The notes under the pieces are model-generated. The model searched no databases. It saw only the letters and a list, made by a program, of their open reading frames with translations, and was not told the origin of the DNA. From Collybiopsis luxurians FD-317 M1 (Eukaryota > Basidiomycota > Agaricomycetes > Agaricales > Omphalotaceae): a stretch of DNA of 64,000 nt. This document shows, in pieces, positions 1 through 64,000 of this stretch (positions within the stretch are counted from its first letter, which is position 1; each line of letters opens with the position of its first letter). Location: positions 432,716 through 496,715 of the forward strand of contig KN834776.1 of assembly GCA_000827265.1 (NCBI GenBank), given 5' to 3'. Both the position numbers and the translations under genes were made by a program.

Positions 1-164
1 GTAAGTGATCTATAAGTAGCCGCAGTATTTGAAGACCACAGGATTGACTAATGCATCAATAATGAGTTCCCTAGTCGGGAATCTTTTGGACGAACAATCA
101 GGTAATATTCCCTTACAGGTCATTTGTCACGGTAAAGTTCTTATTATTAATACAAAGTTGAAGC

Positions 165-410
165 ACTGAAGCGAGGCTAGTGGAGTCCATACTTCAAAAT
201 CAGATACGCGAGGTTCGGACAACCACTCCGCACTCAAAATGGACACTGAAACGGAGATAGGTGGAGTCCAGACTTCGATATCAGATACGCCACTGCGAGA
301 CAATCTGCACTCTGCACTCAAAATAGCAAGAATGTCTGAGTACTGAAGCGAGGCCATGTGGAGCCTAGACTTCGAAACCAGATACACAAGAACTGATTAG
401 ATGCATCAAA
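165..410. repeat. Short degenerate tandem repeat, about 2.6 units of 75-97 bp
   Basis: Three successive blocks share the order GAAGCGAGG, GTGGAGTCC, ACTTC, ATCAGATAC and CACTCAAAAT. They begin near 170, 251 and 346. An 86-residue minus-strand reading frame across the block simply reflects the repeat (VSDIEVWTP and VSDFEVWTP recur), so I do not treat it as a gene. The rest of 1-1089 shows no convincing exon. Confidence 0.6.
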
Positions 411-1089
411 TATCACAGCTTTTTAGTTATTGTAGCATTATTTTCAAAATAACGCACCTTAATGATGGTGTCTACTGTCCAACAAACATACCGTGCACTG
501 CTCCACCGATGCCAGGACAACTGTACATTTAACGGAATTCTCGCGGAGCAATGAAATGATGGTTTGTTTGTAGTAGGTAAATATGACCATCAAGGAATGT
601 AAGATGAATGAGAACTATCACCGATCAACAGATCATCTAGTACAAATTATAGAACGAGTATCCACCCGACACTAAATTACCATTGATAAGACACCAAATG
701 TTGGGCAAAGATGTATACGAATATATGATTCCAAGCTTCCCGGGTGATGAAATGCAGATGTAGGATACACTGCGTATGGGATCTAGAGTAATACTAACAG
801 ATAGAAGGTAGCGCTAAAATAAGACCAATGGTGAGTGATACAATGTGAAAGTCCATACATAAACTAATCGTTACAACAATGAAACAAAGAAGAAGCCTGA
901 GGTCGGAAACGTACATCTAGAATACAAGTTCACCCCGATAATTCAAAACCGCGACAAGAGAATAGATAAGCTTGAAGGAGGTGGGAGGTGGCGCAACGAA
1001 TTAACAAGAAATGAGAATAGTATAGCCGATGAAGATCGCAAAAAAAGACAAAACAATGTTTCGACTGACATCCGTATGCAGCAGCAGCC

Positions 1090-2098
1090 CTACCCTAACG
1101 ATATAGCCACCCCCAAGTTGGGTTGCGCCTGAGTTTCTGAATCAGTGTCTTCAATATCGTCACTGAAATTAGTGAGGATAAAGATGACTTCCTGGCTATC
1201 TTCAGAGATAGCGGGGGAAGGGTAGCGGCCTGTGATGTTAAGGGGTGTGTCGTCAGTGAAGAAAGGGGATGGGAAGGGAATGGGAGGGTTGGCTGCTGGT
1301 TCGTCTTCCTGAGGCGGATTGGGAGACTTGGGTATCACAACAGGAACAACACCTGCCTCGTCGCATTTCGCAACAAAATGATCGAGCTCATTGGACGGAC
1401 ATCGAGTAGATAGAGGGGAGTGGATGGACGCCGTAGGAGCTTGTGGGTTCGCAGGAAGTTCGAGAGAAGGAGAGGTGGGCAAAGTCATCCCATCAAGCGG
1501 TGAAGGGGACAAGACTGTACCCTTCTCGCACGCTTTCTGACCAGAAGTTGAGGCTATAGTTGAAGGGATATCAGTAGCGAAAGATGGGAGGGAGACAGAT
1601 AGCGAGGGAGGAGGGGTTCTCGAATCCTGCATGTCTCTAAGCGGTACACGCTGCAATACCTAGGATCGAAAATGAGTAAATTGTAGCCAAGAAGTGAGTA
1701 TAAACGTACTTCTGTGTCAGTCTTTGCATGCAATGTCTGTGATCTACTGGACAGGCGCAACGAGCGCCTTGTCGGCTAAGATGAAAAAGCTAGTTAGAAA
1801 GACATGAAGAAGAGTCGAAGGATCAACTTAACGAGCGCCTTACTTCGGGACGGCCGGCGGAAGGGCACTGTAGATCGAGAAGCTAAGTTAAGAATGACTT
1901 AATGAAGAGAAAAACAGCGAAGGCGAGTTGCATACCGTCTACTCGTCTCGCCTTATCATTGCCTTCTTTCCCCGCATCATGATCATGAACCTCACCCAGC
2001 CCTTCCGCCCGTCGTTGACGTTTCATTGATGTCTTGAGATCGTCTGCGCCGGAAAAACCGCTTCCAGGTTGTCCATTTTCGGCATCCGATATCACCAT
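1090..2098 (-). CDS. Hypothetical protein, multi-exon, exon linkage unresolved
   Basis: I do not recognise this gene. The start is taken as ATG at 2098, with a first exon to 1936 (MVISDAENG, then a charged, basic stretch) and a GT donor at 1935. A short exon around 1775-1710 (RLSSRSQ) and a long last exon from 1659 to the stop at 1090 follow. The last exon is rich in Pro, Ser and Thr with an acidic end (SDDIEDTDSE), which suggests a disordered regulatory protein. The intron edges look real (CTAG and TTAG acceptors), but the phases of exons 1 and 3 do not agree with any exon 2 I could find. The join is therefore uncertain, and two neighbouring small genes are possible. Confidence 0.35.
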
Positions 2099-3322
2099 CG
2101 CAAACGTTGCAGAACTATCGTCAAAAGTTCAGTTGCAGAATGCTTCTTTGTTGTGGCTAGGATAGCGATAAGAGCAAAAAATTTGAGCTGGACGCAAACG
2201 CACATGTCGGCTACGCCACGCGCTGGAGATTCGTCAATGGGAAATTGAGAAAGATGAATATGAATCCGGTTCAAAATCCGGTGATCCTGTCGTAGAGAGC
2301 TTGGCGTTGAGATGGACCAATAGAGATCGCGAAGAGATTGAAGAGAGGGAATTGTCACACTGTTACATTTTCGTGTCGTGAAATACTTGCTTAATCACGT
2401 GGTACCGTGACTGTTTCTGTCCCGGTCAAAGCTCTGAGCAGCTCCTAAGCTCCTAAGCGAAAAGTGAGTCCCGGAAACGTTCCAACTCGGCTCGGTGGGT
2501 GGCTATCAGAAGCCTGCAAATACTAGAGTAAGTATATCTCGTAGGGAATTCTCTCCAGTGATGATACTCGGACAAACTCTACGTGACCATAACGACGGTT
2601 ATATGTAATGGGGAAAAAGCAGAAGTTTAAAGAAAGTAAATGGAATTTTCGTAGACAACGTTGCTAGTACAATCTGACAAATCGACATACTATTTAGTTT
2701 AGCGTGATCCTGGATTTTTGATCCCGAATTTGATCGTGCCCGCTACATAGCTGGACGGTACCTTCAATATAACCTTTCAGTGTTTCCAAAACATTCGGTA
2801 TACTTACTGTCCACCTCAATGGTAATTTGTCTCAGTACCTCCCTCCATGGCGAAGACGCAAGGGGTCTATGTGCCGTGTACAGATCGACGACATTGACGG
2901 TTGACAAACTACTTGTAGATTGGGAGCAAGACTCGCCGAGTATCCGAGTCAGAATGCACAGGTGGAGTAATAAAGCGAGCCACACTTACATTTTTTGGAC
3001 AGCTTGGCGTGCAATTATACGTGTTGAACTCGAACTCTGAATCGTTTGATGAATATTCCTAGGAACACGATCCATATCGAAATTTTACGTGTGTTATATT
3101 CCAAGCTGACAAACGAACCTGTACGTAGCACGGATGAGGCGTGTTTTAACTATATATGGTTTCAAAGCTGTAGTCAGTGTAACCACTGACGGTCATGAGA
3201 CCACAACGTGTTTGTCAATTGCTTCGACTCCTACAGTTAGATCGTCTCTTGAACCTGAATCCCCATCTTTGCTATTCCCTGCGGCGCCTCACCTCAGCGA
3301 TTATCTGTTAAATTTGCATTCC
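2099..3322. other. Intergenic stretch without a supported gene
   Basis: Short open frames exist on both strands around 2764-3040, but they overlap each other antisense and show neither splice context nor familiar motifs. The stretch probably holds the divergent promoters of the hypothetical minus-strand gene and of the + strand gene that begins near 3323. Confidence 0.4.
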
Positions 3323-3923
3323 ATGATGGATCAACAAAACTTCGAGTCAATTTCTACGGCTTCGGGAGCCAGTATGAGCCCGGGCTTCCTTCATAATGCG
3401 CACAACTTTCAGATGATAGGATCAAGTTTTACAAATATTGGGGGAAATCAGATCACTCATTATGGTCCAAGTGAGTGATTTATTGTATGGAGTCTTTGCC
3501 TTCACATCACGTATCCATAGGCGTACGTTCTCAACCTCCCCCTAATTCAACTTCCGGATAAATTATTGTTTCCAGGTGGACTATTATATTAAACGTCCCT
3601 TGCGTCTTTATGTTCAAGAGCTGCGAGACTACTTCATTGTAGGGTCCCGCCAAGAAGGGAGTCCATGGGAAAGGGTTGATGTTGTCCGGAAGTTCGATAA
3701 CGAGGAGGAGCGGGAGGCATTTGAAACTTGCCTGAAGAAAACAAGGTGTGATACGGCCTTGTGACCGCAATGAATATACTCATTCAATCATCATCCGTGG
3801 CCTCGAGTTGGGCACCATTTAGTATACAACCACTCCGTAAACTCAATATCCATGGATCTCCATGTTTGGCAGTATCCTCTGCTCGTCAGTCCTCATTCAT
3901 TACCGACAAATTTTATCAACGAG
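3323..3923 (+). CDS. Upstream exons, probably the 5' part of the single-codon-exon gene
   Basis: ATG at 3323 opens MMDQQNFES, followed by a segment (HNAHNF, SFTNIGGN) that resembles the leader found before effector domains in many Agaricomycete proteins; that resemblance is from memory and unverified. The exon ends at 3470 in phase 1. The only way I find to keep the frame is a two-base exon, GC at 3521-3522, between introns 3471-3520 and 3523-3575. Exon 3576-3745 then reads VDYYIKRPLRLYV and a charged stretch. An exon from 3808 or 3823 to 3923 follows (IQPLRKLNIHG). From 3923 a weak donor (GTCCTA) and an acceptor at 3966 would join in frame to the ATG at 3969. That last link is the least certain. 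If it fails, this is a small separate gene ending at 3764. Confidence 0.45.
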
Positions 3924-3968
3924 GTCCTAAAATATAATTGTTTTTAAGCTGTCTACACACTGCAAGAA

Positions 3969-6900
3969 ATGCTAGAAGGGATATTTCCTCTTGACCAAGT
4001 GCAAGAAAATGTGGTATGATATTTTCAGACATTGACACATTAAAGGATGCTCAGAAAACATCAAGTATCTGAAAGTTACAGTAAGACCTTTATTACATTA
4101 CGGCGTTAGTGGTGCAGTACACTCATATGCAAATGAATAGGCCTTTTTCCTCGGTAATGACAGAATTTATCCTGGATGTTGGGACAGTTACGAGCTTTGG
4201 AGCGGAGAGGGAAAATACAAAAATCTAAGACTGTTTGATCAGAGTGGGAATTTTGCTATAGATCCAGAAGCCCTCAGATTGTTGGGATTGTTGTATGAAA
4301 ATTTTCAGGAATTCAAGGTTTGCGGATGATTTTTTAATTGGACATAGACTGAACTTGAAGAATCAATGTAGAAACATGGGGAAGTGCAGTTCTATCAGAA
4401 TGCTGAGGAATATCACACAGAGTGGGTTCAGAAGGAGAAAGGTAGGTTTATATGTCATCTGCTATTTAGAAAACAAAGTAGTAAATATCAAAAGGTAAAA
4501 ATGGGCTAACTCATTTAACAATGATGCACATCAAATCTAAAGAGGTAGAATTCTTCATACTAGATAGATGAATAAAAACACTAATCAATTCTCCATCTGA
4601 TATCTTCAAAAGCTAGTGAGTGATATACATTCTTTCCTAGGTATCAAATGACTGGATACAACGAGTCTCGTCATCAGAATGTAAGTATTAGCTTCTGTTA
4701 TGGGAATTAGGGACCCCTCACTTATTGAAAAGGCGACAATTCCACTGTTCCGTCTTCCATAGCAAGTAAGTTCTTATTTCTGGAAAATTTGTAATTGCTT
4801 ATGCCAGAAATTTCTTGTCCCTTAGATTGTTAGTTCATCTTTTTCCATATGCCCTTCAAATTGATGTCCAATCCTTTCATTGGAAATTTCTCATAGAAAG
4901 TATGTCCCTTGTTCCTCATGATTAATATCTCACTCCATTGGGAATTTTTCTTTCCCATAGGAGGTTAGTTTTTCTGTTTTCATATATCTTAGATGTTATT
5001 GAAATCTGCTTATACCATCGGGAATTTCATTTTTCCTCAGCGGGTGAGTTCCTCATTGACTATTGACTATTTCCCCTAAGAATTTCAAATCTTTATTCCA
5101 ATTATTGAAAAATCTCTGTGTCTGGTAGTGGGTGAGTTCTTTACCTCACACTTCCCAGGTGCTTCATTCAACTTGTTTAATTCGGCCTTCCAATAGTTTG
5201 TGAGTTCTTCATCTCTCATGTTTTCTACAAATTACTATCTTAAATTGGAAATTTCCCTGCCCATAGTGGGTGAGCACCAAAGCATCTGTGTTTCCTAGAA
5301 ATTACACCCTTTTGAAAACTCCCCTTCCCATAGTTTGTGAGTTTTCCATTCCCCACCCTTTAACTCCATATCTGCTTGATGCTTACTGTATTGGAACTTA
5401 CCCCTCTCATAGCCAGTGAGTGATTCTACTCTCATGTTCCCCAGATTCAATGGCCCCTTACATGATTGGTATTTTTCTCTGCCTTCAGTGGGTAAGTTTA
5501 TTACCAGTCTCCTGCAACTTAAAGTCCCCTTATTTTGTCAAAAAATATTTTCCTGTAGCCAGTAAGTTTTATCTCCTGTATCTCTTACAAATCCCCTTGC
5601 TTCATCAAAGATTTTCTTTTCAATAGTTTGTTAGTCTTGGGCATCTCCTGTGATTCTATGGCCTCTCACTCCTTGGACATCTTCTCTTCTTATAGCCAGT
5701 AAGTTCTTCAGCTTTGGTTCAGTTTGAATATGGATATACTCACTTGATTGGGAATTGCACTCTAATTAAAATCCCCAATTTTCTATAGGATGTGAGCTCT
5801 TCACCCCTATGTCCTCTAGATTCATTGAATGTTAATGGAAATTTCTTTCCCTACAGTTTGTAAGTTTGATTTATTCCCCTAGTGTGCCTTGGAAACTTGA
5901 AAGCTATGTCTACTCACTCCATTGCTAATTTCCCTTTTCCATAGCGAGTGCGTTCTTCATATGTTCTACGTCCCCTGGAAATCATGTTCACTCTGTCGGA
6001 AATTTTCCCTTCCTAATGACACATAGAGAGTAAGTTTTGCATTTTGCATGTCCATAAAAATTGACACTAATTTGTATTATCCCACCACCTCGTACTAGAG
6101 TGTGAGTTTTTGATGCCCCATGTTCCTAATAATCGATGCCCTCTCACTCCATTTAATTTTTCCCGATCTATAGATTGTGAGTTTTTCTCATATTGTCTGT
6201 TTCCTGCAAATCAAAGTCCTTCATGGCTCACCCTTTTAAAAACTTTACTTTCCCATAGAGAGTGAGTTTTAGAACTTCCAGGTTTCCTGCAATTCAATGT
6301 CTGCTCACCACATTTACTATTCACAATTTCTCCTTCAATCCGACAGAACGTGAGTTTTCCGTCTCTGATGTCTCTGGAGTTTATTCACCGCATTTGAAAT
6401 TTGCCCTTCTTTTCAAAGGATGTAAGTTCTTCATCTCCCATAGAAGATTATGTTCACTCACTTCATTGGAAACTTCGTTTGGTAGATTGTAAGTTCCTCA
6501 CCTCCTATTGATGTCCTACCAATTCAGCACTCCCCAACTAGCCTGTAAGTCATTCAATGGCATTCCCCGATGTAAATATTACTCACAAATGTTAAATTTG
6601 CTTTCATAGTATGTGAAGTGTTATTTTTTTCATATGTATCCCTATTGATAGCTGCTGACAGCTCTCTTTTATTTTATAGCTTGTCAGTTGTCAGTTTATT
6701 TTTCCTCACCATTTTGAATTCCAAAAACTTTGCCATTTTAGGAGGTAAGCGATCTTTCATATTCTATAAGGACGCATACATACAGCCTCAACATTAATTT
6801 CCTTTATTATGAAGCTTGTAAGTTTGCCTCTTCCCCTCCCCCCCCCCCCCCCCNNNNNNNNNNNNNNNNNNNNNNNNNNNNNNNNNNNNNNNNNNNNNNN

Positions 6901-7533
6901 NNNNNNNNNNNNNNNNNNNNNNNNNNNNNNNNNNNNNNNNNNNNNNNNNNNNNNNNNNNNNNNNNNNNNNNNNNNNNNNNNNNNNNNNNNNNNNNNNNNN
7001 NNNNNNNNNNNNNNNNNNNNNNNNNNNNNNNNNNNNNNNNNNNNNNNNNNNNNNNNNNNNNNNNNNNNNNNNNNNNNNNNNNNNNNNNNNNNNNNNNNNN
7101 NNNNNNNNATTATGAAGCTTGTAAGTTTGCCTCTTCCCCTCCCCCCCCCCCGCGCTTCCTTGACATCTTTATCAACGCAATCAAATCCCTCTTACTTTAG
7201 TTTGTAAGCTATCTACTCCATTTTTTTCTTCCTTTGAATTTATCACTCACTCGGAATGGAATCTTTACTCTTCCAGAATGTAAGCTCTCGGGCTTTTATA
7301 ATTCCTTGATAAGTTGACCCATCTGGTCTTTTATCTAATATGAGCCGGTGTGTATCCATTTTTCATGTCCTGTATTTCTGAGACGCTCATCCCCTGGCTG
7401 TTGTATTCTTATCATCCATGACCGCATATGTGCCACCATTCAGCAAAATCACCCCCATGCCGGTACTCCCAAGCGCTCATTCAGGAATTCCTTGAACGGG
7501 ACTTTCAACTTAGGAGTGTTCAATTTGGAATAG
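3969..7533 (+). CDS. Gene with about 34 consecutive single-codon exons
   Basis: I do not recognise the protein. Ordinary exons come first, all joining in frame: 3969-4013 (MLEGIFPLDQ), 4066-4080 (YLKVT), 4141-4317 (FFLGNDRIYPG to YENFQEFK), 4372-4441 (KHGEVQFYQN) and 4495-4544 (KNGLTHLTMM to KSKE). Then comes the array 4613-7347, in which every exon is exactly three bases, and finally exon 7444-7533 (QNHPHAGTPKRS to GVFNLE, TAG). Read through, the protein is about 182 residues from the ATG at 3969, or about 323 if the upstream exons belong to it. No stop codon falls among the three-base exons, and the last exon is in the required phase 0. No signal peptide or membrane segment is evident. The alternative is that 4545-7443 is removed as one 2.9-kb unit; this also preserves the frame. 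Confidence 0.65.
4613..7347 (+). other. Array of 3-nt exons between related introns
   Basis: Each unit has the form AG|NNN|GT. The three-base exons and their start positions are CTA 4613, AAT 4678, CAA 4763, ATT 4826, AAA 4897, GAG 4961, CGG 5041, TGG 5129, TTT 5197, TGG 5267, TTT 5334, CCA 5413, TGG 5489, CCA 5559, TTT 5627, CCA 5696, GAT 5789, TTT 5857, CGA 5945, AGA 6027, AGT 6099, ATT 6174, AGA 6259, AAC 6347, GAT 6419, ATT 6486, CCT 6542, TAT 6610, CTT 6680, GAG 6742, CTT 6815 (again at 7118 after the gap), TTT 7201, AAT 7277 and CCG 7345. Translated in blocks: LNQIKER, WFWFPWPFPDF, RRSIRND, IPYLEL, FNP. The introns are 53-96 nt, mostly 60-85. Confidence 0.85.
6854..7108. other. Assembly gap (N run), probably a collapsed overlap
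   Basis: 255 undetermined bases. The sequence left of the gap (from 6806: ATTATGAAGCTTGTAAGTTT, then a C-rich run) is repeated immediately right of it (from 7109). Two contig ends that both terminate in the same poly-C run would give this picture, so the two CTT exons at 6815 and 7118 are probably one and little or nothing is missing. Confidence 0.7.
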
Positions 7534-7932
7534 CTTTCGAGGGAATATATATCTGAGATCATGGGTAGACAATACAAGTCCGGGGAAGGCTGGAGTATGT
7601 CCCTAGATTTTTTTTGACCCACAAACTATCTGACTTTCCAGCAGGGTGTAACAAGTGGGCTGTAGTCTAAATCATATTTTTTGGTTCGTCGAGAACTCTT
7701 TCTCCGTACATATGGGGGCCCCGCTTCGGTGGAATCTAGATTCTGAGACCAATTTGAAAACTCGCAGTGCGGATGATCGTTTGTTTCAAATTCATTTCAC
7801 CGCTGCGTGCATATTCTTTTAGGTTGTGAAAAATGTAGCGAAATTTTTTAACGACACTCCTTTTTATCTCTTTTCAATTATTTTACCACCACAGTGAAAA
7901 CTAACAGAGATGTAGATACAGGGTTTGTAATA
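7534..7932. other. Intergenic, convergent gene ends
   Basis: This lies between the stop of the array gene (+) and the stop of the G-alpha-like gene (-). I see no exon here, only AT-rich sequence expected of two 3' untranslated regions. Confidence 0.5.
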
Positions 7933-10537
7933 TTATACCAATCCACACTCCCTTAGATGACTATCAAGTAAAATATCCTGCACAGTATTGAGAAGATCTG
8001 TTGATAAATGATTCTTAAGTCAGCAGTGTGGTAAAGATATTGGAGGGAAAGGACAAACATTGGAGGAACATAATGTCATCACCTGACTCAGAAACATAAA
8101 ATGGGTATATCTGCTTTATCACTGGACCTTCATTGAGGCTTATGAATCGGTGAAGAAGGTATTCACGGGCAGCGTCGTAGTTGTCCTTCCCAGTATAGTC
8201 AGGGAAGTAATCGCCTAAGAAGAGTGGTTAGGATAAGGTATGAAAGTCTTCGCAAGGATATGACAGTACGTAGCGGGGCGCGAGGTAATTTTTCCATCAA
8301 AACATCCGCTTCATTCATGAAGAGGATCTAGCGTATCAAGGAATTCAATATGAATAAGCAAAACGAAGCATTTAAATGTTAACTCACTATCGGGGTTTTT
8401 GGGAACCATTGTGAGTTACATATGTGTCCGAATACATTCAATGCCTCCTGCGTTCGATTCTGGGTACATGGTCATCTGAGATGGGTTTTAAGCTAATCAT
8501 TACCGTCTGGATCAAAAACATACCACACTCCCATCCTCATGCAACACTTGATCGTATTCGGAAATGTTTACCAAAAACATAAATGCGGTAACATTCTCGA
8601 AAATTTGAACCCATTTCCTTCGCTCTAATTGTTGGGTTCCTATGAGAAGAAACTTATAGGTGAGCTCATCGACCTTCCAAGAAAACTCTGTAATTGTGGA
8701 GGTTTTGCCATCAGTGTTGTTCGGCGTCATGGAATTTTTTCTGCATAAGAAAATATCCTGAAGACTGGGCAAATAGTCATGGCTGGAAACACGATCGAGG
8801 GAGTCCATGAAATAAATAGAGGTACGATCTATTGGAAGTTCCCGGGGGCTGCGGATAGCTTCCTTAACTACTGGGTCTTTCCAAAGACAGGAAACAGCAT
8901 GTATGATGTTTTGAGACAAAAGTATGTCCTCAATCTGTGGAGGGAGGGACAATAAGGTGGCCAAGTGAACACGGTTTCTTTGATCGACGTTGAGCTCTGC
9001 TCGATGTAGGATGTTCAGAATGATGCTGTAAGTTCCCCAGTAACAGGTTAGATACATAAAGGGCAGATTTACAACTGAGTAAGACGTACATCATAGTTCG
9101 TACCACAATAATCAAGATTTGCTTCTTGTATAATACCCTCTGTTGTTCATGGTGTTTCCCTTTCATATACCAATCAAGGACCATCATTTTATTCAATGCA
9201 GATGCCTGAAAATGGGGGTTGATTAGTCCTTTATCAGGTAGATATTATAAACGTGAAAGCGCAGCTTACACTGCCTGATGCTCCAGCTCCCATGGCGAGT
9301 ACGCGAACTTCGTTCTTCAGCATTGTACGAGCCTTTTTAAGCTGAATCTCAATGGCATTATTTCCTGTATTGATACAAGTGTAAACACAAGTATCTAGTA
9401 GCTCAATTTGTAGGCGAGACTCACGAGCAGCCAAGGTAATATCCTCCCCAGATCCTTTGGGAACTAGCGAGCGAATTGTTTTCCACCTGTGCTTGCGCAG
9501 CCTTGTATCGACGCCCAAGGGCGGGGAATCAGGATATGTTGAAAGATCAGCAACAGCTGACCGTGTAGCCTTTAGAATGTCGTCTGTGAGTGACAACGGG
9601 TGGCTTGAGGACGATGGTTCCCATATATTTGTATTAAATCCGAAGGGGGAATCAAGAATCCCATTCAACTCTGAAACTGCCGAAATATCCTGGACGTGAT
9701 CCAGTTTTTGTAAGAGAGCACGAAATACGAGTTCCACTGGTAAAAAAACCTGTGGCAATTCGATTTTGACTCGAATGTCGCTCCTGATAGAAGGGTAAAT
9801 TTCCATAACGAACGCGATGATGCCTTGCTCCATTAATATTCTTGAAAATATCGAGTCGAGGCTCAAGGATATCGTCAGGCTCAGGAATAGCATGAACGGT
9901 GTGTAAAAGGTACACCATGGTGCAGCATATGGAACACGAGCTTCATAGTCCTTCAAGCCTGCCATGCGAAATGCAGGGACTTGCATTTCGTCTTCCCTTG
10001 CACTGGGTGGGAGAATCAAGATATGCCATAGCTGAGGCGGTGAAAAGGTAGTGTCAACGCACCTTCGCAAACATAGGAAAATCTCCTCGAGAATATCGCG
10101 AATATCAGACTCCCGCTGGTCTAGCAGCACCAAAGCAAGATCATCGAACTCCATCCCTCCAATCTTCGCCATGATAAGCCGAAAAGCTCGCGTCCGGATA
10201 GATTGACGGTATACAGGCCTGTGGTAAGCTCGTTAGAAAATGGACACACAAGAAATGTGAAAGAATGGCTTTACCGGCATAACTCCAATAGATCACTATA
10301 GAGAGGCCGCAAGGAAGAGGACTCGACGATTCTGCTGGAAAGGCTTTCGATCTGAGCCAGTCTTCTGCGAATGATTATGGCATCCACTCCGCTAATCACA
10401 ACATTGCCCACTCGTTTGAGTCCTCTTCCGGTCAGATAGCCCAATCCTGGAACCGTAGACTCTGACGTGAAGGTTCCAGTGCTGGTAAAACTACTGCTGG
10501 TCTCTGTTTCATGGAGGTCGTTTCTGCTCGTTAGCAT
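7933..10537 (-). CDS. G-alpha-like protein with long N-terminal extension, nucleotide-binding motifs lost
   Basis: Eight exons join in phase (10537-10275, 10218-9270, 9205-9090, 9025-8524, 8459-8388, 8327-8270, 8214-8083, 7997-7933) to give 718 residues; the classic alpha subunit has about 350. The first ~400 residues match nothing I know. The rest follows a heterotrimeric G-protein alpha subunit closely: an NEVRVLAMGAGASGS stretch at the P-loop, SIYFMDSLDRV before switch I, LERRKWVQIFENVTA after switch II, NRTQEALNVF and ICNSQWFPKT, FPDYTGKDNYDAA, and a tail ending LRECGLV. The P-loop lysine is Ser, DVGGQ reads LIGTQ, NKxD reads NEAD, and TCAT reads YVSES. The fold and receptor-type C-terminus are kept while GTP binding is probably lost, so this is a pseudo-GTPase by inference. 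All exons are open, which argues against a dead gene. Confidence 0.85.
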
Positions 10538-11570
10538 GATTCATCAAGTGAATGCGTCATCTTGGTTCTCTACTATAAGTCATCTTGGAGGAGCACAGCC
10601 TTGCAGAACGTGTGGAGCTCAAAGATGGCAAGCTTGAGCCGCGAAACTACTTCAAGTTCTGTTACAATGACTCCAGGGGCACTAATTTAGTCGACGGTTG
10701 TCAGGGCTTACATCCTGTCAATGAGCGAATTCAGCAATCCAATTGGATACCTGGCTGCGATCATTGTCTTTCCGCCACTAGCGGGACGGCTCATCTTTGA
10801 CTGAAAAATGTGTATGTTGAAGCGAAAAGATGTAAACGTGTCAAAAAAGGGTGCTTCGTCGCGTATATTAAACAGCTATTGAGCGGCATTAACGCATCCC
10901 CAAGTCCATTTGCAAATCCATTCAAAGTAATTGACTATAAAATGCCTCATCCACCCAGCCCGACCGTTTCAATGACAAAAAATGACTTTGTCGAATGGCT
11001 CGGCCATCAAGATAATGGACTACAAGATGTGCACCGGCCAGCTTCACTGACAAAAGACGGCTTCGTCATGACCGATAGGTTTAGGGATTCCGCAGTTCTG
11101 GAAATCAAGTCACAGTGCAAACCATTGCAACACACAAGCATCGGCGATCAATAGCTCAGCCACTTAAATCCCATTCGTATCACGCCACTGTATCTGTTTT
11201 AATCAATACATAAAATTCAATCCAACTTGATTGAGTCGCAATGGGTCCTAGATTCCTTATCCGGATTCCTAGCATTATGGAGAAACGACAAAGTTTCGTT
11301 CTATGACTTTGTCGTTCGACGGGAAATTAACGACCTTTATGAAGGGTAAACCGAATTGCTGTGATACAGGTAAAATGCAGAGTTGCAGTGCCACCAATCC
11401 CAGGATGCTGCTGTCAGTGAGCTCAGGGAATCATGTTGATCTTTCTCATCTCCCGCGAGCAATGCTTCTGCTGTCGTTGAGTGTATTGATGCGACAAACC
11501 ATTCAATTTTTTTTCTCGTATTCATACAAAGCGGACATACACACTCTCTCTTATCGTACATCGCCATTTC
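10538..11570. other. Intergenic stretch without a supported gene
   Basis: Frames at 10585-10800 and 10810-11154 on the + strand are open but start poorly, have no familiar motif and no splice context. The sequence contains related short words (GACAAAAAATGACTTTGTC, GACAAAAGACGGCTTCGTC, GACAAAGTTTCG) between about 10974 and 11330, perhaps decayed repeats. Confidence 0.35.
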
Positions 11571-13160
11571 CTATGATTCACCCACCTTCTTAATCCCGAC
11601 CACTAGCCGTTCATTCCTCCGCCAAAAATCAACCATAATCTCGGCCAATCGCGTTGGATCATCCTAGAGGGTTCGTGTGTCAGCTGCTAATCTCAGGGGC
11701 CAAAGACAAGAAGACGGATAGCAAATGTCCCATTTCCGGACACCAGATACTCGTAGAGAATAGATCTCTCACCTCATGCAACATATGGCCCGTCCCAGGG
11801 ACCACGATCATCTGAAACTTGCCTTGCATTTGCCCAATCATCAATTCCTTATCTAGCCTATCCGTTCCGGCGAGGACAAGTAGTCGAGCAGTACGAACGC
11901 TTAAGAATGAGCTAGAAAGTCCAAGGAACCAGCCTAGATACGCAAAAAATGTTTAGTATCCCGAAGCCTGGATATAGTGCCATCTGGCACGCACTTTCCC
12001 AATAGGGAGCCGTTGACCGAAGAGTCGTGCGCCAAATAAACGGAGGTACATTTGGAGATGAGCTTTCCGACGGCTTGACAATCGTCGGCACCGAGATTCT
12101 AGCTGAAGTTGCATTTCGAATGGCTTTCGTGGTCACACTATCGGGTAGAATGGTGAACCAAAGAATGCCACAGGAGGAATCAACATACTGCCATTCTACT
12201 GCTTCTTCCACGCTATCGAATCCATCCGGTCGTGCGTTAAGCAAATTATTCATGTGCGGCAATGCATCAATGGCAGAGCCTAGGTAAGCCCGGAACGCCT
12301 TGAGACGGGTCTATGGGTATTTATGTATGGTATCCAAGTACACACCTTCCACTACGTCCAATACAGCGACACCCCCGATTTTGTACTTTTTGTCAAGTAA
12401 CATGGGACATGCTCGGGTAACGATCGAGCCTCCCATGCTATGACCGACGAGCTATTGGCAATTTAGAGCGACGTATAAGCGGCAGGGGGTCGAACCTACG
12501 ATGAGAGTAGGTGATGTTTTGATATCGGGATAGACCGCCTGGATGACGTCCACAAAGTCGTCTACCAGTACGCCTATTGACAGATCTTCATCTGGTGTTT
12601 CCAACGTCGAGACCGTTCGCCCTACAAATTGGTTCAGTGTATCAGTTCTCAAGAGGTAAAAATTTACCTCACCGTGCCGTCTAGCATCTATCGCCAATAC
12701 CCCGCATTCGCCTTTAGACAGATCCGTGATCTCCTTGGCCATACACGCAAAGCTCAAGCCCGAATATCCAGCGCCATGTTGAAGGACCATCACCGTCTGA
12801 TTCGCGCCACTTGGCGCTTCGCCGGGAGGGGTATAATACACCCTACAATCAAGATTTCTCCTTGGTAAAGCCACTTGAACTGCTTGAACAAAGAAACTGG
12901 AAGCCGATATGGAAGAAAAGGCCGGATTTGGTTCCTTTTTTACTTTCTTTCTCCTACCGGAAATTGATGGCCTTCATCAAAGATTAGACGCGTTGCTGCG
13001 AGCAGGTAAAATGCCAGACTTGCATTGCAGGAGGTCCCAGACCGCTGCCTGGCAGTGATCCCAGTGAGTCACCTTCCTCGTCCTCATCGCCGGAAGGAGG
13101 CAGTTCAGCCGGCAATTTAGCAAGACGAGCGCTCAGCGCAGAACGATATAGATCGGACAT
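11571..13160 (-). CDS. PPE1: Protein phosphatase methylesterase 1 (PME-1 / Ppe1), alpha/beta hydrolase
   Basis: This enzyme removes the carboxyl-methyl group from the C-terminal leucine of the PP2A catalytic subunit. The chain begins [17 protein letters not shown] and EDEEGDS, as in fungal homologues. It then has the oxyanion-side motif [13 protein letters not shown], the DARRHG segment, the nucleophile elbow LVGHSMGG (catalytic Ser), [11 protein letters not shown] (catalytic Asp), GQMQGKFQ and GTGHMLHED (catalytic His). It ends KKVGES at 11571. At least seven introns are needed and all phases close. The first (13023-12972, 52 nt) is a GC-AG intron with the perfect donor GCAAGT. The triad is complete, so the gene looks functional. 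Confidence 0.93.
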
Positions 13161-13194
13161 GATGGTAGGAGAAGAAGGGCAGCACTTGGGCGCT

Positions 13195-13455
13195 TCAGCG
13201 TGAGAGACTCTTTCTCCGGCGCTTATCCGACGCGTCCATCAAACGCGTCCATTTACCGATTTCGGTCAAAACGATCATCTCTTTCTTGTCCACGTTAGGA
13301 AGTTTAAATATCGCAACTAGGTTCGATCCAGGACTCAGCGGCTTATCGCCCTCGAACCTACCCACTTTTGTGGTCCGAGTCAGATACAGAGAAAGTAGGT
13401 GCAGAATGACGTTAACGAGCGGGCTATCGCGAGTAGTAAAGCTAATAATTCTCAA
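13195..13455 (-). CDS. Possible small protein or exon, unrecognised
   Basis: An 86-codon frame with a coding-like composition (NLVAIFKLPNVDKKEM, IGKWTRLMD, a basic end) lies just upstream of the methylesterase start and on the same strand. Its apparent first codon is TTG, so it would have to be a 3' exon of a gene that starts further up, in 13477-13700. Here another weak frame overlaps the end of the secreted protein gene. I cannot connect the pieces. Confidence 0.25.
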   Translation of the reverse strand: MRIISFTTRDSPLVNVILHLLSLYLTRTTKVGRFEGDKPLSPGSNLVAIFKLPNVDKKEMIVLTEIGKWTRLMDASDKRRRKSLSR

Positions 13456-13594
13456 CGTAAATTAACAGACACGCATCTATTCCATCGCTGACCTGGCTGA
13501 AAGACGATAGATCCCTGAAAATAGCTCCAGATAAGCAAAAGCCTCCCTTCGGATTAGAACGAATATACCGATAAACTGAACATCAAAAATCGTT

Positions 13595-14262
13595 TTAGAA
13601 TCTTTGCCAAAGTACTTTACCATTCCAGCTCTTGATAAACGATCCTCTATCGCTTCCTTTCCCAACAGCCATCGCAGACAATGGCATATGCTCGTCAATC
13701 TTCAGCCGTATATCTTCTTTTAGCTTGCGCTCAATGGTGAACTCGAGCTTGTCTTTGTTGGCAGTCAGCTGGTTATCCAAGCACAAAACCTCAACGTCAG
13801 TCGGAAGACCCAACTCTTCCGCTGCCGCTCGAAAAAGGGTATTAGCCTTTGTATTAATCTCATGAGCGGCTTTCGTGTCATACACCTGGACTTTGGCGTC
13901 CAGGGAGGAATTTGTAGGAGGGTTAAACATGTTCAATGCTTCTGCTGGGATATGATGGGTGCCTGGCCGAACATTGGCTTTGCGGTTTGGTCGCTCATCG
14001 AAATAGCCAAGTAGGACAACTTTTCCCTTCTATCGGTATGTCAACAGAATGCTATAAAATGCCTGTCATCGGATCACTTACCGCAGGCTCCGGAGCGTAT
14101 GAGATTGGCACTTTCACCTAAAGAAAATCAATCGACATAGTCAGTGTAAAAAAGACATATCAACAAAACCCTCACTCCTCCTGGGGACGTGCGCCCTCCT
14201 GCAGGTATCGCTAACGCAGCAGATACGAAACTAAAAAGAATGCATATTGAAGTCCAACGCAT
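13595..14262 (-). CDS. Small secreted protein, paralogue 1
   Basis: ATG at 14262 opens a signal peptide (MRWTSICILFSFVSAALA). Two introns follow at the same places as in the paralogue starting at 16313: after the codons for TSPGG and after the short exon VKVPISYAPEPA. The last exon carries KGKVVLLGYFDERPN, the shared HHIPAEALNMF, NTLFRAAAEELGLP, IDEHMPLSAMAVGKG and SFIKSWNGK, ending at 13595. Length is about 160 residues. The family is not one I can name. The pair differ at roughly half of the positions, so the duplication is old. The protein is probably exported to the cell surface or medium. Confidence 0.75.
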
Positions 14263-14396
14263 TACAACAGAGAGACGGATAATTCAAACGGTTACGCTTT
14301 AGACGATTTAAGGAGAAAGCCTTCGACCAGCAAAGACGAACCTGCACAGCAGACTGGGTGGTAGTGGGAGCCCTCACTCCACGCTTCTTATATGCG

Positions 14397-14404
14397 TAAC
14401 AGCT
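14397..14404 (-). promoter_or_regulatory. TATA-like box of secreted paralogue 1
   Basis: CATATAAG on the minus strand, about 135 bp before the ATG at 14262. The sister gene has a similar box at a similar distance, which supports it. Confidence 0.35.
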
Positions 14405-14837
14405 TGTATCTTTTTCTCTCGGCCCCCGACCTCCGTTGACATGCCGATCAGCAAATTATCGTATGTAAGATAAAAATGCGAATGGGAAGGAAAAAAGGGA
14501 GAGAAAATCGGTTCGGGGCTAGAACGGAGTTCTTTTTGCTTGAATTCTGACGATGACTCGAGAAACGAAACTGCGTACTCCTTTACAATTCGCGAGCCTT
14601 GGGCAATCCGTATTCCGAAGTATGAAACACGTTTCGAATGACTTGCCTCTAAATCCCTCAAAGGTTTGCTCCGAATTCAGAAATTCGGAGATGCTTATCT
14701 GAATTGAATCATTTCGAGCTTCTGATCCTTGAAAGATCGATGAGCAGGGTGGCTCATATTCAGGGCCAAAGTTTGCCAACGTAAAAAGAAGGTACGAATC
14801 GCAGTGTCTACAACGAAAGTGGAGGAGAGTCTACAAG

Positions 14838-15000
14838 CTTACACTTGATAAAGCGTTTGACCTTTTTTATCCTTAATCCACGATCCTTTCCCATTACCTT
14901 TCCCCATAGCCAAGCCAGTCACCGGCATGTGTGCTTCAATCTCCAGCGATTTCGAGTTATCCGTTTTTCCAGTAATTGTGAATTTGACGCTGAACTGTCT
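14838..15000 (-). pseudogene. C-terminal fragment of a third secreted paralogue
   Basis: On the minus strand this reads VKFTITGKTDN, EAHMPVTGLAMGKG, GSWIKDKKGQTLYQV and a stop. It is very close to the end of the gene at 15643-16313. No matching signal-peptide exon or N-terminal half is found between 15000 and 15640; a different open frame (14999-15307) lies there instead. The copy is therefore either truncated or has had its 5' part replaced. Confidence 0.6.
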
Positions 15001-15642
15001 ACTTCAAAAGTATTAATATGTATGCTTTACAAATGACTCTACTTCGACGGTCTGTAGTCGTTCCTCCGGTTTCTTTCACAGAACTAAAGTGTGAGTTCAA
15101 ATTCCGAACTTGCACGCAGGTTTGGAGGGGTTCACTTTCGCAAGCAGATTCTATATGGGTCAGCCTGCGGCTTCCGCGAGAAGATTCAACAGGGACAGGT
15201 CCGCCAATCGGGGCCACTACTAATGGGTGACATATATAGCGGATAAATACTTCAGGAAAAGGTCGTAAAAATTGGTCACGCCTACAGTCCGAGCACAAAC
15301 AGCTCAACGTATCTCTGGGACCTAGAGTCAGAACATGAAAAATGAGATTGAGCCTCTGCCCGACCTTGCAGCTCGTATAGTAATATTTATTTCATCCTTA
15401 GTCCGAAAACCTAAAAAACGGGTCCGGTGTCTGTTTTTGGGCCCGATGGAAATGGATTTTTCGGCGGGTAGTTCATCGTCCTCAATTCATTTTTAATCAA
15501 ATCTCGCCGACTTCAACTTAGCCATTGTTCCCAAATTACGCGCAACTCTGATAGTCTGCCAACCTAAGGGGGAAAGTTCTTTATGGTTCATATTGTCTAC
15601 TGCTACTAAAAGCCCAGACCGAAGGATACAACGCAATCGGGT

Positions 15643-16313
15643 TTAAGCCTTATAAAGCGTTTGACCACTTTTATCCTTAATCCACGATCCTTTCTCATTT
15701 CCCTTCCCCATAGCCAGCCCAGTCAATGGCATCTGCGTATCAATCTTGAGTGGCGTCTCCTTATCCATCTTCCCAGTAATCGTGAATTTAACCCTGTCCG
15801 CACTAGCGACAATCTGCAGGTTACCCGTAAACAAGACCTGAACATCGGCGGGAAGACCGAGTTTCTTTGCTGCCGCTCTCATGAGGGTGTTGGCTTTGTT
15901 ATTGGGTTCGGTGACGGCTTGGGGGTCGTAAGTCGCGACCGACGCGTCTAACGAGAAATTGACCGCGGGTGGGAACGTGTTCAACGCTTCAGCAGGGAGG
16001 TGATGTTTATCAGACTTGACATTCGTGTCAGCGTTCGTCGGTCCGTCGACCTTGCCGAGCAAGATACATTTTCGCTGAGAGTTAAAAGGATTAGTGAGTG
16101 ATTCTGAATGCTTGATTGCTATCGTCATACTCACTTCAGGTCCCGGAGCTTTCGCTGCAGGTACTTTAGGCTAGAGTAATAGACGTCGTACGAAGCCCAA
16201 AGAGAGATCAATATGATTAAACTCACTCCCCCTGGAGATACATTCCCTGATATAGGAGATGCCAATGCCGCAGATGCGAGACCGAGTAGAATATAAATCG
16301 AAGTGAAGCGCAT
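15643..16313 (-). CDS. Small secreted protein, paralogue 2
   Basis: ATG at 16313 opens the signal peptide MRFTSIYILLGLASAALA, with cleavage expected after ALA. Exon 1 ends after NVSPGG. Exon 2 is PKVPAAKAPGPE. Exon 3 reads RKCILLGKVDGPTN, KHHLPAEALNTFPP, NTLMRAAAKKLGLPADVQ, VKFTITGKMDKETP, MPLTGLAMGKG and GSWIKDKSGQTLYKA, with a stop at 15643. Both introns are GT-AG and all phases are 0. Length is about 170 residues. No known domain is recognised. Confidence 0.8.
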
Positions 16314-16455
16314 TATGGGACGGTCGATGGCCGGAGTTGGAAAGAGGAGGATAAATGAGATAGTTATACCGAGAATGAAAGGGAAAGAGTCTTTGGCCAG
16401 CAAAGACGATACTTGCACAGCAGGTTAGAAAAAGCCTCCCTCTCGTCCTCAGCTA

Positions 16456-16465
16456 CTTTATATAT
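16456..16465 (-). promoter_or_regulatory. TATA-like box of secreted paralogue 2
   Basis: ATATATAAAG on the minus strand about 145 bp before the ATG at 16313, placed like the box of paralogue 1. Confidence 0.4.
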
Positions 16466-16469
16466 CTGA

Positions 16470-17547
16470 ATCTCGTGGGCTTGATGATCCTCGATAATCA
16501 TCAAATTCGGAAAAAAGATACGGCAGACCACCCTGGATAATATTCAGGCTAAATTCGCTCATGGATCTGAACCAACTGAATATCGTCGACTTACCTCCGA
16601 TGTTGGAAAATTCCGGGAAATATAATTGCATACCTCTTCACTTGGGGAATTTCTCCGGCAGATAGGTAACTACAAAGCGGTGGTAAGTTGGTGAGAATCC
16701 GGCATGGCGAGGTGGTGCAGGTTCAGACACGTTACGGTTTCCCACAAGTCAAAGCAAGCTTTACGTGTCGCTTTCTGTGACAATTTTTAAAGATCAAAAC
16801 GGCGAGGCTGGGTATGAACCATTCGACCGTAAAGGCATACCCCCTCAGTGAACTGGAGTGTACTAACACAATTAACACTACCCGATCTTCTCGGCTTCAG
16901 CTCATTACGCACTGAAAGGGTCCATCTTTCGGTTGCTGTTATAATGTATTGCTGATACTTATCTCAGAGTCTCCCTCGGTTAAGGTGAGATTCTGTTCAT
17001 ACAGATATTTACCGAACAACTGTTGACACTCTCTTCAATTGCCGCTCACTACATTCTATGGATCTCATCAACTGTCCACTTATTGCGAATAGGCTACTAT
17101 TCGGATCTATCAATAATCTGCCAGGGGAAACTAGGATTGGAAAATACCCATCGGTTTGCCCCTCTATTCGATGTAAGCTTCACTAGACCCGATATTATTT
17201 CGACTACATACTAATGATAAAAGTATGGTTAGCTTGAGGTTCCATCGAGCGATGAAGAACCGAAACCTACAGAACAACACTGATTAGGCATTCAGGGATA
17301 GCTTTGTGTACTGTACCTGATACACATCCGATCAGCGTGGGTCAATGCAAGAGCCCAATCTAACCAACGAAAGCGCTGCTTCAGACTTGCCGTCGGGGCG
17401 GCATTTTGAGCTTCTGATAATTCAGTCATCGAAAACATTAAAAGAATTGTTTACTTGATACAATGAAAGCACATCTCGTATAAATGTACGCCATTCACCA
17501 CATGAAGAAACCATCTATTTCTTTTCTTTCTGTTATTTCAAGGCGAC
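16470..17547. other. Divergent intergenic region
   Basis: Between the secreted protein (-) and the transporter (+). Only short frames are present (for example 17023-17214) without motif or splice support. It presumably contains both promoters. Confidence 0.4.
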
Positions 17548-19273
17548 ATGCAGACTCCTCTACCCAAACGTCAAATTTTTCTGACGCTGTTAATTCGGCT
17601 ATCCGAGCCAACAACTGCTATGGTTATTTACCCATTTATTATCAAAGCCGTACAAAGAACTGGAATCACTCAAGGGGACGAAAAAAGAACGGGTTATTAT
17701 TCTGGGATCATCGTACGCGCTCCCGAACCTTGCTTACATCATGATATATTCTGACTGACTCTACTTAGGAATCACTCTTTTTCATTTCGGAATCTCTTTT
17801 AGCGTACCATGCTGGTCGAGCGTCTGATTTTTATGGAAGAAGGCCGTTCCTTTTGATCGGTCCTTTTGGGCTTTCCATTGCGATGGTATTATTTGGGCTT
17901 TCCAGGTCATTCTGGAGCATGGTCATTGCAAGGATCTTGATGGGCGTATTCAATGGGAACATCGGCGTCTCAAAGACCGTAATAGCTGAAGTGTGCATTG
18001 CTCGTTAATGGGGATTCCATATTCTCTGACTAATCAAGTCATTTATAGTCTACAGATGATACAAATAGAGCCGATGCTTTTACGTTGTTGCCCCTGGTTT
18101 GGACGACAGGAACGGTGATAGGGTAAAGAAGCATTCTAAAGTGTTTCTTTGATTGCTAAATCTGAAGCTTAGTTTCGCCCTCGGAGGAGTCCTTGTGGAC
18201 CCTGCTAGGACATGGCCATTTATCTTCGGAAAAATCTCCTTCTTCGAGAGGTACCCCTGGTTCTTGCCCTGTTTTGCTGCAGGCCTACTCCCTTTTTGTG
18301 CATTTGCATTGTCTTGCTGGGGGTTGAAAGAGGTGATTCTCGCAGTAATACCTTGATCATTATTATCCCTGCTTATTACCCTCATTCGTAGACCCTTCCA
18401 ACGAAAGCCACAGCACAAAAGTCATCTCCCTCGCTCCTGCTAAACAATGCAGAAGCAACACCGTCTTACGGTTCCATTCAAGATGAACCTACGATGCCCC
18501 TCCTCCCCGCCCAAGCCCCTCCTACCACTCTATCCCTCTTGTCGGACTCGCATCTGAGGATAACCCTCCTCAGCGGAGGATTCTTTGCCTTCACTGAAGT
18601 GTCGTACACAGCTCTTCTCCCTCTCATCTACTCAACCTCTATCCCTCTCGGCGGGCTGGGATTCTCGCCATATCAGATCGGCTTGATTATGGGGGCCTTT
18701 GGAATTTTCAATGGATTCTGGAATTGGGTGGTACTTAGGAGGTTCCTTAAGAAGGCCGGAGCTCGTAAGACATTTATCTTTTGCTACACTCTCTTCTTGG
18801 TTCACTTTTCGTTGCTGTGGGCATTACGCGAAGTCGCGTCGTATTCGGGAGAGGTGACACCTTTGGTTTGGGCGTTGCTTGCCTTTCAACTTTTCGTCTC
18901 CACGGCGATCAGTACAGGTTATAGTAAGATCCCTGCAATCTTTTGCTCAACGTACCTCTACTTATGAAATTTTGTTGCTTGCGGTTAACCGTACTTTTTG
19001 AATTTGGATATAGATGCAATTTACTTGATGATCGTGGAGACTGCTCCGCCGAATGCTCTAGGGTCCGCCAACGGCCTGGCACAGATGGTATCTTCTGGTG
19101 CGAGAGGTTTTGCACCGGTGTTTGCGTCCTCTTTTTTTTCGTATTCACTGGAGTCGAGAATGGTCAGGGGTCATTTGGTCGAGGTTGTGCTGATAGGGTT
19201 TACCGTTGGAGGGGTGTATTGTCTGTTGAGGTTGACTTTTTCTTTCAGTGGTACTCCCTTCATGACTAAGTGA
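17548..19273 (+). CDS. Major facilitator superfamily transporter (DHA1-like, ZIF/tetracycline-type)
   Basis: ATG at 17548 (MQTPLPKRQ) is chosen because the first helix (LLIRLSEPTTAMVIYPFI) follows directly, as in fungal relatives. Exons then give ESLFFISESLLAYHAGRASD and FYGRRPFLLIGPFGLS (the loop 2-3 motif), MGVFNGNIGVSKTVIAE (the loop 4-5 region), STDDTNRADAFTLLP and FALGGVLVDPARTWP. A variable cytoplasmic loop follows, then LRITLLSGGFFAFTEVSY, YQIGLIMGAFGIFNGF, AIYLMIVETAPPNALGSANG and the last helices, ending PFMTK. Introns are GT-AG and every join I checked is in phase. About 12 membrane segments are predicted by eye, so the protein acts as a plasma- or vacuolar-membrane exporter. The substrate is unknown. 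Confidence 0.88.
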
Positions 19274-19959
19274 TCCCTCGTTTATTAACAGATCCAGCAC
19301 CAGTCGTGGTACCTGAAGGGGGCGGCTGAAACGAGTGAAGTGTATCACGTATCAAACAGAATGCAGAATGTGTTAGACTCGCCGGCCATTCGCGGAACAT
19401 TGTTTTGATACAAATGATTGGCTGGTGTCGAGCCTAACTGGCTCACTCAATGCAAGTTTTGAAAAATCTGTCCGCACTAACGCAATGGATGGAACCTGAT
19501 GAAACTCGCTCAGAGACGAACCGAACAAATCTAACAATTTCAGGAAAGGACAAAACTCAGGTTGCCAAAAGTGCTTCTTCGATAGGGACAAGAGAGACAG
19601 ATACACGACTATCCCGTTTGTCGTCCAATAGTTGGTGAGGTGACGAAAAGTTTTGGCGAGTGATTTGATTTGCCACTTCAACTTCAGATACTTCCCGCAA
19701 ATGCTCTCGAGAATAGGTCGACAGCGAGTCGGTTAAACTGAACGTCGACGGGAGCATCAATTCTGGAACGTTAACGTTGTGGAAATGTATTTCCGATCAA
19801 ATGGCTCGAAAACGGCGAAAACGGCTCAAGGGAGACGAGCAAAAACCTACAAAATTGATACCTTGAGAGCATCCTTATTTGAACCTGCGAATGACGACGG
19901 TGAGAAAACCAACTTATGGCGTGTCCTTTCCCCGTACCTACACTACTCGCTGCAGGGGA
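19274..19959. other. Intergenic stretch without a supported gene
   Basis: Short antisense-overlapping frames only. The end of this stretch enters the duplicated segment described below. Confidence 0.4.
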
Positions 19960-20279
19960 CAATTCGAGTCCTTAGCATGCAACCTATTATCTCTACTGGT
20001 CTTGCTGACCTGACATACTGTATATTGTAACATCTGCATATTCAATCAAGCATTGCAGTGATCCCTACACTTGATAGTAGATTATGTAAAGAAACACGAA
20101 TAACTGTTCCTCGTTCGCACCTTTTCAAACTTGACTGCGTGCAGTTCTGTAGCCAAGTTCTACCATAACTACATTTCAGAGGCATTCTAGCTAGGATATT
20201 CTGAATCCAAGCGAAACGAAGCACCGTGGATAATCGAGTAAACGAGCCGCTGACTATGCACGGAAGAAAAGAAAGACCA

Positions 20280-21129
20280 TTAACTGGCATGACCTGTGCC
20301 AGGGGTGCGCAGAGCTTTTTTTGATAAAAGTTTACTGAATTCAACCATGACCGAAGACGTGCGATTGGGATCCATCTGACCTATGATAGTCGAGATCTGG
20401 GTAAGAATGATCTGATCCGTGACTGTGCTACGGTCAAAGTCGTGTAGAACTCCACAGACTGTATCAGAGTCTTCCCAGCGGACAAGAGCATTGATCATGT
20501 TTATGTCGCCATGAAGAATCCCGGCTTTTTCATAGAGCCATTCGTGGCCTATCGGGCAGAACATTATCACTACAGCACATCGTATCAATAAGTGAGAATG
20601 ACTCGCCCTGAAACATGTCGTAGATTACTTGAGCAAGTTGCATGTCGATTTTCAAAGAGTCGATAGATTGAAGTGCACCTGGGATCACAGCACGAAGAAC
20701 GCCATGGGGACGTCCATTCAAGAATGGGACCCATTTCTCGTAACGATCTGTTTGGGTTGAACCGCGACCAAAAGGAACAACGCAAAAGCCTGCTTGCTGC
20801 CCTGATGAGGAACAGGAGGGTCCAGCCTTATCCACTTCCAGACACGCCTTAATGATTTCGTGCTCGAGATTGCGCGTCGTGTTGTTGAAGCTGTACTTAA
20901 ACAGCGATTTCACCGCAATACCGGATTTGCAATCTCCACAATCATCATTCTCGTCGTACCGGGAGTTTAGATCCATTACAACAAGATTCAGAGAGTGCCG
21001 GAAATAGTGGAGATGATAGTGTCGAGGGATATTGCCGTTAATCAGAGCCGCTCGTGGAGGGAAAGGCTTAAAGTCAAAATGCCCTAAGATGAGAGCAGAT
21101 AACAACACGTGCAATTGTTCACACGCCAC
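20280..21129 (-). CDS. FunK1-like protein kinase fragment, copy 1
   Basis: The exon 21129-20607 and the exon 20548-20280 join through a 58-nt GC-AG intron (donor GCGAGT). The second exon contains a catalytic loop, LHGDINMINALVRWED, with the HxD Asp and the following Asn, and a DFD metal motif in VLHDFDRS. This spacing is that of the fungal FunK1 kinases (LHRDIS..N in typical members). The segment that should follow DFD, with the activation loop and the C-lobe, is missing, and the reading ends soon after. The N-terminal boundary is uncertain because the first codon is GTG and an upstream exon may exist. It is likely a truncated, possibly inactive kinase. Confidence 0.6.
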
Positions 21130-21199
21130 ATGCGCGTCGTTTTCCTAGCGACAAGTATCTTTACTATGAATCACTTCAAAGGCTATTGGAATGTACGGG

Positions 21200-21480
21200 C
21201 CACAAGTCTTCATGCTAACTCTCACTCAAACATCGTTCAATCCGATTCGGTAGCACTTGCTAAGCATGTTTGCCGCACGTTCAAATCAGATCGTAGTCGT
21301 TTGTGTGCAACAGACTCTTGAGTACACTAGATACTGGAGTGTTGCTACCATAATAATCAAGACTGGAGATGAATTGCAGTCAGATGTGGAAAAAACTATT
21401 CCATGAAAACCCAGGCTGGGAAGCAAGGGGCAGCAAGTTATTAACACTAGAACCTGCGAGTGAGTATCGTCAAAGGCTGG
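21200..21480 (-). pseudogene. Remnant of the last exons of a seven-helix membrane protein gene
   Basis: On the minus strand this matches the last two exons of the gene at 22973-24304, for example TGCAACAGACTCTTGAGTAC against TGCAACTGGCCAATCTATCC and the shared GTGAGTATCGTCA intron edge. No long frame remains. Confidence 0.5.
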
Positions 21481-21915
21481 CCTAAAGAGTACCCATCCAC
21501 AAACCCAGATCTCGCTGATATTATCCGCAATTTGTTGTCCAAAGTTCTAAGCCAAGAGACGAACCGAGCGAAACTGAAAATTTTGGAAAACTCGGCCGTA
21601 GCTTTTACGCACAACTCGCCACACGAACACTTCGAGTCCTAAGTATCGCAATATTCCCTCTCTATCAGTCTCGCTGACCTACCATACATTGTATTCGCCA
21701 GATATTCAAACAAGTTAAAGTATTGCAGTTATTAGATTCTATAAAGATATCCCTCACTGTTCGCATCGACTGTACGCAGTTCTATAGCCAAATTCTACCG
21801 TAACAACATTTCAGGGACATTCTAGGCGGGAGATCCTGAATCCAAGCAAAATGTAGCTCCGCGGACCATCGAGTGAACTAACCGCTGCCAACGGACGGAG
21901 GGAAGAAAAAAGCTA

Positions 21916-22840
21916 TCAGCTAGCAGGATTGGTGGAGTGGTGCTCATTTTGCACCTCATCCATAACAACATCCTCATTCTCGGCATCAGATGCCTCCATT
22001 TCGGCCTCCGTGAGGGTGCTTTCTGATAGGACTTTATAGAATCCCGCCATGACCAAAGACGTGCCATCGGGATCGAGTTGACATATGATAGTTGAGATTT
22101 GGGTGTGAATGATCCGATCCATTACTGTGCTACGGTCAAAGTCGTGCAGAAATCCACGAATTCTTTTAGAGCATTCCCAACGGAAGAGAATGGTGCTTAA
22201 GGTAATTTCACCATGAACCATACCGCTGTGATGGAACGGTTTGAGGGCTGTCGAGCAACAGCTATCGAAACGGCACATCGTATGAAAATGAATGACTTGC
22301 CTCGAATTACGTCACTGAGCACTCTGATGATGTGCGCGCCCATTTTTAAAGACGTGAAGGCTTGAAGTGCGCCTGGGATTACAGTACGAAGAATTCCATG
22401 GGCTGATCCTTTGAAAAATGGAGCCCATTTCTCGTTAAGATCTGTTTTGGCTGGACCTAGACCAAAAGGAAGAAAGCAAAAGCTCGCTTGCTGCACTGAC
22501 GAGGTCGAGCAAGGTGGTCCATCCTTATCAAGTGCCAGGTACGCCTCAATGATCTCGCGCTCAAATCCCTCGTCGTACTGTTGAAGTTGAACTTGTGAAG
22601 TAATCCCACGGAATCTGTGGAGCAGCCATCCTCGTCGTATAGGAAGCATAGATCCATTAGAGCAAGATGCGAAGAGTGCTGGAGTAAAGAGTAACGATAT
22701 TTTCGAGAAAAACTGCCGTCAACGGTCAATCGGAATCGCTTGTGGGAAGACTTGAAAATTAGAGATGAGAACAGATAACGGCACGTGCAGTCGTTCACAC
22801 GCCAGCCACTCTGTCTTCCCTTGACGATAGATACTAACAT
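21916..22840 (-). pseudogene. FunK1-like kinase fragment, copy 2, frameshifted
   Basis: This is the paralogue of the kinase at 20280-21129. The first part reads MDLCFLYDEDG and KFNFNSTTRD in one frame, and EREIIEAYLALDKDGPP in the next. Aligned to copy 1 (NNTTRNLEHEIIKA), one base is missing inside the GGGATTTGAGCGCGAG stretch near 22558. Downstream a GC-AG intron (GCAAGT donor, ACAG acceptor) leads to FHHSGMVHGEITLSTILFRW and FLHDFDRSTVMD, where HGE replaces the catalytic HxD. Both the frameshift and the lost Asp argue against kinase activity. The acidic C-terminus (ASDAENEDVVMDE) is specific to this copy. Confidence 0.65.
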
Positions 22841-22972
22841 AGGCCCTTCGAGAATGTACAGTTCACAGGCCTTTGTACTACTTCATACATCTCATCACTG
22901 ATTCTTCCAAATCGAATGGCATATATAATGAAAAAGAAGCAACAAACGGAGCAATATACATCGTCGATATCA

Positions 22973-24304
22973 TTAAGCTATTTCTGCGTCCTTGTAGGTA
23001 ACTTTATTCATCTCAACTGTGACTCCTCCAAGTGTTCCCCCCTCTCTGGATAGCACCGTGCTCACCGTGTTTGCCGTACGTTCAAATTTGATAGTATTAA
23101 CTTGTGTGCAACTGGCCAATCTATCCATTTGAGTACGCTGGAGTGTCGCCAGCATAATAATCAATACTGGATAGATTGCAGTGAGATGCGGAAAAACTGC
23201 AAACATCACATCGAAGACCAGGTTGGAAAGCAAGCGATAGCGGGTAATTAATACTAGAATCTACGGGTGAGTATCATCAGAGGCTGGTCCATATTTCATG
23301 ACTTGAAGACCACCTACCCATAAGCCACAGTATACAAACCCGGACTCCACAAGTATCATAAGCAGCTTACCGACCACAGTCCCGTCGCTCAGGAGCTGGC
23401 CAACCTCCTTTCTATATAACCTGCACATATTGTTGAGATTTGAAATAATGAGATTGAAATACGACGAGAAAACAGTGAGAAAACAAACGCACCACGCTTG
23501 ATATGCAATAAGGGACGTAGCAAAGATATTTGTAATTAGCAAAGGTAATGTTAAGATCAATGTGTCGGCCCCAGCGGGGAGCGCAAGGCCATTTGCATTA
23601 ACCTCTTCTTCAACTGTAAATGCCCCATCGATAATAGCTGCCACTATATGGATGTTATTCCTAACAATACCCGAATAGATGAGGACTGGGCATACTTACC
23701 GGCAGAACAGGACATGACTACCACAAGTGCAATTCTAACCTTTAGATTTTTCTGGTAGAAGAGCCATGCTCTGAGTGTGCACTGTGTTAGTCGCATATGT
23801 CATATACAGTAGAATTGCCAACACAACTTGCCTCCACACAACTATAGTATCACTGAGAACGTAATTTAGGCGCTCCAAGCAATTTGACACAGAAGTTAGT
23901 CATATTATCAAGGCAGAGGGGTCATAAGGGATAGGACCATAGACATCCACAAGTTTGAGCTGGAAAACAATACGAATAACCGAGATTGCCGTAGATGAGA
24001 TGAACATGACGCATATCAATGCTAACAGGATCTTCCGGGAAGTAGCTCGAAGCCCTCTGGCGCTGAAAATCGGTCAGCTTCTGCAAGTTTCATTAGTTGA
24101 AATATTGGAGTTGTACATGAGCAGATATCCTGTCCCGATGGCCAGCGCACAGTATATACCTACGCCATTCAAATTAGACGGAATTTGACCCGAACAAGCA
24201 CAACCACACACACCCCAGAACACATACTGGCAGCCAATAACGATGAGGCCGTCCTTCAGACTGAATATATCCGCGGCACTGAGGGGACCGGGCTGTGAAG
24301 CCAT
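22973..24304 (-). CDS. Seven-helix membrane protein of the VVWRAW family (divergent member)
   Basis: ATG at 24304 (MASQPGPLSAAD). Exons in order give GLIVIGCQYVFWG, IYCALAIGTGYLLM, ARGLRATSRKILLALICVMF, RLNYVLSDTIVVWR, AWLFYQKNLKVRIALVVVM, GADTLILTLPLLITNIFATS and LIAYQAW, LYRKEVGQLLSDGTVVGKLL, then ILVLITRYRLLSNLVF, AVFPHLTAIYPVLIIML and a Ser/Thr-rich tail ending KDAEIA. The VVWR/AW junction is a GC-AG intron (GCAAGT). A TGA near 23910 falls inside what is best read as an intron, because TGACTAAC just before it looks like a branch site and the phases match. The protein is multi-pass, and its architecture is that of the four genes at 51.4-63.1 kb. Function unknown. Confidence 0.7.
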
Positions 24305-24652
24305 TCCAGGAATTATGCGAGGAATGGATGAGGAAGCTGGTTCATATTTATACAACGTCGGTAAACTCGTGCACGCAGTACTGAAACGATCTCAAAGTAT
24401 CGACAACATCGGATGAGCTCAAATTCATCAAGAGGCACTGAGGGGGGGAATGTCTGCTGATGACGATTGATACTGGAATATGGAACTCTGATATTTACCG
24501 GTTTGATGATCGCATATAGCTGTTTCACAATATTCCGTTTTTGTTTCAAAGACAGCACACATTCTACGTGTTAGCGAAAAGTTGGAGTTATTCTTAAGAC
24601 TGTATTATAATCTTCCACGAGCAGAGCTTAATCCGAATACCATCTTCGTTAG

Positions 24653-25684
24653 CTATTTCTTTTGATCCAACACGAATACAATCCTCGCATGAGGGGTCAT
24701 CACCACACCCTGCTTCTGCTCGTCCTTCACCCGGAATCCGATCTCATAAATTGCAGCTGCATGGTTTCTTTCATCCAGGAATTCTCGCTCTTCTGAATTT
24801 GACGGCGCGCTAAGAATGAGCCGACTATCAAAGTCTGCATCAGTTTGTATAGGCCAGCTGAATGTCATCATTTCCGTTGTCTTGGGCTCATGACCCACAG
24901 TGTGCGTTATTTCCTGCGCAATCTTCACAATATCCTCTTCCCTGGATAGGACGTGTATGTGTGAGAAACCAACTGCCGTGTTTGGGTGCTGAATGTTCGA
25001 GGCAGGGCTAGTCGGAACCTAATAGAAGCCAAGTTAACCGCCTGAATACTAACATTGCACTCCAACTCACACGTAATTTTCGGGATATGATATCGCCACG
25101 GTAAAAAGGCAGCACTCCGATTCTGTCTGCCTCGACGGCAGATGTGATCAACCACTCGAGGACTTGGCCGTCAGGGTTCTTCCTCCCACCATGGAATTCC
25201 GGTTCATACAGTTTTCTCCCAGCTCGAGCGTCAATTATATCGGAGATTCGTTCGGTTAGCGAACCGTTGCCCAAGAATCCGTAGTCCACCCATCCGGGTT
25301 TCTGGGACGCCCAACGATGATTTTCGCGTGCTTTGCGTGGAGGAGATCCAGGAGGGTAATCAGACACATTCCTCGTGAATGAAATCAGTTCAAAATAGGC
25401 TCCGTCCCCGAGAACCTAAATTCGAGCATTTCGCGATGACAATTTGACTATTAGAGAAAGGACGGCTTACAACCAGTGCATTCGCTGTAAGTTGGTCTTC
25501 GTGTGTTCCACCACTGAGCACGCTAAACGATGGTTATGGTATGATCAGAGTAGACATTGCGATATTGAAGTAAAAAAATGTACTTGAATCCTAGATGGCG
25601 GAACTGTTCCGTGGTTTCTTGTACGGATGCTACTGGCGTCAGATGGACGACGTGGTCCAGTCGATTCGTGGACACAAAAGACAT
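24653..25684 (-). CDS. Glyoxalase-like domain protein (Glyoxalase_3 type)
   Basis: ATG at 25684 (MSFVSTNRLDHVVHLTPV). Exons join in phase: FRHLGF/NVLSGGTHEDQLTANALV, then VLGDGAYFELISFTRN, DYPPGSPPRKARENHRWASQ, KPGWVDYGFLGNG, LYEPEFHGGRKNPDGQ, LEWLITS, GVLPFYRGDI and VPTSPASNIQHPNTAVG, ending FVLDQKK at 24653. Conserved pieces are the LDH metal-side start, the ELISF strand, the HRWA and PGW segments, GGRKxPDG and LPFF/YxGD. They match the fungal glyoxalase-like fold, with about 290 residues expected. The substrate is not known. All introns (GT-AG) are short. Confidence 0.82.
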
Positions 25685-26795
25685 TAATAAGGAGCGAGAC
25701 TAGGAAAAGCTGATTGATCAGAGCCCGTTTATGAATCATTCTCGTGGGAGTACAGGCAATTCCGAGGGCATCAAACGTCATCATCTTCGAACCTTTTCGG
25801 ATGAGAGATGCCGTCACGCAGCACGCATGCATCGCCAGGGGAGAAAGGAAGGAAGGAAGGACTCAAGGAGGTATGTTTTATCACGGCACGTTGACCGCGA
25901 ATACGAGGCAGCTGGATAACGGCAGCACGATTGAACCACTTGCCCCTTCCACTCTTCTCTCCCAAATTGGGTCTCTTTGTTGAACATTTCTCCTGACACA
26001 ATGTTGGTATTGAAAACAAGGAGCAAAAAGTCTAGTAGCCATCGATATCATGCTCCTCAGCCACCTCTGTTGTGTCGCAGCCTAGAGTACAGCCTCGATT
26101 CCACATATTTATCCTACCGACATCGCCTCTTTCTGTGTACAGTAAGCCTTGAGTGGATCGAGCATCAAGAGGGAACATTTATGTAGATACGAGCCTTAGG
26201 AAGATGATTAGTCTCGCTTCAGAAACTGCGTGATCGTTGACCTAGCAAGAACCTCCAGTTACCCAGTGAATATGCAGTGGTAGGGTAGTAGGGAAACGGA
26301 ATCAGACCTGCTTTCCTATATTTAAGCTGGACATTGCTACTACTACGGCCAGTACTATGGACGGAGTGGCGGTGGATACAGAGTAACGGAATGTACTGAA
26401 TCATGTGATTGTTGCAATGTCAATGACTGGCGACAGAACCTTGATCTTGTACTAAGCAAGTTGTAGGGCCGTTAATTGTAGGTCCTTGTTGTGTCTTTAT
26501 TCTTAGTTTGCTCTTGGAATGCGCTTAGAGGCGCTGGTGTTCGCTTTTTGGACATACCATCATGACAACCCTTTCATTACATTCAAAAAAAGTACAATGG
26601 ACCGTGGAGACTGTATACATCTTACCTGCCACCGTTTGTCAACCATTCTAATCATCGTCAAGCATTAAGTTGCTCCTTATCTAGTGGGACCTGTACACTC
26701 GTGTCTGTTCTGTTCCTGTTCTTCCTTTCTTCCCCCTGCCTCCGTTCTCTATCTTCAGTCAAGAACAGTATCACTTCGTCTGTACTTTGTCTTGG
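25685..26795. other. Divergent intergenic region
   Basis: Between the glyoxalase-like gene (-) and the first orphan paralogue (+). Overlapping open frames at 25730-26030 on both strands reflect composition. No exon is supported. Confidence 0.4.
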
Positions 26796-27748
26796 ATGCG
26801 CTCTATAGCGCCGAGTCTTACAACTATTCCGGAAGTCGAAGTGGTCGAGACGCAGTATTCATTCCATGAGCCTTGGGCGAATACGCTACTTTTTGGACAC
26901 ACGGACATTGGTAACGGCGACTTTCACGAGCAATCTGCCTTTCCGGCAATACAATCCCCTCCAAAGGTTTTTGGATGGTGCGAGGAAGAGGAAGAACCGA
27001 TTCCCTTTCAGCTTCCGCGCCCATATGCAGAACCTGTGTACTCGAGGGGTAGCATCCAGCAGGTGCGTCTATCCAAACAGCTCCAGGATTTCTAAACACA
27101 TTGAGTGATGTTACAGATCGAAAGAGTCATGCAGACTAAAAGCCTCGTGTTCACGTACGCTGTCTCTTCACAACGAATCTACTCCGAAGATTTATTCGAC
27201 TATCCCGCATCCGATTCGGACTCTCCGGAAGCATCAGGACAGATCCGCAGCTTCGTCACCGACCCTTTTCTTGACGTTCCAACGGAAGTCGTGGAAGTAT
27301 TGCTATTTATCCCTGCGATGACGGAGCTGCATCCTTTTGGTCCCTTGTACAGTTACAATGAGGATATGTTTGTCTTTCGAGGAGCATTTCTGCTGGTGTT
27401 GGATGAGACCTATCGAGGGACTAGAGAGCAGTGGGACGTAATGCCTTTGGAGGTGCGTTTGGAAATGCCTTCAGTAAATCAGATGTAGTTGGTCTTACAG
27501 AGAGTACAAAACTTCATCCGGGGATTTTTATGTCCATTTTACAGGCAAAACAGTGGATATGGCAATCGCATGATCGTTTACTGAGCGAAGAACACTATCT
27601 CACTCGATATCAGTTGGTACGGCTGCCCCTTTCATCTGACCAAATTTCATCAGTGGATGGATGGGACCATTCCGATCGAGAAGTATGTTTTAACTCTAAA
27701 GCGGGGACTGGCGCCCCTTCAGAAGATACGACGGTAATGCAGGAGTGA
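26796..27748 (+). CDS. Orphan protein, tandem paralogue 1
   Basis: ATG at 26796 (MRSIAPSLTTIPEVEV). Exon 1 (26796-27062) ends RGSIQQ. Exon 2 (27117-27452) reads IERVMQTKSLVF, RIYSEDLFDYP, LLFIPAMTE, EDMFVFRGAFLL, YRGTREQWDVMPLE. Exon 3 starts at 27545 and reads LLSEEHYLTRYQLVRLPLSS, with a stop at 27748. A closer acceptor at 27500 would give a shorter end, and another intron near 27684 is possible. It shares the pattern RIYSExL, xMFxFRG, TYxGTRxxWxxMP and YLxRYxLxRxxLSS with the next gene. I know of no domain. Intron positions are conserved between the two. Confidence 0.7.
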
Positions 27749-28101
27749 TTTATTTGATAAAAATGGTTAGGACTGATTCAACATTCGGACATGTTGCAAT
27801 CTAACTCAAGGATGGACGGATTTGTTTAGCTTATAGATGCTACTATATGTATCGTGCAAACGAGGATAATAGATCTAATACGTAGTTCCAAAACCTTTCT
27901 ATATATTTCTAACAGTAAATAGCATATTCTTTTCACAAAACTGCCACGGTCGCGTTGCAACGCGTTACCTGACGCCACTATCCACGTGACTGAAATTGCC
28001 GCAGTGACCGTGGGCTTCGCAATTGTTGGTGAACGACGAACAATGGAAATCCTCAGATTGCCACTACTTGGACGCCTGAACTTATCGCCACCGCATTCAC
28101 C

Positions 28102-28107
28102 TATAAA
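28102..28107 (+). promoter_or_regulatory. TATA-like box
   Basis: TATAAA in CCTATAAATTTTG, 118 bp before the ATG at 28220. Confidence 0.4.
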
Positions 28108-28219
28108 TTTTGAATAGACATGTAGCCTCTTCTTTACAAGCTACTATCACCATTGTTCAAACAGGACCCCTACTTTTCTGACTTTCAAGCGTCAAGTTGA
28201 ATTTATTCCTCAAATCCCT

Positions 28220-28936
28220 ATGGAAATGTCTTCTTTCAGTCTTCAAAATGTTTCTAGGGCTTCTATAGCTAAGGTGCGGAGTACAGCTGTCCTAAAACTC
28301 TTCATAACATTAACTTTCCTCACCTGCCAGATTGCCAAACGTTTGAACCTGAGAGCTCTAGTAATTCCGAGGGCAGCTACCGATCGTATTTATTCTGAGA
28401 ATCTGTACGGCGCTTCCGACGAATCCAATTTTGAAGAAAGAAGTTTTATCTCTAGCCCTGTGTTCATGCCCGCTGTGGACCCGCAAAAGTCTGTGATGCT
28501 TTTCACCCCATCGCCCTACTCTCAGTGGCCCGTTTTGACGAATGGCAGGCGAGCTGAAATGTTTGCCTTTCGCGGGATCTGGAATCTTTCAGAGGACCCA
28601 ACGTATGTCGGAACAAGAAAGGATTGGGAGATGATGCCAGCACTTGTGCGTATACTTTTTGTCACACGTATATTTACTCTCCGAAGTTGACTGTAATTTT
28701 GATTTTGCTTCTAGTTTCAAGAAAACATTACTCGCTTGTATGGAGGACTCGATAGAATCAATCGCGTTGATTTACGGGAAAGCTATCTCAGTCGTTACGT
28801 GCTTAAGCGAACGTTACTTTCGAGTCCTCCGAAAGACGTTGATTTCTGGGACGGCTATATTGACATTGGTGAGGAACAAGCTCAAGATCCCGATTACGTG
28901 GACTCGTCCGAAGGTATGACGGGCTCGAGCTTATAG
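28220..28936 (+). CDS. Orphan protein, tandem paralogue 2
   Basis: ATG at 28220 (MEMSSFSLQNVSRASIAK). Intron 28274-28330 lies at the same place as the first intron of paralogue 1. Exon 2 (28331-28645) reads IAKRLNLRALVIP, RIYSENLYGAS, MLFTPSPYS, AEMFAFRGIWNL, YVGTRKDWEMMPAL. Intron 28646-28714 follows, and exon 3 (28715-28936) gives FQENITRLYGGLDRI, LRESYLSRYVLKRTLLSS and an acidic end. About 213 residues, no signal peptide or membrane helix. The first exon is much shorter than that of paralogue 1, which carries an additional ~70-residue acidic segment. Confidence 0.75.
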
Positions 28937-29640
28937 AAAGACGATGCCCAATATGTCGGCAAATTCCAATGCTGTAAAGGCCAACGCATTTTATGGGTAA
29001 AGTGTCCCAAAGTGGCTCTCGATTCCGTCGTTATTTTTGCTGTGCTTCTATTTCCTCGTTACCTCGTTTTCATTTGTTCCCTCTTTTTCGTTAATTTGAC
29101 TGACCTTATATCCTATTTTCTAGGAGACGAAGACGCTTGTCAAAATGGTTGTCGCTATTTTTTCGTGTCGATTCCTGCGGGAAGATATCAACACTGTTGT
29201 TATCATGCATTGCGGTATTGCATGAGTGAGTTCGAGGGGCCACAAGCTCAAGTAGGGCGACTCGATCCTAGTTTTTCCTTCTGCTGTCGACTCTTGTAAG
29301 ATTCGTTCATTCTACTCTTCCCTCCGGTTTTCATATCAGTTTAAATATCTTTCACCTCGTCAATTACTCTCATAGTGTCTCACCAAATTTCCGTCCCATT
29401 CGAGCGCTCAGGTTCGTTCACTTGTCTGAAACTTGATTCCAGTGCTGATTTTGGTTTTAACAGGTTCTTCTTGCTCCCAATTTCCGGCTCACCCTATCGT
29501 AGTAGTCGGGAACCCACTACTTTACTACTTTGCACGTTGCAGAGTGGTAGAGTACATGTACACAGTTTATCCTGCTCGAACATTCGTCTGTATATCCTCC
29601 TTCCGCTCCTCGCCCTCGTACACTTTGGCCTTCCGGAATA
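28937..29640. other. Pyrimidine-rich intergenic stretch
   Basis: Open frames at 29012-29299 and 29375-29648 begin with non-ATG codons and overlap in different frames. CT-rich runs keep them open. No exon is supported. Confidence 0.35.
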
Positions 29641-30123
29641 ATCTGTGATTATTTCAAAATACCCCCCGCTATTAATATCTTGTCTTCATTGTATTCACAA
29701 ATATAGAGCCGTTTGTCTTGTCTTCCATTTTGCGGGCTTTTCTCCGTCCTGTGTTTGAAACTAGAAAATGGTACGGGGGGGGCATCTTAATACTTACCCC
29801 TCTCCCTTCCTGTCCGACTTCATCTTTTACTTAATTTTCTTACAGAATTTGATGACTGCGGTTATTCAATCTTTTTTTAGCGAAATGGTACTTCATTAGA
29901 TAGCAATAGTACTGAAAGAAGAAAGGCTTCAAAATTTCGTGTAAGTTATGCATGCGCAGTAGTGGCTGCAGGTGGCCGGATTCTACGATCAACAAAGTTC
30001 CATCGGAATTGCATTCTAATCATTGATTCATTTGGAAGCATCGATGAAATTTCGCCAGTGACATCAAAAACCTCCGTTGGGCGTTGTGCTGCGTCAGGTA
30101 TTTTGACATTATCCGCCCATGTC
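29641..30123. repeat. 480-bp dispersed direct repeat, copy 1
   Basis: Nearly identical to 45867-46348. The shared sequence begins ATCTGTGATTATTTC and ends ATCCGCCCATGTC; differences are a handful of substitutions and one base in a G run. It holds a frame, the start of 29962-30201, that is conserved in the other copy (STKFHRNCILIIDSFGS). No terminal inverted repeat is obvious. It may be part of a mobile element or a recent segmental copy 16 kb apart. Confidence 0.8.
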
Positions 30124-31334
30124 CGTATCTATGATTCCAATATGAAATCTATGAACCCTCCTCAAATTCGAGATCCCGTTAAGCCTGACCGTCTACCGTG
30201 ACATTTCTTCTACTCTTGTCGTTCCGTGCACACGTGTGTAATTGCGTCGCCAAAGGGAGAGCATGCAAGTCCTCGAGGTCAAACATTAAACCCTGACTTT
30301 CGAATCTCGAAGATTGACGGTGATGAGTATACTGCTAATTTTCGCAGTTGGGATCCGAGGTAAGACTGATTCGAAACCTCTTTTTCTCTACTTCCGCTAT
30401 CTCCTGCTGCATCAAGCTTGACTTTTCACTCACGCTTTCGTATCCGACAGTTTGAATTCCGGCTGAGACGCGCAAAGTTCTGCAGCGCTTTCACGTACTT
30501 TGGGCGACTCTCCTCGCTGACTTTCTGTCGCATTTTCAACCTATGTCGTCAAGAAAAAATTTTTGTCGCGCATTCCGTGTGTGTGTCAGGTTTTGATACT
30601 ATGAGGTGTGCATATGTATATGTTCCGGAACAGAGGACAGGCTTCAATATCTCCACGTTAGCACACTCAGCGTCACATTAGTACCTTACCCCTCTCCACG
30701 CCCGCAACCTACGCACACACGTTCGACCCAATGGTGAGATACATTATATCACTTTAACTTCATTCTGGTTACATTTCTACGCCTCAAGGCGCAGTCAAGG
30801 CCGGCAACATACGTCCAGCCAGAACCACAACAAGATTGCGATACATTTCTCTCCATGTTTCCTGATTCCGATTCCCTGTTACTCGGTTTGCTTTGTGGGT
30901 CCCCATACCATATACACTACATTGCTCCGAAATCCTTTCCGCTGAAAATCCACGGCAGCCATTTGGTCGACCTTAGTACCTCGGATATTCAACATATCTT
31001 AGGCTAGTCTAGCTTAGCCAGCCGCACAATCGGTGTCCCTCACTAACAAAGGTTTCCCTTCCCGTAAGGCCTAAAACCCGAAACGGAATAGAACACATAT
31101 TTTCTTGCGGGTGCTGTTAATCTCCCAAAGTGTCATTGTCGACAAATAAAGTATGTTTCTCTCTTCTGTTTTTTTAAGTTTTTATTTTCCTTTGTTTTTT
31201 TTACGCGACTTTAACGAGTCTTACCTGGCACGTCGTCTGGCTCATGCATGGGTTCTCTGAACCGATAAATACCTCGCCTATGACAACCCCCCTCCTTTGC
31301 CACCCAGTTCCTGTAGTCATCTATCGCAAGAGAC
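30124..31334. other. Intergenic stretch upstream of the UbiA-type gene
   Basis: Cytosine/thymine-rich with no supported exon. A possible acceptor (TTCCTGTAG at about 31317) just before the ATG at 31335 leaves open an additional 5' exon of the UbiA-type gene. Confidence 0.35.
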
Positions 31335-32312
31335 ATGCTCATATCAGTCTTCACCCTTCTCACTCGCGAGATCAACATCTTTCTAGGATTCTCTTGGAGA
31401 GACTGGTCCGCCACCCTCATTCCAGGCTCTCTATTCTCCATGGGCGCGATGCGGACCCTTCCGCACGCCATCGACATATTCCGTCGCTACCTCTATCTCA
31501 TCCTCTGGCTTACGGCGTTTATCTATTTTTTTGATCTCTCCAATCAAATCACTGGTGTCGACGAGGATCGCATCAACAAACCCGATCGCCCTCTTCCCTC
31601 TGGAAAGGTCACCCTCGCCGGCGCAAAGAAACGCTGGGTTGTTTCCCTTCTCGCCTTCCTTGCCATCACGCTCTACCACCCAATCCTCCTTACCGAAACT
31701 ATCAGCTGGATCATCGTCGTGTACTTCCTCGAGGCGACATCTTTTGGCGATCACTGGTTTGTCAAAAGCTGTCTAGCGATGGGCGCCGGTACTTGGGCGT
31801 TGCTTCGCGGTTCCTGGAAAGCAATTGCACCCTTGACGCCTCTAGCTGAACGTTACGTTCTCGCAATGTCATTGTGGACAGGCTTGTTAACGCATATTCA
31901 AGACTTGAGGGATATCAAAGGTGACGCTGCGATTGGACGTCAGACGTTGCCTATAGCCATCGGTGACTCACAAAGTCGGTGGGTTATAACATTAAGCCTC
32001 ATGCCGGTGTCCCTGGTCGGACTTTGGATAGGCGGCATACTGGCCCTTGCACCCGTTCCAATCGTTGGAGCCCATGTGTTTCTAGGGTACCGTATTATAC
32101 AGAAAAGAGGGGCATTGTATGACCACAAGACGTATATGGTAAGTTGGTCTACCTTACTCGTTCAATCCCACTCAAGTTTCGAACCCTAGTTTTACACATA
32201 CCTCTTCTGCCTTATCTTGGCGCTTACCGCATTCGACGGGATTGAATGGGGTACCAGTTTCTCGCTGGTCTTTGACCATATCAAGCGTTCTTCCGTCCTC
32301 GAGGCTATTTAA
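31335..32312 (+). CDS. UbiA-family membrane enzyme (prenyltransferase or UbiA-type terpene cyclase)
   Basis: Exon 31335-32138 and exon 32190-32312 join in phase 0 to 308 residues, the usual length of the family. Both Asp-rich motifs are present: NQITGVDEDRINKPDRPLPS (NxxxDxxxDxxNKPxRP) in loop 2-3 and DLRDIKGDAAIGRQTLP (DxxDxxGD) in loop 6-7. These bind the Mg-diphosphate of an isoprenyl donor. About eight membrane helices surround them. In basidiomycetes such proteins either transfer a prenyl group to an acceptor or cyclise farnesyl diphosphate; sequence alone does not decide. A P450, a reductase-like protein and a zinc-finger regulator lie within 11 kb downstream. Confidence 0.85.
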
Positions 32313-33545
32313 GATTGCTTGTCAATTTCGGAACACTTTGTTTAACGCCTCTAGTTCATATGACGTACAATACACGAGTATTAGGTACCTTTTCATTTGT
32401 TGTTTACACGAAACTATGGCCAGTTCTTTATCGTTACTCTTTCCATTCAAGATAGATTATTAGATGTACATTTAATCTACATTTAATCACGGTTCATCCT
32501 CCCGAAGCAAGTTATTTGTTCGCTCTAGAGGCTTGGCATTTCTGACCACCCCGATTGAAACTTCTCTCCGAACCCGATGAATGAAACCCTCCTCTGTCTG
32601 TAGTCAAGCTTCAAACTAAATGGACGTATTGATTCTTGTGTATCGTCAAGTAACCAATCTCAAGCGAAGTCTCATTCAGCATCGTTACCAATTCCCACAC
32701 CAGCTAGAAGGAAATCTTGCATGACATGCATCCTTCCTTCCCTTGCGTTCCGAAGGATTCATGAAATGACTCCGGACTGAATAACCTCGCTTCCTATCAT
32801 GTCGTATCAGCTCAGGCGCATCGCATCGGAGTCCACTTTTTCTCAATTTCATGTAGGCGAGACAAGTTTGCGTCACGGTCCATCCTTGGCCCAAGTTCAA
32901 TGCGTACGACACTACAGCACTTGATGTCAGAATCAAGGGCCAATTAGAATGGGCATTAATATGATTACAATTGTCGAGTTGCAAGTATTCACTAATGTAT
33001 TCATTTCTTCAAAGCATTCAAGCGAAGGCCTAGGGTTGGTTTCTGTTGAAGGAACGACATGTGCTCGACGTGACGTCATAAGTAGCTCATATTATGTGAA
33101 TAGAAGGTGGTTCTACTCAGATATGAAAAGTGCTAGGCTAAGGAAGGTATGAGTTTCGACCCTTTTGAATAGTTTCTTATGTTTGATTGGCCGCCTTTTG
33201 CCGAATGTAAAGCGCCATGGCTTGAAACCGTGCTACCATTCAATCCAGTAAATTGTAGACGCACATTAGTGATCATTCTCTTTCGATTGAGCCATATTCT
33301 CATATCCCCTCGCAGTCAACCTTCAGGCTAATGATTGGGGAGGATGATATATTTTCATGATTATAAAGCCTCCTGTACTTTTAATAGACAATCAGGTTTA
33401 TGAAATCCGCAATTCATACGCCAGCATGAATTCATATTCTTGCTCGAACCTGAAACCACGTCGCCGAAACAGTTGAAGTGTCATGTACAATTTAGGTATT
33501 CTTGGTATCACGGCCATAAGAGTCGTAAACCCATGTAGTAAATCC
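32313..33545. other. Intergenic stretch
   Basis: No supported exon. Short frames on both strands lack motifs. Confidence 0.35.
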
Positions 33546-34060
33546 TTACCCAGATAGAGAATACCTGCGACCAAGCTTTGATCCTAGATCGTCATCTATG
33601 CTCCCGCTAAAAAGAATAATTATGTCAAGACTAAAATTTCTACAATCAGACAAATCCAAGGGACACTTGCTGAGGAGTCGATCTGAGGGTTTTGGAGCTC
33701 TAATAACATTACATTTGCAATGAAACGACGATAAGTTCAAAGTCAATAGTCGACATACCTCGATCTCCTCGTCGTTGCAATCAAGATGTAAGTCGCCCAG
33801 GAGCAGTTCGGTAATGAAAATGTCTGAAGAAACAATACCAGTAGATGGATAATTCATAAACGCCGTCTGAACTCTGGATTTCTTCCAACTTTAGTGGTAT
33901 CTGACTTAGCTCTACATGTACAGTAACGACTCCACGGTCACCTGCCCCACTATATCGACAGCTTCGGAGTGAATAAGGTTGCCGCGGCTATCTTAGGTCC
34001 GGAGAACTTTAAAGTGCCGCAACAATTCGTCTACGTCTTTGAAGTAAAAAAAAGCGGTTA
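33546..34060 (-). pseudogene. Degenerate coding fragment, copy 1
   Basis: The minus strand reads MNYPSTGIVSSDIFITELLL and GDLHLDCNDEE. Its upstream flank (TTCACTCCGAAGCTGTCGA, then GGGGCAGGTGA) matches the flank of the fragment at 35056-35300. The intervening frame is broken by stops. I cannot assign the family. Confidence 0.35.
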
Positions 34061-35055
34061 ATCATTCAAGCGGCTCCTATGGCAGACTGGTACAGCACAG
34101 CCCTGCAAGGTGGACACCCAATCAAAACTCTATCGACATGTCTTCAACGCTCATAGACATGCTCCGGTCCCTAGCCTGAGGAAGAATTTTTAGACCTAGA
34201 TTCAGAACTTAGGCAGGAGCTTCAATTCTTTTCAATGACCTGTTATGCGTATGAAATAGTCCACAAGCTGGACGCGTCATGATCCGGAACCGCACAATCG
34301 TAAATTCTTGGAAAAAACCGTTTGTATTGACTTTTTCAATTCACCAAGCCCTGTACTGGCCTTTCCGCGATTCTTTCATACATCACAATTAAAATAGGCA
34401 TACTTTTATATCACAAAGCAATAGTAGAATGAACGAAGTCCATATACTAACTTGATTGAATGAACTAATATTTGGGGTGACTACGTCATCGAAATATCGC
34501 GTATAGATCGATACAGTGTTTTGGTAGGAAAGATCCTGCTAAGTGGCACCGTCCTTTGCATGTCGGTCGCAAGAATACCATCTACTAATCATCCCCCCCT
34601 CCCACACATAACTTTTGCGAGGGTATAACCCTCATGCATGATCTAGAAACGAGCACTGCGCTGAAAATGATTAAGGATGTCAGAGGCCAAGAGTAAGCGC
34701 AAGTACAGTCAGTACTAGACCCAAAGCGGACTTAAGATAGCCTTGACATTTGAATATTCGCAGAAATTGAGCTTGCATAATTGATTTTGAGCTGGAACCC
34801 GAGCCCCGCGCCTCAAAAAATTAGAGCTTTCCCCGAGTCCTTGCGATGGGAGCCGATTTAACAATGGATACACCTGGATGAGTCGGAGTGGAAACTGAGG
34901 GCTCAGTGGAGCCTTGATAACATATGGCTTGTAAATAATGATTTCAATTCAACTTGAGAATCATTATCTTAATGACGGATTGACCAGGAGATTGGTATAC
35001 GTATACGATGTTTACACGCTGTTGACGATTGAACGGTGTCAAGATGCAAGTTAGC

Positions 35056-35300
35056 TTACTCAGAAGTTGCTCGGTAAGAAAAAATGTCCGAAAAAACCTC
35101 CGAAAAACCGACACTGCTGTGCATAAATGGACAAATTACAAACGTCGTCGAGTCGACGTTTTCTGAAAGTGCCTTGATGGCATTCTGACCCACAGTGGAT
35201 CCATTCCGATTTAACGATGGAGCTAGGCTGACAAACACCTGCCCACTACCTGCCCACTACGTCGACAGCCTCGGAGTGAGTATCGTGTGTGGTGCAGGCA
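35056..35300 (-). pseudogene. Degenerate coding fragment, copy 2
   Basis: The minus strand reads VFVSLAPSLNRNGSTVGQNA, CPFMHSSVGFSEVFSDIF and a stop at 35056. It is related to the fragment at 33546-34060 through the shared flank CACTCCGAGGCTGTCGACGTAGTGG and the SxIFSDIF-like segment. No complete gene is recognisable in 34060-35055, which holds only AT-rich sequence. Confidence 0.35.
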
Positions 35301-37267
35301 CTTACTAGGCCGTAAAATATTTTTAAAAAAACATAAATTTTTCCACGGGCATTCACCTTGTATTATGAAAATCGGAGGAAAGCAATTCATCATCCAACAA
35401 GTTCAAAGAATCCATCATTTGTAAATTGTTAGGCAACCTCCACGGGAAGTAATCATTCAATTGATAAATTGCTTGAATACAAGTCGATTTTCTTTTTCGA
35501 GTGTTAAATAAATTCATGTTGACTCGATCGCAAGTCTATAGTAGGTGGTCCGCTGAGCGGTCTCAATCTTGAATTACGAGCAGAATGATGACTCACGAAT
35601 TATAAAGAAATTCAGGAAAAAACCGAGTAGACCAAATATAAAGCGTAGAAAAGCAAGTCAAACCAGCCTGGCGGTGTATAGTATACGCCAGCGATCAGCC
35701 CCCGATGGCGTATAGTTGCCCCTTATTGTTCCTTGTCGACTTTACTGCATGATAAGCTTGAAGTCATCAACTCATAACCCAATTGATGTCCTAAACTATG
35801 TATGACTGAGTCGCCGAATTGTCCCTCCACTATACGATCTAGTTTTTGTATTCGTAGCGCAAGGCTGTATTCCGATGGCTGAGGAGGAAAAGAAAGCGAT
35901 CGCAGGGAACTAACATCCTGAAATGCTACATCTATCTGTGAACTAGACTAAAACAAGCAATCATAATGGCATCTTGTTCTCTTTTTTCAATTTCATTCCA
36001 GGAGATGGAGATAAAAAATCCAGGTGTTGGTAGCCAAGGATTTTCGGACCACATACCTCGTTTGGAATGGACTAAAGCCGTTGAAAGCCGCGGCAAGGGC
36101 TAGTTCAGCTCGGAGTCTTGATTTGGGCAAGCCTACATTTTGGCGCTAGATCAATGCCGAGTCTCAATAGCCGAGTCGTGGCGCGTGACTCTGAACGTTG
36201 CATCCATACGTCCACAGCATTATTATTGGCTCACGTATATTCCTTGGAGCTCTGAGGAAGTCAGAATCTCTGAACATTGTGCAAATGCTTCGACGCTCGA
36301 AGTGGCAATGCAGTGTTATTTGGACACCCGTTTCATGGCTGCCGAATGCATAAGGCTATCCCGGGAGCTAAATATGTATGTGTCGGACAAGATCTGCATA
36401 GTAAGTGTTCCTTTATTCCGTTCACTTCGCACAACTTCGGCCAGAAATGAGAATCTTAACTCCTTAAGCTCCAGCGCTTCCGCACCGGCGTAGTGTTGGT
36501 TGGACCTGTAATGAATCTCGAGGTCAGAATATTGAACCTCAGTAGCGTTTTCTGTTCATTTCGTTTTTCCACTCCACTTAACTACGCAATTAGCTATCTA
36601 GCACATAACATCTAGCCTACATATAATTTACAAAATCACAAGCCGGGTTTACACTGACCCCCAAGGCGAGGTTGACGTTAGCGCCTACATCCTAGGAAGG
36701 TCCATGTACCAGACTTTCGAAGCTCAGCTACTCCGGAACCTCTCGATTATATTTGACCTGTAGGATCATAGTCCAATTTCTTTAAGTGAAAAATCTCAAA
36801 AGATCATGTTCCTTCCGTTTTAGCGTTCTTATGCTATTCTAAAGCGGACAATTTTTTAGAGCCATCTTAAGAATTTTAGAACTCTTTTAGGTACGTACAT
36901 CCATTTGGTACTAACACTTCTTACGTCAGATACCCGAAAGGGTAAATCGTGGCTGCACCAGCAATCCGATTTGGTATACGTCTGAAGATCGTCTGGGTGA
37001 GGAATAAACATCTTGGATTCCTTGCAATTGCAAGTCAACTTTTGACATTTCTACATTCAACGAGAAGTAAGCAGTTCATGGTCACACTACCGCAGTACAA
37101 TTGTCTACAACATGAACAAGGTTCATATCCACATCCTTTCCCGTCACTGTTCAGTGAAAAGCTAGATTTTAGACAGAATTTTGAAGCCGATCTTCGCCAC
37201 TTTTCTTGGCCATCCGCATTCAAAAAGCCCAAACTTGCGCACACTCCCAACTATTCGACTGCCCTTC
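35301..37267. other. Long gene-poor stretch
   Basis: The only notable frame is 36140-36493 (+), with a coding-like run (HYYWLTYIPWSSEEVR, YLDTRFMAAECIRLSREL) followed by a good donor (ATAGTAAGTG). It starts from TTG and has no identifiable partner exon, so it may be a relic exon. The last 250 bases form the promoter of the P450 gene. Confidence 0.35.
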
Positions 37268-39371
37268 ATGTTAACAGCTGCTCTTTTCATATCGACTCTC
37301 ATCCTGACCGTGGTTCTCTTTCGTCGACCTAAAGGACCAGCTCCTCCCGGGCCAAAGGGCTGGCCCATAATTGGGAACATTTTGGACATCCCAACGAAGG
37401 ATCCGTGGAAAGTCTTTTCTAAATGGAGCGAGGACATTGGTCTGTCATTTGGTGTTACTGCTGAGTTCGAGCGCTGAGCATCATTCAGGATCGGATATGC
37501 TTTTGATTCGTCTCCCGGGCGTTTGGATTCTTTACCTCAACACGACTCGCAGTGTACAGGATCTCTTGGTAAAACGTTCAGCAATCTATTCGGATAGGTA
37601 CAGTATATCTCATACCTGAACCTGCCGTCAACCTGAATCTGACTGCATTTTGAAGGCCGAAATCCACTATGCTGGAGTTGTAAGTAATAGATCTCCTGAT
37701 CTATACGCTTCCGCTAACGACGTTGTAGGATGGGGTTAACCTGGGTATTTGGCCTGATGCCCTACGGTCGCACCTGGAAAGGTGAGTGGCTCCATTCTAC
37801 CTGCGGATCGTGTCTCGCTGAAAAGCCTTCTATTAGAGCATCGCCGTACATTTATGCGCGAGTTCAACACTGAGGTAGTGAGGCCTCACGCCCTCCAATC
37901 CGCCAGGCGCCTGCTTCCACGTCTCTTGAACAGTGATATTAATTATACCAAACACATTCAACTGTACGTTACCTTTTGACCATATTCATACCTGCGTCAA
38001 TGATTTGCTCCTAGCTTAACGGCCGACGCAATCCTTTCTGCAACATTTGGTATAAGACCGAAATCAGAAGAGGATTACTTTGTTTGTCTCGCGGAGTCTA
38101 TGATAAGTGCACTGACAGAAGCTTTTCATTCTCCATATCTGGGTGAGTGCGTGGTCAGCCTTTCTAACGAGTGCAAATATTAATGTTCTATAGTCGATAT
38201 TTTCCCCATTATCAAACACATACCAGTTTGGTTCCCCGGGGCGAAGTTCAAGCGTAAAACTTCGGAGTGGCGGATCCTCAGTGATAACGTCCAAACCGAA
38301 GCTTATGAACATGTCAAATCCAAGATGGTGTGTTCTTAGCACCGATTATTTTTATAGCTTCTCATCACACCCGATCCACAGGATGCGGGCACTGCAGTAC
38401 CTTGCGTGGCTACTAATCTTATCACATCCCTGCGAAACGATTCACTTTCATGTTCAGAGAGCACCATGCGCAGTATTCTCGCTGAGGCGTATCTAGGTAT
38501 TCGAATTACTTTTGTAATGGCACACTTATTGAATTACTCTTTGCGCAGGAGGTGCTGGGGCGGTAAGGAAAAAAATAACTAAAATTCGTGTCACTCTCAA
38601 AGCTCACAGGACTTGAACAGACTGTCGGAACCCTCTGCTCCTTCATGCTGACCATGGGTCTTTTCCCCGAGATACAAGCAAAAGCCTATGCCTCTATCAT
38701 AGCCGTCGTCGGGCCAGACCGTCTGCCAGATTTCTCGGACTTTGGAAAGATTCCATATCTCGACGCTGTCCTCAATGAGATTTTCCGTTGGAATCCTCTA
38801 GCTCCTTTCGGTGTATTCCATTCAGTTACCCAAGATGATTATTATGATGGTTATTTGATTCCTAAAGGTACGATGATATGTGGGAATGCTTGGGCGGTAA
38901 TGCACGACGCTTCAATCTATGGACCTTCTCCCCACAATTTCAATCCTGAGCGTTTCCTCTTACCTGACGGAACCCGAAATATGGCCATACCTGATGCAGA
39001 TGGCGCGTTTGGTTTCGGTAGGAGAAGATGTCCTGGTCGGGGTAACATTATTTTGCGCTTTTTCCATCCCAATATTTACTGGTGATCGTCCTTCTTTCTA
39101 GTTATAGGACGTGATGTGGTATGGATTGCTATTGCGTCAATTTTATCCATCTATGAGATTGGCGAACCGATTGCGGAAGATGGTAAATGCCTCGATCCAG
39201 CTAAAATCCAATATACAAATTCTATTAACAGGTGAGTGTTGTCCATTGTTTTATTCAACCGAAGCTTTCTGAGATACCGTGATTAGTCTTCCGCCGTATT
39301 TCGACTGTACCTTTACTGTACGTCCTGGGGCGGAAGCATTGATTCCGGCGGCAGTTGAAGAAGTTGCTTAA
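37268..39371 (+). CDS. Cytochrome P450 monooxygenase
   Basis: ATG at 37268 opens a membrane anchor (LFISTLILTVVLF) and the proline hinge GPAPPGPKGWPIIGN. About eleven GT-AG introns are needed. Successive exons give LLIRLPGVWILYLN, VKRSAIYSDR, GLMPYGRTWKEHRRTF, LTADAILSATFG, the I-helix region GGAGATVGTLCSFM, and the ExxR helix LNEIFRW. The PERF motif follows in NPERFLLPDG, then the heme-binding loop FGFGRRRCPGR with the Cys ligand, ending VPAAVEEVA-like at 39371. All signature residues are present and the joins close, so it should encode an ER-bound monooxygenase. Position near the UbiA-type gene suggests oxidation of a terpenoid product. Family number not assignable by eye. Confidence 0.88.
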
Positions 39372-39598
39372 ATACAATCGAATAACATGAATTCTTATAA
39401 TTGTATCGTAGTAATTTCTGCCGGGCTCCAGAGTTTTGATCCAAAGCAATCACATATATTTATATCTCTTCCTATTTGTAAGGTACTCGAAGAATCAGAA
39501 AATGAAAGGGAATAGTTTGTACGGCACAGATTTCCTGTAATGAAACCATTCCTCACCGTACTGCGAAGAGTCAGTCTCTAGATATACGAATTCTTTTC

Positions 39599-40356
39599 TT
39601 ACACACTTACTCTCTTTCCACAATACTCATCGAGCTCCGGGATTGCTCTCCTTGAAAAATCGAAATTCAAATATCCTGATACAATCGTTCCCCACAGCCA
39701 CCCTGCTGCTGCAGTCGCAAAGCCTGCTCTCCAAAGAACATATCCACCATAATTGACATGCCTGGCGAATCTGAATAATCCCTTAGTGTACGGTCGTCCC
39801 CTGTCCCTTACATCTTTTTTAAACCTCAATCTCTGCATTTCCGAAATCCACTCAAACCCCATTCCGAAAATGTACAACCCAATCCCAACCAGAGTCTGAA
39901 TCGGTAATCGCGTCTCATTGAAGGCGACGGAAGCATAGCTCAACACTGACGTTGCAGTGTTGATGAACAAGAGTGTATTTGCGCCATTATAGAACGTATT
40001 CAATGCCCCTGCTAGTCCTGCTCCAGCAGGAGAAATTGGCTCCCGAGTGATAGTACTCACCCAGTAGCTTTGCTTGACAAACGAACCTACTGCCATCCCA
40101 AGAGGATTGTCCGTTGAGGCGACAGTCCAAGGCTAGTGCCCAGAACATATACAGGGCGTCCGGTAGGTGGGATGGGTACTCCTCCGAGAGCGTGAATCAG
40201 AGGAGTACCTAGGGCTCTGGAAGAGAGGATAGCGTATTGAATAGGGAGGTCAAGAGCGCGAAGGAGGATAAAAAGACCTCGAGAAATGGGAGTGGACCGG
40301 TAAGAACCACGTTCGAACACGACAGCTTTGCCTTCAGGTTTCGAATTGGACATCAA
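39599..40356 (-). CDS. DUF1295 / steroid 5-alpha-reductase-like membrane protein, one frameshift
   Basis: The N-terminal half (MMSNSKPEGKAVVFERGS, LPIQYAILSSRALGTPL, TGRPVYVLGTSLGLSPQRT) ends at a stop at 40087. The C-terminal half (MAVGSFVKQSYWVSTI, TRLPIQTLVGIGLYIFGMG, RLRFKKDVRDRGRPYTKG, FRFARHVNYGGYVLWRAGF) continues in another frame from 40096 to 39599. In related proteins the two run on without a break. The join falls in TTGGGATGG; one extra G would restore continuity. The C-terminal part holds the NADPH-binding region of the DUF1295 family. There are several membrane helices. It is either a base error in a short G run or a recent loss of function. Confidence 0.7.
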
Positions 40357-40811
40357 TGTGGAGGCTAGTAAGCATATGGGTCGTCCTTCCTCTCTTTATC
40401 TTTCAGCTTGTACCGTTTTGCCGCCATTATGTTAATGATGACGCATCGGGATGGCCGAAAGAAAAAAAAGAGTATTTATTACTTCTCCTGCCAAGATAAG
40501 TAGTATATAAACCGGATGACAAGTTCAAGTCAATCAGAACCTTCCCAATTCCTCATCGAACGAAACTAAACTGAACGTCACTTTCGCCAACCCGATTTGT
40601 CCATCTGCAATCCGCTCCTACAGCTCTACCCTTGGAGCTGTCGCAAACTTGTGGTTGGCTTTCTTCGAGGAGTCCGAGTCCTGGCTCTTTCCATTGACTG
40701 CAGTACGTATTTTTTGGGACTTGAATTGCACGAACCTCTTTGACCATTACCGATCCCTTCGCCTAATACAAAATTGATTATAAACACTTGACCTATTATC
40801 TCGTCGACAAA

Positions 40812-41126
40812 TTACATTCCACTCAGCTTCTCTGACAAAGCCTCAAGCTCTTCCCCGCCCATCTCGGCATATCCCTTCTTGTACGTCCCGAAACAATACC
40901 AGACTCGATCAGACCTGACCATTAAAGCTCCAGACCATCTCCCTGGAGCCAGGTATGGAATGTCTTCGTCTTCTGCGCATTGTTTGTCATATATATAACC
41001 CTCCTGAGATATGCTGATGTCTGCAAGTGAAATTGATTGCGAGCTCATTACCAGGATAAAAGGATGGTTGGGGGAAGTGTCCCCCGCTAGTTTGAGTGGA
41101 GGTTTAGTCAAGTCTATGCCAATCAC
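40812..41126 (-). CDS. Small hypothetical protein, probably the last exon of a gene
   Basis: The frame reads LTKPPLKLAGDTSPNHP, FILVMSSQSISLADISIS, YLAPGRWSGALMVRSDRVWY and a stop at 40812. The nominal first codon is GTG, and a good acceptor (GGCATAG) lies at its start, so an upstream exon is likely near 41150, but I cannot identify it. A further 64-codon frame (40553-40747) lies downstream on the same strand with a proper ATG but no family resemblance. Confidence 0.35.
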   Translation of the reverse strand: MIGIDLTKPPLKLAGDTSPNHPFILVMSSQSISLADISISQEGYIYDKQCAEDEDIPYLAPGRWSGALMVRSDRVWYCFGTYKKGYAEMGGEELEALSEKLSGM

Positions 41127-41129
41127 GAG

Positions 41130-42143
41130 TATGAGATGTACATACCTGTTTGAGTACCTTTATATATTATTGAGGCCAGGGCTTTTAGGAAAATGGTTTA
41201 CGAGGTTGAGTGGCTATCCTTTCCGTGGTGCTCATCTCATTGCGATGGACATTAATCAAGTACAGTGGATCAACGGTTCTCAAGTTCCTCTAAGCTACTC
41301 TCCGACGAGAAGTGAAGAGAAATAGAATATGGCTTCTTCATATTCCCCGGCATGCGAAAGAGTTCCGGAGTAGTCAAACTTCAGAGCATGAACAAGGGGG
41401 AAAATCATATATAAAAACAAGACTGTACCACTGCCCTGATCGAAGATGGCCTCTCTCCCCCTGTTAAATGCTTGTTTAAGTCCTCGAATATATATTTGTT
41501 TCTATTCCGTTCTTTGAGTTCCCAGAGTTAACAGTAGCAGTGGCAGATACCTACGGAAAGTGCTATGAGATGACAGTAGTTTAAGATGAACGAGAACAAA
41601 TGAAGGAAGTAAGTTTTCAATGAAATATGAATATCTTTGCACCATATATAATGATATAGATGGCGAAGAGAACAGCTATACGAAAGCCTCGAAACCATTA
41701 AATTAAAAAGATAGGGACAATCACCCCATCGTTCCTCTTCGTTGTCTCGGTGTTTTTTTAAATACAAGCTTGTCCTACCTTTAAATCGAGTCAATTTTTG
41801 TTCTAGAGCAGATATTGCTTGCGTTTTCGTTATATGATTGATAGACCGGTCAAAGCTGGTGATATAATTCTTTATTGGGTAAATAATCAATGACCAATTG
41901 CGATTGTATACTAATTCGATATGTACAGGGGCTATATGTAGATTTATAGAGTGTCTTAGCATCGGATTTTGGGCTACATAGTGGTGTCAGTGATAAATGT
42001 AACTCTACGTCTACTTCTAAAGTCGATTCACTACACCCAAGACAAGTGAATCCCATAGGCAACATTCAAATAGTCAAATAAACTAAAGCAAGAATTGAGC
42101 AAATGTCAAGGAATAACATCGTTGGTAAAATTACGCCGTTTGT
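41130..42143. other. Intergenic stretch
   Basis: AT-rich. Frames at 41528-42065 (-) have a low-complexity composition and no splice context. Confidence 0.4.
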
Positions 42144-43271
42144 TCAGGCTAACTGATGAGAGCTAACGGTAAGTAAGCTCACATTCTTTGAGCATTTTTT
42201 GGTTTTCTGGTGCTTGTGTAGCTCGGACTTGTTAGTGAATGAAGCATTGACATCGCAGCATACAGTGCAATGGAAGGGCTTCTTGCCTGCATGTCGGAGC
42301 AGATGATCTTGAAAATGATGCAAGCTTAGCTAAGTTATGAGGGCCAATATAATGGAACACAAACCGTCAAGTCTATGTTTGGCGGTGAACCCGACGCCAA
42401 GCTCTGTGCACCTCTTATCAGGACAATGGAATCGTGACGGTTGCGCTGTGCCACTCTGTGGGTCAATTTTACGTCGCAAACGTGATGCTTGTACTATGGC
42501 AGGAGAACTAACGTTCCGACGCTTTTGTTGTGCGGGCTCAGTGGGGGTGGTCTCGAGAACATACGGCTGAATATGGTCATCCGTCGGGGAGAGGGAGAGT
42601 GATGAAGTAGGAGGATTCGAAAGGCTGTAGCTATCGTAGGAAAACGGAGAAACAGGCTCTGCTGGGCCTCGGTGATTGGTGTTAATCGCGTGATCGCCCA
42701 CTGGACTTTCCAAAAATCCATGAAAATCCGTCCAGCTCTGCTGGGGTAAGTCAGTAGAGTGTGCCCTAACCCCTTCATACCTCGACTCGAACGGCTTTTC
42801 TGACCAGTCAGATTGGGGATTTGGAGTGACTGCGACGGGATCCTCTTGGGGCACCCACGGGGAAGGATAGGCGAGATATCCAAGGCTTGAGTCAGGCTGA
42901 AGACCGAATGTACTGTGCGATGGGGTAAAGTTGACATCTCCGAAAGGTGAGTGTTGGTAGTGGCCCGATGATCGCCTTGGCGCAGATACGGAATAATCAA
43001 TATGGCTGCGTTCTTGGACGCTGTGAGACCGACAGGTTTGTATGTCCCAGTCTACGCCACCAAAATTGGGATTAATCTCGACTTGAACACCTGTTTCCAG
43101 TGGCCGATGATTGTCGGTACTGGCTAGCTTCGGGAAGCCGTAGTCAAGATTCTGATAGTATGAGCGCGAAATTGTATCTTGTGGCAGCGGCCAATGTGGT
43201 GCCACGAATGAAGACTGCTTCTCTGCGGAGAAGTGATGGAAAAAATGACGGTACTGGGGTAAGGAGCCCAT
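42144..43271 (-). CDS. C2H2 zinc-finger transcription factor
   Basis: ATG at 43271 (MGSLPQYRHFFHHF) opens a ~290-residue region rich in Ser, Pro, Tyr and His, typical of an activation domain. A basic stretch (QKRRN, RLRRKIDP) follows. The first zinc finger starts HCPDKRCTELGVGFTAKHRL and continues after an intron (about 42347-42292) with DDHLLRHAGKKPFHC. The second finger is CTVCCDVNASFTNKSELH plus KHQK. The end is ambiguous: reading through gives a stop at 42144, while the GTGAGC at that point could instead be a donor. It acts in the nucleus. Its place beside UbiA-type and P450 genes makes a pathway-specific role conceivable but unproven. Confidence 0.8.
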
Positions 43272-45631
43272 AGGGTATTATCGATACAGATAAAAATTAT
43301 CTAGGCTGCGAAAAACCCTTGTCAGTGAAAATCCAGAAGGAAAAGCTCGAGTTTTACAATTTTGACTATGATATGTGGGGCTTGAAAAAGTTGAGTGGCT
43401 CAAAATCGACGTTGGTGATCAAGATGAGCTGAAAGTTCTGATGGCTGGGTTTAAAATGCCGTATAGACAAAATCTTCAACTGTACAGTGAAGTCAACCCA
43501 CATTGCAAAATTCAAGCAAAATTCAACACCGCCACATTTTGCTGAATCTTGTATGCCGGGACGCTTTGGCCAAGGTTCAAACATACTACTGCTAATACTT
43601 CTCTAGCTAAGTACAGAGAGCCTTGATATCGACTAGTTTTTATGCCTCAAATCAAGTCTAGCACACCCATCTTCAGTCGAATCGGACATTTCCCCAAGTT
43701 CAGTCATGACAGTCCGAGAGAATGAGCACCCAGAGCAACCGAAATCGTTAAGGCTCGCAAGATAGATGTTTGAGAAAAAAGATATTCGAAAAGCAGGTAG
43801 CGGCGTACGACTATGCACACCAATCAGGCATGGGAAGTAAGAAACACATGAGGAGTAGAAGTTCAAGACGTTAGCTAGTGAACCAAAGAAAAGGAAGAGA
43901 AGAGCAGATGGAACGTCTTTCGGGCATCCTCGATCCATTGCATGAGTGCTAGCTAGTTCCGATTCCGGTGACGGTGCTCTGCTGAAGACTGAAAAGGTGA
44001 TAGGTTTATGAGTTTTCAGCAAGTGAATGGTAGCGATTCATACCTGGGATGTCAAAGTCCGAATATCGACCACATTGGACAGCATTCGATTTGTCCGGCT
44101 TGTCAATTACCCGTACTCAAATCTATTGTCCCGTCGAGAGCTAAGACCCGCGAATTCCGACAGCGGAGAGTTGAGGTGAAGATCAGATCGTATTGACGCT
44201 GAATCCTGCGGTCCCATTTTGCAAAGAGAAGGAACTTAGCTGATGGGAAGAATAAGAAGAATCAGCGTACCGTAAAATCCGAGTAACGATCGAACATACC
44301 TTGAACCAAAATTCCATACCCAAGTTTTTCGACGTATCCTGCGCAAGCTTTTTCGCGTTGTAACTGTATATCGTAATGGTATTCAATATACAAGCGGAGG
44401 GTAGAGGGAAGATGAAGTGAAAATTTACTCTAGCCCTTGCCTACGCCACGAAATTGCCAAGGTCCTTCCACTGGGTACCGAGTGGTGGACAGAGTTGCCG
44501 GAGAGACAGCGTTCAGGGTATAATATGCTACGAAGATGTGGGGAAAGATTTTGTATTCGCATCCGGTCGAGGGATTCGAGCGTAAAAATCCGAAATCAAG
44601 CTGACCGAAACAGCGTTCGTCAACATCGTATGCCGCGCATGTGAATGACCGTAGACTGGTTTCTAGACATGGTTGTGGTTGACGGACATGAGCGAAGACA
44701 CGTTTGCTCATGAACGATGGGTAAAGATTTCGAGGAGATGAAGATGAACCGAAATGACAGACTTGGGGAGTTCTAATATGTCCAGGTCGTCGTTCTGAGA
44801 ATATCGCCGTATTTCGTATATCGTTCTTTCGGAGACGTGGGGACAGGTGAAGTTGGGCGAGAATGTATGTGACTCGTAATAGACGGCGTAGCAAAAATTT
44901 GGAGAGGCCACGAACAACGGTATATCTACGTCCCGACGAAAAGGAAGAAGCGGGGATCCACGAAGAGAGATCCTTACCGTGGTTGGGTGAACAGAGCCGC
45001 CAAGCGACTCACGCAGGGCGTAGCGAGAGGTGGACGCCTGTTGTAAGGACAGAGACTAGATGGGCTGTTGCGGCGAGTAGAGATGTCCTGGGGTTTGGTA
45101 AGAAAGACTCGTTCGAGTCTGAGCTCGTTTTGGAAGAGCAAACGACCGTCCTTAGTGGCGGCCAAAGGTTCGAGGAGACCATAGAAGAAAAAGGTCTGAA
45201 ACGAGTCCTCGATTAGAGGATTCCTACGGCTCAAAAGTCGAATCGTACCTTTCGTTTCTGGGCTCAGATACGAAACCTACACGGATTGGTTGAACTCGGA
45301 GGTTGACGACTCGGGCCACCAAAGCAACGAAAGCAACAGCGCTTCGTATGTCACTAGGTGAGCTCGAGAGAACGAGAAAACCTCGTTCTTACTTCCGTTC
45401 CAAGCCGACTACACGCCATGCTCGCCTTTCCTTCCCCTCGCCTTCCTTTCTCCTCGCCTCCCTTATACCATCTCAAGCCTCCTTTCCTTCCCAGTGTCGT
45501 CTCTGTCTAGCCTGAACACGCTGAACCTTGCGTGAACCTTTGAACGCGTCAGCCAAAGATGTATGGACGTGTTCGAAGCTTGAACAGTCCCGTAACCACC
45601 GGCGGATGGAAAGGTGGATGGAGTCGTCAAC
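43272..45631. other. Gene-poor stretch with weak open frames
   Basis: Frames at 43633-44022 (-), 44430-44894 (-), 44863-45216 (+) and 45303-45515 (+) overlap antisense or lack ATG starts and motifs. None is supported as a gene. Confidence 0.35.
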
Positions 45632-45868
45632 CTAGATGACCAGCGATGGAAGAACGTTGATGGAGGGATGTACTCTTGGCAAGAGACGAATATGAGGATG
45701 AGCGTTGAGCGTTAACGCTGGGATGATGGTGGTAGAAGGCAAGTCGTGGTCATCAAACGGTACCCACGCTTGAACCGAGAAACGTTCCGCAGGCTTTTGA
45801 TTGTTTGATGAGATTCCAATCGACGAGGAGAACGTTAGGTCGTTCCGCCGTTTACGTGTCTGAGACAT
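45632..45868 (-). CDS. Short hypothetical frame abutting the repeat
   Basis: 78 codons from an ATG at 45868 (MSQTRKRRNDLTFSSS). The ATG falls on the first bases of the 480-bp repeat, so the repeat sits exactly upstream and any original promoter or 5' exon would have been displaced. No family recognised. Confidence 0.25.
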   Translation of the reverse strand: MSQTRKRRNDLTFSSSIGISSNNQKPAERFSVQAWVPFDDHDLPSTTIIPALTLNAHPHIRLLPRVHPSINVLPSLVI

Positions 45869-46348
45869 CTGTGATTATTTCAAAATACCCCCCGCTATTA
45901 ATATCTTGTCTTCATTGTATTCACAAATATAGAGCCGTTTGGCTTGTCTTCCATTTTGCGGGCTTTTCTCCGTCCTGTGTTTGAAACTAGAAAATGGTAC
46001 GGGGGGGCATTTTAATACTTACCCCTCTCCCTTCCTGTCCGACTTCATCTTTTACTTAATTTTCTTGCAGAATTTGATGACTGCGGTTATTCAATCTTTT
46101 TTTAGCGAAATGGTACTTCATTAGATAGCAATAGTACTGAAAGGAGAAAGGCTTCAAAATTTCGTGCAAGTTATGCATGCGCAGTAGTGGCTGCAGGTGG
46201 CTGGGTTCTACGATCAACAAAGTTCCATCGGAATTGCATCCTAATCATTGATTCATTTGGAAGCATCGATGAAATTTCGCCAGTGACATCAAAAACCTCC
46301 GTTGGGCGTTGTGCTGCGTCGGGTATTTTGACATTATCCGCCCATGTC
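45867..46348. repeat. 480-bp dispersed direct repeat, copy 2
   Basis: Partner of 29641-30123, in the same orientation, about 98 percent identical by eye. It has GTACGGGGGGGCATTTT where copy 1 has one more G and CATCTT. It ends at CCATGTC, after which the two flanks diverge completely. Confidence 0.8.
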
Positions 46349-46586
46349 ACAATATCAGCGGGAAGAGACGACGCCCATAGACTTTTAACCCTAGTTCATA
46401 CCTGCCTACCTCGTGCGAGGACAGCTTTTTACAGCTTTCCTTCATTGTCGCTGGGAACGCCGATGGCTTGATCACGATTGCCGACGGAGGTATTCAGACT
46501 CTATGACAAGGATCTAGTATCGATTGGGTATATATTTATCATATACATATCAGCTTAGACAACTCATTTACTTTCAATCCATATCC

Positions 46587-48269
46587 ATGTCTTACTCTCC
46601 TCCTTCATATCCACCGCCCCCATTCCACGCATCTTCTAGCTCATCCTCGAGTAAAGAACCACCGAATTCGAATGCAAAATCGACTGGGATCCAGCTTACT
46701 CGAGATGCCGATATCCTCATTCAAACCTACATTCCAGCTGCCGCTCAAGGCGAGACTCCTCCATATCGCCCAGACGACGTCCCAAAACTATTACCCTTGT
46801 GTATCCCTCGAATCAGTGTAAGCGCCAATCCAGCATCCGCGTTTGCTCGAGGGTACAATCCCGCTCTCGAGACCGTTGGAATCACTCAAGACATGTTCCT
46901 TTCCTTCATCGATGGCCTCAATCTAGCTATCGTCGCTAGCCCACCGTTGAGGGTTGTGAGCGTTGTCGGTCAGATAATCGGTTTCGTGTATGTCATTCAG
47001 TCTAGCCCGCAATAGTGAATTCTTATCTCCCCCTTGCTTCCCCCGTTTAGTCCATATCATTGGGCAATCATAGCAGGCATAGCAATCACTACCGGCGCCC
47101 AAGTCGGTCTACGAGTCCTTTCTAAAACCCTGACAGATCGCTATCTTCGAGCTGCCAATCGCAACCTATTCAAACCACGCGGTCTATCCGTCCGTCTGTG
47201 CACCACCCCAGCCATGCTCCGTCTCGTCGCTCCTGCTGGGTCTCACCTCGAAGGTGAATCGAGCAAAACCCGAGAAACGATCAACAAGATTGGCCGGGGG
47301 GTGAGCACCGTCTTTCTCAAAGTCCCCATCCCTATCATCGCCCCTATCGCGCAACGCATCATCCACGCCGTCGCGGATAAGCCTCCGCCGATAGCGCCCT
47401 CGGGTTACTCAGGAGATCCTATCAACTCGCCCGTCCTCATGCGCCGACTCGCGCTTCTGGAACATACCTTCCCCGGGGCTACTCTCCCTGTGTATACGCA
47501 AGGTTTACCTCCACCTGCGAGGCCGCAGGGTGTGATGGAGATTGTAAACTCATGGGGGATCAAGTTTGACGAGCTGAAGGAGAATAAGGCGGAGAAGAGG
47601 AATGAGGAGAGGAGGAGAGCTTGGGCGCAGATACAAGCTGCTGGTGTCGCTACTGGCGACTATCCGTATGGACGGAGAGGGAGGAGGAGGATTAGTCGCA
47701 GTCCGAGTCCGAGTCCGAGTCCGAGTCCGAGTCCGGGTCCGATGGTCATGCCTACGCCTATAGTCGGCGGTGCGGCGGCAGGGATGAGCTACGGCGGTGG
47801 GTACATGGACTACCGAGCGGCGCGGAGGGAAGCCAGAGCAGAACGTAAAGCTTATCGGAGGATGCAAAAGGGTCAACGACAGGGTCTCCTCAGCGGGATG
47901 AGCAGGGTAGAACGCCAGGTTGCGAATGCGAATCTATTGGAACATTGGTCGACGAATAATGTCTTGTGGATCGTGGTTATGCCTGCTGAAAATGGTATGT
48001 TGAGACGGTTATCTTTTGCATGTTTTATTCATCATTGTCTAACTGTTTTTTTTGCAGATGAGGCAATTGCTGATATTGAGATTGCGGAGGATCTCGCAGA
48101 TGAGGAACGTGTTGATGAAAAGACGTGGGAGAGGGCGATGAAGCTGGAGAAGGACCAGCTGGAGGAAGACGTCGAGAGTGAAGAGGAGTGGGAAGAAGAG
48201 CTGGAAATGGAGGAAAAGGATGCCCAACATGGTTATACATCTGGACTGCATCCTCCTAAATCTTCTTAA
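46587..48269 (+). CDS. Conserved fungal protein of unknown function with SP repeats
   Basis: ATG at 46587 (MSYSPPSYPPPPF) is preferred over upstream non-ATG codons; a TATA-like TATATATTTATC lies about 55 bp upstream. Exons 46587-46987, 47051-47994 and 48058-48269 close in frame to 518 residues. After a Pro/Ser leader it has LTRDADILIQTYIPAA, FARGYNPALETVGI and MFLSFIDGLNLAIVASPPL, then VPYHWAIIAGIAI and LRAANRNLFKPRGLSVR. This arrangement belongs to a common fungal family often mislabelled FAD-binding. The middle carries a basic stretch and an (SP)n run from a hexanucleotide repeat near 47700. The C-terminus is strongly acidic (EEEWEEELEMEE). Role unknown; two hydrophobic stretches could touch membranes. 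Confidence 0.8.
47698..47745 (+). repeat. In-frame hexanucleotide repeat (CCGAGT)n
   Basis: About six units of AGTCCG encode alternating Ser-Pro in the conserved fungal protein. The unit length is a multiple of three, so length changes alter the protein without a frameshift. Confidence 0.7.
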
Positions 48270-48592
48270 TGATCTCTGCGATTTTGATTGTATTACTACT
48301 AAATTGCATCAGGTATTCAGCGTATTAATTATGCTTGAACTGTTTCCCAATCATTTCAGCTGTCGTATTTCGTGAACGAGTGACTGTGCTGCTGGAGGTG
48401 TACGAGCAGTTAAACGAGAGTCTGGATTCGAATGGCGTGTTTAGGTAAATTAGAGACCTTCTGTGGTTGTAGCGTCGTTTCAGGCATGGTTCGTTAGGAA
48501 AAGGGTCTAAGTTTGGGCTTGGTTCGGACGGAAGGGCGAGTGAGTATATTATCGTTGATTCGTAGTTCAATTGTAGATTATCAAGTTAAATA

Positions 48593-50337
48593 TTAAGATG
48601 CGACCCCCACATCGCTTTCATTAATTTCGTTCAGCTCAATGTGTGTAGACGGGTTCCTACCGTCAGGGTGACGAATCCTCCTTTCGTCCTCGTTCACAGA
48701 CCGAACTATTCCCCAGCTAACCGTTACCTTCTTCTGCGACGCCTTCTTAAGGTTGATGGTAATTCTGTTAACCATGATGCTTGATATTCTACCACACGAT
48801 TGTTGATTGAGCGACCCAGAACGAAAGAAGTAAAAATCGAGATTAAACTCACACCATCGCCGGTCTATGTTTCCAAAGGGAGAGCGCCATCGGTGAGACC
48901 GTGATTGGGATATACGGAATTCGCTACTCACTGATTTTGCATGAAGCGCAGTCCAGGCTGAAAAGTCAAACAAGCACATGAGATATGAGCTTAAATCAGA
49001 TGTTTACAATCGACTTACCCTGGCATACAGCGATAGTATAAGCCACACGAAGTTGCTCGAAAAAAGCACGGCAAAATACAGAAGACCGTCTCTCTGAATC
49101 AGCTTCAGGATCGGCATAAGCTGTAAAGACTCGGACTGCCGCATCACCATGAAGGTGATTGCAAGCACCGCCAGCCCATCAAATACAATGAGCAGAGACA
49201 AGTATCCTACGCCGAATGGTAATCTACGTGACGTATTCAATCTAGTTCACCGGTGCTAAGGAAAATCCGAAAGAAGCTTACACTGTTTGGCCGGGTATCG
49301 AAATACACACTGTGAATCGATATCAAATAATGATGAGTGATCTGCCAACTCCAGGAAAAGTTTAGCCCACGTACAATGGTAGGCGTCTGCACTAGGCAGT
49401 GTAGGGAGAGCAAGATCTCTACGGGAAAGGAGTAACGCCAAATTATCAGTTCCATTAGACGATTGACTGGCTTGATAGATCAACAGCGCCCATTGGCATA
49501 GGATAATGGGGAATGCGCAGAACAGGACAACTGATTTACGTCCACTCATAGCGTATACCCTGGAAGATACTCGTAAACCTGATACCCCGGCGATCGAGGA
49601 GGAAAAACGTACCGAAGTAAAACGAGGGCTTCGGCGATGGTTGACATGATCAGCGTCTCTATTTGCTCCACGTAGCCGTATCGAAAGCATCTGCATAAAG
49701 GATTGTCAGGTGAGTTGAATGATCAGGCGCGGCGACTTTGAGGTGGAACGAACATCTGTCATCCGAATTAGAGCGGAAAGATCATGTCCGAGTGATTTAC
49801 GACTCACAGGCTCAGTCCAATATGGTGAAAAATACGCTGCAAGATGCAATGGAAAGTACGTAAGAGGGCCTCCACTAGCACCAAGGTCGCACCTACCGAC
49901 ACAAGTGACAACAATTATGATAAAAGTTAAATATCGATTCTAGAAAAGTCCATTCGGGTTGAATGTTGCCAGCTACTAGGATGAACGGAGCATACCAAAA
50001 AGTAGAGCCAGAAAACCAAGTTCTTGCTACCGCTCCAGATATATTGAACCTGCCATTATATTTTTAGCGAGGAGCGACACGGACTGAACCTTGGCTACGC
50101 ACCTCATCCATCAGGGTGAGGAAATACTCATATGTCCAGAGTGCTGTAATCCCGACCCAATAACGCTGATAAAGTTCAGTCAACTCCTCCGCTGATTCTG
50201 TACAGCGAAAGTTTCATCACCTTTTCCGCCAATCTAAAGCAGCGACATTAGATATGAACGAAGATCGTCTTAAGCAAAATCATAACTCACAGATCGTATC
50301 CCAGAGCGACAATGGACGCGTCAACTTCCGCGGACAT
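48593..50337 (-). CDS. DUF6533-type seven-helix membrane protein
   Basis: ATG at 50337 (MSAEVDASIVALGYDL). A later exon reads ITALWTYEYFLTLMDE, the signature first-helix segment of the basidiomycete DUF6533 family. Further exons give SSRVYAMSGRKSVVLFC (helix 3 region), FPIILCQWALLIYQAS, LPFGVGYLSLLIVFDGLAV, RDGLLYFAVLFSSNFVWLIL and a cytoplasmic tail (IMVNRITINLKKAS) ending DVGVAS at 48593. About nine exons with short GT-AG introns; I checked the main ones only. It probably sits in the plasma membrane with a receptor-like topology. No function is established. Confidence 0.75.
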
Positions 50338-51423
50338 ACTTGAGTCGACCGGCCCTAGAAAGCGAGAGGGCAGGGAGAAAGGACGAAAAGAAAAAAATCA
50401 AGATGCTAAACAAATATAATACGGCTCAGTCAAGAGCTCGAACGATGCGATCCACGGAACCTGATGATTTGACGGATCCGGATGACGAATAAGAGCGGAT
50501 AAGATAGAGCACTGATATAAAGGGCCGCTCGGAGCTAGAAAATCGAGGAAAATGCGTTCCGATTTGAACATTTAATAGCCTTGAAACACGAATAACCAGT
50601 ATCTAGCTGCAGTTACAGTCATCTATAAGTGTTTTTTTTTCGTTCGTCCTGTACAAAGGTCTTCCTTATCACCGATTTCGGTTTCAGGAAATCAAGAAAG
50701 ATTATCAATATCATATGCACTTCCACTACCTACCCCACAGTGGTGTACCTTGACCTGTTTACCCTGACGTAATCTAGTCTCCGGCGTCCGCAGAGCAACG
50801 AACGTTAGACAAAAAAAAAATATGAACTTTTGTTAACTCTCTTGGACGAAGAGTATCGAGAACATTCTCGACAGATTCTCCAGCTCTCATACCATTTGAT
50901 ATATAACGGAGGCAAGACGGAGGTGGTTTGAAGTCGAAAAGAAAATTTCAAATGTTGATCCGGCGGGATCCTCGTGATCAATACATCAAATATGAGTAAC
51001 AGGGCGCCTATCGTACGCGTAGCCATTTTCTACATACGTATACTTGCTTGTCAAAATTACGTTGCATTGTATACCGAGTCTGAATCAACTTTCACCGGGA
51101 AACAACGCTCAGGAACAATTGGCCGGTAAGTCCTTGTCGGAACTGTCAATGAAGCTTCTATATGCTACAGTTATTTATCCATCGGCAGACCAAAATGCTT
51201 GTCCCGCATTTGCAGTGTCTTGCCAACCAAATTCCAGACCTTGCGTTTTGCGTTTAGCCTGATGGAGGAGACACCAGCGGTCTTCCAATGGCTTTCTGGG
51301 GCAGCCGCGTATGTAATATACTTCCGTCATACTTATTGTCAGCGCAGTTCCTGAGGCCCTCCATACTCCTCTTACCTCTGCTTTGTTGCACTCTTTTTTT
51401 TTCAGTCCTGTCGTCTGGTTCGT
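50338..51423. other. Divergent intergenic region
   Basis: Between the DUF6533 gene (-) and the first of the four tandem membrane protein genes (+). No supported exon. Confidence 0.4.
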
Positions 51424-52901
51424 ATGTCTCAAAACAGCGCTGAAGAGCACGAACATGCATTGGCCCTGCTCTATGGCAGTAGCGGCCATGTTATTGCTGT
51501 TGTACTCCAGACTATTATATATGGCATGTCGTGCAATTTACGAGCGAACTCAACAATGTCTAACATTTTGTGCGATTGACAGGGATATACGTTGTCCTGG
51601 TTCCCATTTCTTCCTACATCATGCTGTGAGCCTTTCTCGTTTTACAACGAAAGAATGTATATCTGACCTCGAAATTAAGACGTCGAGGACTTACGACCAA
51701 AGAGCGCAAAATTCTGTTTGCAACGATAATATTCATGTTCATTCAATCGACCGCGTCCTGGATAGCTTCAGTTGCTATATTGTTTGAGTCAATTCAGGTT
51801 TGGTTCCTCTCTCCGGATCCCGATGCTGGCATCACACCCAATTACATTACCTTTTTCAACGCATTAATGTCGGTGAATGTGTGTGTAGCCAATTTGTTTA
51901 CATGCTTCTGGATTGATGTGATATCGGGCAGTACGTTCTCACCGATGGAGTGGTGTTATGGCGCGCTTGGGTATTGTGTTCGACTGATGGAACAAAGGCT
52001 CTGAAAATATGCTTGTTCATATTTTGCCTTAGCACACGTAAGTCGATGCTGGATTTGATTTCTCATATATTTGGCGATCTTTTGACCGCCCTTCGAAGTT
52101 TCCGTGATTACTACGATCGCCATTCGCATCATTCTTATGAAAGTCGTTAACACGGAAACTGTGCAACTTCGTCATCAGCTTAATCAAGGAATTAATGTGA
52201 CACAAGTCGGAACACTAGTGCTTTCTGTTCTGACCAATTTTATTACCACATCGATAATTTCGATTAAAGCATGGTCAGTTGAAGTCTAGCGCTCACATTC
52301 CTCATTCACTTGTTTCTCATTCATCTTTTAGGAGAAGCAGGAATGAAATATGGAATAATCTGAGTGCTACCACAGACATACATGCAAAGATAGGAAAAAT
52401 GTTTGCTCTGTTCATTGAAACGGGTTTGATATACACTCTTTCTTGTGTATGTCCTTTGCAGCGTAGTTCGGGATAGTTTATGTTCACAATTCGCAGCTCA
52501 GTGTGCTTATTTTCACGGTTATCCCTTTGAAAGTAGGAACTTTGGGTGACTTGTTTACGCCGGTGAACACTCAACTAGCTGTATGTGACATGAAACCTTT
52601 GCTATTTATCAACTAGCTCATATTGCACTTTATATAGGGAATTTACCCCATAGTCGTCCTTCTTCTGGTAACTCAGAATCAGTCCCCTGACAGAACAATT
52701 AGAGCATTTGTTTCTGGGGTGGAGCAGACCAGCTTCCGGGTCTCCACAAGGCTCGTCGACTCCACCATACGCTTTGAGCGTCGGTCTGTAATATCCCGAA
52801 ACATCTTGGAAGTTGATAGTCCCCTGGATGGTCATACATGCGACCTCAGCAAGGGCAGCGTAGACTCTCTACCCCCAATTACTTTCGCAAAAATCCTATA
52901 G
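51424..52901 (+). CDS. VVWRAW-family seven-helix membrane protein, tandem copy A
   Basis: ATG at 51424 (MSQNSAEEHEHALALLYG). Exons: SSGHVIAVVLQTIIYG, then GIYVVLVPISSYIM, RRGLTTKERKILFATIIFMF with STASWIASVAILF, YVLTDGVVLWRAWVLC, SVITTIAIRIILM, then SRNEIWNNLSATTDIHAK with FALFIETGLIYTLSC, LSVLIFTVIPLKVGTLGDLF, and GIYPIVVLLLVTQNQ with a 70-residue tail ending FAKIL. All phases agree with the other three copies. Intron 1 uses a GC donor (GCATGT). About 355 residues, seven helices. No function is known for the family. Divergence among copies is moderate, so the array is not freshly made. Confidence 0.8.
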
Positions 52902-54724
52902 AGTAATGTTAGGAAGAGTGTGTAGGCACAATATAGATGGAACGTATGTAGAATTTTGTACTCCTATTAGCAACAAACTACAGGTTACGTCTGTTGTCAT
53001 GTAAAAACATGAGACTATTAAGATCAGAAGTATACCTTGGTAGGTCGAACAATCTCTGAACGAAAGTATTTATTTGATATCAACCTATGTTGCATAGATC
53101 ACGTTTGAAATCGACCACTGAGTCAGTATGATTCGGATATCCTTTGTATGGTACAAATACTTAATCCCTTATTGCTTTTGCACCACATAAAGGATACTTT
53201 CTGCGGGTTTCAGCTTTCAGCATCTGGTATAGAGTCCAGCGTACGCCTTTGTTGTCGGGCGCCTGCCAGTCCCCATTCAATAGCGTGCAGATGCTTAACT
53301 GATCTAACACTACTCTGGTTTTTTTTAAAAAATTCTTAGTTCATTGCCCGCTGGCCTGAGGGATATTAAGTAGACATAACACTCTACTACAGTGGTGGTG
53401 GTCAAAGGACTAATCAAATTGTAAAGTGTTTTTTTTTTGGTCCCTCAAGCTCAGACCATATTTCATTTGTTTATATCACAATAATTCTGTGATACCTTGG
53501 ACAATGAGAAATAGACAAAATAAAGCTCTAAGAGGCTCTCAAGTTATTTCTTCAGATACCGAGCAATAGAAATCAGCGGTACCACTCTAACCAAATCTTT
53601 CACCTTATGCCAGTACAATGATGTCTTATGGTACTTACCAAAAGTATTACACGGTACACCAACTTATAACAGTACACCATCTTATGGGTAATTCAAGCAC
53701 AGCTATTCTACTTATCTTTAATAAGTGCCATTTGATTAAACCCCGCCGTCTTTGAGCTCGAGTGATGCTATTGTAGGTTTAGTGAGTAGCTCTATGTACT
53801 GTGCATGATCTATGTATGATGAGAAATTTAGCAGGCATTCAGGGAAGGCTGCGGCCTTTGGGTCCCAGTCGCGAAGAGATCTGGTAGACACGGTCAGCTG
53901 CGATTGGGCGGGAGGGCCTCGAGCAGCTGTATGGATCTCAACAAGCTCGGACTGCAATTTCCACAAGGAGAGGCTGCGAGTTGGGTGGGTGGGTGTGGAA
54001 AGAAAGCCAAGGTACTATGCTCCGAGGCTCGAGACTTCGACGGACTTGCACTGATGCGGCGCTGAGGAGAGATGCAGACACTGCATCACGTGTCTGTTCG
54101 AAGACTATAGCTTGCTTTATCGCACTTCGTTCGATCAGCAAACTGCCATCATCATTAGGGATCCGCAGTAACCGCATATTACGGTTTAATACGATTACGG
54201 CCTTACGGGTAAGTAGTAGTAGGTTGGATTGATACATAAAACTATCGGAGGTCCGATTAACACTAAAAGTGGTGCAAATCAACAACACAATGTACCAACG
54301 ATATACTTAGTGGCAAGTGCAAATTTGAAATCACTTCGTCTTCGCTACTGGTTGGAGCCGGACCCCCTTCGTTTCGAAAACTATTTAATCTATCAACACC
54401 ACTGAAGCACATCTTTCACATCTCATCATGTCGGATAAGGCAGTACAAAGACTTGTTCCACATGTCAAAGCCACAGCCGGTACATGCAAAACGTCGATAA
54501 CTGCAAGCTCTTGGGCCTGATTGATTAGCGTGTTTTTTGAGTTGTCTCATTATTCACAGATCTGGGACAGTATTAATGTAACGGCATTTCATGTTTTATG
54601 TGGTTAGTGCAAGAGTGCTACCGCCGTTCATAATCGCCAACAAGCTTAAGTTGCTTTTGCAGAACTTCGTATTTTTTTTCCCGTTCTTTTCCACTTCTCC
54701 TTCCTGTCTGATCGCCCGGCTGCG
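52902..54724. other. Spacer between tandem copies A and B
   Basis: About 1.8 kb with poly-T and poly-A tracts. Open frames at 53736-54288 overlap antisense and are not supported. Confidence 0.4.
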
Positions 54725-56223
54725 ATGACTCTAAATAACGCCGAGGAGCGTGAACACGCATCGACTCTACTCTTTAGTAGCAGCGGCCATGCTATTGCTG
54801 TTATACTGCAGACATTTGTATATGGCACGTCATCTGTCATGTACCGACTCAGTAATAACTAGTAACATTTCGTCCAATTCATAGGGATATATGTCGTCCT
54901 GGTTCCTGTTTCTTCCCATATTATGTTGTGAGTTTCTTTCGCACTCTGGCCACGCCAAAGTCTTTTGAAATGCAGATTAGCCGTCGAGGACTTGCCACAA
55001 GAGCGCGCAAAATCTTATTTGGATTGATACTTTTCATGTTCGTTCAATCAACGGCATACTGGGTAGCTTCGATATCTGCGTTAATTCAGCTAATTCAAGT
55101 TTGGTTCTTGTCCTTGGATCCCGATGCTGGCATCCCACCTAATTACATTCCCTTCTTCAATGCATTGATGTCGCTGAATGTGTGTATGCAGCTTCTATGT
55201 TGACTTTCGTCTCGATTGATATCGAACAGTACATCCTTACCGATGGAGTGGTGGTCTGGCGCGCTTGGGTACTATGCTCGGCTGACGGAACAAAGGCTCT
55301 TACAGTATGCTTGCTCATACTCTGCATTGGTTCAGGTGAGTGGATGCTGGACATGAATTTTCGTATGGCTGATGCTAGCCCCATTTGAAGTTTCCGTGAT
55401 TGTCACAATCGCCCTTCGCGTTGCTCTTATGATCATACACATGGAAACTGGCCTACTATTTAACCGTCTCACTCAAGCAATTAATGTGGCACAGGTGGGC
55501 ACACTAGTGTTTTCTGTCTTGACCAATTCTCTCTCCACATTCTTGATTTCAATTAAAGCATGGTCAGTTAGTTATCAGTGTTTCAATACCTGGTTCATGT
55601 ACTTTGTTACAGGAGAAGTCGCAGTGAAATACGGGATGATTTGGATGCTACTGCCAACATACACGCGAGAGTGAGAAAAACATTTGCTCTCCTCATCGAA
55701 ACGGGCATAATATACACTCTTTCTTGCGTATGTTTTGCCGCATTCTTCGGACTCATTCGGTTTTCAACCTCAAGCAATTTGAATTTTGCAGCTCATCGTA
55801 CTTATATTTATCGTTATCCCTTTAAAAGTCGGAACCTTGGGTGACCTATTTACGCCTGTAAACACCCAGCTAGCTGTAAGTGGCATGAATTTTTTTTTTT
55901 TGTTATTCAGATAGCTCACGGCGCACTTCATGTAGGGAATTTACCCCGTTGTCGTCCTTCTCCTGGTAACTCACAATCAATCGCTTGATAGAACAGTTAG
56001 AGCATTTGCTTCTGGAGTGGAACAGACCAGTCTTCGGGTCACTACAATGCAGCTTGCCTCAACTCTACGGATTGAGCGCCATTCCGTAATCTCCACTGGG
56101 AGTGATATGTCTGAGGTTCATAACGACCTGAATGGTCATACACGAAGTTCCAACAAGCACGACATGGGCCTGCTGCCTTCATCCCTCTGGGGAGATTGCC
56201 TGGGGTCACATGAGGAAGACTGA
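54725..56223 (+). CDS. VVWRAW-family seven-helix membrane protein, tandem copy B
   Basis: ATG at 54725 (MTLNNAEEREHAST). The exon order is that of copy A: AVILQTFVYG, GIYVVLVPVSSHIM, RRGLATRARKILFGLILFMF, YILTDGVVVWRAWVLC, SVIVTIALRVALMII, SRSEIRDDLDATANIHAR, LIVLIFIVIPLKVGTLGDLF, GIYPVVVLLLVTHNQ. Intron 1 has a GC donor (GCACGT). The last ~15 residues differ from the sisters: the expected PSxKITWGExRES lies in the neighbouring frame (LHPSGEIAWGHMRK), so an indel near 56170 has replaced the C-terminus, with a stop at 56223. The membrane core is intact. Confidence 0.78.
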
Positions 56224-57887
56224 AGGAATAGCTTTGTCTTCAATTGGTCGGAATTGGAAATGGCTACCCAAAGTTTTCGATTTATGTATGATTTCTGGAA
56301 TCTGTACATTTAGTTGTGTAACAAATGCCTTAGCTGGGTGCAGTAGTGGCATAGTGCATTGCCTGATAAAGCATCACTCAGTTGACATTGTGAATAAGTA
56401 CAACTAGTGCTCAGGTGTTCCAATAAGTTGTGGAAGCTAAACCTCGCTAGCCATCTGGTAGTTGTCCGTAAACAGACCAAGATAGACAATGCCGTTATAA
56501 TAACGGGTCTGCTATATTTCCTTAGTCATTACGGCACTGTAAATTGGAGCTGAACACAGCCAAGATGTGGGTAGATGCCGCTCTACTCAGATTATTACTT
56601 ATAGAGTACAATTTTTATCATATTAGTGAATCTCGTTCATCTTACAACCTTCTGGCCCGAAACAGGGCAGCGTTTCCATGGTGAATGTTGATTCGGCGGC
56701 CCAGGCAGCAGCGCAACTGACTAACATCATAAAATGTCAAGAATACATTGACTGGCTTTTTAGCTTGCCCACAAGTTACTCCACCATCAGCCACGTCCGA
56801 CTTCTTCCGATCAGCAGCGAGGACTATGAAGCTCTAGCCTGAGAGTCACCGCTATACCTTTGGATACTGCATTAATTAATAAGAGCATGGATAGCTTGAA
56901 TAGAGGCATAAATATACAGTAATTTAATTACTGTTCCAGAGTCGCGGAATCTCATATGTTTACCTACTACTCTTTAGAGGAACTTAGCTAGAATACACAA
57001 AAATGTACTTAACTTTCATTTATTAAATATCACGGTCTCTTCAGCAGTTCCAGCCAAGTTCCAGCCTGTGCTGCGAACTGAGTGATTGTGAATAGCGGAT
57101 GTGTAAAGCAACTTGATCGACTTCCCGAAATGGCATGCTGCTAATCAATAACCTGACTTGCGGCAAAAATTTGGCTTTTTTGTATGGAGCCGGCAAAATT
57201 TGGCAGGGACAAGTCGGGCCAAGTTCGGCAAGCAAAACTGAATGAAATATAATGAAACTTTGTCTACTTAATCTTGGCCGCACCTTGAGACTGGAATACT
57301 TACTCCGTTATTTAGGATAAGTAAGTTTTCGGTCCAACCTTCTCTCACTTCAACGTCCTGGCTTTCCCGGCCTTTAGCAGAGTCTCGTGTTAGCGGCGGC
57401 ATCGCGTGATATTAAGCGAAAGTAGCTCAGACTCGTATCAATCGAAACATGAAACTGCAGGAGATTAATTAACAACGTAGTGTTGCGCTGCATCATTGAA
57501 CTGCAAACCTACCTTAGTTTCTAAGGTTAATGATTACTACTGACTCTCGAGTCTCATCATGTTGTAAGGGTGACAAAGTTGAGACTAAGTTTGTCTTGTC
57601 GGAACAGCACTGCCATACTAAACTTACTACATCTATTTTAAATCAAACTCTCAATAGAAATCTTCCAGACTCCAGGGGTAAAAAGGCGGCGTTTCTGCGG
57701 CGTCTCTTGTTTGCGTTCCTCGGCCTGGGATAAAAATATAGCTGCCAGTGTATTACTATTTAACAAGCGCCTGGCGGCCTCAGTACCACACTTCCTTCTT
57801 TCGTTCTGCCGCCCTTCACTCGTGGAGCGTCGTGCTGTTCCTTCTATTCCTCTTCATTTCTCTTTCTTGTTCTGTCGCCTGGTTGCG
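56224..57887. other. Spacer between tandem copies B and C
   Basis: AT-rich, with short GC-rich scraps (GGCAAAATTTGGCAGGGAC, GGGCCAAGTTCGGCAAG near 57190-57240) that look like decayed repeat fragments. No supported exon. Confidence 0.4.
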
Positions 57888-59398
57888 ATGGCTCTTAACA
57901 GCATTGAAGAGCACGAGCACGCGTTGTTTCTACTCTATCGCAGCATTATCGCAGCATTAACCCAGACGTTTGTATACGGCAGGCCATTTCATTTGCGAGC
58001 CACCTCAACAGTTTCTTACATTTTGGTTAATTGTTAGGGATATACGCTGTCTTAGTTCCTGTTTCGACCTATATTATGCTGTGAGCCTCTCTCGTATACT
58101 ATGAAACATACTCTTGAGCTAGAGATTAGACGTCGAGGACTCGCGACAAGAGCTCGCAAAGTCTTATATGGAATGATCATCTTCATGTTCATACAGTCGA
58201 CAGCATCCTGGATAGCTTCGATCTCTGCGTTGATTCAGTTAATCCAAGTTTGGTTTCTAGCTGCTGACCCCGATGTTGGCACCGAGCCTCATTACACTGT
58301 TTTATTCAGCGCATTGATGTCGATTAATGTGTGTATGCAGCCATCACGTTGCCTCTTCTATTGATATAAGATTGAACAGTACATCCTCACCGACGGAGTG
58401 GTGGTCTGGCGTGCTTGGGTACTATGCTCGGCCGATGGAACAAAGGCCCTTACGGTATGTTTGTTGATACTCTGCCTTGGTATAGGTGCGTGAGGGCTAA
58501 ATGTAATTTCTCATATAACTGACTACCAGAATCCAATTTTTACTCCGCCCAGTTTCCGTGATTACAACAGTCGCCATTCGCATTGCTCTTGTTGTAATAA
58601 ACACACAAACTGGGATACTATTTGACAGGCTTAATCATGGAATCAATGCAACGCAGGTTGCAACACTAGTATTTTCCATCTTAACCAACTCTATCGCAAC
58701 ATCCTTGATTTCAATCAAAGCATGGTAAATAAGTTTCCAGTGGTTTCATATCTGATTCACTGATTTCTCCTTCGCCTTTTAGGAGATGCCGGGATGAAAT
58801 ACAGGAAAATATGGATGCTGCTACTGGAACAAATGCAAGGATAGGAAAAACATTTGCTCTACTCATTGAAACGGGGGTACTGTATACTCTTTCCTGTGTA
58901 TGTCTTTTACAGCCTTGTTCGGAATAAGTTAAGATTAACTTGAACCATTGAATTTTCAGATCATGGTGCTTATATTCACGGTTATCCCTCTGAAAGAAGG
59001 AACCTTGGGTGACGTGTATACGCCTGTGAACACGCAGCTAGCTGTACGTGACATCAAGGTTTTTCTCACTCATTAAACAGCTCATATTGGACTTAATACA
59101 GGGAATTTACCCTGTCGCCGTCCTTCTTCTGGTAACTCACAATCAATCGCTTAATAGAACGGTTAGGGCATTTGCTTCTGGAGTGGAACAGACAGGTATC
59201 CATGTCACCACAAAACAGCTCGCATCCACCATCCAATTTGAGCGTCGGTCTGTGATACTGATTTCCGTCGGGAGCGCCATGTCGGGAGGTAGTAATCACC
59301 TAGATGGTAATACACACCACTTTAACAAACCCTATATGAGCTTACCCTCAATTCCTTCTTCTAAAATTACATGGGGAGAGTTTAGAGAAAGTGTATAA
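57888..59398 (+). CDS. VVWRAW-family seven-helix membrane protein, tandem copy C
   Basis: ATG at 57888 (MALNSIEEHEHALFLLYR). The next segment is three residues shorter than in the sisters (SIIAALTQTFVYG), apparently after slippage at a repeated CGCAGCATTAT. Then GIYAVLVPVSTYIM, RRGLATRARKVLYGMIIFMF, YILTDGVVVWRAWVLC, SVITTVAIRIALVVI, CRDEIQENMDAATGTNAR, IMVLIFTVIPLKEGTLGDVY, GIYPVAVLLLVTHNQ and a tail ending TWGEFRESV. Intron 1 has a GC donor (GCAGGC). All exons are open. Same topology and unknown function as the other copies. Confidence 0.8.
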
Positions 59399-61637
59399 TT
59401 TAATTTAGTCTCTTGTTTAATTTGCTGGCTCTATCAGTTGTACAAAAAACAGCAACCTTATTAAGACAAGCCGTTAATTGTCAACTTCCAGCTGATAATC
59501 CTGATTCAAGTTTCAAATGCCCCTCCTAGTAGTATTACTTTCCCATTACTAGTAGGGTTCAGGGCTCGGCTTAGAATTCTGGTAAGCCGGCAGCCGGGGC
59601 TTGCTAGAGCCCGAAAAACACCAACAGAACCTATATATATCATTTGGAATTCTTGATGGAGTTGTTGGAGGTTCCAAAAGCGTGCACTCGGCACTGCTCG
59701 CGAATGTTTCGTTTAACTTCCTTTAGAAGTTTCAGGGTTTGACATTTATTGATATGCGCAGCCGGATAGGTAAGATATCAGTCTATATAAGCCAGATAGT
59801 ATGTACATAGATACTCACCTGTTTATCCCTTCACTGATACTGCGAGGGCAATTGGACTCTTTCATTCGATAATTTTCCTTAGGCTCCAATTTCTTCTCCA
59901 ACAGGAGTACCCATTACGCATTCTCTGACTCAATGTTATTTGCACTGTGCCCTCTTTTTCTATATGATTTATAAGTGTAGCGAACCAGAGTGCTGACCCT
60001 GATGTAAATGATTGTGTAGACCTTAAGTACCATTCAAGCTTCTATGCTCACTGCAGGGTTTGCAAATTTGCAAGGACACTCATTGTAATGTAATAGAGTG
60101 ACGGATGGATATAATTTTATCTTATAAAAATTTACCAGTGTTATGTGAATGCATATGGTTGACTTAGGTCGGGGCCTGAGCCATTTGGCCGGGGCTTTTT
60201 GAGCCAGCACGTCACATATTGCTATTCTGGTAGTACTCTGAAGAGATACATATTGCAGCTAAGTTTCATTATATGTACATCTTCAGTTTCTCAATTACAC
60301 TGTATGAGGGGCATTCAAATTGCAAAAATGTGGTGGAAGTTATGAACACGCCGTCAAAACCATTCCCGCACATCAAGTCATTATGGCGCAACATCCCCCA
60401 AATTGGATCATTTTTGCGACATTGTAACTTAGGGCTGTCACACGGACAGCCAATGGACAGTAGATTATGATGCTCAAGAAACATTGGAGGAGGGATTCTG
60501 ACACTTTTTCTCACAAGTATCCAAGCTAATTTTGAGCATGAGCATCGGTCCAGACTTCAATATTCGTGCAATTGAGAATTTTTGAGTAAGAGTTGTTGAT
60601 GATAATACTCACAATCCACGCATCTCATGCTAACCCTTTTCGACATTAAGAAAAAGCTAGCCACCATACAGAAAGACCATGCAAAGAATCAGTACCCAAT
60701 CCTACTCCTATACACACATTCGTCGGAAAATTTCCATTCGATATTAGACCGTGCCGTGCTATATACTTCCTTCCTACAATTTTTATTGCGCATTATTCTT
60801 TGATAAAATAGTGAAAATCACCGTGTCGTGCAATACTTACTGAGTTGGGAACACTGAGCACCTGTCACCACGAGTTTGAATAATTCTCGGTATGTCCTAT
60901 GTATGTCCGTAGCGTGAAGTAAATTCAAGTCGGGAAACGAATATATACATTTGGTAAGTAACAAAACTATATAAAAAACCGTACGTCATTAACAGGTAGA
61001 CACGGTAGTAGCGCCGCCGCCGCTACGCTGATTCTATTCACCTTGAGCTGCGCACATCTGAGCCAGCCCTTTATTACTTACATGTAAGTAACCTGCTCAA
61101 CACTCAACTACTTCTTTCTCGCAGACCCGTAGGTCGGATCTTTCGATTAATACATGAAACTGCCAGAGGCAAACAAAGTATGAAACTTCCTTTTGGAAGC
61201 GGCTTAGGGTTCCCTAGTTTCAAGAGCTTTATTTTCCATCATCACCGAAGCAGAATGAACTGCTTCCGCTGTTCATCATTCATATCGTTCAGACCAGGCG
61301 ATCCAAATTTGTCAAGGTTTCTTCACCCTGTCAAAGCAACACCGCCCAATCATATCAAAACGTTGAAAGCCGGAGGTTCAGCCTGAGCGGTCCTGAATTT
61401 GATTGGTCACCTTGTGCTTTGATTTCTTGATGATCATCCAGCTGGGAAAGCAACACAGCGGCATATCATGTAAAGGTTTGACCGAGTGACATGAAACTGC
61501 CCATTCCCTGATGTTGTCCCTGCAAGGTTGTTGTGACGCAATATAAGTAACCACCAACTACCTGCTTCTATGTAGAGCTTTGCGCTCTTCTGGACACTCT
61601 TTTTCATTTTTCTTTCTATCCCCATCGCCTGGTTGCG
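59399..61637. other. Spacer between tandem copies C and D
   Basis: It holds a decayed NmrA-like fragment (about 60380-60620, listed separately) and two similar GC-rich scraps (GCCGGGGCTT near 59595 and GGCCGGGGCTT near 60188). No supported gene. Confidence 0.4.
60380..60620 (+). pseudogene. Decayed fragment of an NmrA-like gene
   Basis: GATTATGATGCTCAAGAAAC, CTTTTTCTCACAAGTATCC, GAGCATGAGCATCGGTC and ATAATACTCACA match in order 63707-63851 of the gene at the window end (GATTATGATGCTCCAGAGAC, CTTTTTCTCATCTCGTATGC, GAACATGAGCATCGGTC, GTAATACTCACAG). Frames are broken. Confidence 0.6.
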
Positions 61638-63144
61638 ATGACTCTAAACAATGCTGAGGAACATGAGCATGCATTGACTCTACTCTATCGTAGTAGTGGC
61701 CATGTTATTGCTGTAATACCACAGACATTGGTATATGGTGCGTTGCACTATTCCAGGCCAGCTGAATCACAGCTAACAATTTATCCAATGAATAGGGATA
61801 TATGCCGTCTTGGTTCCCGTTTCCTCCTCTATTATGTTGTAAGCTTCTCTCATTCTGACCACGCAACATATTCTTGAACTGAAGATTAGACATCGAGGAC
61901 TCGGCACGAGAGCGCGCAAAATCTTATTTGGAATGATACTTTTCATGTTCCTCCAGTCGACGGCATACTGGATAGCCTCAATCTCTACGTTAATTCAGTT
62001 GATCCAAGTTTGGTTCTTGTCCTTGGATCCTGATGCTGGCACCCCACCTAATTACATTTCCTTCTTCAACGCATTAATGTCGGTGAACGTGTGTATACAG
62101 CCATTTTTCGATCACTCTTCAGGATTGATGGGAATGGAATAGTACATCCTTACTGATGGAGTGGTGGTCTGGCGCGCCTGGGTACTGTGTTCCGCTGATG
62201 GAAGAAAGGCTCTGAAAATATGCTTGTTCATACTCTGCCTTGGTTCAGGTGCGTAGATGCCGAACAGACGCTAGATCTGATTTGTCTTGAATAATAATTC
62301 TCTAACACTCCTAGTCTCCGTGATTGTCACAATTGCTATCCGCCTTGCACTCATGCTCATAGGCACAGAAACTGGGTTATTATTCGATCGACTTAATCAA
62401 GGAATTAACGTGGCACAGGTTGGAACCTTGGTGTTTTCTGTTTTGACCAATTCTATTGCCACTTCCTTAATTTTCGTTAAAGCATGGTCAGCCATACTAT
62501 AGTGCTTACATATGATGGTTTACTCACTCGTTCATCTTCTAGGCGAAGCCGAAGGGCAATACGGAAGAATTTCGATGCGACTGTCAACGTACATACCAGA
62601 GTGGGCAAAACATTTACCCTCCTCATTGAAACGGGCATAATATACACTTTTTCTTGTGTATGTATTTTGCAGCATGATTTGGTGAAGATTAAGTTGACCT
62701 CTAAGCAATTCGTAGGTCATCGTGCTTGTGTTTACGATCATACCTCTAAAAGTAGGAACGTTAGGTGACCTGTTCACGCCGGTGAACACTCAATTAGCTG
62801 TACGTACTGGCCTCGGACGTTTGCTGTAGCAGACAGCTAATATCTCTTAGGGGATTTACCCTGTTGTCGTCCTTCTTCTAGTAACCAACAATCAATCTCT
62901 GGACAAAACGGTTAAAGCCTTTGCTTCTGGGGTAGAACAGACCAGTTTCCGGATCACCACGAGGCAACTCAACTCCACAATACGCTTCGAGCGTCGGTCT
63001 GTGGTTTCCATTGGTAGCGACGTATCTGAAGATAGCAGTTACCCGGATGGTCGTACACACCATCTTAAGAAGCCCCATATTAGCTTTCTACCCCCGATTC
63101 CCTCTTCGAAAATTACATGGGATGAACTCAGGGAGAGCGTATAG
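61638..63144 (+). CDS. VVWRAW-family seven-helix membrane protein, tandem copy D
   Basis: ATG at 61638 (MTLNNAEEHEHALTLLYR). Exons: SSGHVIAVIPQTLVYG, GIYAVLVPVSSSIM, HRGLGTRARKILFGMILFMF with STAYWIASISTLIQLIQV, YILTDGVVVWRAWVLC, SVIVTIAIRLALMLIGTE, LFDRLNQGINVAQVG, SRRAIRKNFDATVNVHTR with LLIETGIIYTFSC, VIVLVFTIIPLKVGTLGDLF, GIYPVVVLLLVTNNQ, and the tail RFERRSVVSIGSD to TWDELRESV with a stop at 63142-63144. In this copy intron 1 has an ordinary GT donor (GTGCGT), unlike A-C. About 360 residues; the most canonical member. Confidence 0.82.
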
Positions 63145-63535
63145 TAACATTTGTAGCGAAATCAGACTTGAGGGCAGTGACCTTACCAAAGTCAATGACA
63201 AGTTGTTATTCGCCAATTCTAGCTGATAGAATACCTTCCGGGGATAATTGCAGTCAACTATTAGGAATACTTACGGCCGTTCAATCTGTTTGTTAGTCAT
63301 ACCCAAATGCTTGGCTTTGTTAGGAGCTGAGCTTTGTAAGATGGTACTGACTGGCGCTGACCAACTTTAGAACCATTATTGCGTAAACGAAGCCTTAAAG
63401 CTTAAAGTCTGACGGTACAATATATTTGAGGCGCCTTCATTCGCAGGCTCCTTTTATCTTCCCATCGTCCTTTCGCTTGCAATCTGAACTGATATTGCGG
63501 CTAAACTCAATTCTCATTCACCTCTTCAATTATTC

Positions 63536-64000
63536 ATGGTCGGAGATCAAATCGCTATCTTTCCCGCTTCCGGAAAACTCGGCGGCAGCCTCGTCAAATA
63601 TGCTCTCAAAACTATTCCTGCTCACCAAGTCATCCTTGTAGCACGACATTCGTCGAAACTGGATAACTATCGTGATGCTGGTGCTATTATACGGACTGCA
63701 GATTATGATGCTCCAGAGACGTTGCAGCATGCGTTTTCTGAAGCGAGGACCCTTTTTCTCATCTCGTATGCCAATTTCGAACATGAGCATCGGTCAAAGG
63801 TTCGTGCTATTGAATAATCGAATAAGAGTCGCTGAAGGTAATACTCACAGGTTCACCAATACGCGATCGACTGCGCGCGCAGGAGCGGAGTCAAGCATAT
63901 CTTTTATACTTCGTTAGCTTTCGGAGCTGGTGGCAACTCCTCCGTAGCCCACGTCATGCAAGCCCATCTCGATACCGAAAGGTATCTTGCAAAGATATCC
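63536..64000 (+). CDS. NmrA-like NAD(P)-binding protein, 5' part (runs off the window)
   Basis: ATG at 63536 (MVGDQIAIFPASGKLGGSLV). The dinucleotide-binding loop is PASGKLGG, followed by VILVARHSSKL and the Asp-bearing TADYDAPETLQHAF. Intron 63802-63850 is GT-AG, after which VHQYAIDCARRSGVKHIFYT and SLAFGAGG continue to the end. The family comprises atypical short-chain dehydrogenases, either redox sensors such as NmrA or isoflavone-reductase-like enzymes. The substrate is unknown, and the C-terminal half lies outside the window. Confidence 0.8.

Follow-up and report, generated by a model that had tools for sequence, protein, structure and literature searches.

A gene family of the fungus Collybiopsis luxurians with serial arrays of predicted one-codon exons

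The window, a 64,000-nucleotide stretch of contig KN834776.1 of Collybiopsis luxurians FD-317 M1, contains a gene whose segment from 4613 to 7347 (+) is best read as a fast-evolving C-terminal coding segment, in which each codon is predicted from the nucleotide sequence to be a separate 3-nt exon between its own splice sites (probability about 0.8). This gene is one member of a gene family that has at least 26 loci in the genome, and 24 of 26 carry at least four such units. The first-pass annotation had proposed about 34 serial one-codon exons in phase 0, and this proposal is supported by the family, by the depletion of stop codons, by splice sites that are kept in the drifting introns of close paralogues, by in-frame terminal exons and by a 2-nt exon upstream. 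If spliced as read, these genes are likely to be among the most finely cut genes known, and the array would represent an extreme of small exon size, in series. A literature search found no comparable gene.

The array in the window

Thirty-five AG-NNN-GT units are serially arranged on the forward strand from 4613 to 7347, each with a sense codon in phase 0 as its triplet. The region 4440-7560 holds 44 AG-NNN-GT strings, nine of which are overlapping decoys, while the other 35 form a single chain with triplet starts from 4613 to 7345. The first predicted exon is CTA (L, 4613-4615), a position that is hydrophobic in most paralogues, followed by AAT (N, 4678-4680), CAA (Q, 4763-4765), ATT (I, 4826-4828), AAA (K, 4897-4899), GAG (E, 4961-4963), CGG (R, 5041-5043), TGG (W, 5129-5131), TTT (F, 5197-5199), TGG (W, 5267-5269), TTT (F, 5334-5336), CCA (P, 5413-5415), TGG (W, 5489-5491), CCA (P, 5559-5561), TTT (F, 5627-5629), CCA (P, 5696-5698), GAT (D, 5789-5791), TTT (F, 5857-5859), CGA (R, 5945-5947), AGA (R, 6027-6029), AGT (S, 6099-6101), ATT (I, 6174-6176), AGA (R, 6259-6261), AAC (N, 6347-6349), GAT (D, 6419-6421), ATT (I, 6486-6488) and CCT (P, 6542-6544). 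The next two units have poorer donors, namely TAT (Y, 6610-6612; weak donor GTGAAG) and CTT (L, 6680-6682; weaker donor GTCAGT). After GAG (E, 6742-6744), CTT units lie left (L, 6815-6817) and right (7118-7120) of an assembly gap, and the array continues with TTT (F, 7201-7203) and AAT (N, 7277-7279). The last unit, CCG (P, 7345-7347), ends the motif D/E-F/L-F-N-P, which is present in six loci of the family.

The introns between the units are 53-96 nt long, with the sole exception of one of 300 nt that holds the gap, a run of 255 N at 6854-7108. The CTT units at 6815 and 7118, on the two flanks of the gap, have 43 identical bases in common. Probably they are a single unit that gap joining has duplicated; counted once, they leave the 34 units of the first-pass annotation. 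The claim that such regularity exceeds chance is borne out by the spacing of splice-site pairs: between 4545 and 7443 there are 33 AG-Nk-GT pairs at k = 3, against no more than four at each other spacing between k = 0 and k = 15, and three at k = 3 on the opposite strand.

The gene around the array

The exons upstream of the array, as placed here and all on the forward strand, give a joined open frame of 258 codons from 3323 to 4544, ending in phase 0. Exon 1 (3323-3470) starts with MMDQQNF and contains FLHNAHNFQMIGSSFTNIGGNQ; the same structure is found in 20 aligned loci. A 2-nt exon, GC (3521-3522), follows, which completes a serine codon (A/GC) and keeps the frame, as indicated by the pattern and alignment across loci. 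It is common to 22 loci, 20 of 26 by pattern plus p01 and p03 by eye; the pattern ended the second intron of p10 wrongly, and the 2-nt exon of p10 still lies at the shared position. Exon 2 (3576-3745; VDYYIKRPL...KKT) is followed by exon 2b (3808-3884; SWAPFSIQPLRKLNIHGSPCLAVSSA), which has a similar stretch in the published models P0003 and P0005, and by exon 3 (3949-4013; PVYTLQEMLEGIFPLDQVQENV). A 15-nt exon (4066-4080) encodes YLKVT, with similar residues in P0001, P0003, P0004 and P0005, and not in P0002. Exon 4 (4141-4317; AFFLGNDRIYPG...) is the conserved exon of the family, and exon 5 (4372-4441; KHGEVQFYQNAEEYHTEWVQKEK) leads to exon 6 (4495-4544; GKNGLTHLTMMHIKSKE), which ends in phase 0. 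The earlier picture of the gene is amended here by the family and by the 2-nt and 15-nt exons. Its last exon, 7444-7533 (QNHPHAGTPKRSFRNSLNGTFNLGVFNLE and a stop), is kept here as a proposed terminal exon that is not firmly placed: it is the least certain exon of the gene, open for 29 codons in phase 0 versus 36 in phase 2. In 15 of 16 loci of the family, phase 0 gives the longest open frame for the exon that follows the array, the 16 terminal exons of this comparison having been picked by eye.

A genome search gave 27 matches at 26 places, and exons 4 and 5 of the window gene account for two of the 27. Assembly gaps cut nine of the 26 fetched regions. The longest array, in p14, has 62 units in a row, one of them TAG, whereas p05, p17 and p23 have few junctions (six, two and one, respectively). 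Nineteen relatives were found among published proteins, 13 of them from C. luxurians and three from Gymnopus androsaceus. Six published models reach exon 6, and none contains the codon series: P0001, P0006, P0007 and P0008 read on past exon 6 into the next intron and then stop, and P0002 and P0005 jump into the array, taking one intron body as an exon. This counts against the one-codon reading, although it may stem either from the transcripts or from the limits of gene finders. Therefore, similar genes may be overlooked elsewhere. The first-pass annotation had suggested a check of the array by the peptide blocks KERWFWFPWP and NDIPYLELFNP. This check fails, as the blocks are absent by eye from the listed family arrays and the 19 published proteins, because the segment differs between paralogues and the models omit it.

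Exon length and coding signal across the family

The preference for three bases recurs throughout the family. In the regions downstream in the 26 loci, AG-Nk-GT pairs number 482 at k = 3 and 1-13 at each of the other spacings (k = 0 to 24); the antisense control gives 6-34 pairs per k, with nine at k = 3, and Markov simulations give about six. A splice-site parser with exon length left free, whose weight matrices were trained on the introns of 50-100 nt adjoining 3-nt units and which did not score exon length, placed 471 exons of 3 nt, compared with seven of 1 nt, one of 2 nt, none of 4 nt, two of 5 nt, nine of 6 nt and three of 9 nt. The spacing histogram is independent of these matrices. Split codon pairs are rare, such as the 1 + 5 nt exons in p02 and p03. 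By sequence, the array consists of consecutive predicted exons of few bases with canonical splice sites, all in one phase and divisible by three, the few split pairs excepted.

The triplets also behave as codons. Among 464 pooled triplets, to which p07 (cut by a gap) and p23 (one junction) contributed no array, there is one stop against 30.4 expected; in a larger pool, there is one in 575 against 40.2 expected, and TAA and TGA together are absent where 19.4 are expected. Relative to base composition, Trp is enriched 3.8-fold, Asp 2.5-fold and Phe 2.1-fold, and Cys is reduced to 0.14-fold. These data bear on a very unlikely alternative: a single intron of about 2.9 kb in this gene spans the array, contains many usable splice sites and is taken out whole or stepwise, so that the message passes from exon 6 straight to the terminal exon and the triplets never enter the protein. 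Direct joining would keep the frame, since phase 0 is both the end phase of exon 6 and the best open phase of the terminal exon. Stepwise removal of an intron typically involves AG-GT sites with zero bases between them, and such sites are seen after the final codon in p06, p07, p12 and p13 as well as within the p02 and p03 arrays. However, discarded triplets would not avoid stops, and such an intron needs neither the enrichment of Trp, Asp and Phe nor units of exactly 3 nt. The joining of exon 6 to the terminal exon may occur as a minor isoform.

Variation among paralogues and state of the family

Within the 487 array introns, a purine occupies +3 in 93% and T occupies +6 in 85%, G at -3 occurs once in 428, and CTNAY is found in 355 introns versus 257 after shuffling, a modest excess. 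In close paralogues, splice sites are kept while introns drift. Between p02 and p03, two of 162 donor bases differ, as do 123 of 1606 intron bases and 13 of 85 bases of codon exons (Fisher p 0.0006 and 0.02). The advantage of donors does not extend to every pair: they differ at 11/48 bases versus 165/528 for introns in p12/p13, and at 7/42 versus 119/404 in p24/p25. Codon exons differ more than introns in all nine paralogue pairs, with few codons per pair. Hypermutation targeted at the triplets was considered and rejected, as the difference between p02 and p03 codons amounts to only 15% of bases.

A satellite-like tandem repeat under neutral decay or with a role at the DNA level, in which AG-NNN-GT is an unspliced part of the consensus, would account for the clear repeat nature of the units, up to 94-96% alike within some arrays, and for a CpG depletion like that of methylated repeats. 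Yet the donors are what stays in p02/p03, the splice-site variation is of the kind that a spliceosome tolerates, the triplets avoid stops, the flanking exons are in frame, and matches to the intron consensus concentrate at the gene loci (see below). Hence this is the explanation that we consider hardly credible.

The CpG depletion is strong in the family (0.10 in introns and 0.18 in exon 4) and therefore suggests long-term methylation, perhaps with silencing. The loci might accordingly be largely silent relics of a once functional family, now methylated and decaying; the TAG in the p14 array and the few junctions in p05, p17 and p23 would fit such a state. On the other hand, exon 4 remains open at all 26 loci, its median dN/dS is 0.27 (106 usable of 253 pairs), and the units in the arrays with the most similar introns (p11, p13, p15, p16, p18 and p19) are free of stops, though few. 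Such a relic state is quite unlikely on this evidence. The dN/dS of exon 4 is raised in most listed close pairs, to 0.6-0.85 and once to 2.0.

Proposed mechanism and related systems

Under the preferred reading of serial one-codon exons, the array introns would be recognised as introns and removed successively from the 5′ end. Once the upstream exon is joined to a triplet, the GT behind it would become the donor for the following step, much like a ratchet point in recursive splicing. With this stepwise removal, the two sites of one unit would never need to be used simultaneously. The array as a hypervariable segment can then, in prediction, evolve codon by codon: recombination between intron repeats, or skipping of units, would lead to the gain, loss or exchange of single residues, and the frame would never be shifted, since all units are single phase-0 codons. 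Diversifying selection would keep the codons different while the introns are homogenised. A more tentative extension, for which we put the odds slightly short of even, is a codon-cassette gene, where intron-repeat recombination, intron-only copying and possibly splice skipping edit the protein residue by residue with the frame intact, and the roughly two dozen genes make up a repertoire whose logic is like that of immune or self/non-self diversity systems. If this is true, a fungal spliceosome carries out up to about 60 successive splices three bases apart. If spliced as read, the array would put directly to the test whether the spliceosome can handle 3′ and 5′ sites three bases apart dozens of times per transcript, and would offer a natural system where single codons could evolve as recombinable units.

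The micro-exon genes of Schistosoma form a fast-evolving multigene family with many small exons of one phase, and the Collybiopsis family as read here resembles them in all these features. The internal exons of aphid bicycle genes are larger than one codon. These internal exons are nearly all in phase 2 (PMC9168663), and small one-phase exons in a fast-evolving multigene family are again the shared feature. Unlike those of both systems, the predicted Collybiopsis exons are exactly one codon long and in phase 0, and their introns are a repeat family; the named relatives all belong to the fungal species C. luxurians and Gymnopus androsaceus. Exons of 1-3 bases between canonical splice sites, which the Collybiopsis array shares as read here from the sequence, are described elsewhere: 1-nt exons with transcript or cDNA support in CYP621A of Fusarium (PMC12940212) and APC11 of Arabidopsis (PMC4674806), and two 3-nt exons in lipS of Dactylellina (PMC5639578). 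Each of those genes has one or two such exons, in contrast to the dozens predicted here serially and in a family of loci. At Drosophila ratchet points, adjoining 3′ and 5′ splice sites are used in succession and normally leave nothing in the message (PMC8605326). In the Collybiopsis family, AG-GT sites with zero bases between them are seen in p02, p03, p06, p07, p12 and p13, and the array sites are three bases apart and may likewise be used in succession; each step would leave one codon, and the introns are short. Nematode HYP effectors likewise have a frame-keeping hypervariable segment amid conserved parts, where the variable domain is one exon with motif repeats (PMC11228951), as opposed to predicted one-codon exons.

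Regarding the protein itself, Pfam gave no match for the window protein (reconstructed without exon 2b, the 15-nt exon and the 2-nt exon), and for 15 family members only weak matches in one or two members each (best E 0.008, an EF-hand model), none of them above a curated cut-off. The PDB sequence search returned only one sequence (E 0.065) and no family. AlphaFold models of two published relatives have mean pLDDT of 36.6 and 58.3 and are not taken as evidence; Foldseek with the latter gave weak kinase-like matches only (best E 0.004, TM-score 0.26; none at or below 0.001). A viral contig scan found no relative, and no hits came from Rfam and tRNA scans of the window.

Origin of the array introns

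Near-identical introns beside unrelated codons pose a puzzle for intron multiplication. Where introns are at least 97% identical within one array, the flanking triplets are 16% identical versus 16.2% for random triplets from the array (50 triplet pairs, not independent of each other), and triplets between two such near-identical intron pairs are identical in nine of 45 cases at a 93% threshold. Simple tandem duplication does not explain this. Fungal introner-like elements are near-identical introns spread over different genes (PMC4457414). The Collybiopsis introns are like them in being near-identical at many positions and unlike them in lying in tandem and almost only in one gene family: at least 125 of at least 143 intron-consensus matches, counted by hand, are at the 26 gene loci. 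A dispersed introner was rejected on account of this concentration.

A local variant is that an introner-like element inserted introns singly between the codons of an ordinary exon, preferring a site three bases from an existing intron. The unrelated triplets beside near-identical introns favour it, as do the unsplit exons of two or three codons kept in some paralogues. We nevertheless find it doubtful. These introns are hardly found outside the family loci, and duplication predicts what is seen in the codons: equal adjacent codons are in excess (48/462 against 31.7 in shuffles, with four of 2000 shuffles as high), and some codon blocks recur by eye. In addition, near-identical introns of different arrays have equal triplets in 19% of 42 cases versus 5.3% at random, which fits common descent of whole units. 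Codon phase is also left unexplained, and we know of no mechanism that would keep it during such insertion. Target-site duplication of each triplet was rejected, since neighbouring triplets are equal in only those 48 of 462 cases. Of the 18 consensus matches outside the 26 loci, 12 lie in two further arrays.

The array of the window gene

The array that lies behind exon 6 (4495-4544) of the Collybiopsis luxurians window gene spans 4613-7347 and contains 35 AG-NNN-GT units, which remained from 44 such strings after nine overlapping decoys were set aside. The 34 triplets reported by the first-pass annotation are recovered if the CTT unit at 6815 is merged with that at 7118. These two are probably one, because the same 43 bases, with a run of C at their end, lie on both sides of the N run (6854-7108), which is probably a failed join at which a single unit appears twice. 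The accompanying claim that all triplets are sense codons holds for every triplet in the window. The introns are 53-96 nt long, except for the single intron containing the N run. Within 4545-7443, AG and GT are separated by exactly three bases in 33 cases and by every other distance up to 15 bases in at most four. The anatomy of the array, as regularly spaced units, is certain. The proposed terminal exon (7444-7533) is open over 29 codons in phase 0, as had been described, yet phase 2 is open over 36.

A gene family with arrays

A search of the genome (64.3 Mb, 200 contigs) with the conserved exon 4 (4141-4317) gave 27 matches, including the window gene's own exons 4 and 5, and located relatives at 25 other genomic places. 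With the window gene (p01), the family comprises 26 loci (p01-p26), many of them in tandem on contigs C21, C23, C61 and C12. The protein relatives number 19 in a search that detects only sequences with short words in common: 13 from C. luxurians, three from Gymnopus androsaceus JB14 and three others, among which P0019 includes a reading of locus p05. In a simple scan of 20 loci, sense-strand chains of at least four AG-NNN-GT units follow the conserved exon in 19 of 20, the longest being those of p14 (62 units), p06 (42), p21 (38), and p04 and p08 (30 each), and antisense chains never exceed two. At least four junctions are present at 24 of all 26 loci, the exceptions being p17 with two and p23 with one. 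A parser using splice-site weight matrices, with exon length left free, returned 471 exons of 3 nt, seven of 1 nt, one of 2 nt, none of 4 nt, two of 5 nt, nine of 6 nt and three of 9 nt, together with longer stretches wherever sites went undetected; some of the odd lengths sum to whole codons, such as 1 + 5 nt in p02 and p03. A parser-free count of spacings gave 482 at three bases versus 1-13 at any other distance, and a genome-wide pattern of two successive units had 366 matches versus 16 with a control pattern. Two more arrays beyond the 26 loci occur on C61 and C153. The intron repeat has further copies beyond these loci, inside one-codon arrays at C61:86856-87441 and C153:5515-5749, and also at C190:52-395 and C94:140470.

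Probable coding role of the triplets

There is strong support for the triplets being codons. Only one of 464 triplets is a stop codon, versus 30.4 predicted from position-specific base composition, and a looser collection of 575 triplets likewise has one (40.2 predicted). The count of TAG may be too low, since this codon looks like an acceptor; those of TAA and TGA are unaffected, and neither occurs among the 575 triplets (19.4 predicted for the two together). Relative to prediction, Trp is enriched 3.8-fold, Asp 2.5-fold and Phe 2.1-fold, and Cys is reduced to 0.14. The Trp, Phe and Asp enrichment is reminiscent of acidic activation domains, a lead and not evidence of function. In 18 of 24 arrays the first unit encodes Leu, Ile, Met or Val, as it also does, by eye, in p06, p24 and p25. 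At the array end, inspection by eye revealed variants of D/E-F/L-F-N/D-P in six loci (LELFNP in p01, LDFFDP in p06, SDFFNP in p07, FDLFP in p12, PDFFNP in p13 and YLDLFN in p14); the motif is absent from other loci, for example p15, p16 and p18. Introns at this motif in p06 and p14 are 60-67% identical, no higher than random intron pairs (mean 69%). In the exon after the array, phase 0 is open longest in 15 of 16 loci whose exon starts were chosen by eye, the window gene being the exception. The terminal exon of p02, p03 and p09 bears an acidic repeat such as ADMDLDEADVDLDEADMDLDGAD, and that of p16 contains a basic AKKRK stretch, also a lead and not evidence of function.

None of the 26 loci has a stop in exon 4, whose median dN/dS is 0.27 over the 106 usable of 253 pairs. 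Values in ten close pairs lie mostly at 0.6-0.85, with outliers in p15/p16 (0.14), p17/p23 (0.39) and p15/p18 (2.0). The single codons diverge more than the introns in nine of nine paralogue pairs, although the counts per pair are small and the pairing of units depends on alignment. Differences affect 13 of 85 codon bases versus 7.7% of intron bases in p02/p03 (p 0.02), 6 of 9 versus 17% in p15/p16, 9 of 12 versus 10% in p19/p22, and 12 of 18 versus 11% in p11/p13. Most changed codons are non-synonymous (5 of 6 in p02/p03, 5 of 5 in p02/p09 and 9 of 10 in p03/p09).

Splice-site signals and a predicted two-nucleotide exon

Among 487 introns, a purine occupies position +3 in 93%, A position +4 in 91% and T position +6 in 85%, and G occurs at position -3 only once in 428 introns. 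CTNAY is present in 355 of the 487 introns versus 257 after shuffling, at a median of 28 nt upstream of the 3' site. In the tandem paralogues p02 and p03, the donors have diverged at 2 of 162 bases and the introns at 123 of 1606 (p 0.0006); the contrast is weaker in the more distant pair p12/p13 (11 of 48 versus 165 of 528).

Upstream of the array, direct joining of exons 1 (3323-3470) and 2 (3576-3745) of the window gene leads to a stop five codons on. Inclusion of two bases lying between AG and GT keeps the frame and yields Ser, Arg or Asn, giving 258 stop-free codons up to the array. This pattern is present at 20 of 26 loci and, with p01 (3521-3522) and p03 recognized by eye, at 22. The window gene thus appears to depend on a predicted 2-nt exon. 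Published models P0001 (Arg), P0004 (Arg) and P0003 (Ser) carry the predicted residue; P0012 has Ser where Arg is predicted, and P0005 has a longer insert. Separately, models P0002 and P0005 enter the array past exon 6, translating one intron body (VSSSSPM.PGNQ). Judged from genomic sequence, splicing of the units as one-codon exons is the sole explanation found that would fit all the observations.

Micro-exon genes of Schistosoma are a related system. Literature searches turned up no paper on a gene with consecutive one-codon exons. The nearest cases in that literature are a 1-nt exon with read support in Fusarium P450 genes (PMC12940212), an Arabidopsis exon of 1 nt (PMC4674806) and a Dactylellina gene with two 3-nt exons (PMC5639578); non-canonical splicing is reviewed in PMC13149111. 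The closest systems also include aphid bicycle genes (PMC9168663), recursive splicing (PMC8605326), introner-like elements (PMC4457414) and HYP effectors (PMC11228951).

Origin and proposed splicing of the arrays

Mean intron identity within arrays reaches 94-96% in p15, p16 and p18 and is 67-69% in p01, p21 and p26; random pairs over all arrays are 69% identical. Where introns of one array are at least 97% identical, their flanking triplets agree in 16% of 50 triplet pairs versus 16.2% for triplets taken at random from the arrays concerned, and at 94-97% identity in 8.9% versus 19.5%. Triplets enclosed by two intron pairs at least 93% identical agree in 9 of 45 cases. Between arrays, introns at least 97% identical have agreement in 19% of 42 triplets versus 5.3% at random. 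Similar introns without similar flanking codons indicate that, within arrays, introns were multiplied or homogenised without their codons, which might have happened by insertion of introns between codons, the less favoured reading, or by homogenisation of introns through recombination or gene conversion, with selection holding the codons different, which is favoured at about two to one. A comparable process is known from immune genes, whose introns become homogenised where balancing selection acts. Neighbouring codons are equal in 48 of 462 cases versus 31.7 in shuffles, an excess suggesting that some units were duplicated whole.

Intron lengths vary little, with a 5-95% range of 58-81 nt among introns of 50-100 nt, the only lengths admitted to the set, and this fits recognition across introns. 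Introns would be removed in sequence, each splice leaving an upstream exon that ends in NNN, and the GT after the newly joined NNN would serve as the next 5' splice site. Sequential removal would resolve the steric problem of adjoining splice sites, and zero-length AG-GT sites in p02 and p03, and past the last codon in p06, p07, p12 and p13, fit such a ratchet. With units of one whole codon each, neither errors nor rearrangements would shift the frame.

CpG depletion

In the two array bins of 2 kb each (4001-8000), CpG reaches 0.24 and 0.63 of the expected frequency, versus 0.73-1.23 in the remaining 30 bins of the window. Across the family, it is 0.10 in introns and 0.18 in exon 4. C at the third triplet position, where G follows, is nearly missing (7 of 575), which is the synonymous loss that methylation would cause. 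Methylation of repeats is known in mushrooms. The depletion points to long-term DNA methylation of the family, which may be silenced during part of the life cycle.

Other genes in the window

Two similar small proteins on the minus strand (13595-14029 and 15643-16170), recognized by eye, probably form a tandem gene pair; a Pfam search with the former gave no match. The minus strand also encodes a G-protein alpha subunit exon (8512-9090; Pfam PF00503, E 8e-33) and a DUF1295 protein (39599-40132), and the plus strand a UbiA prenyltransferase (31317-32189) and a cytochrome P450 fragment (38579-39085).
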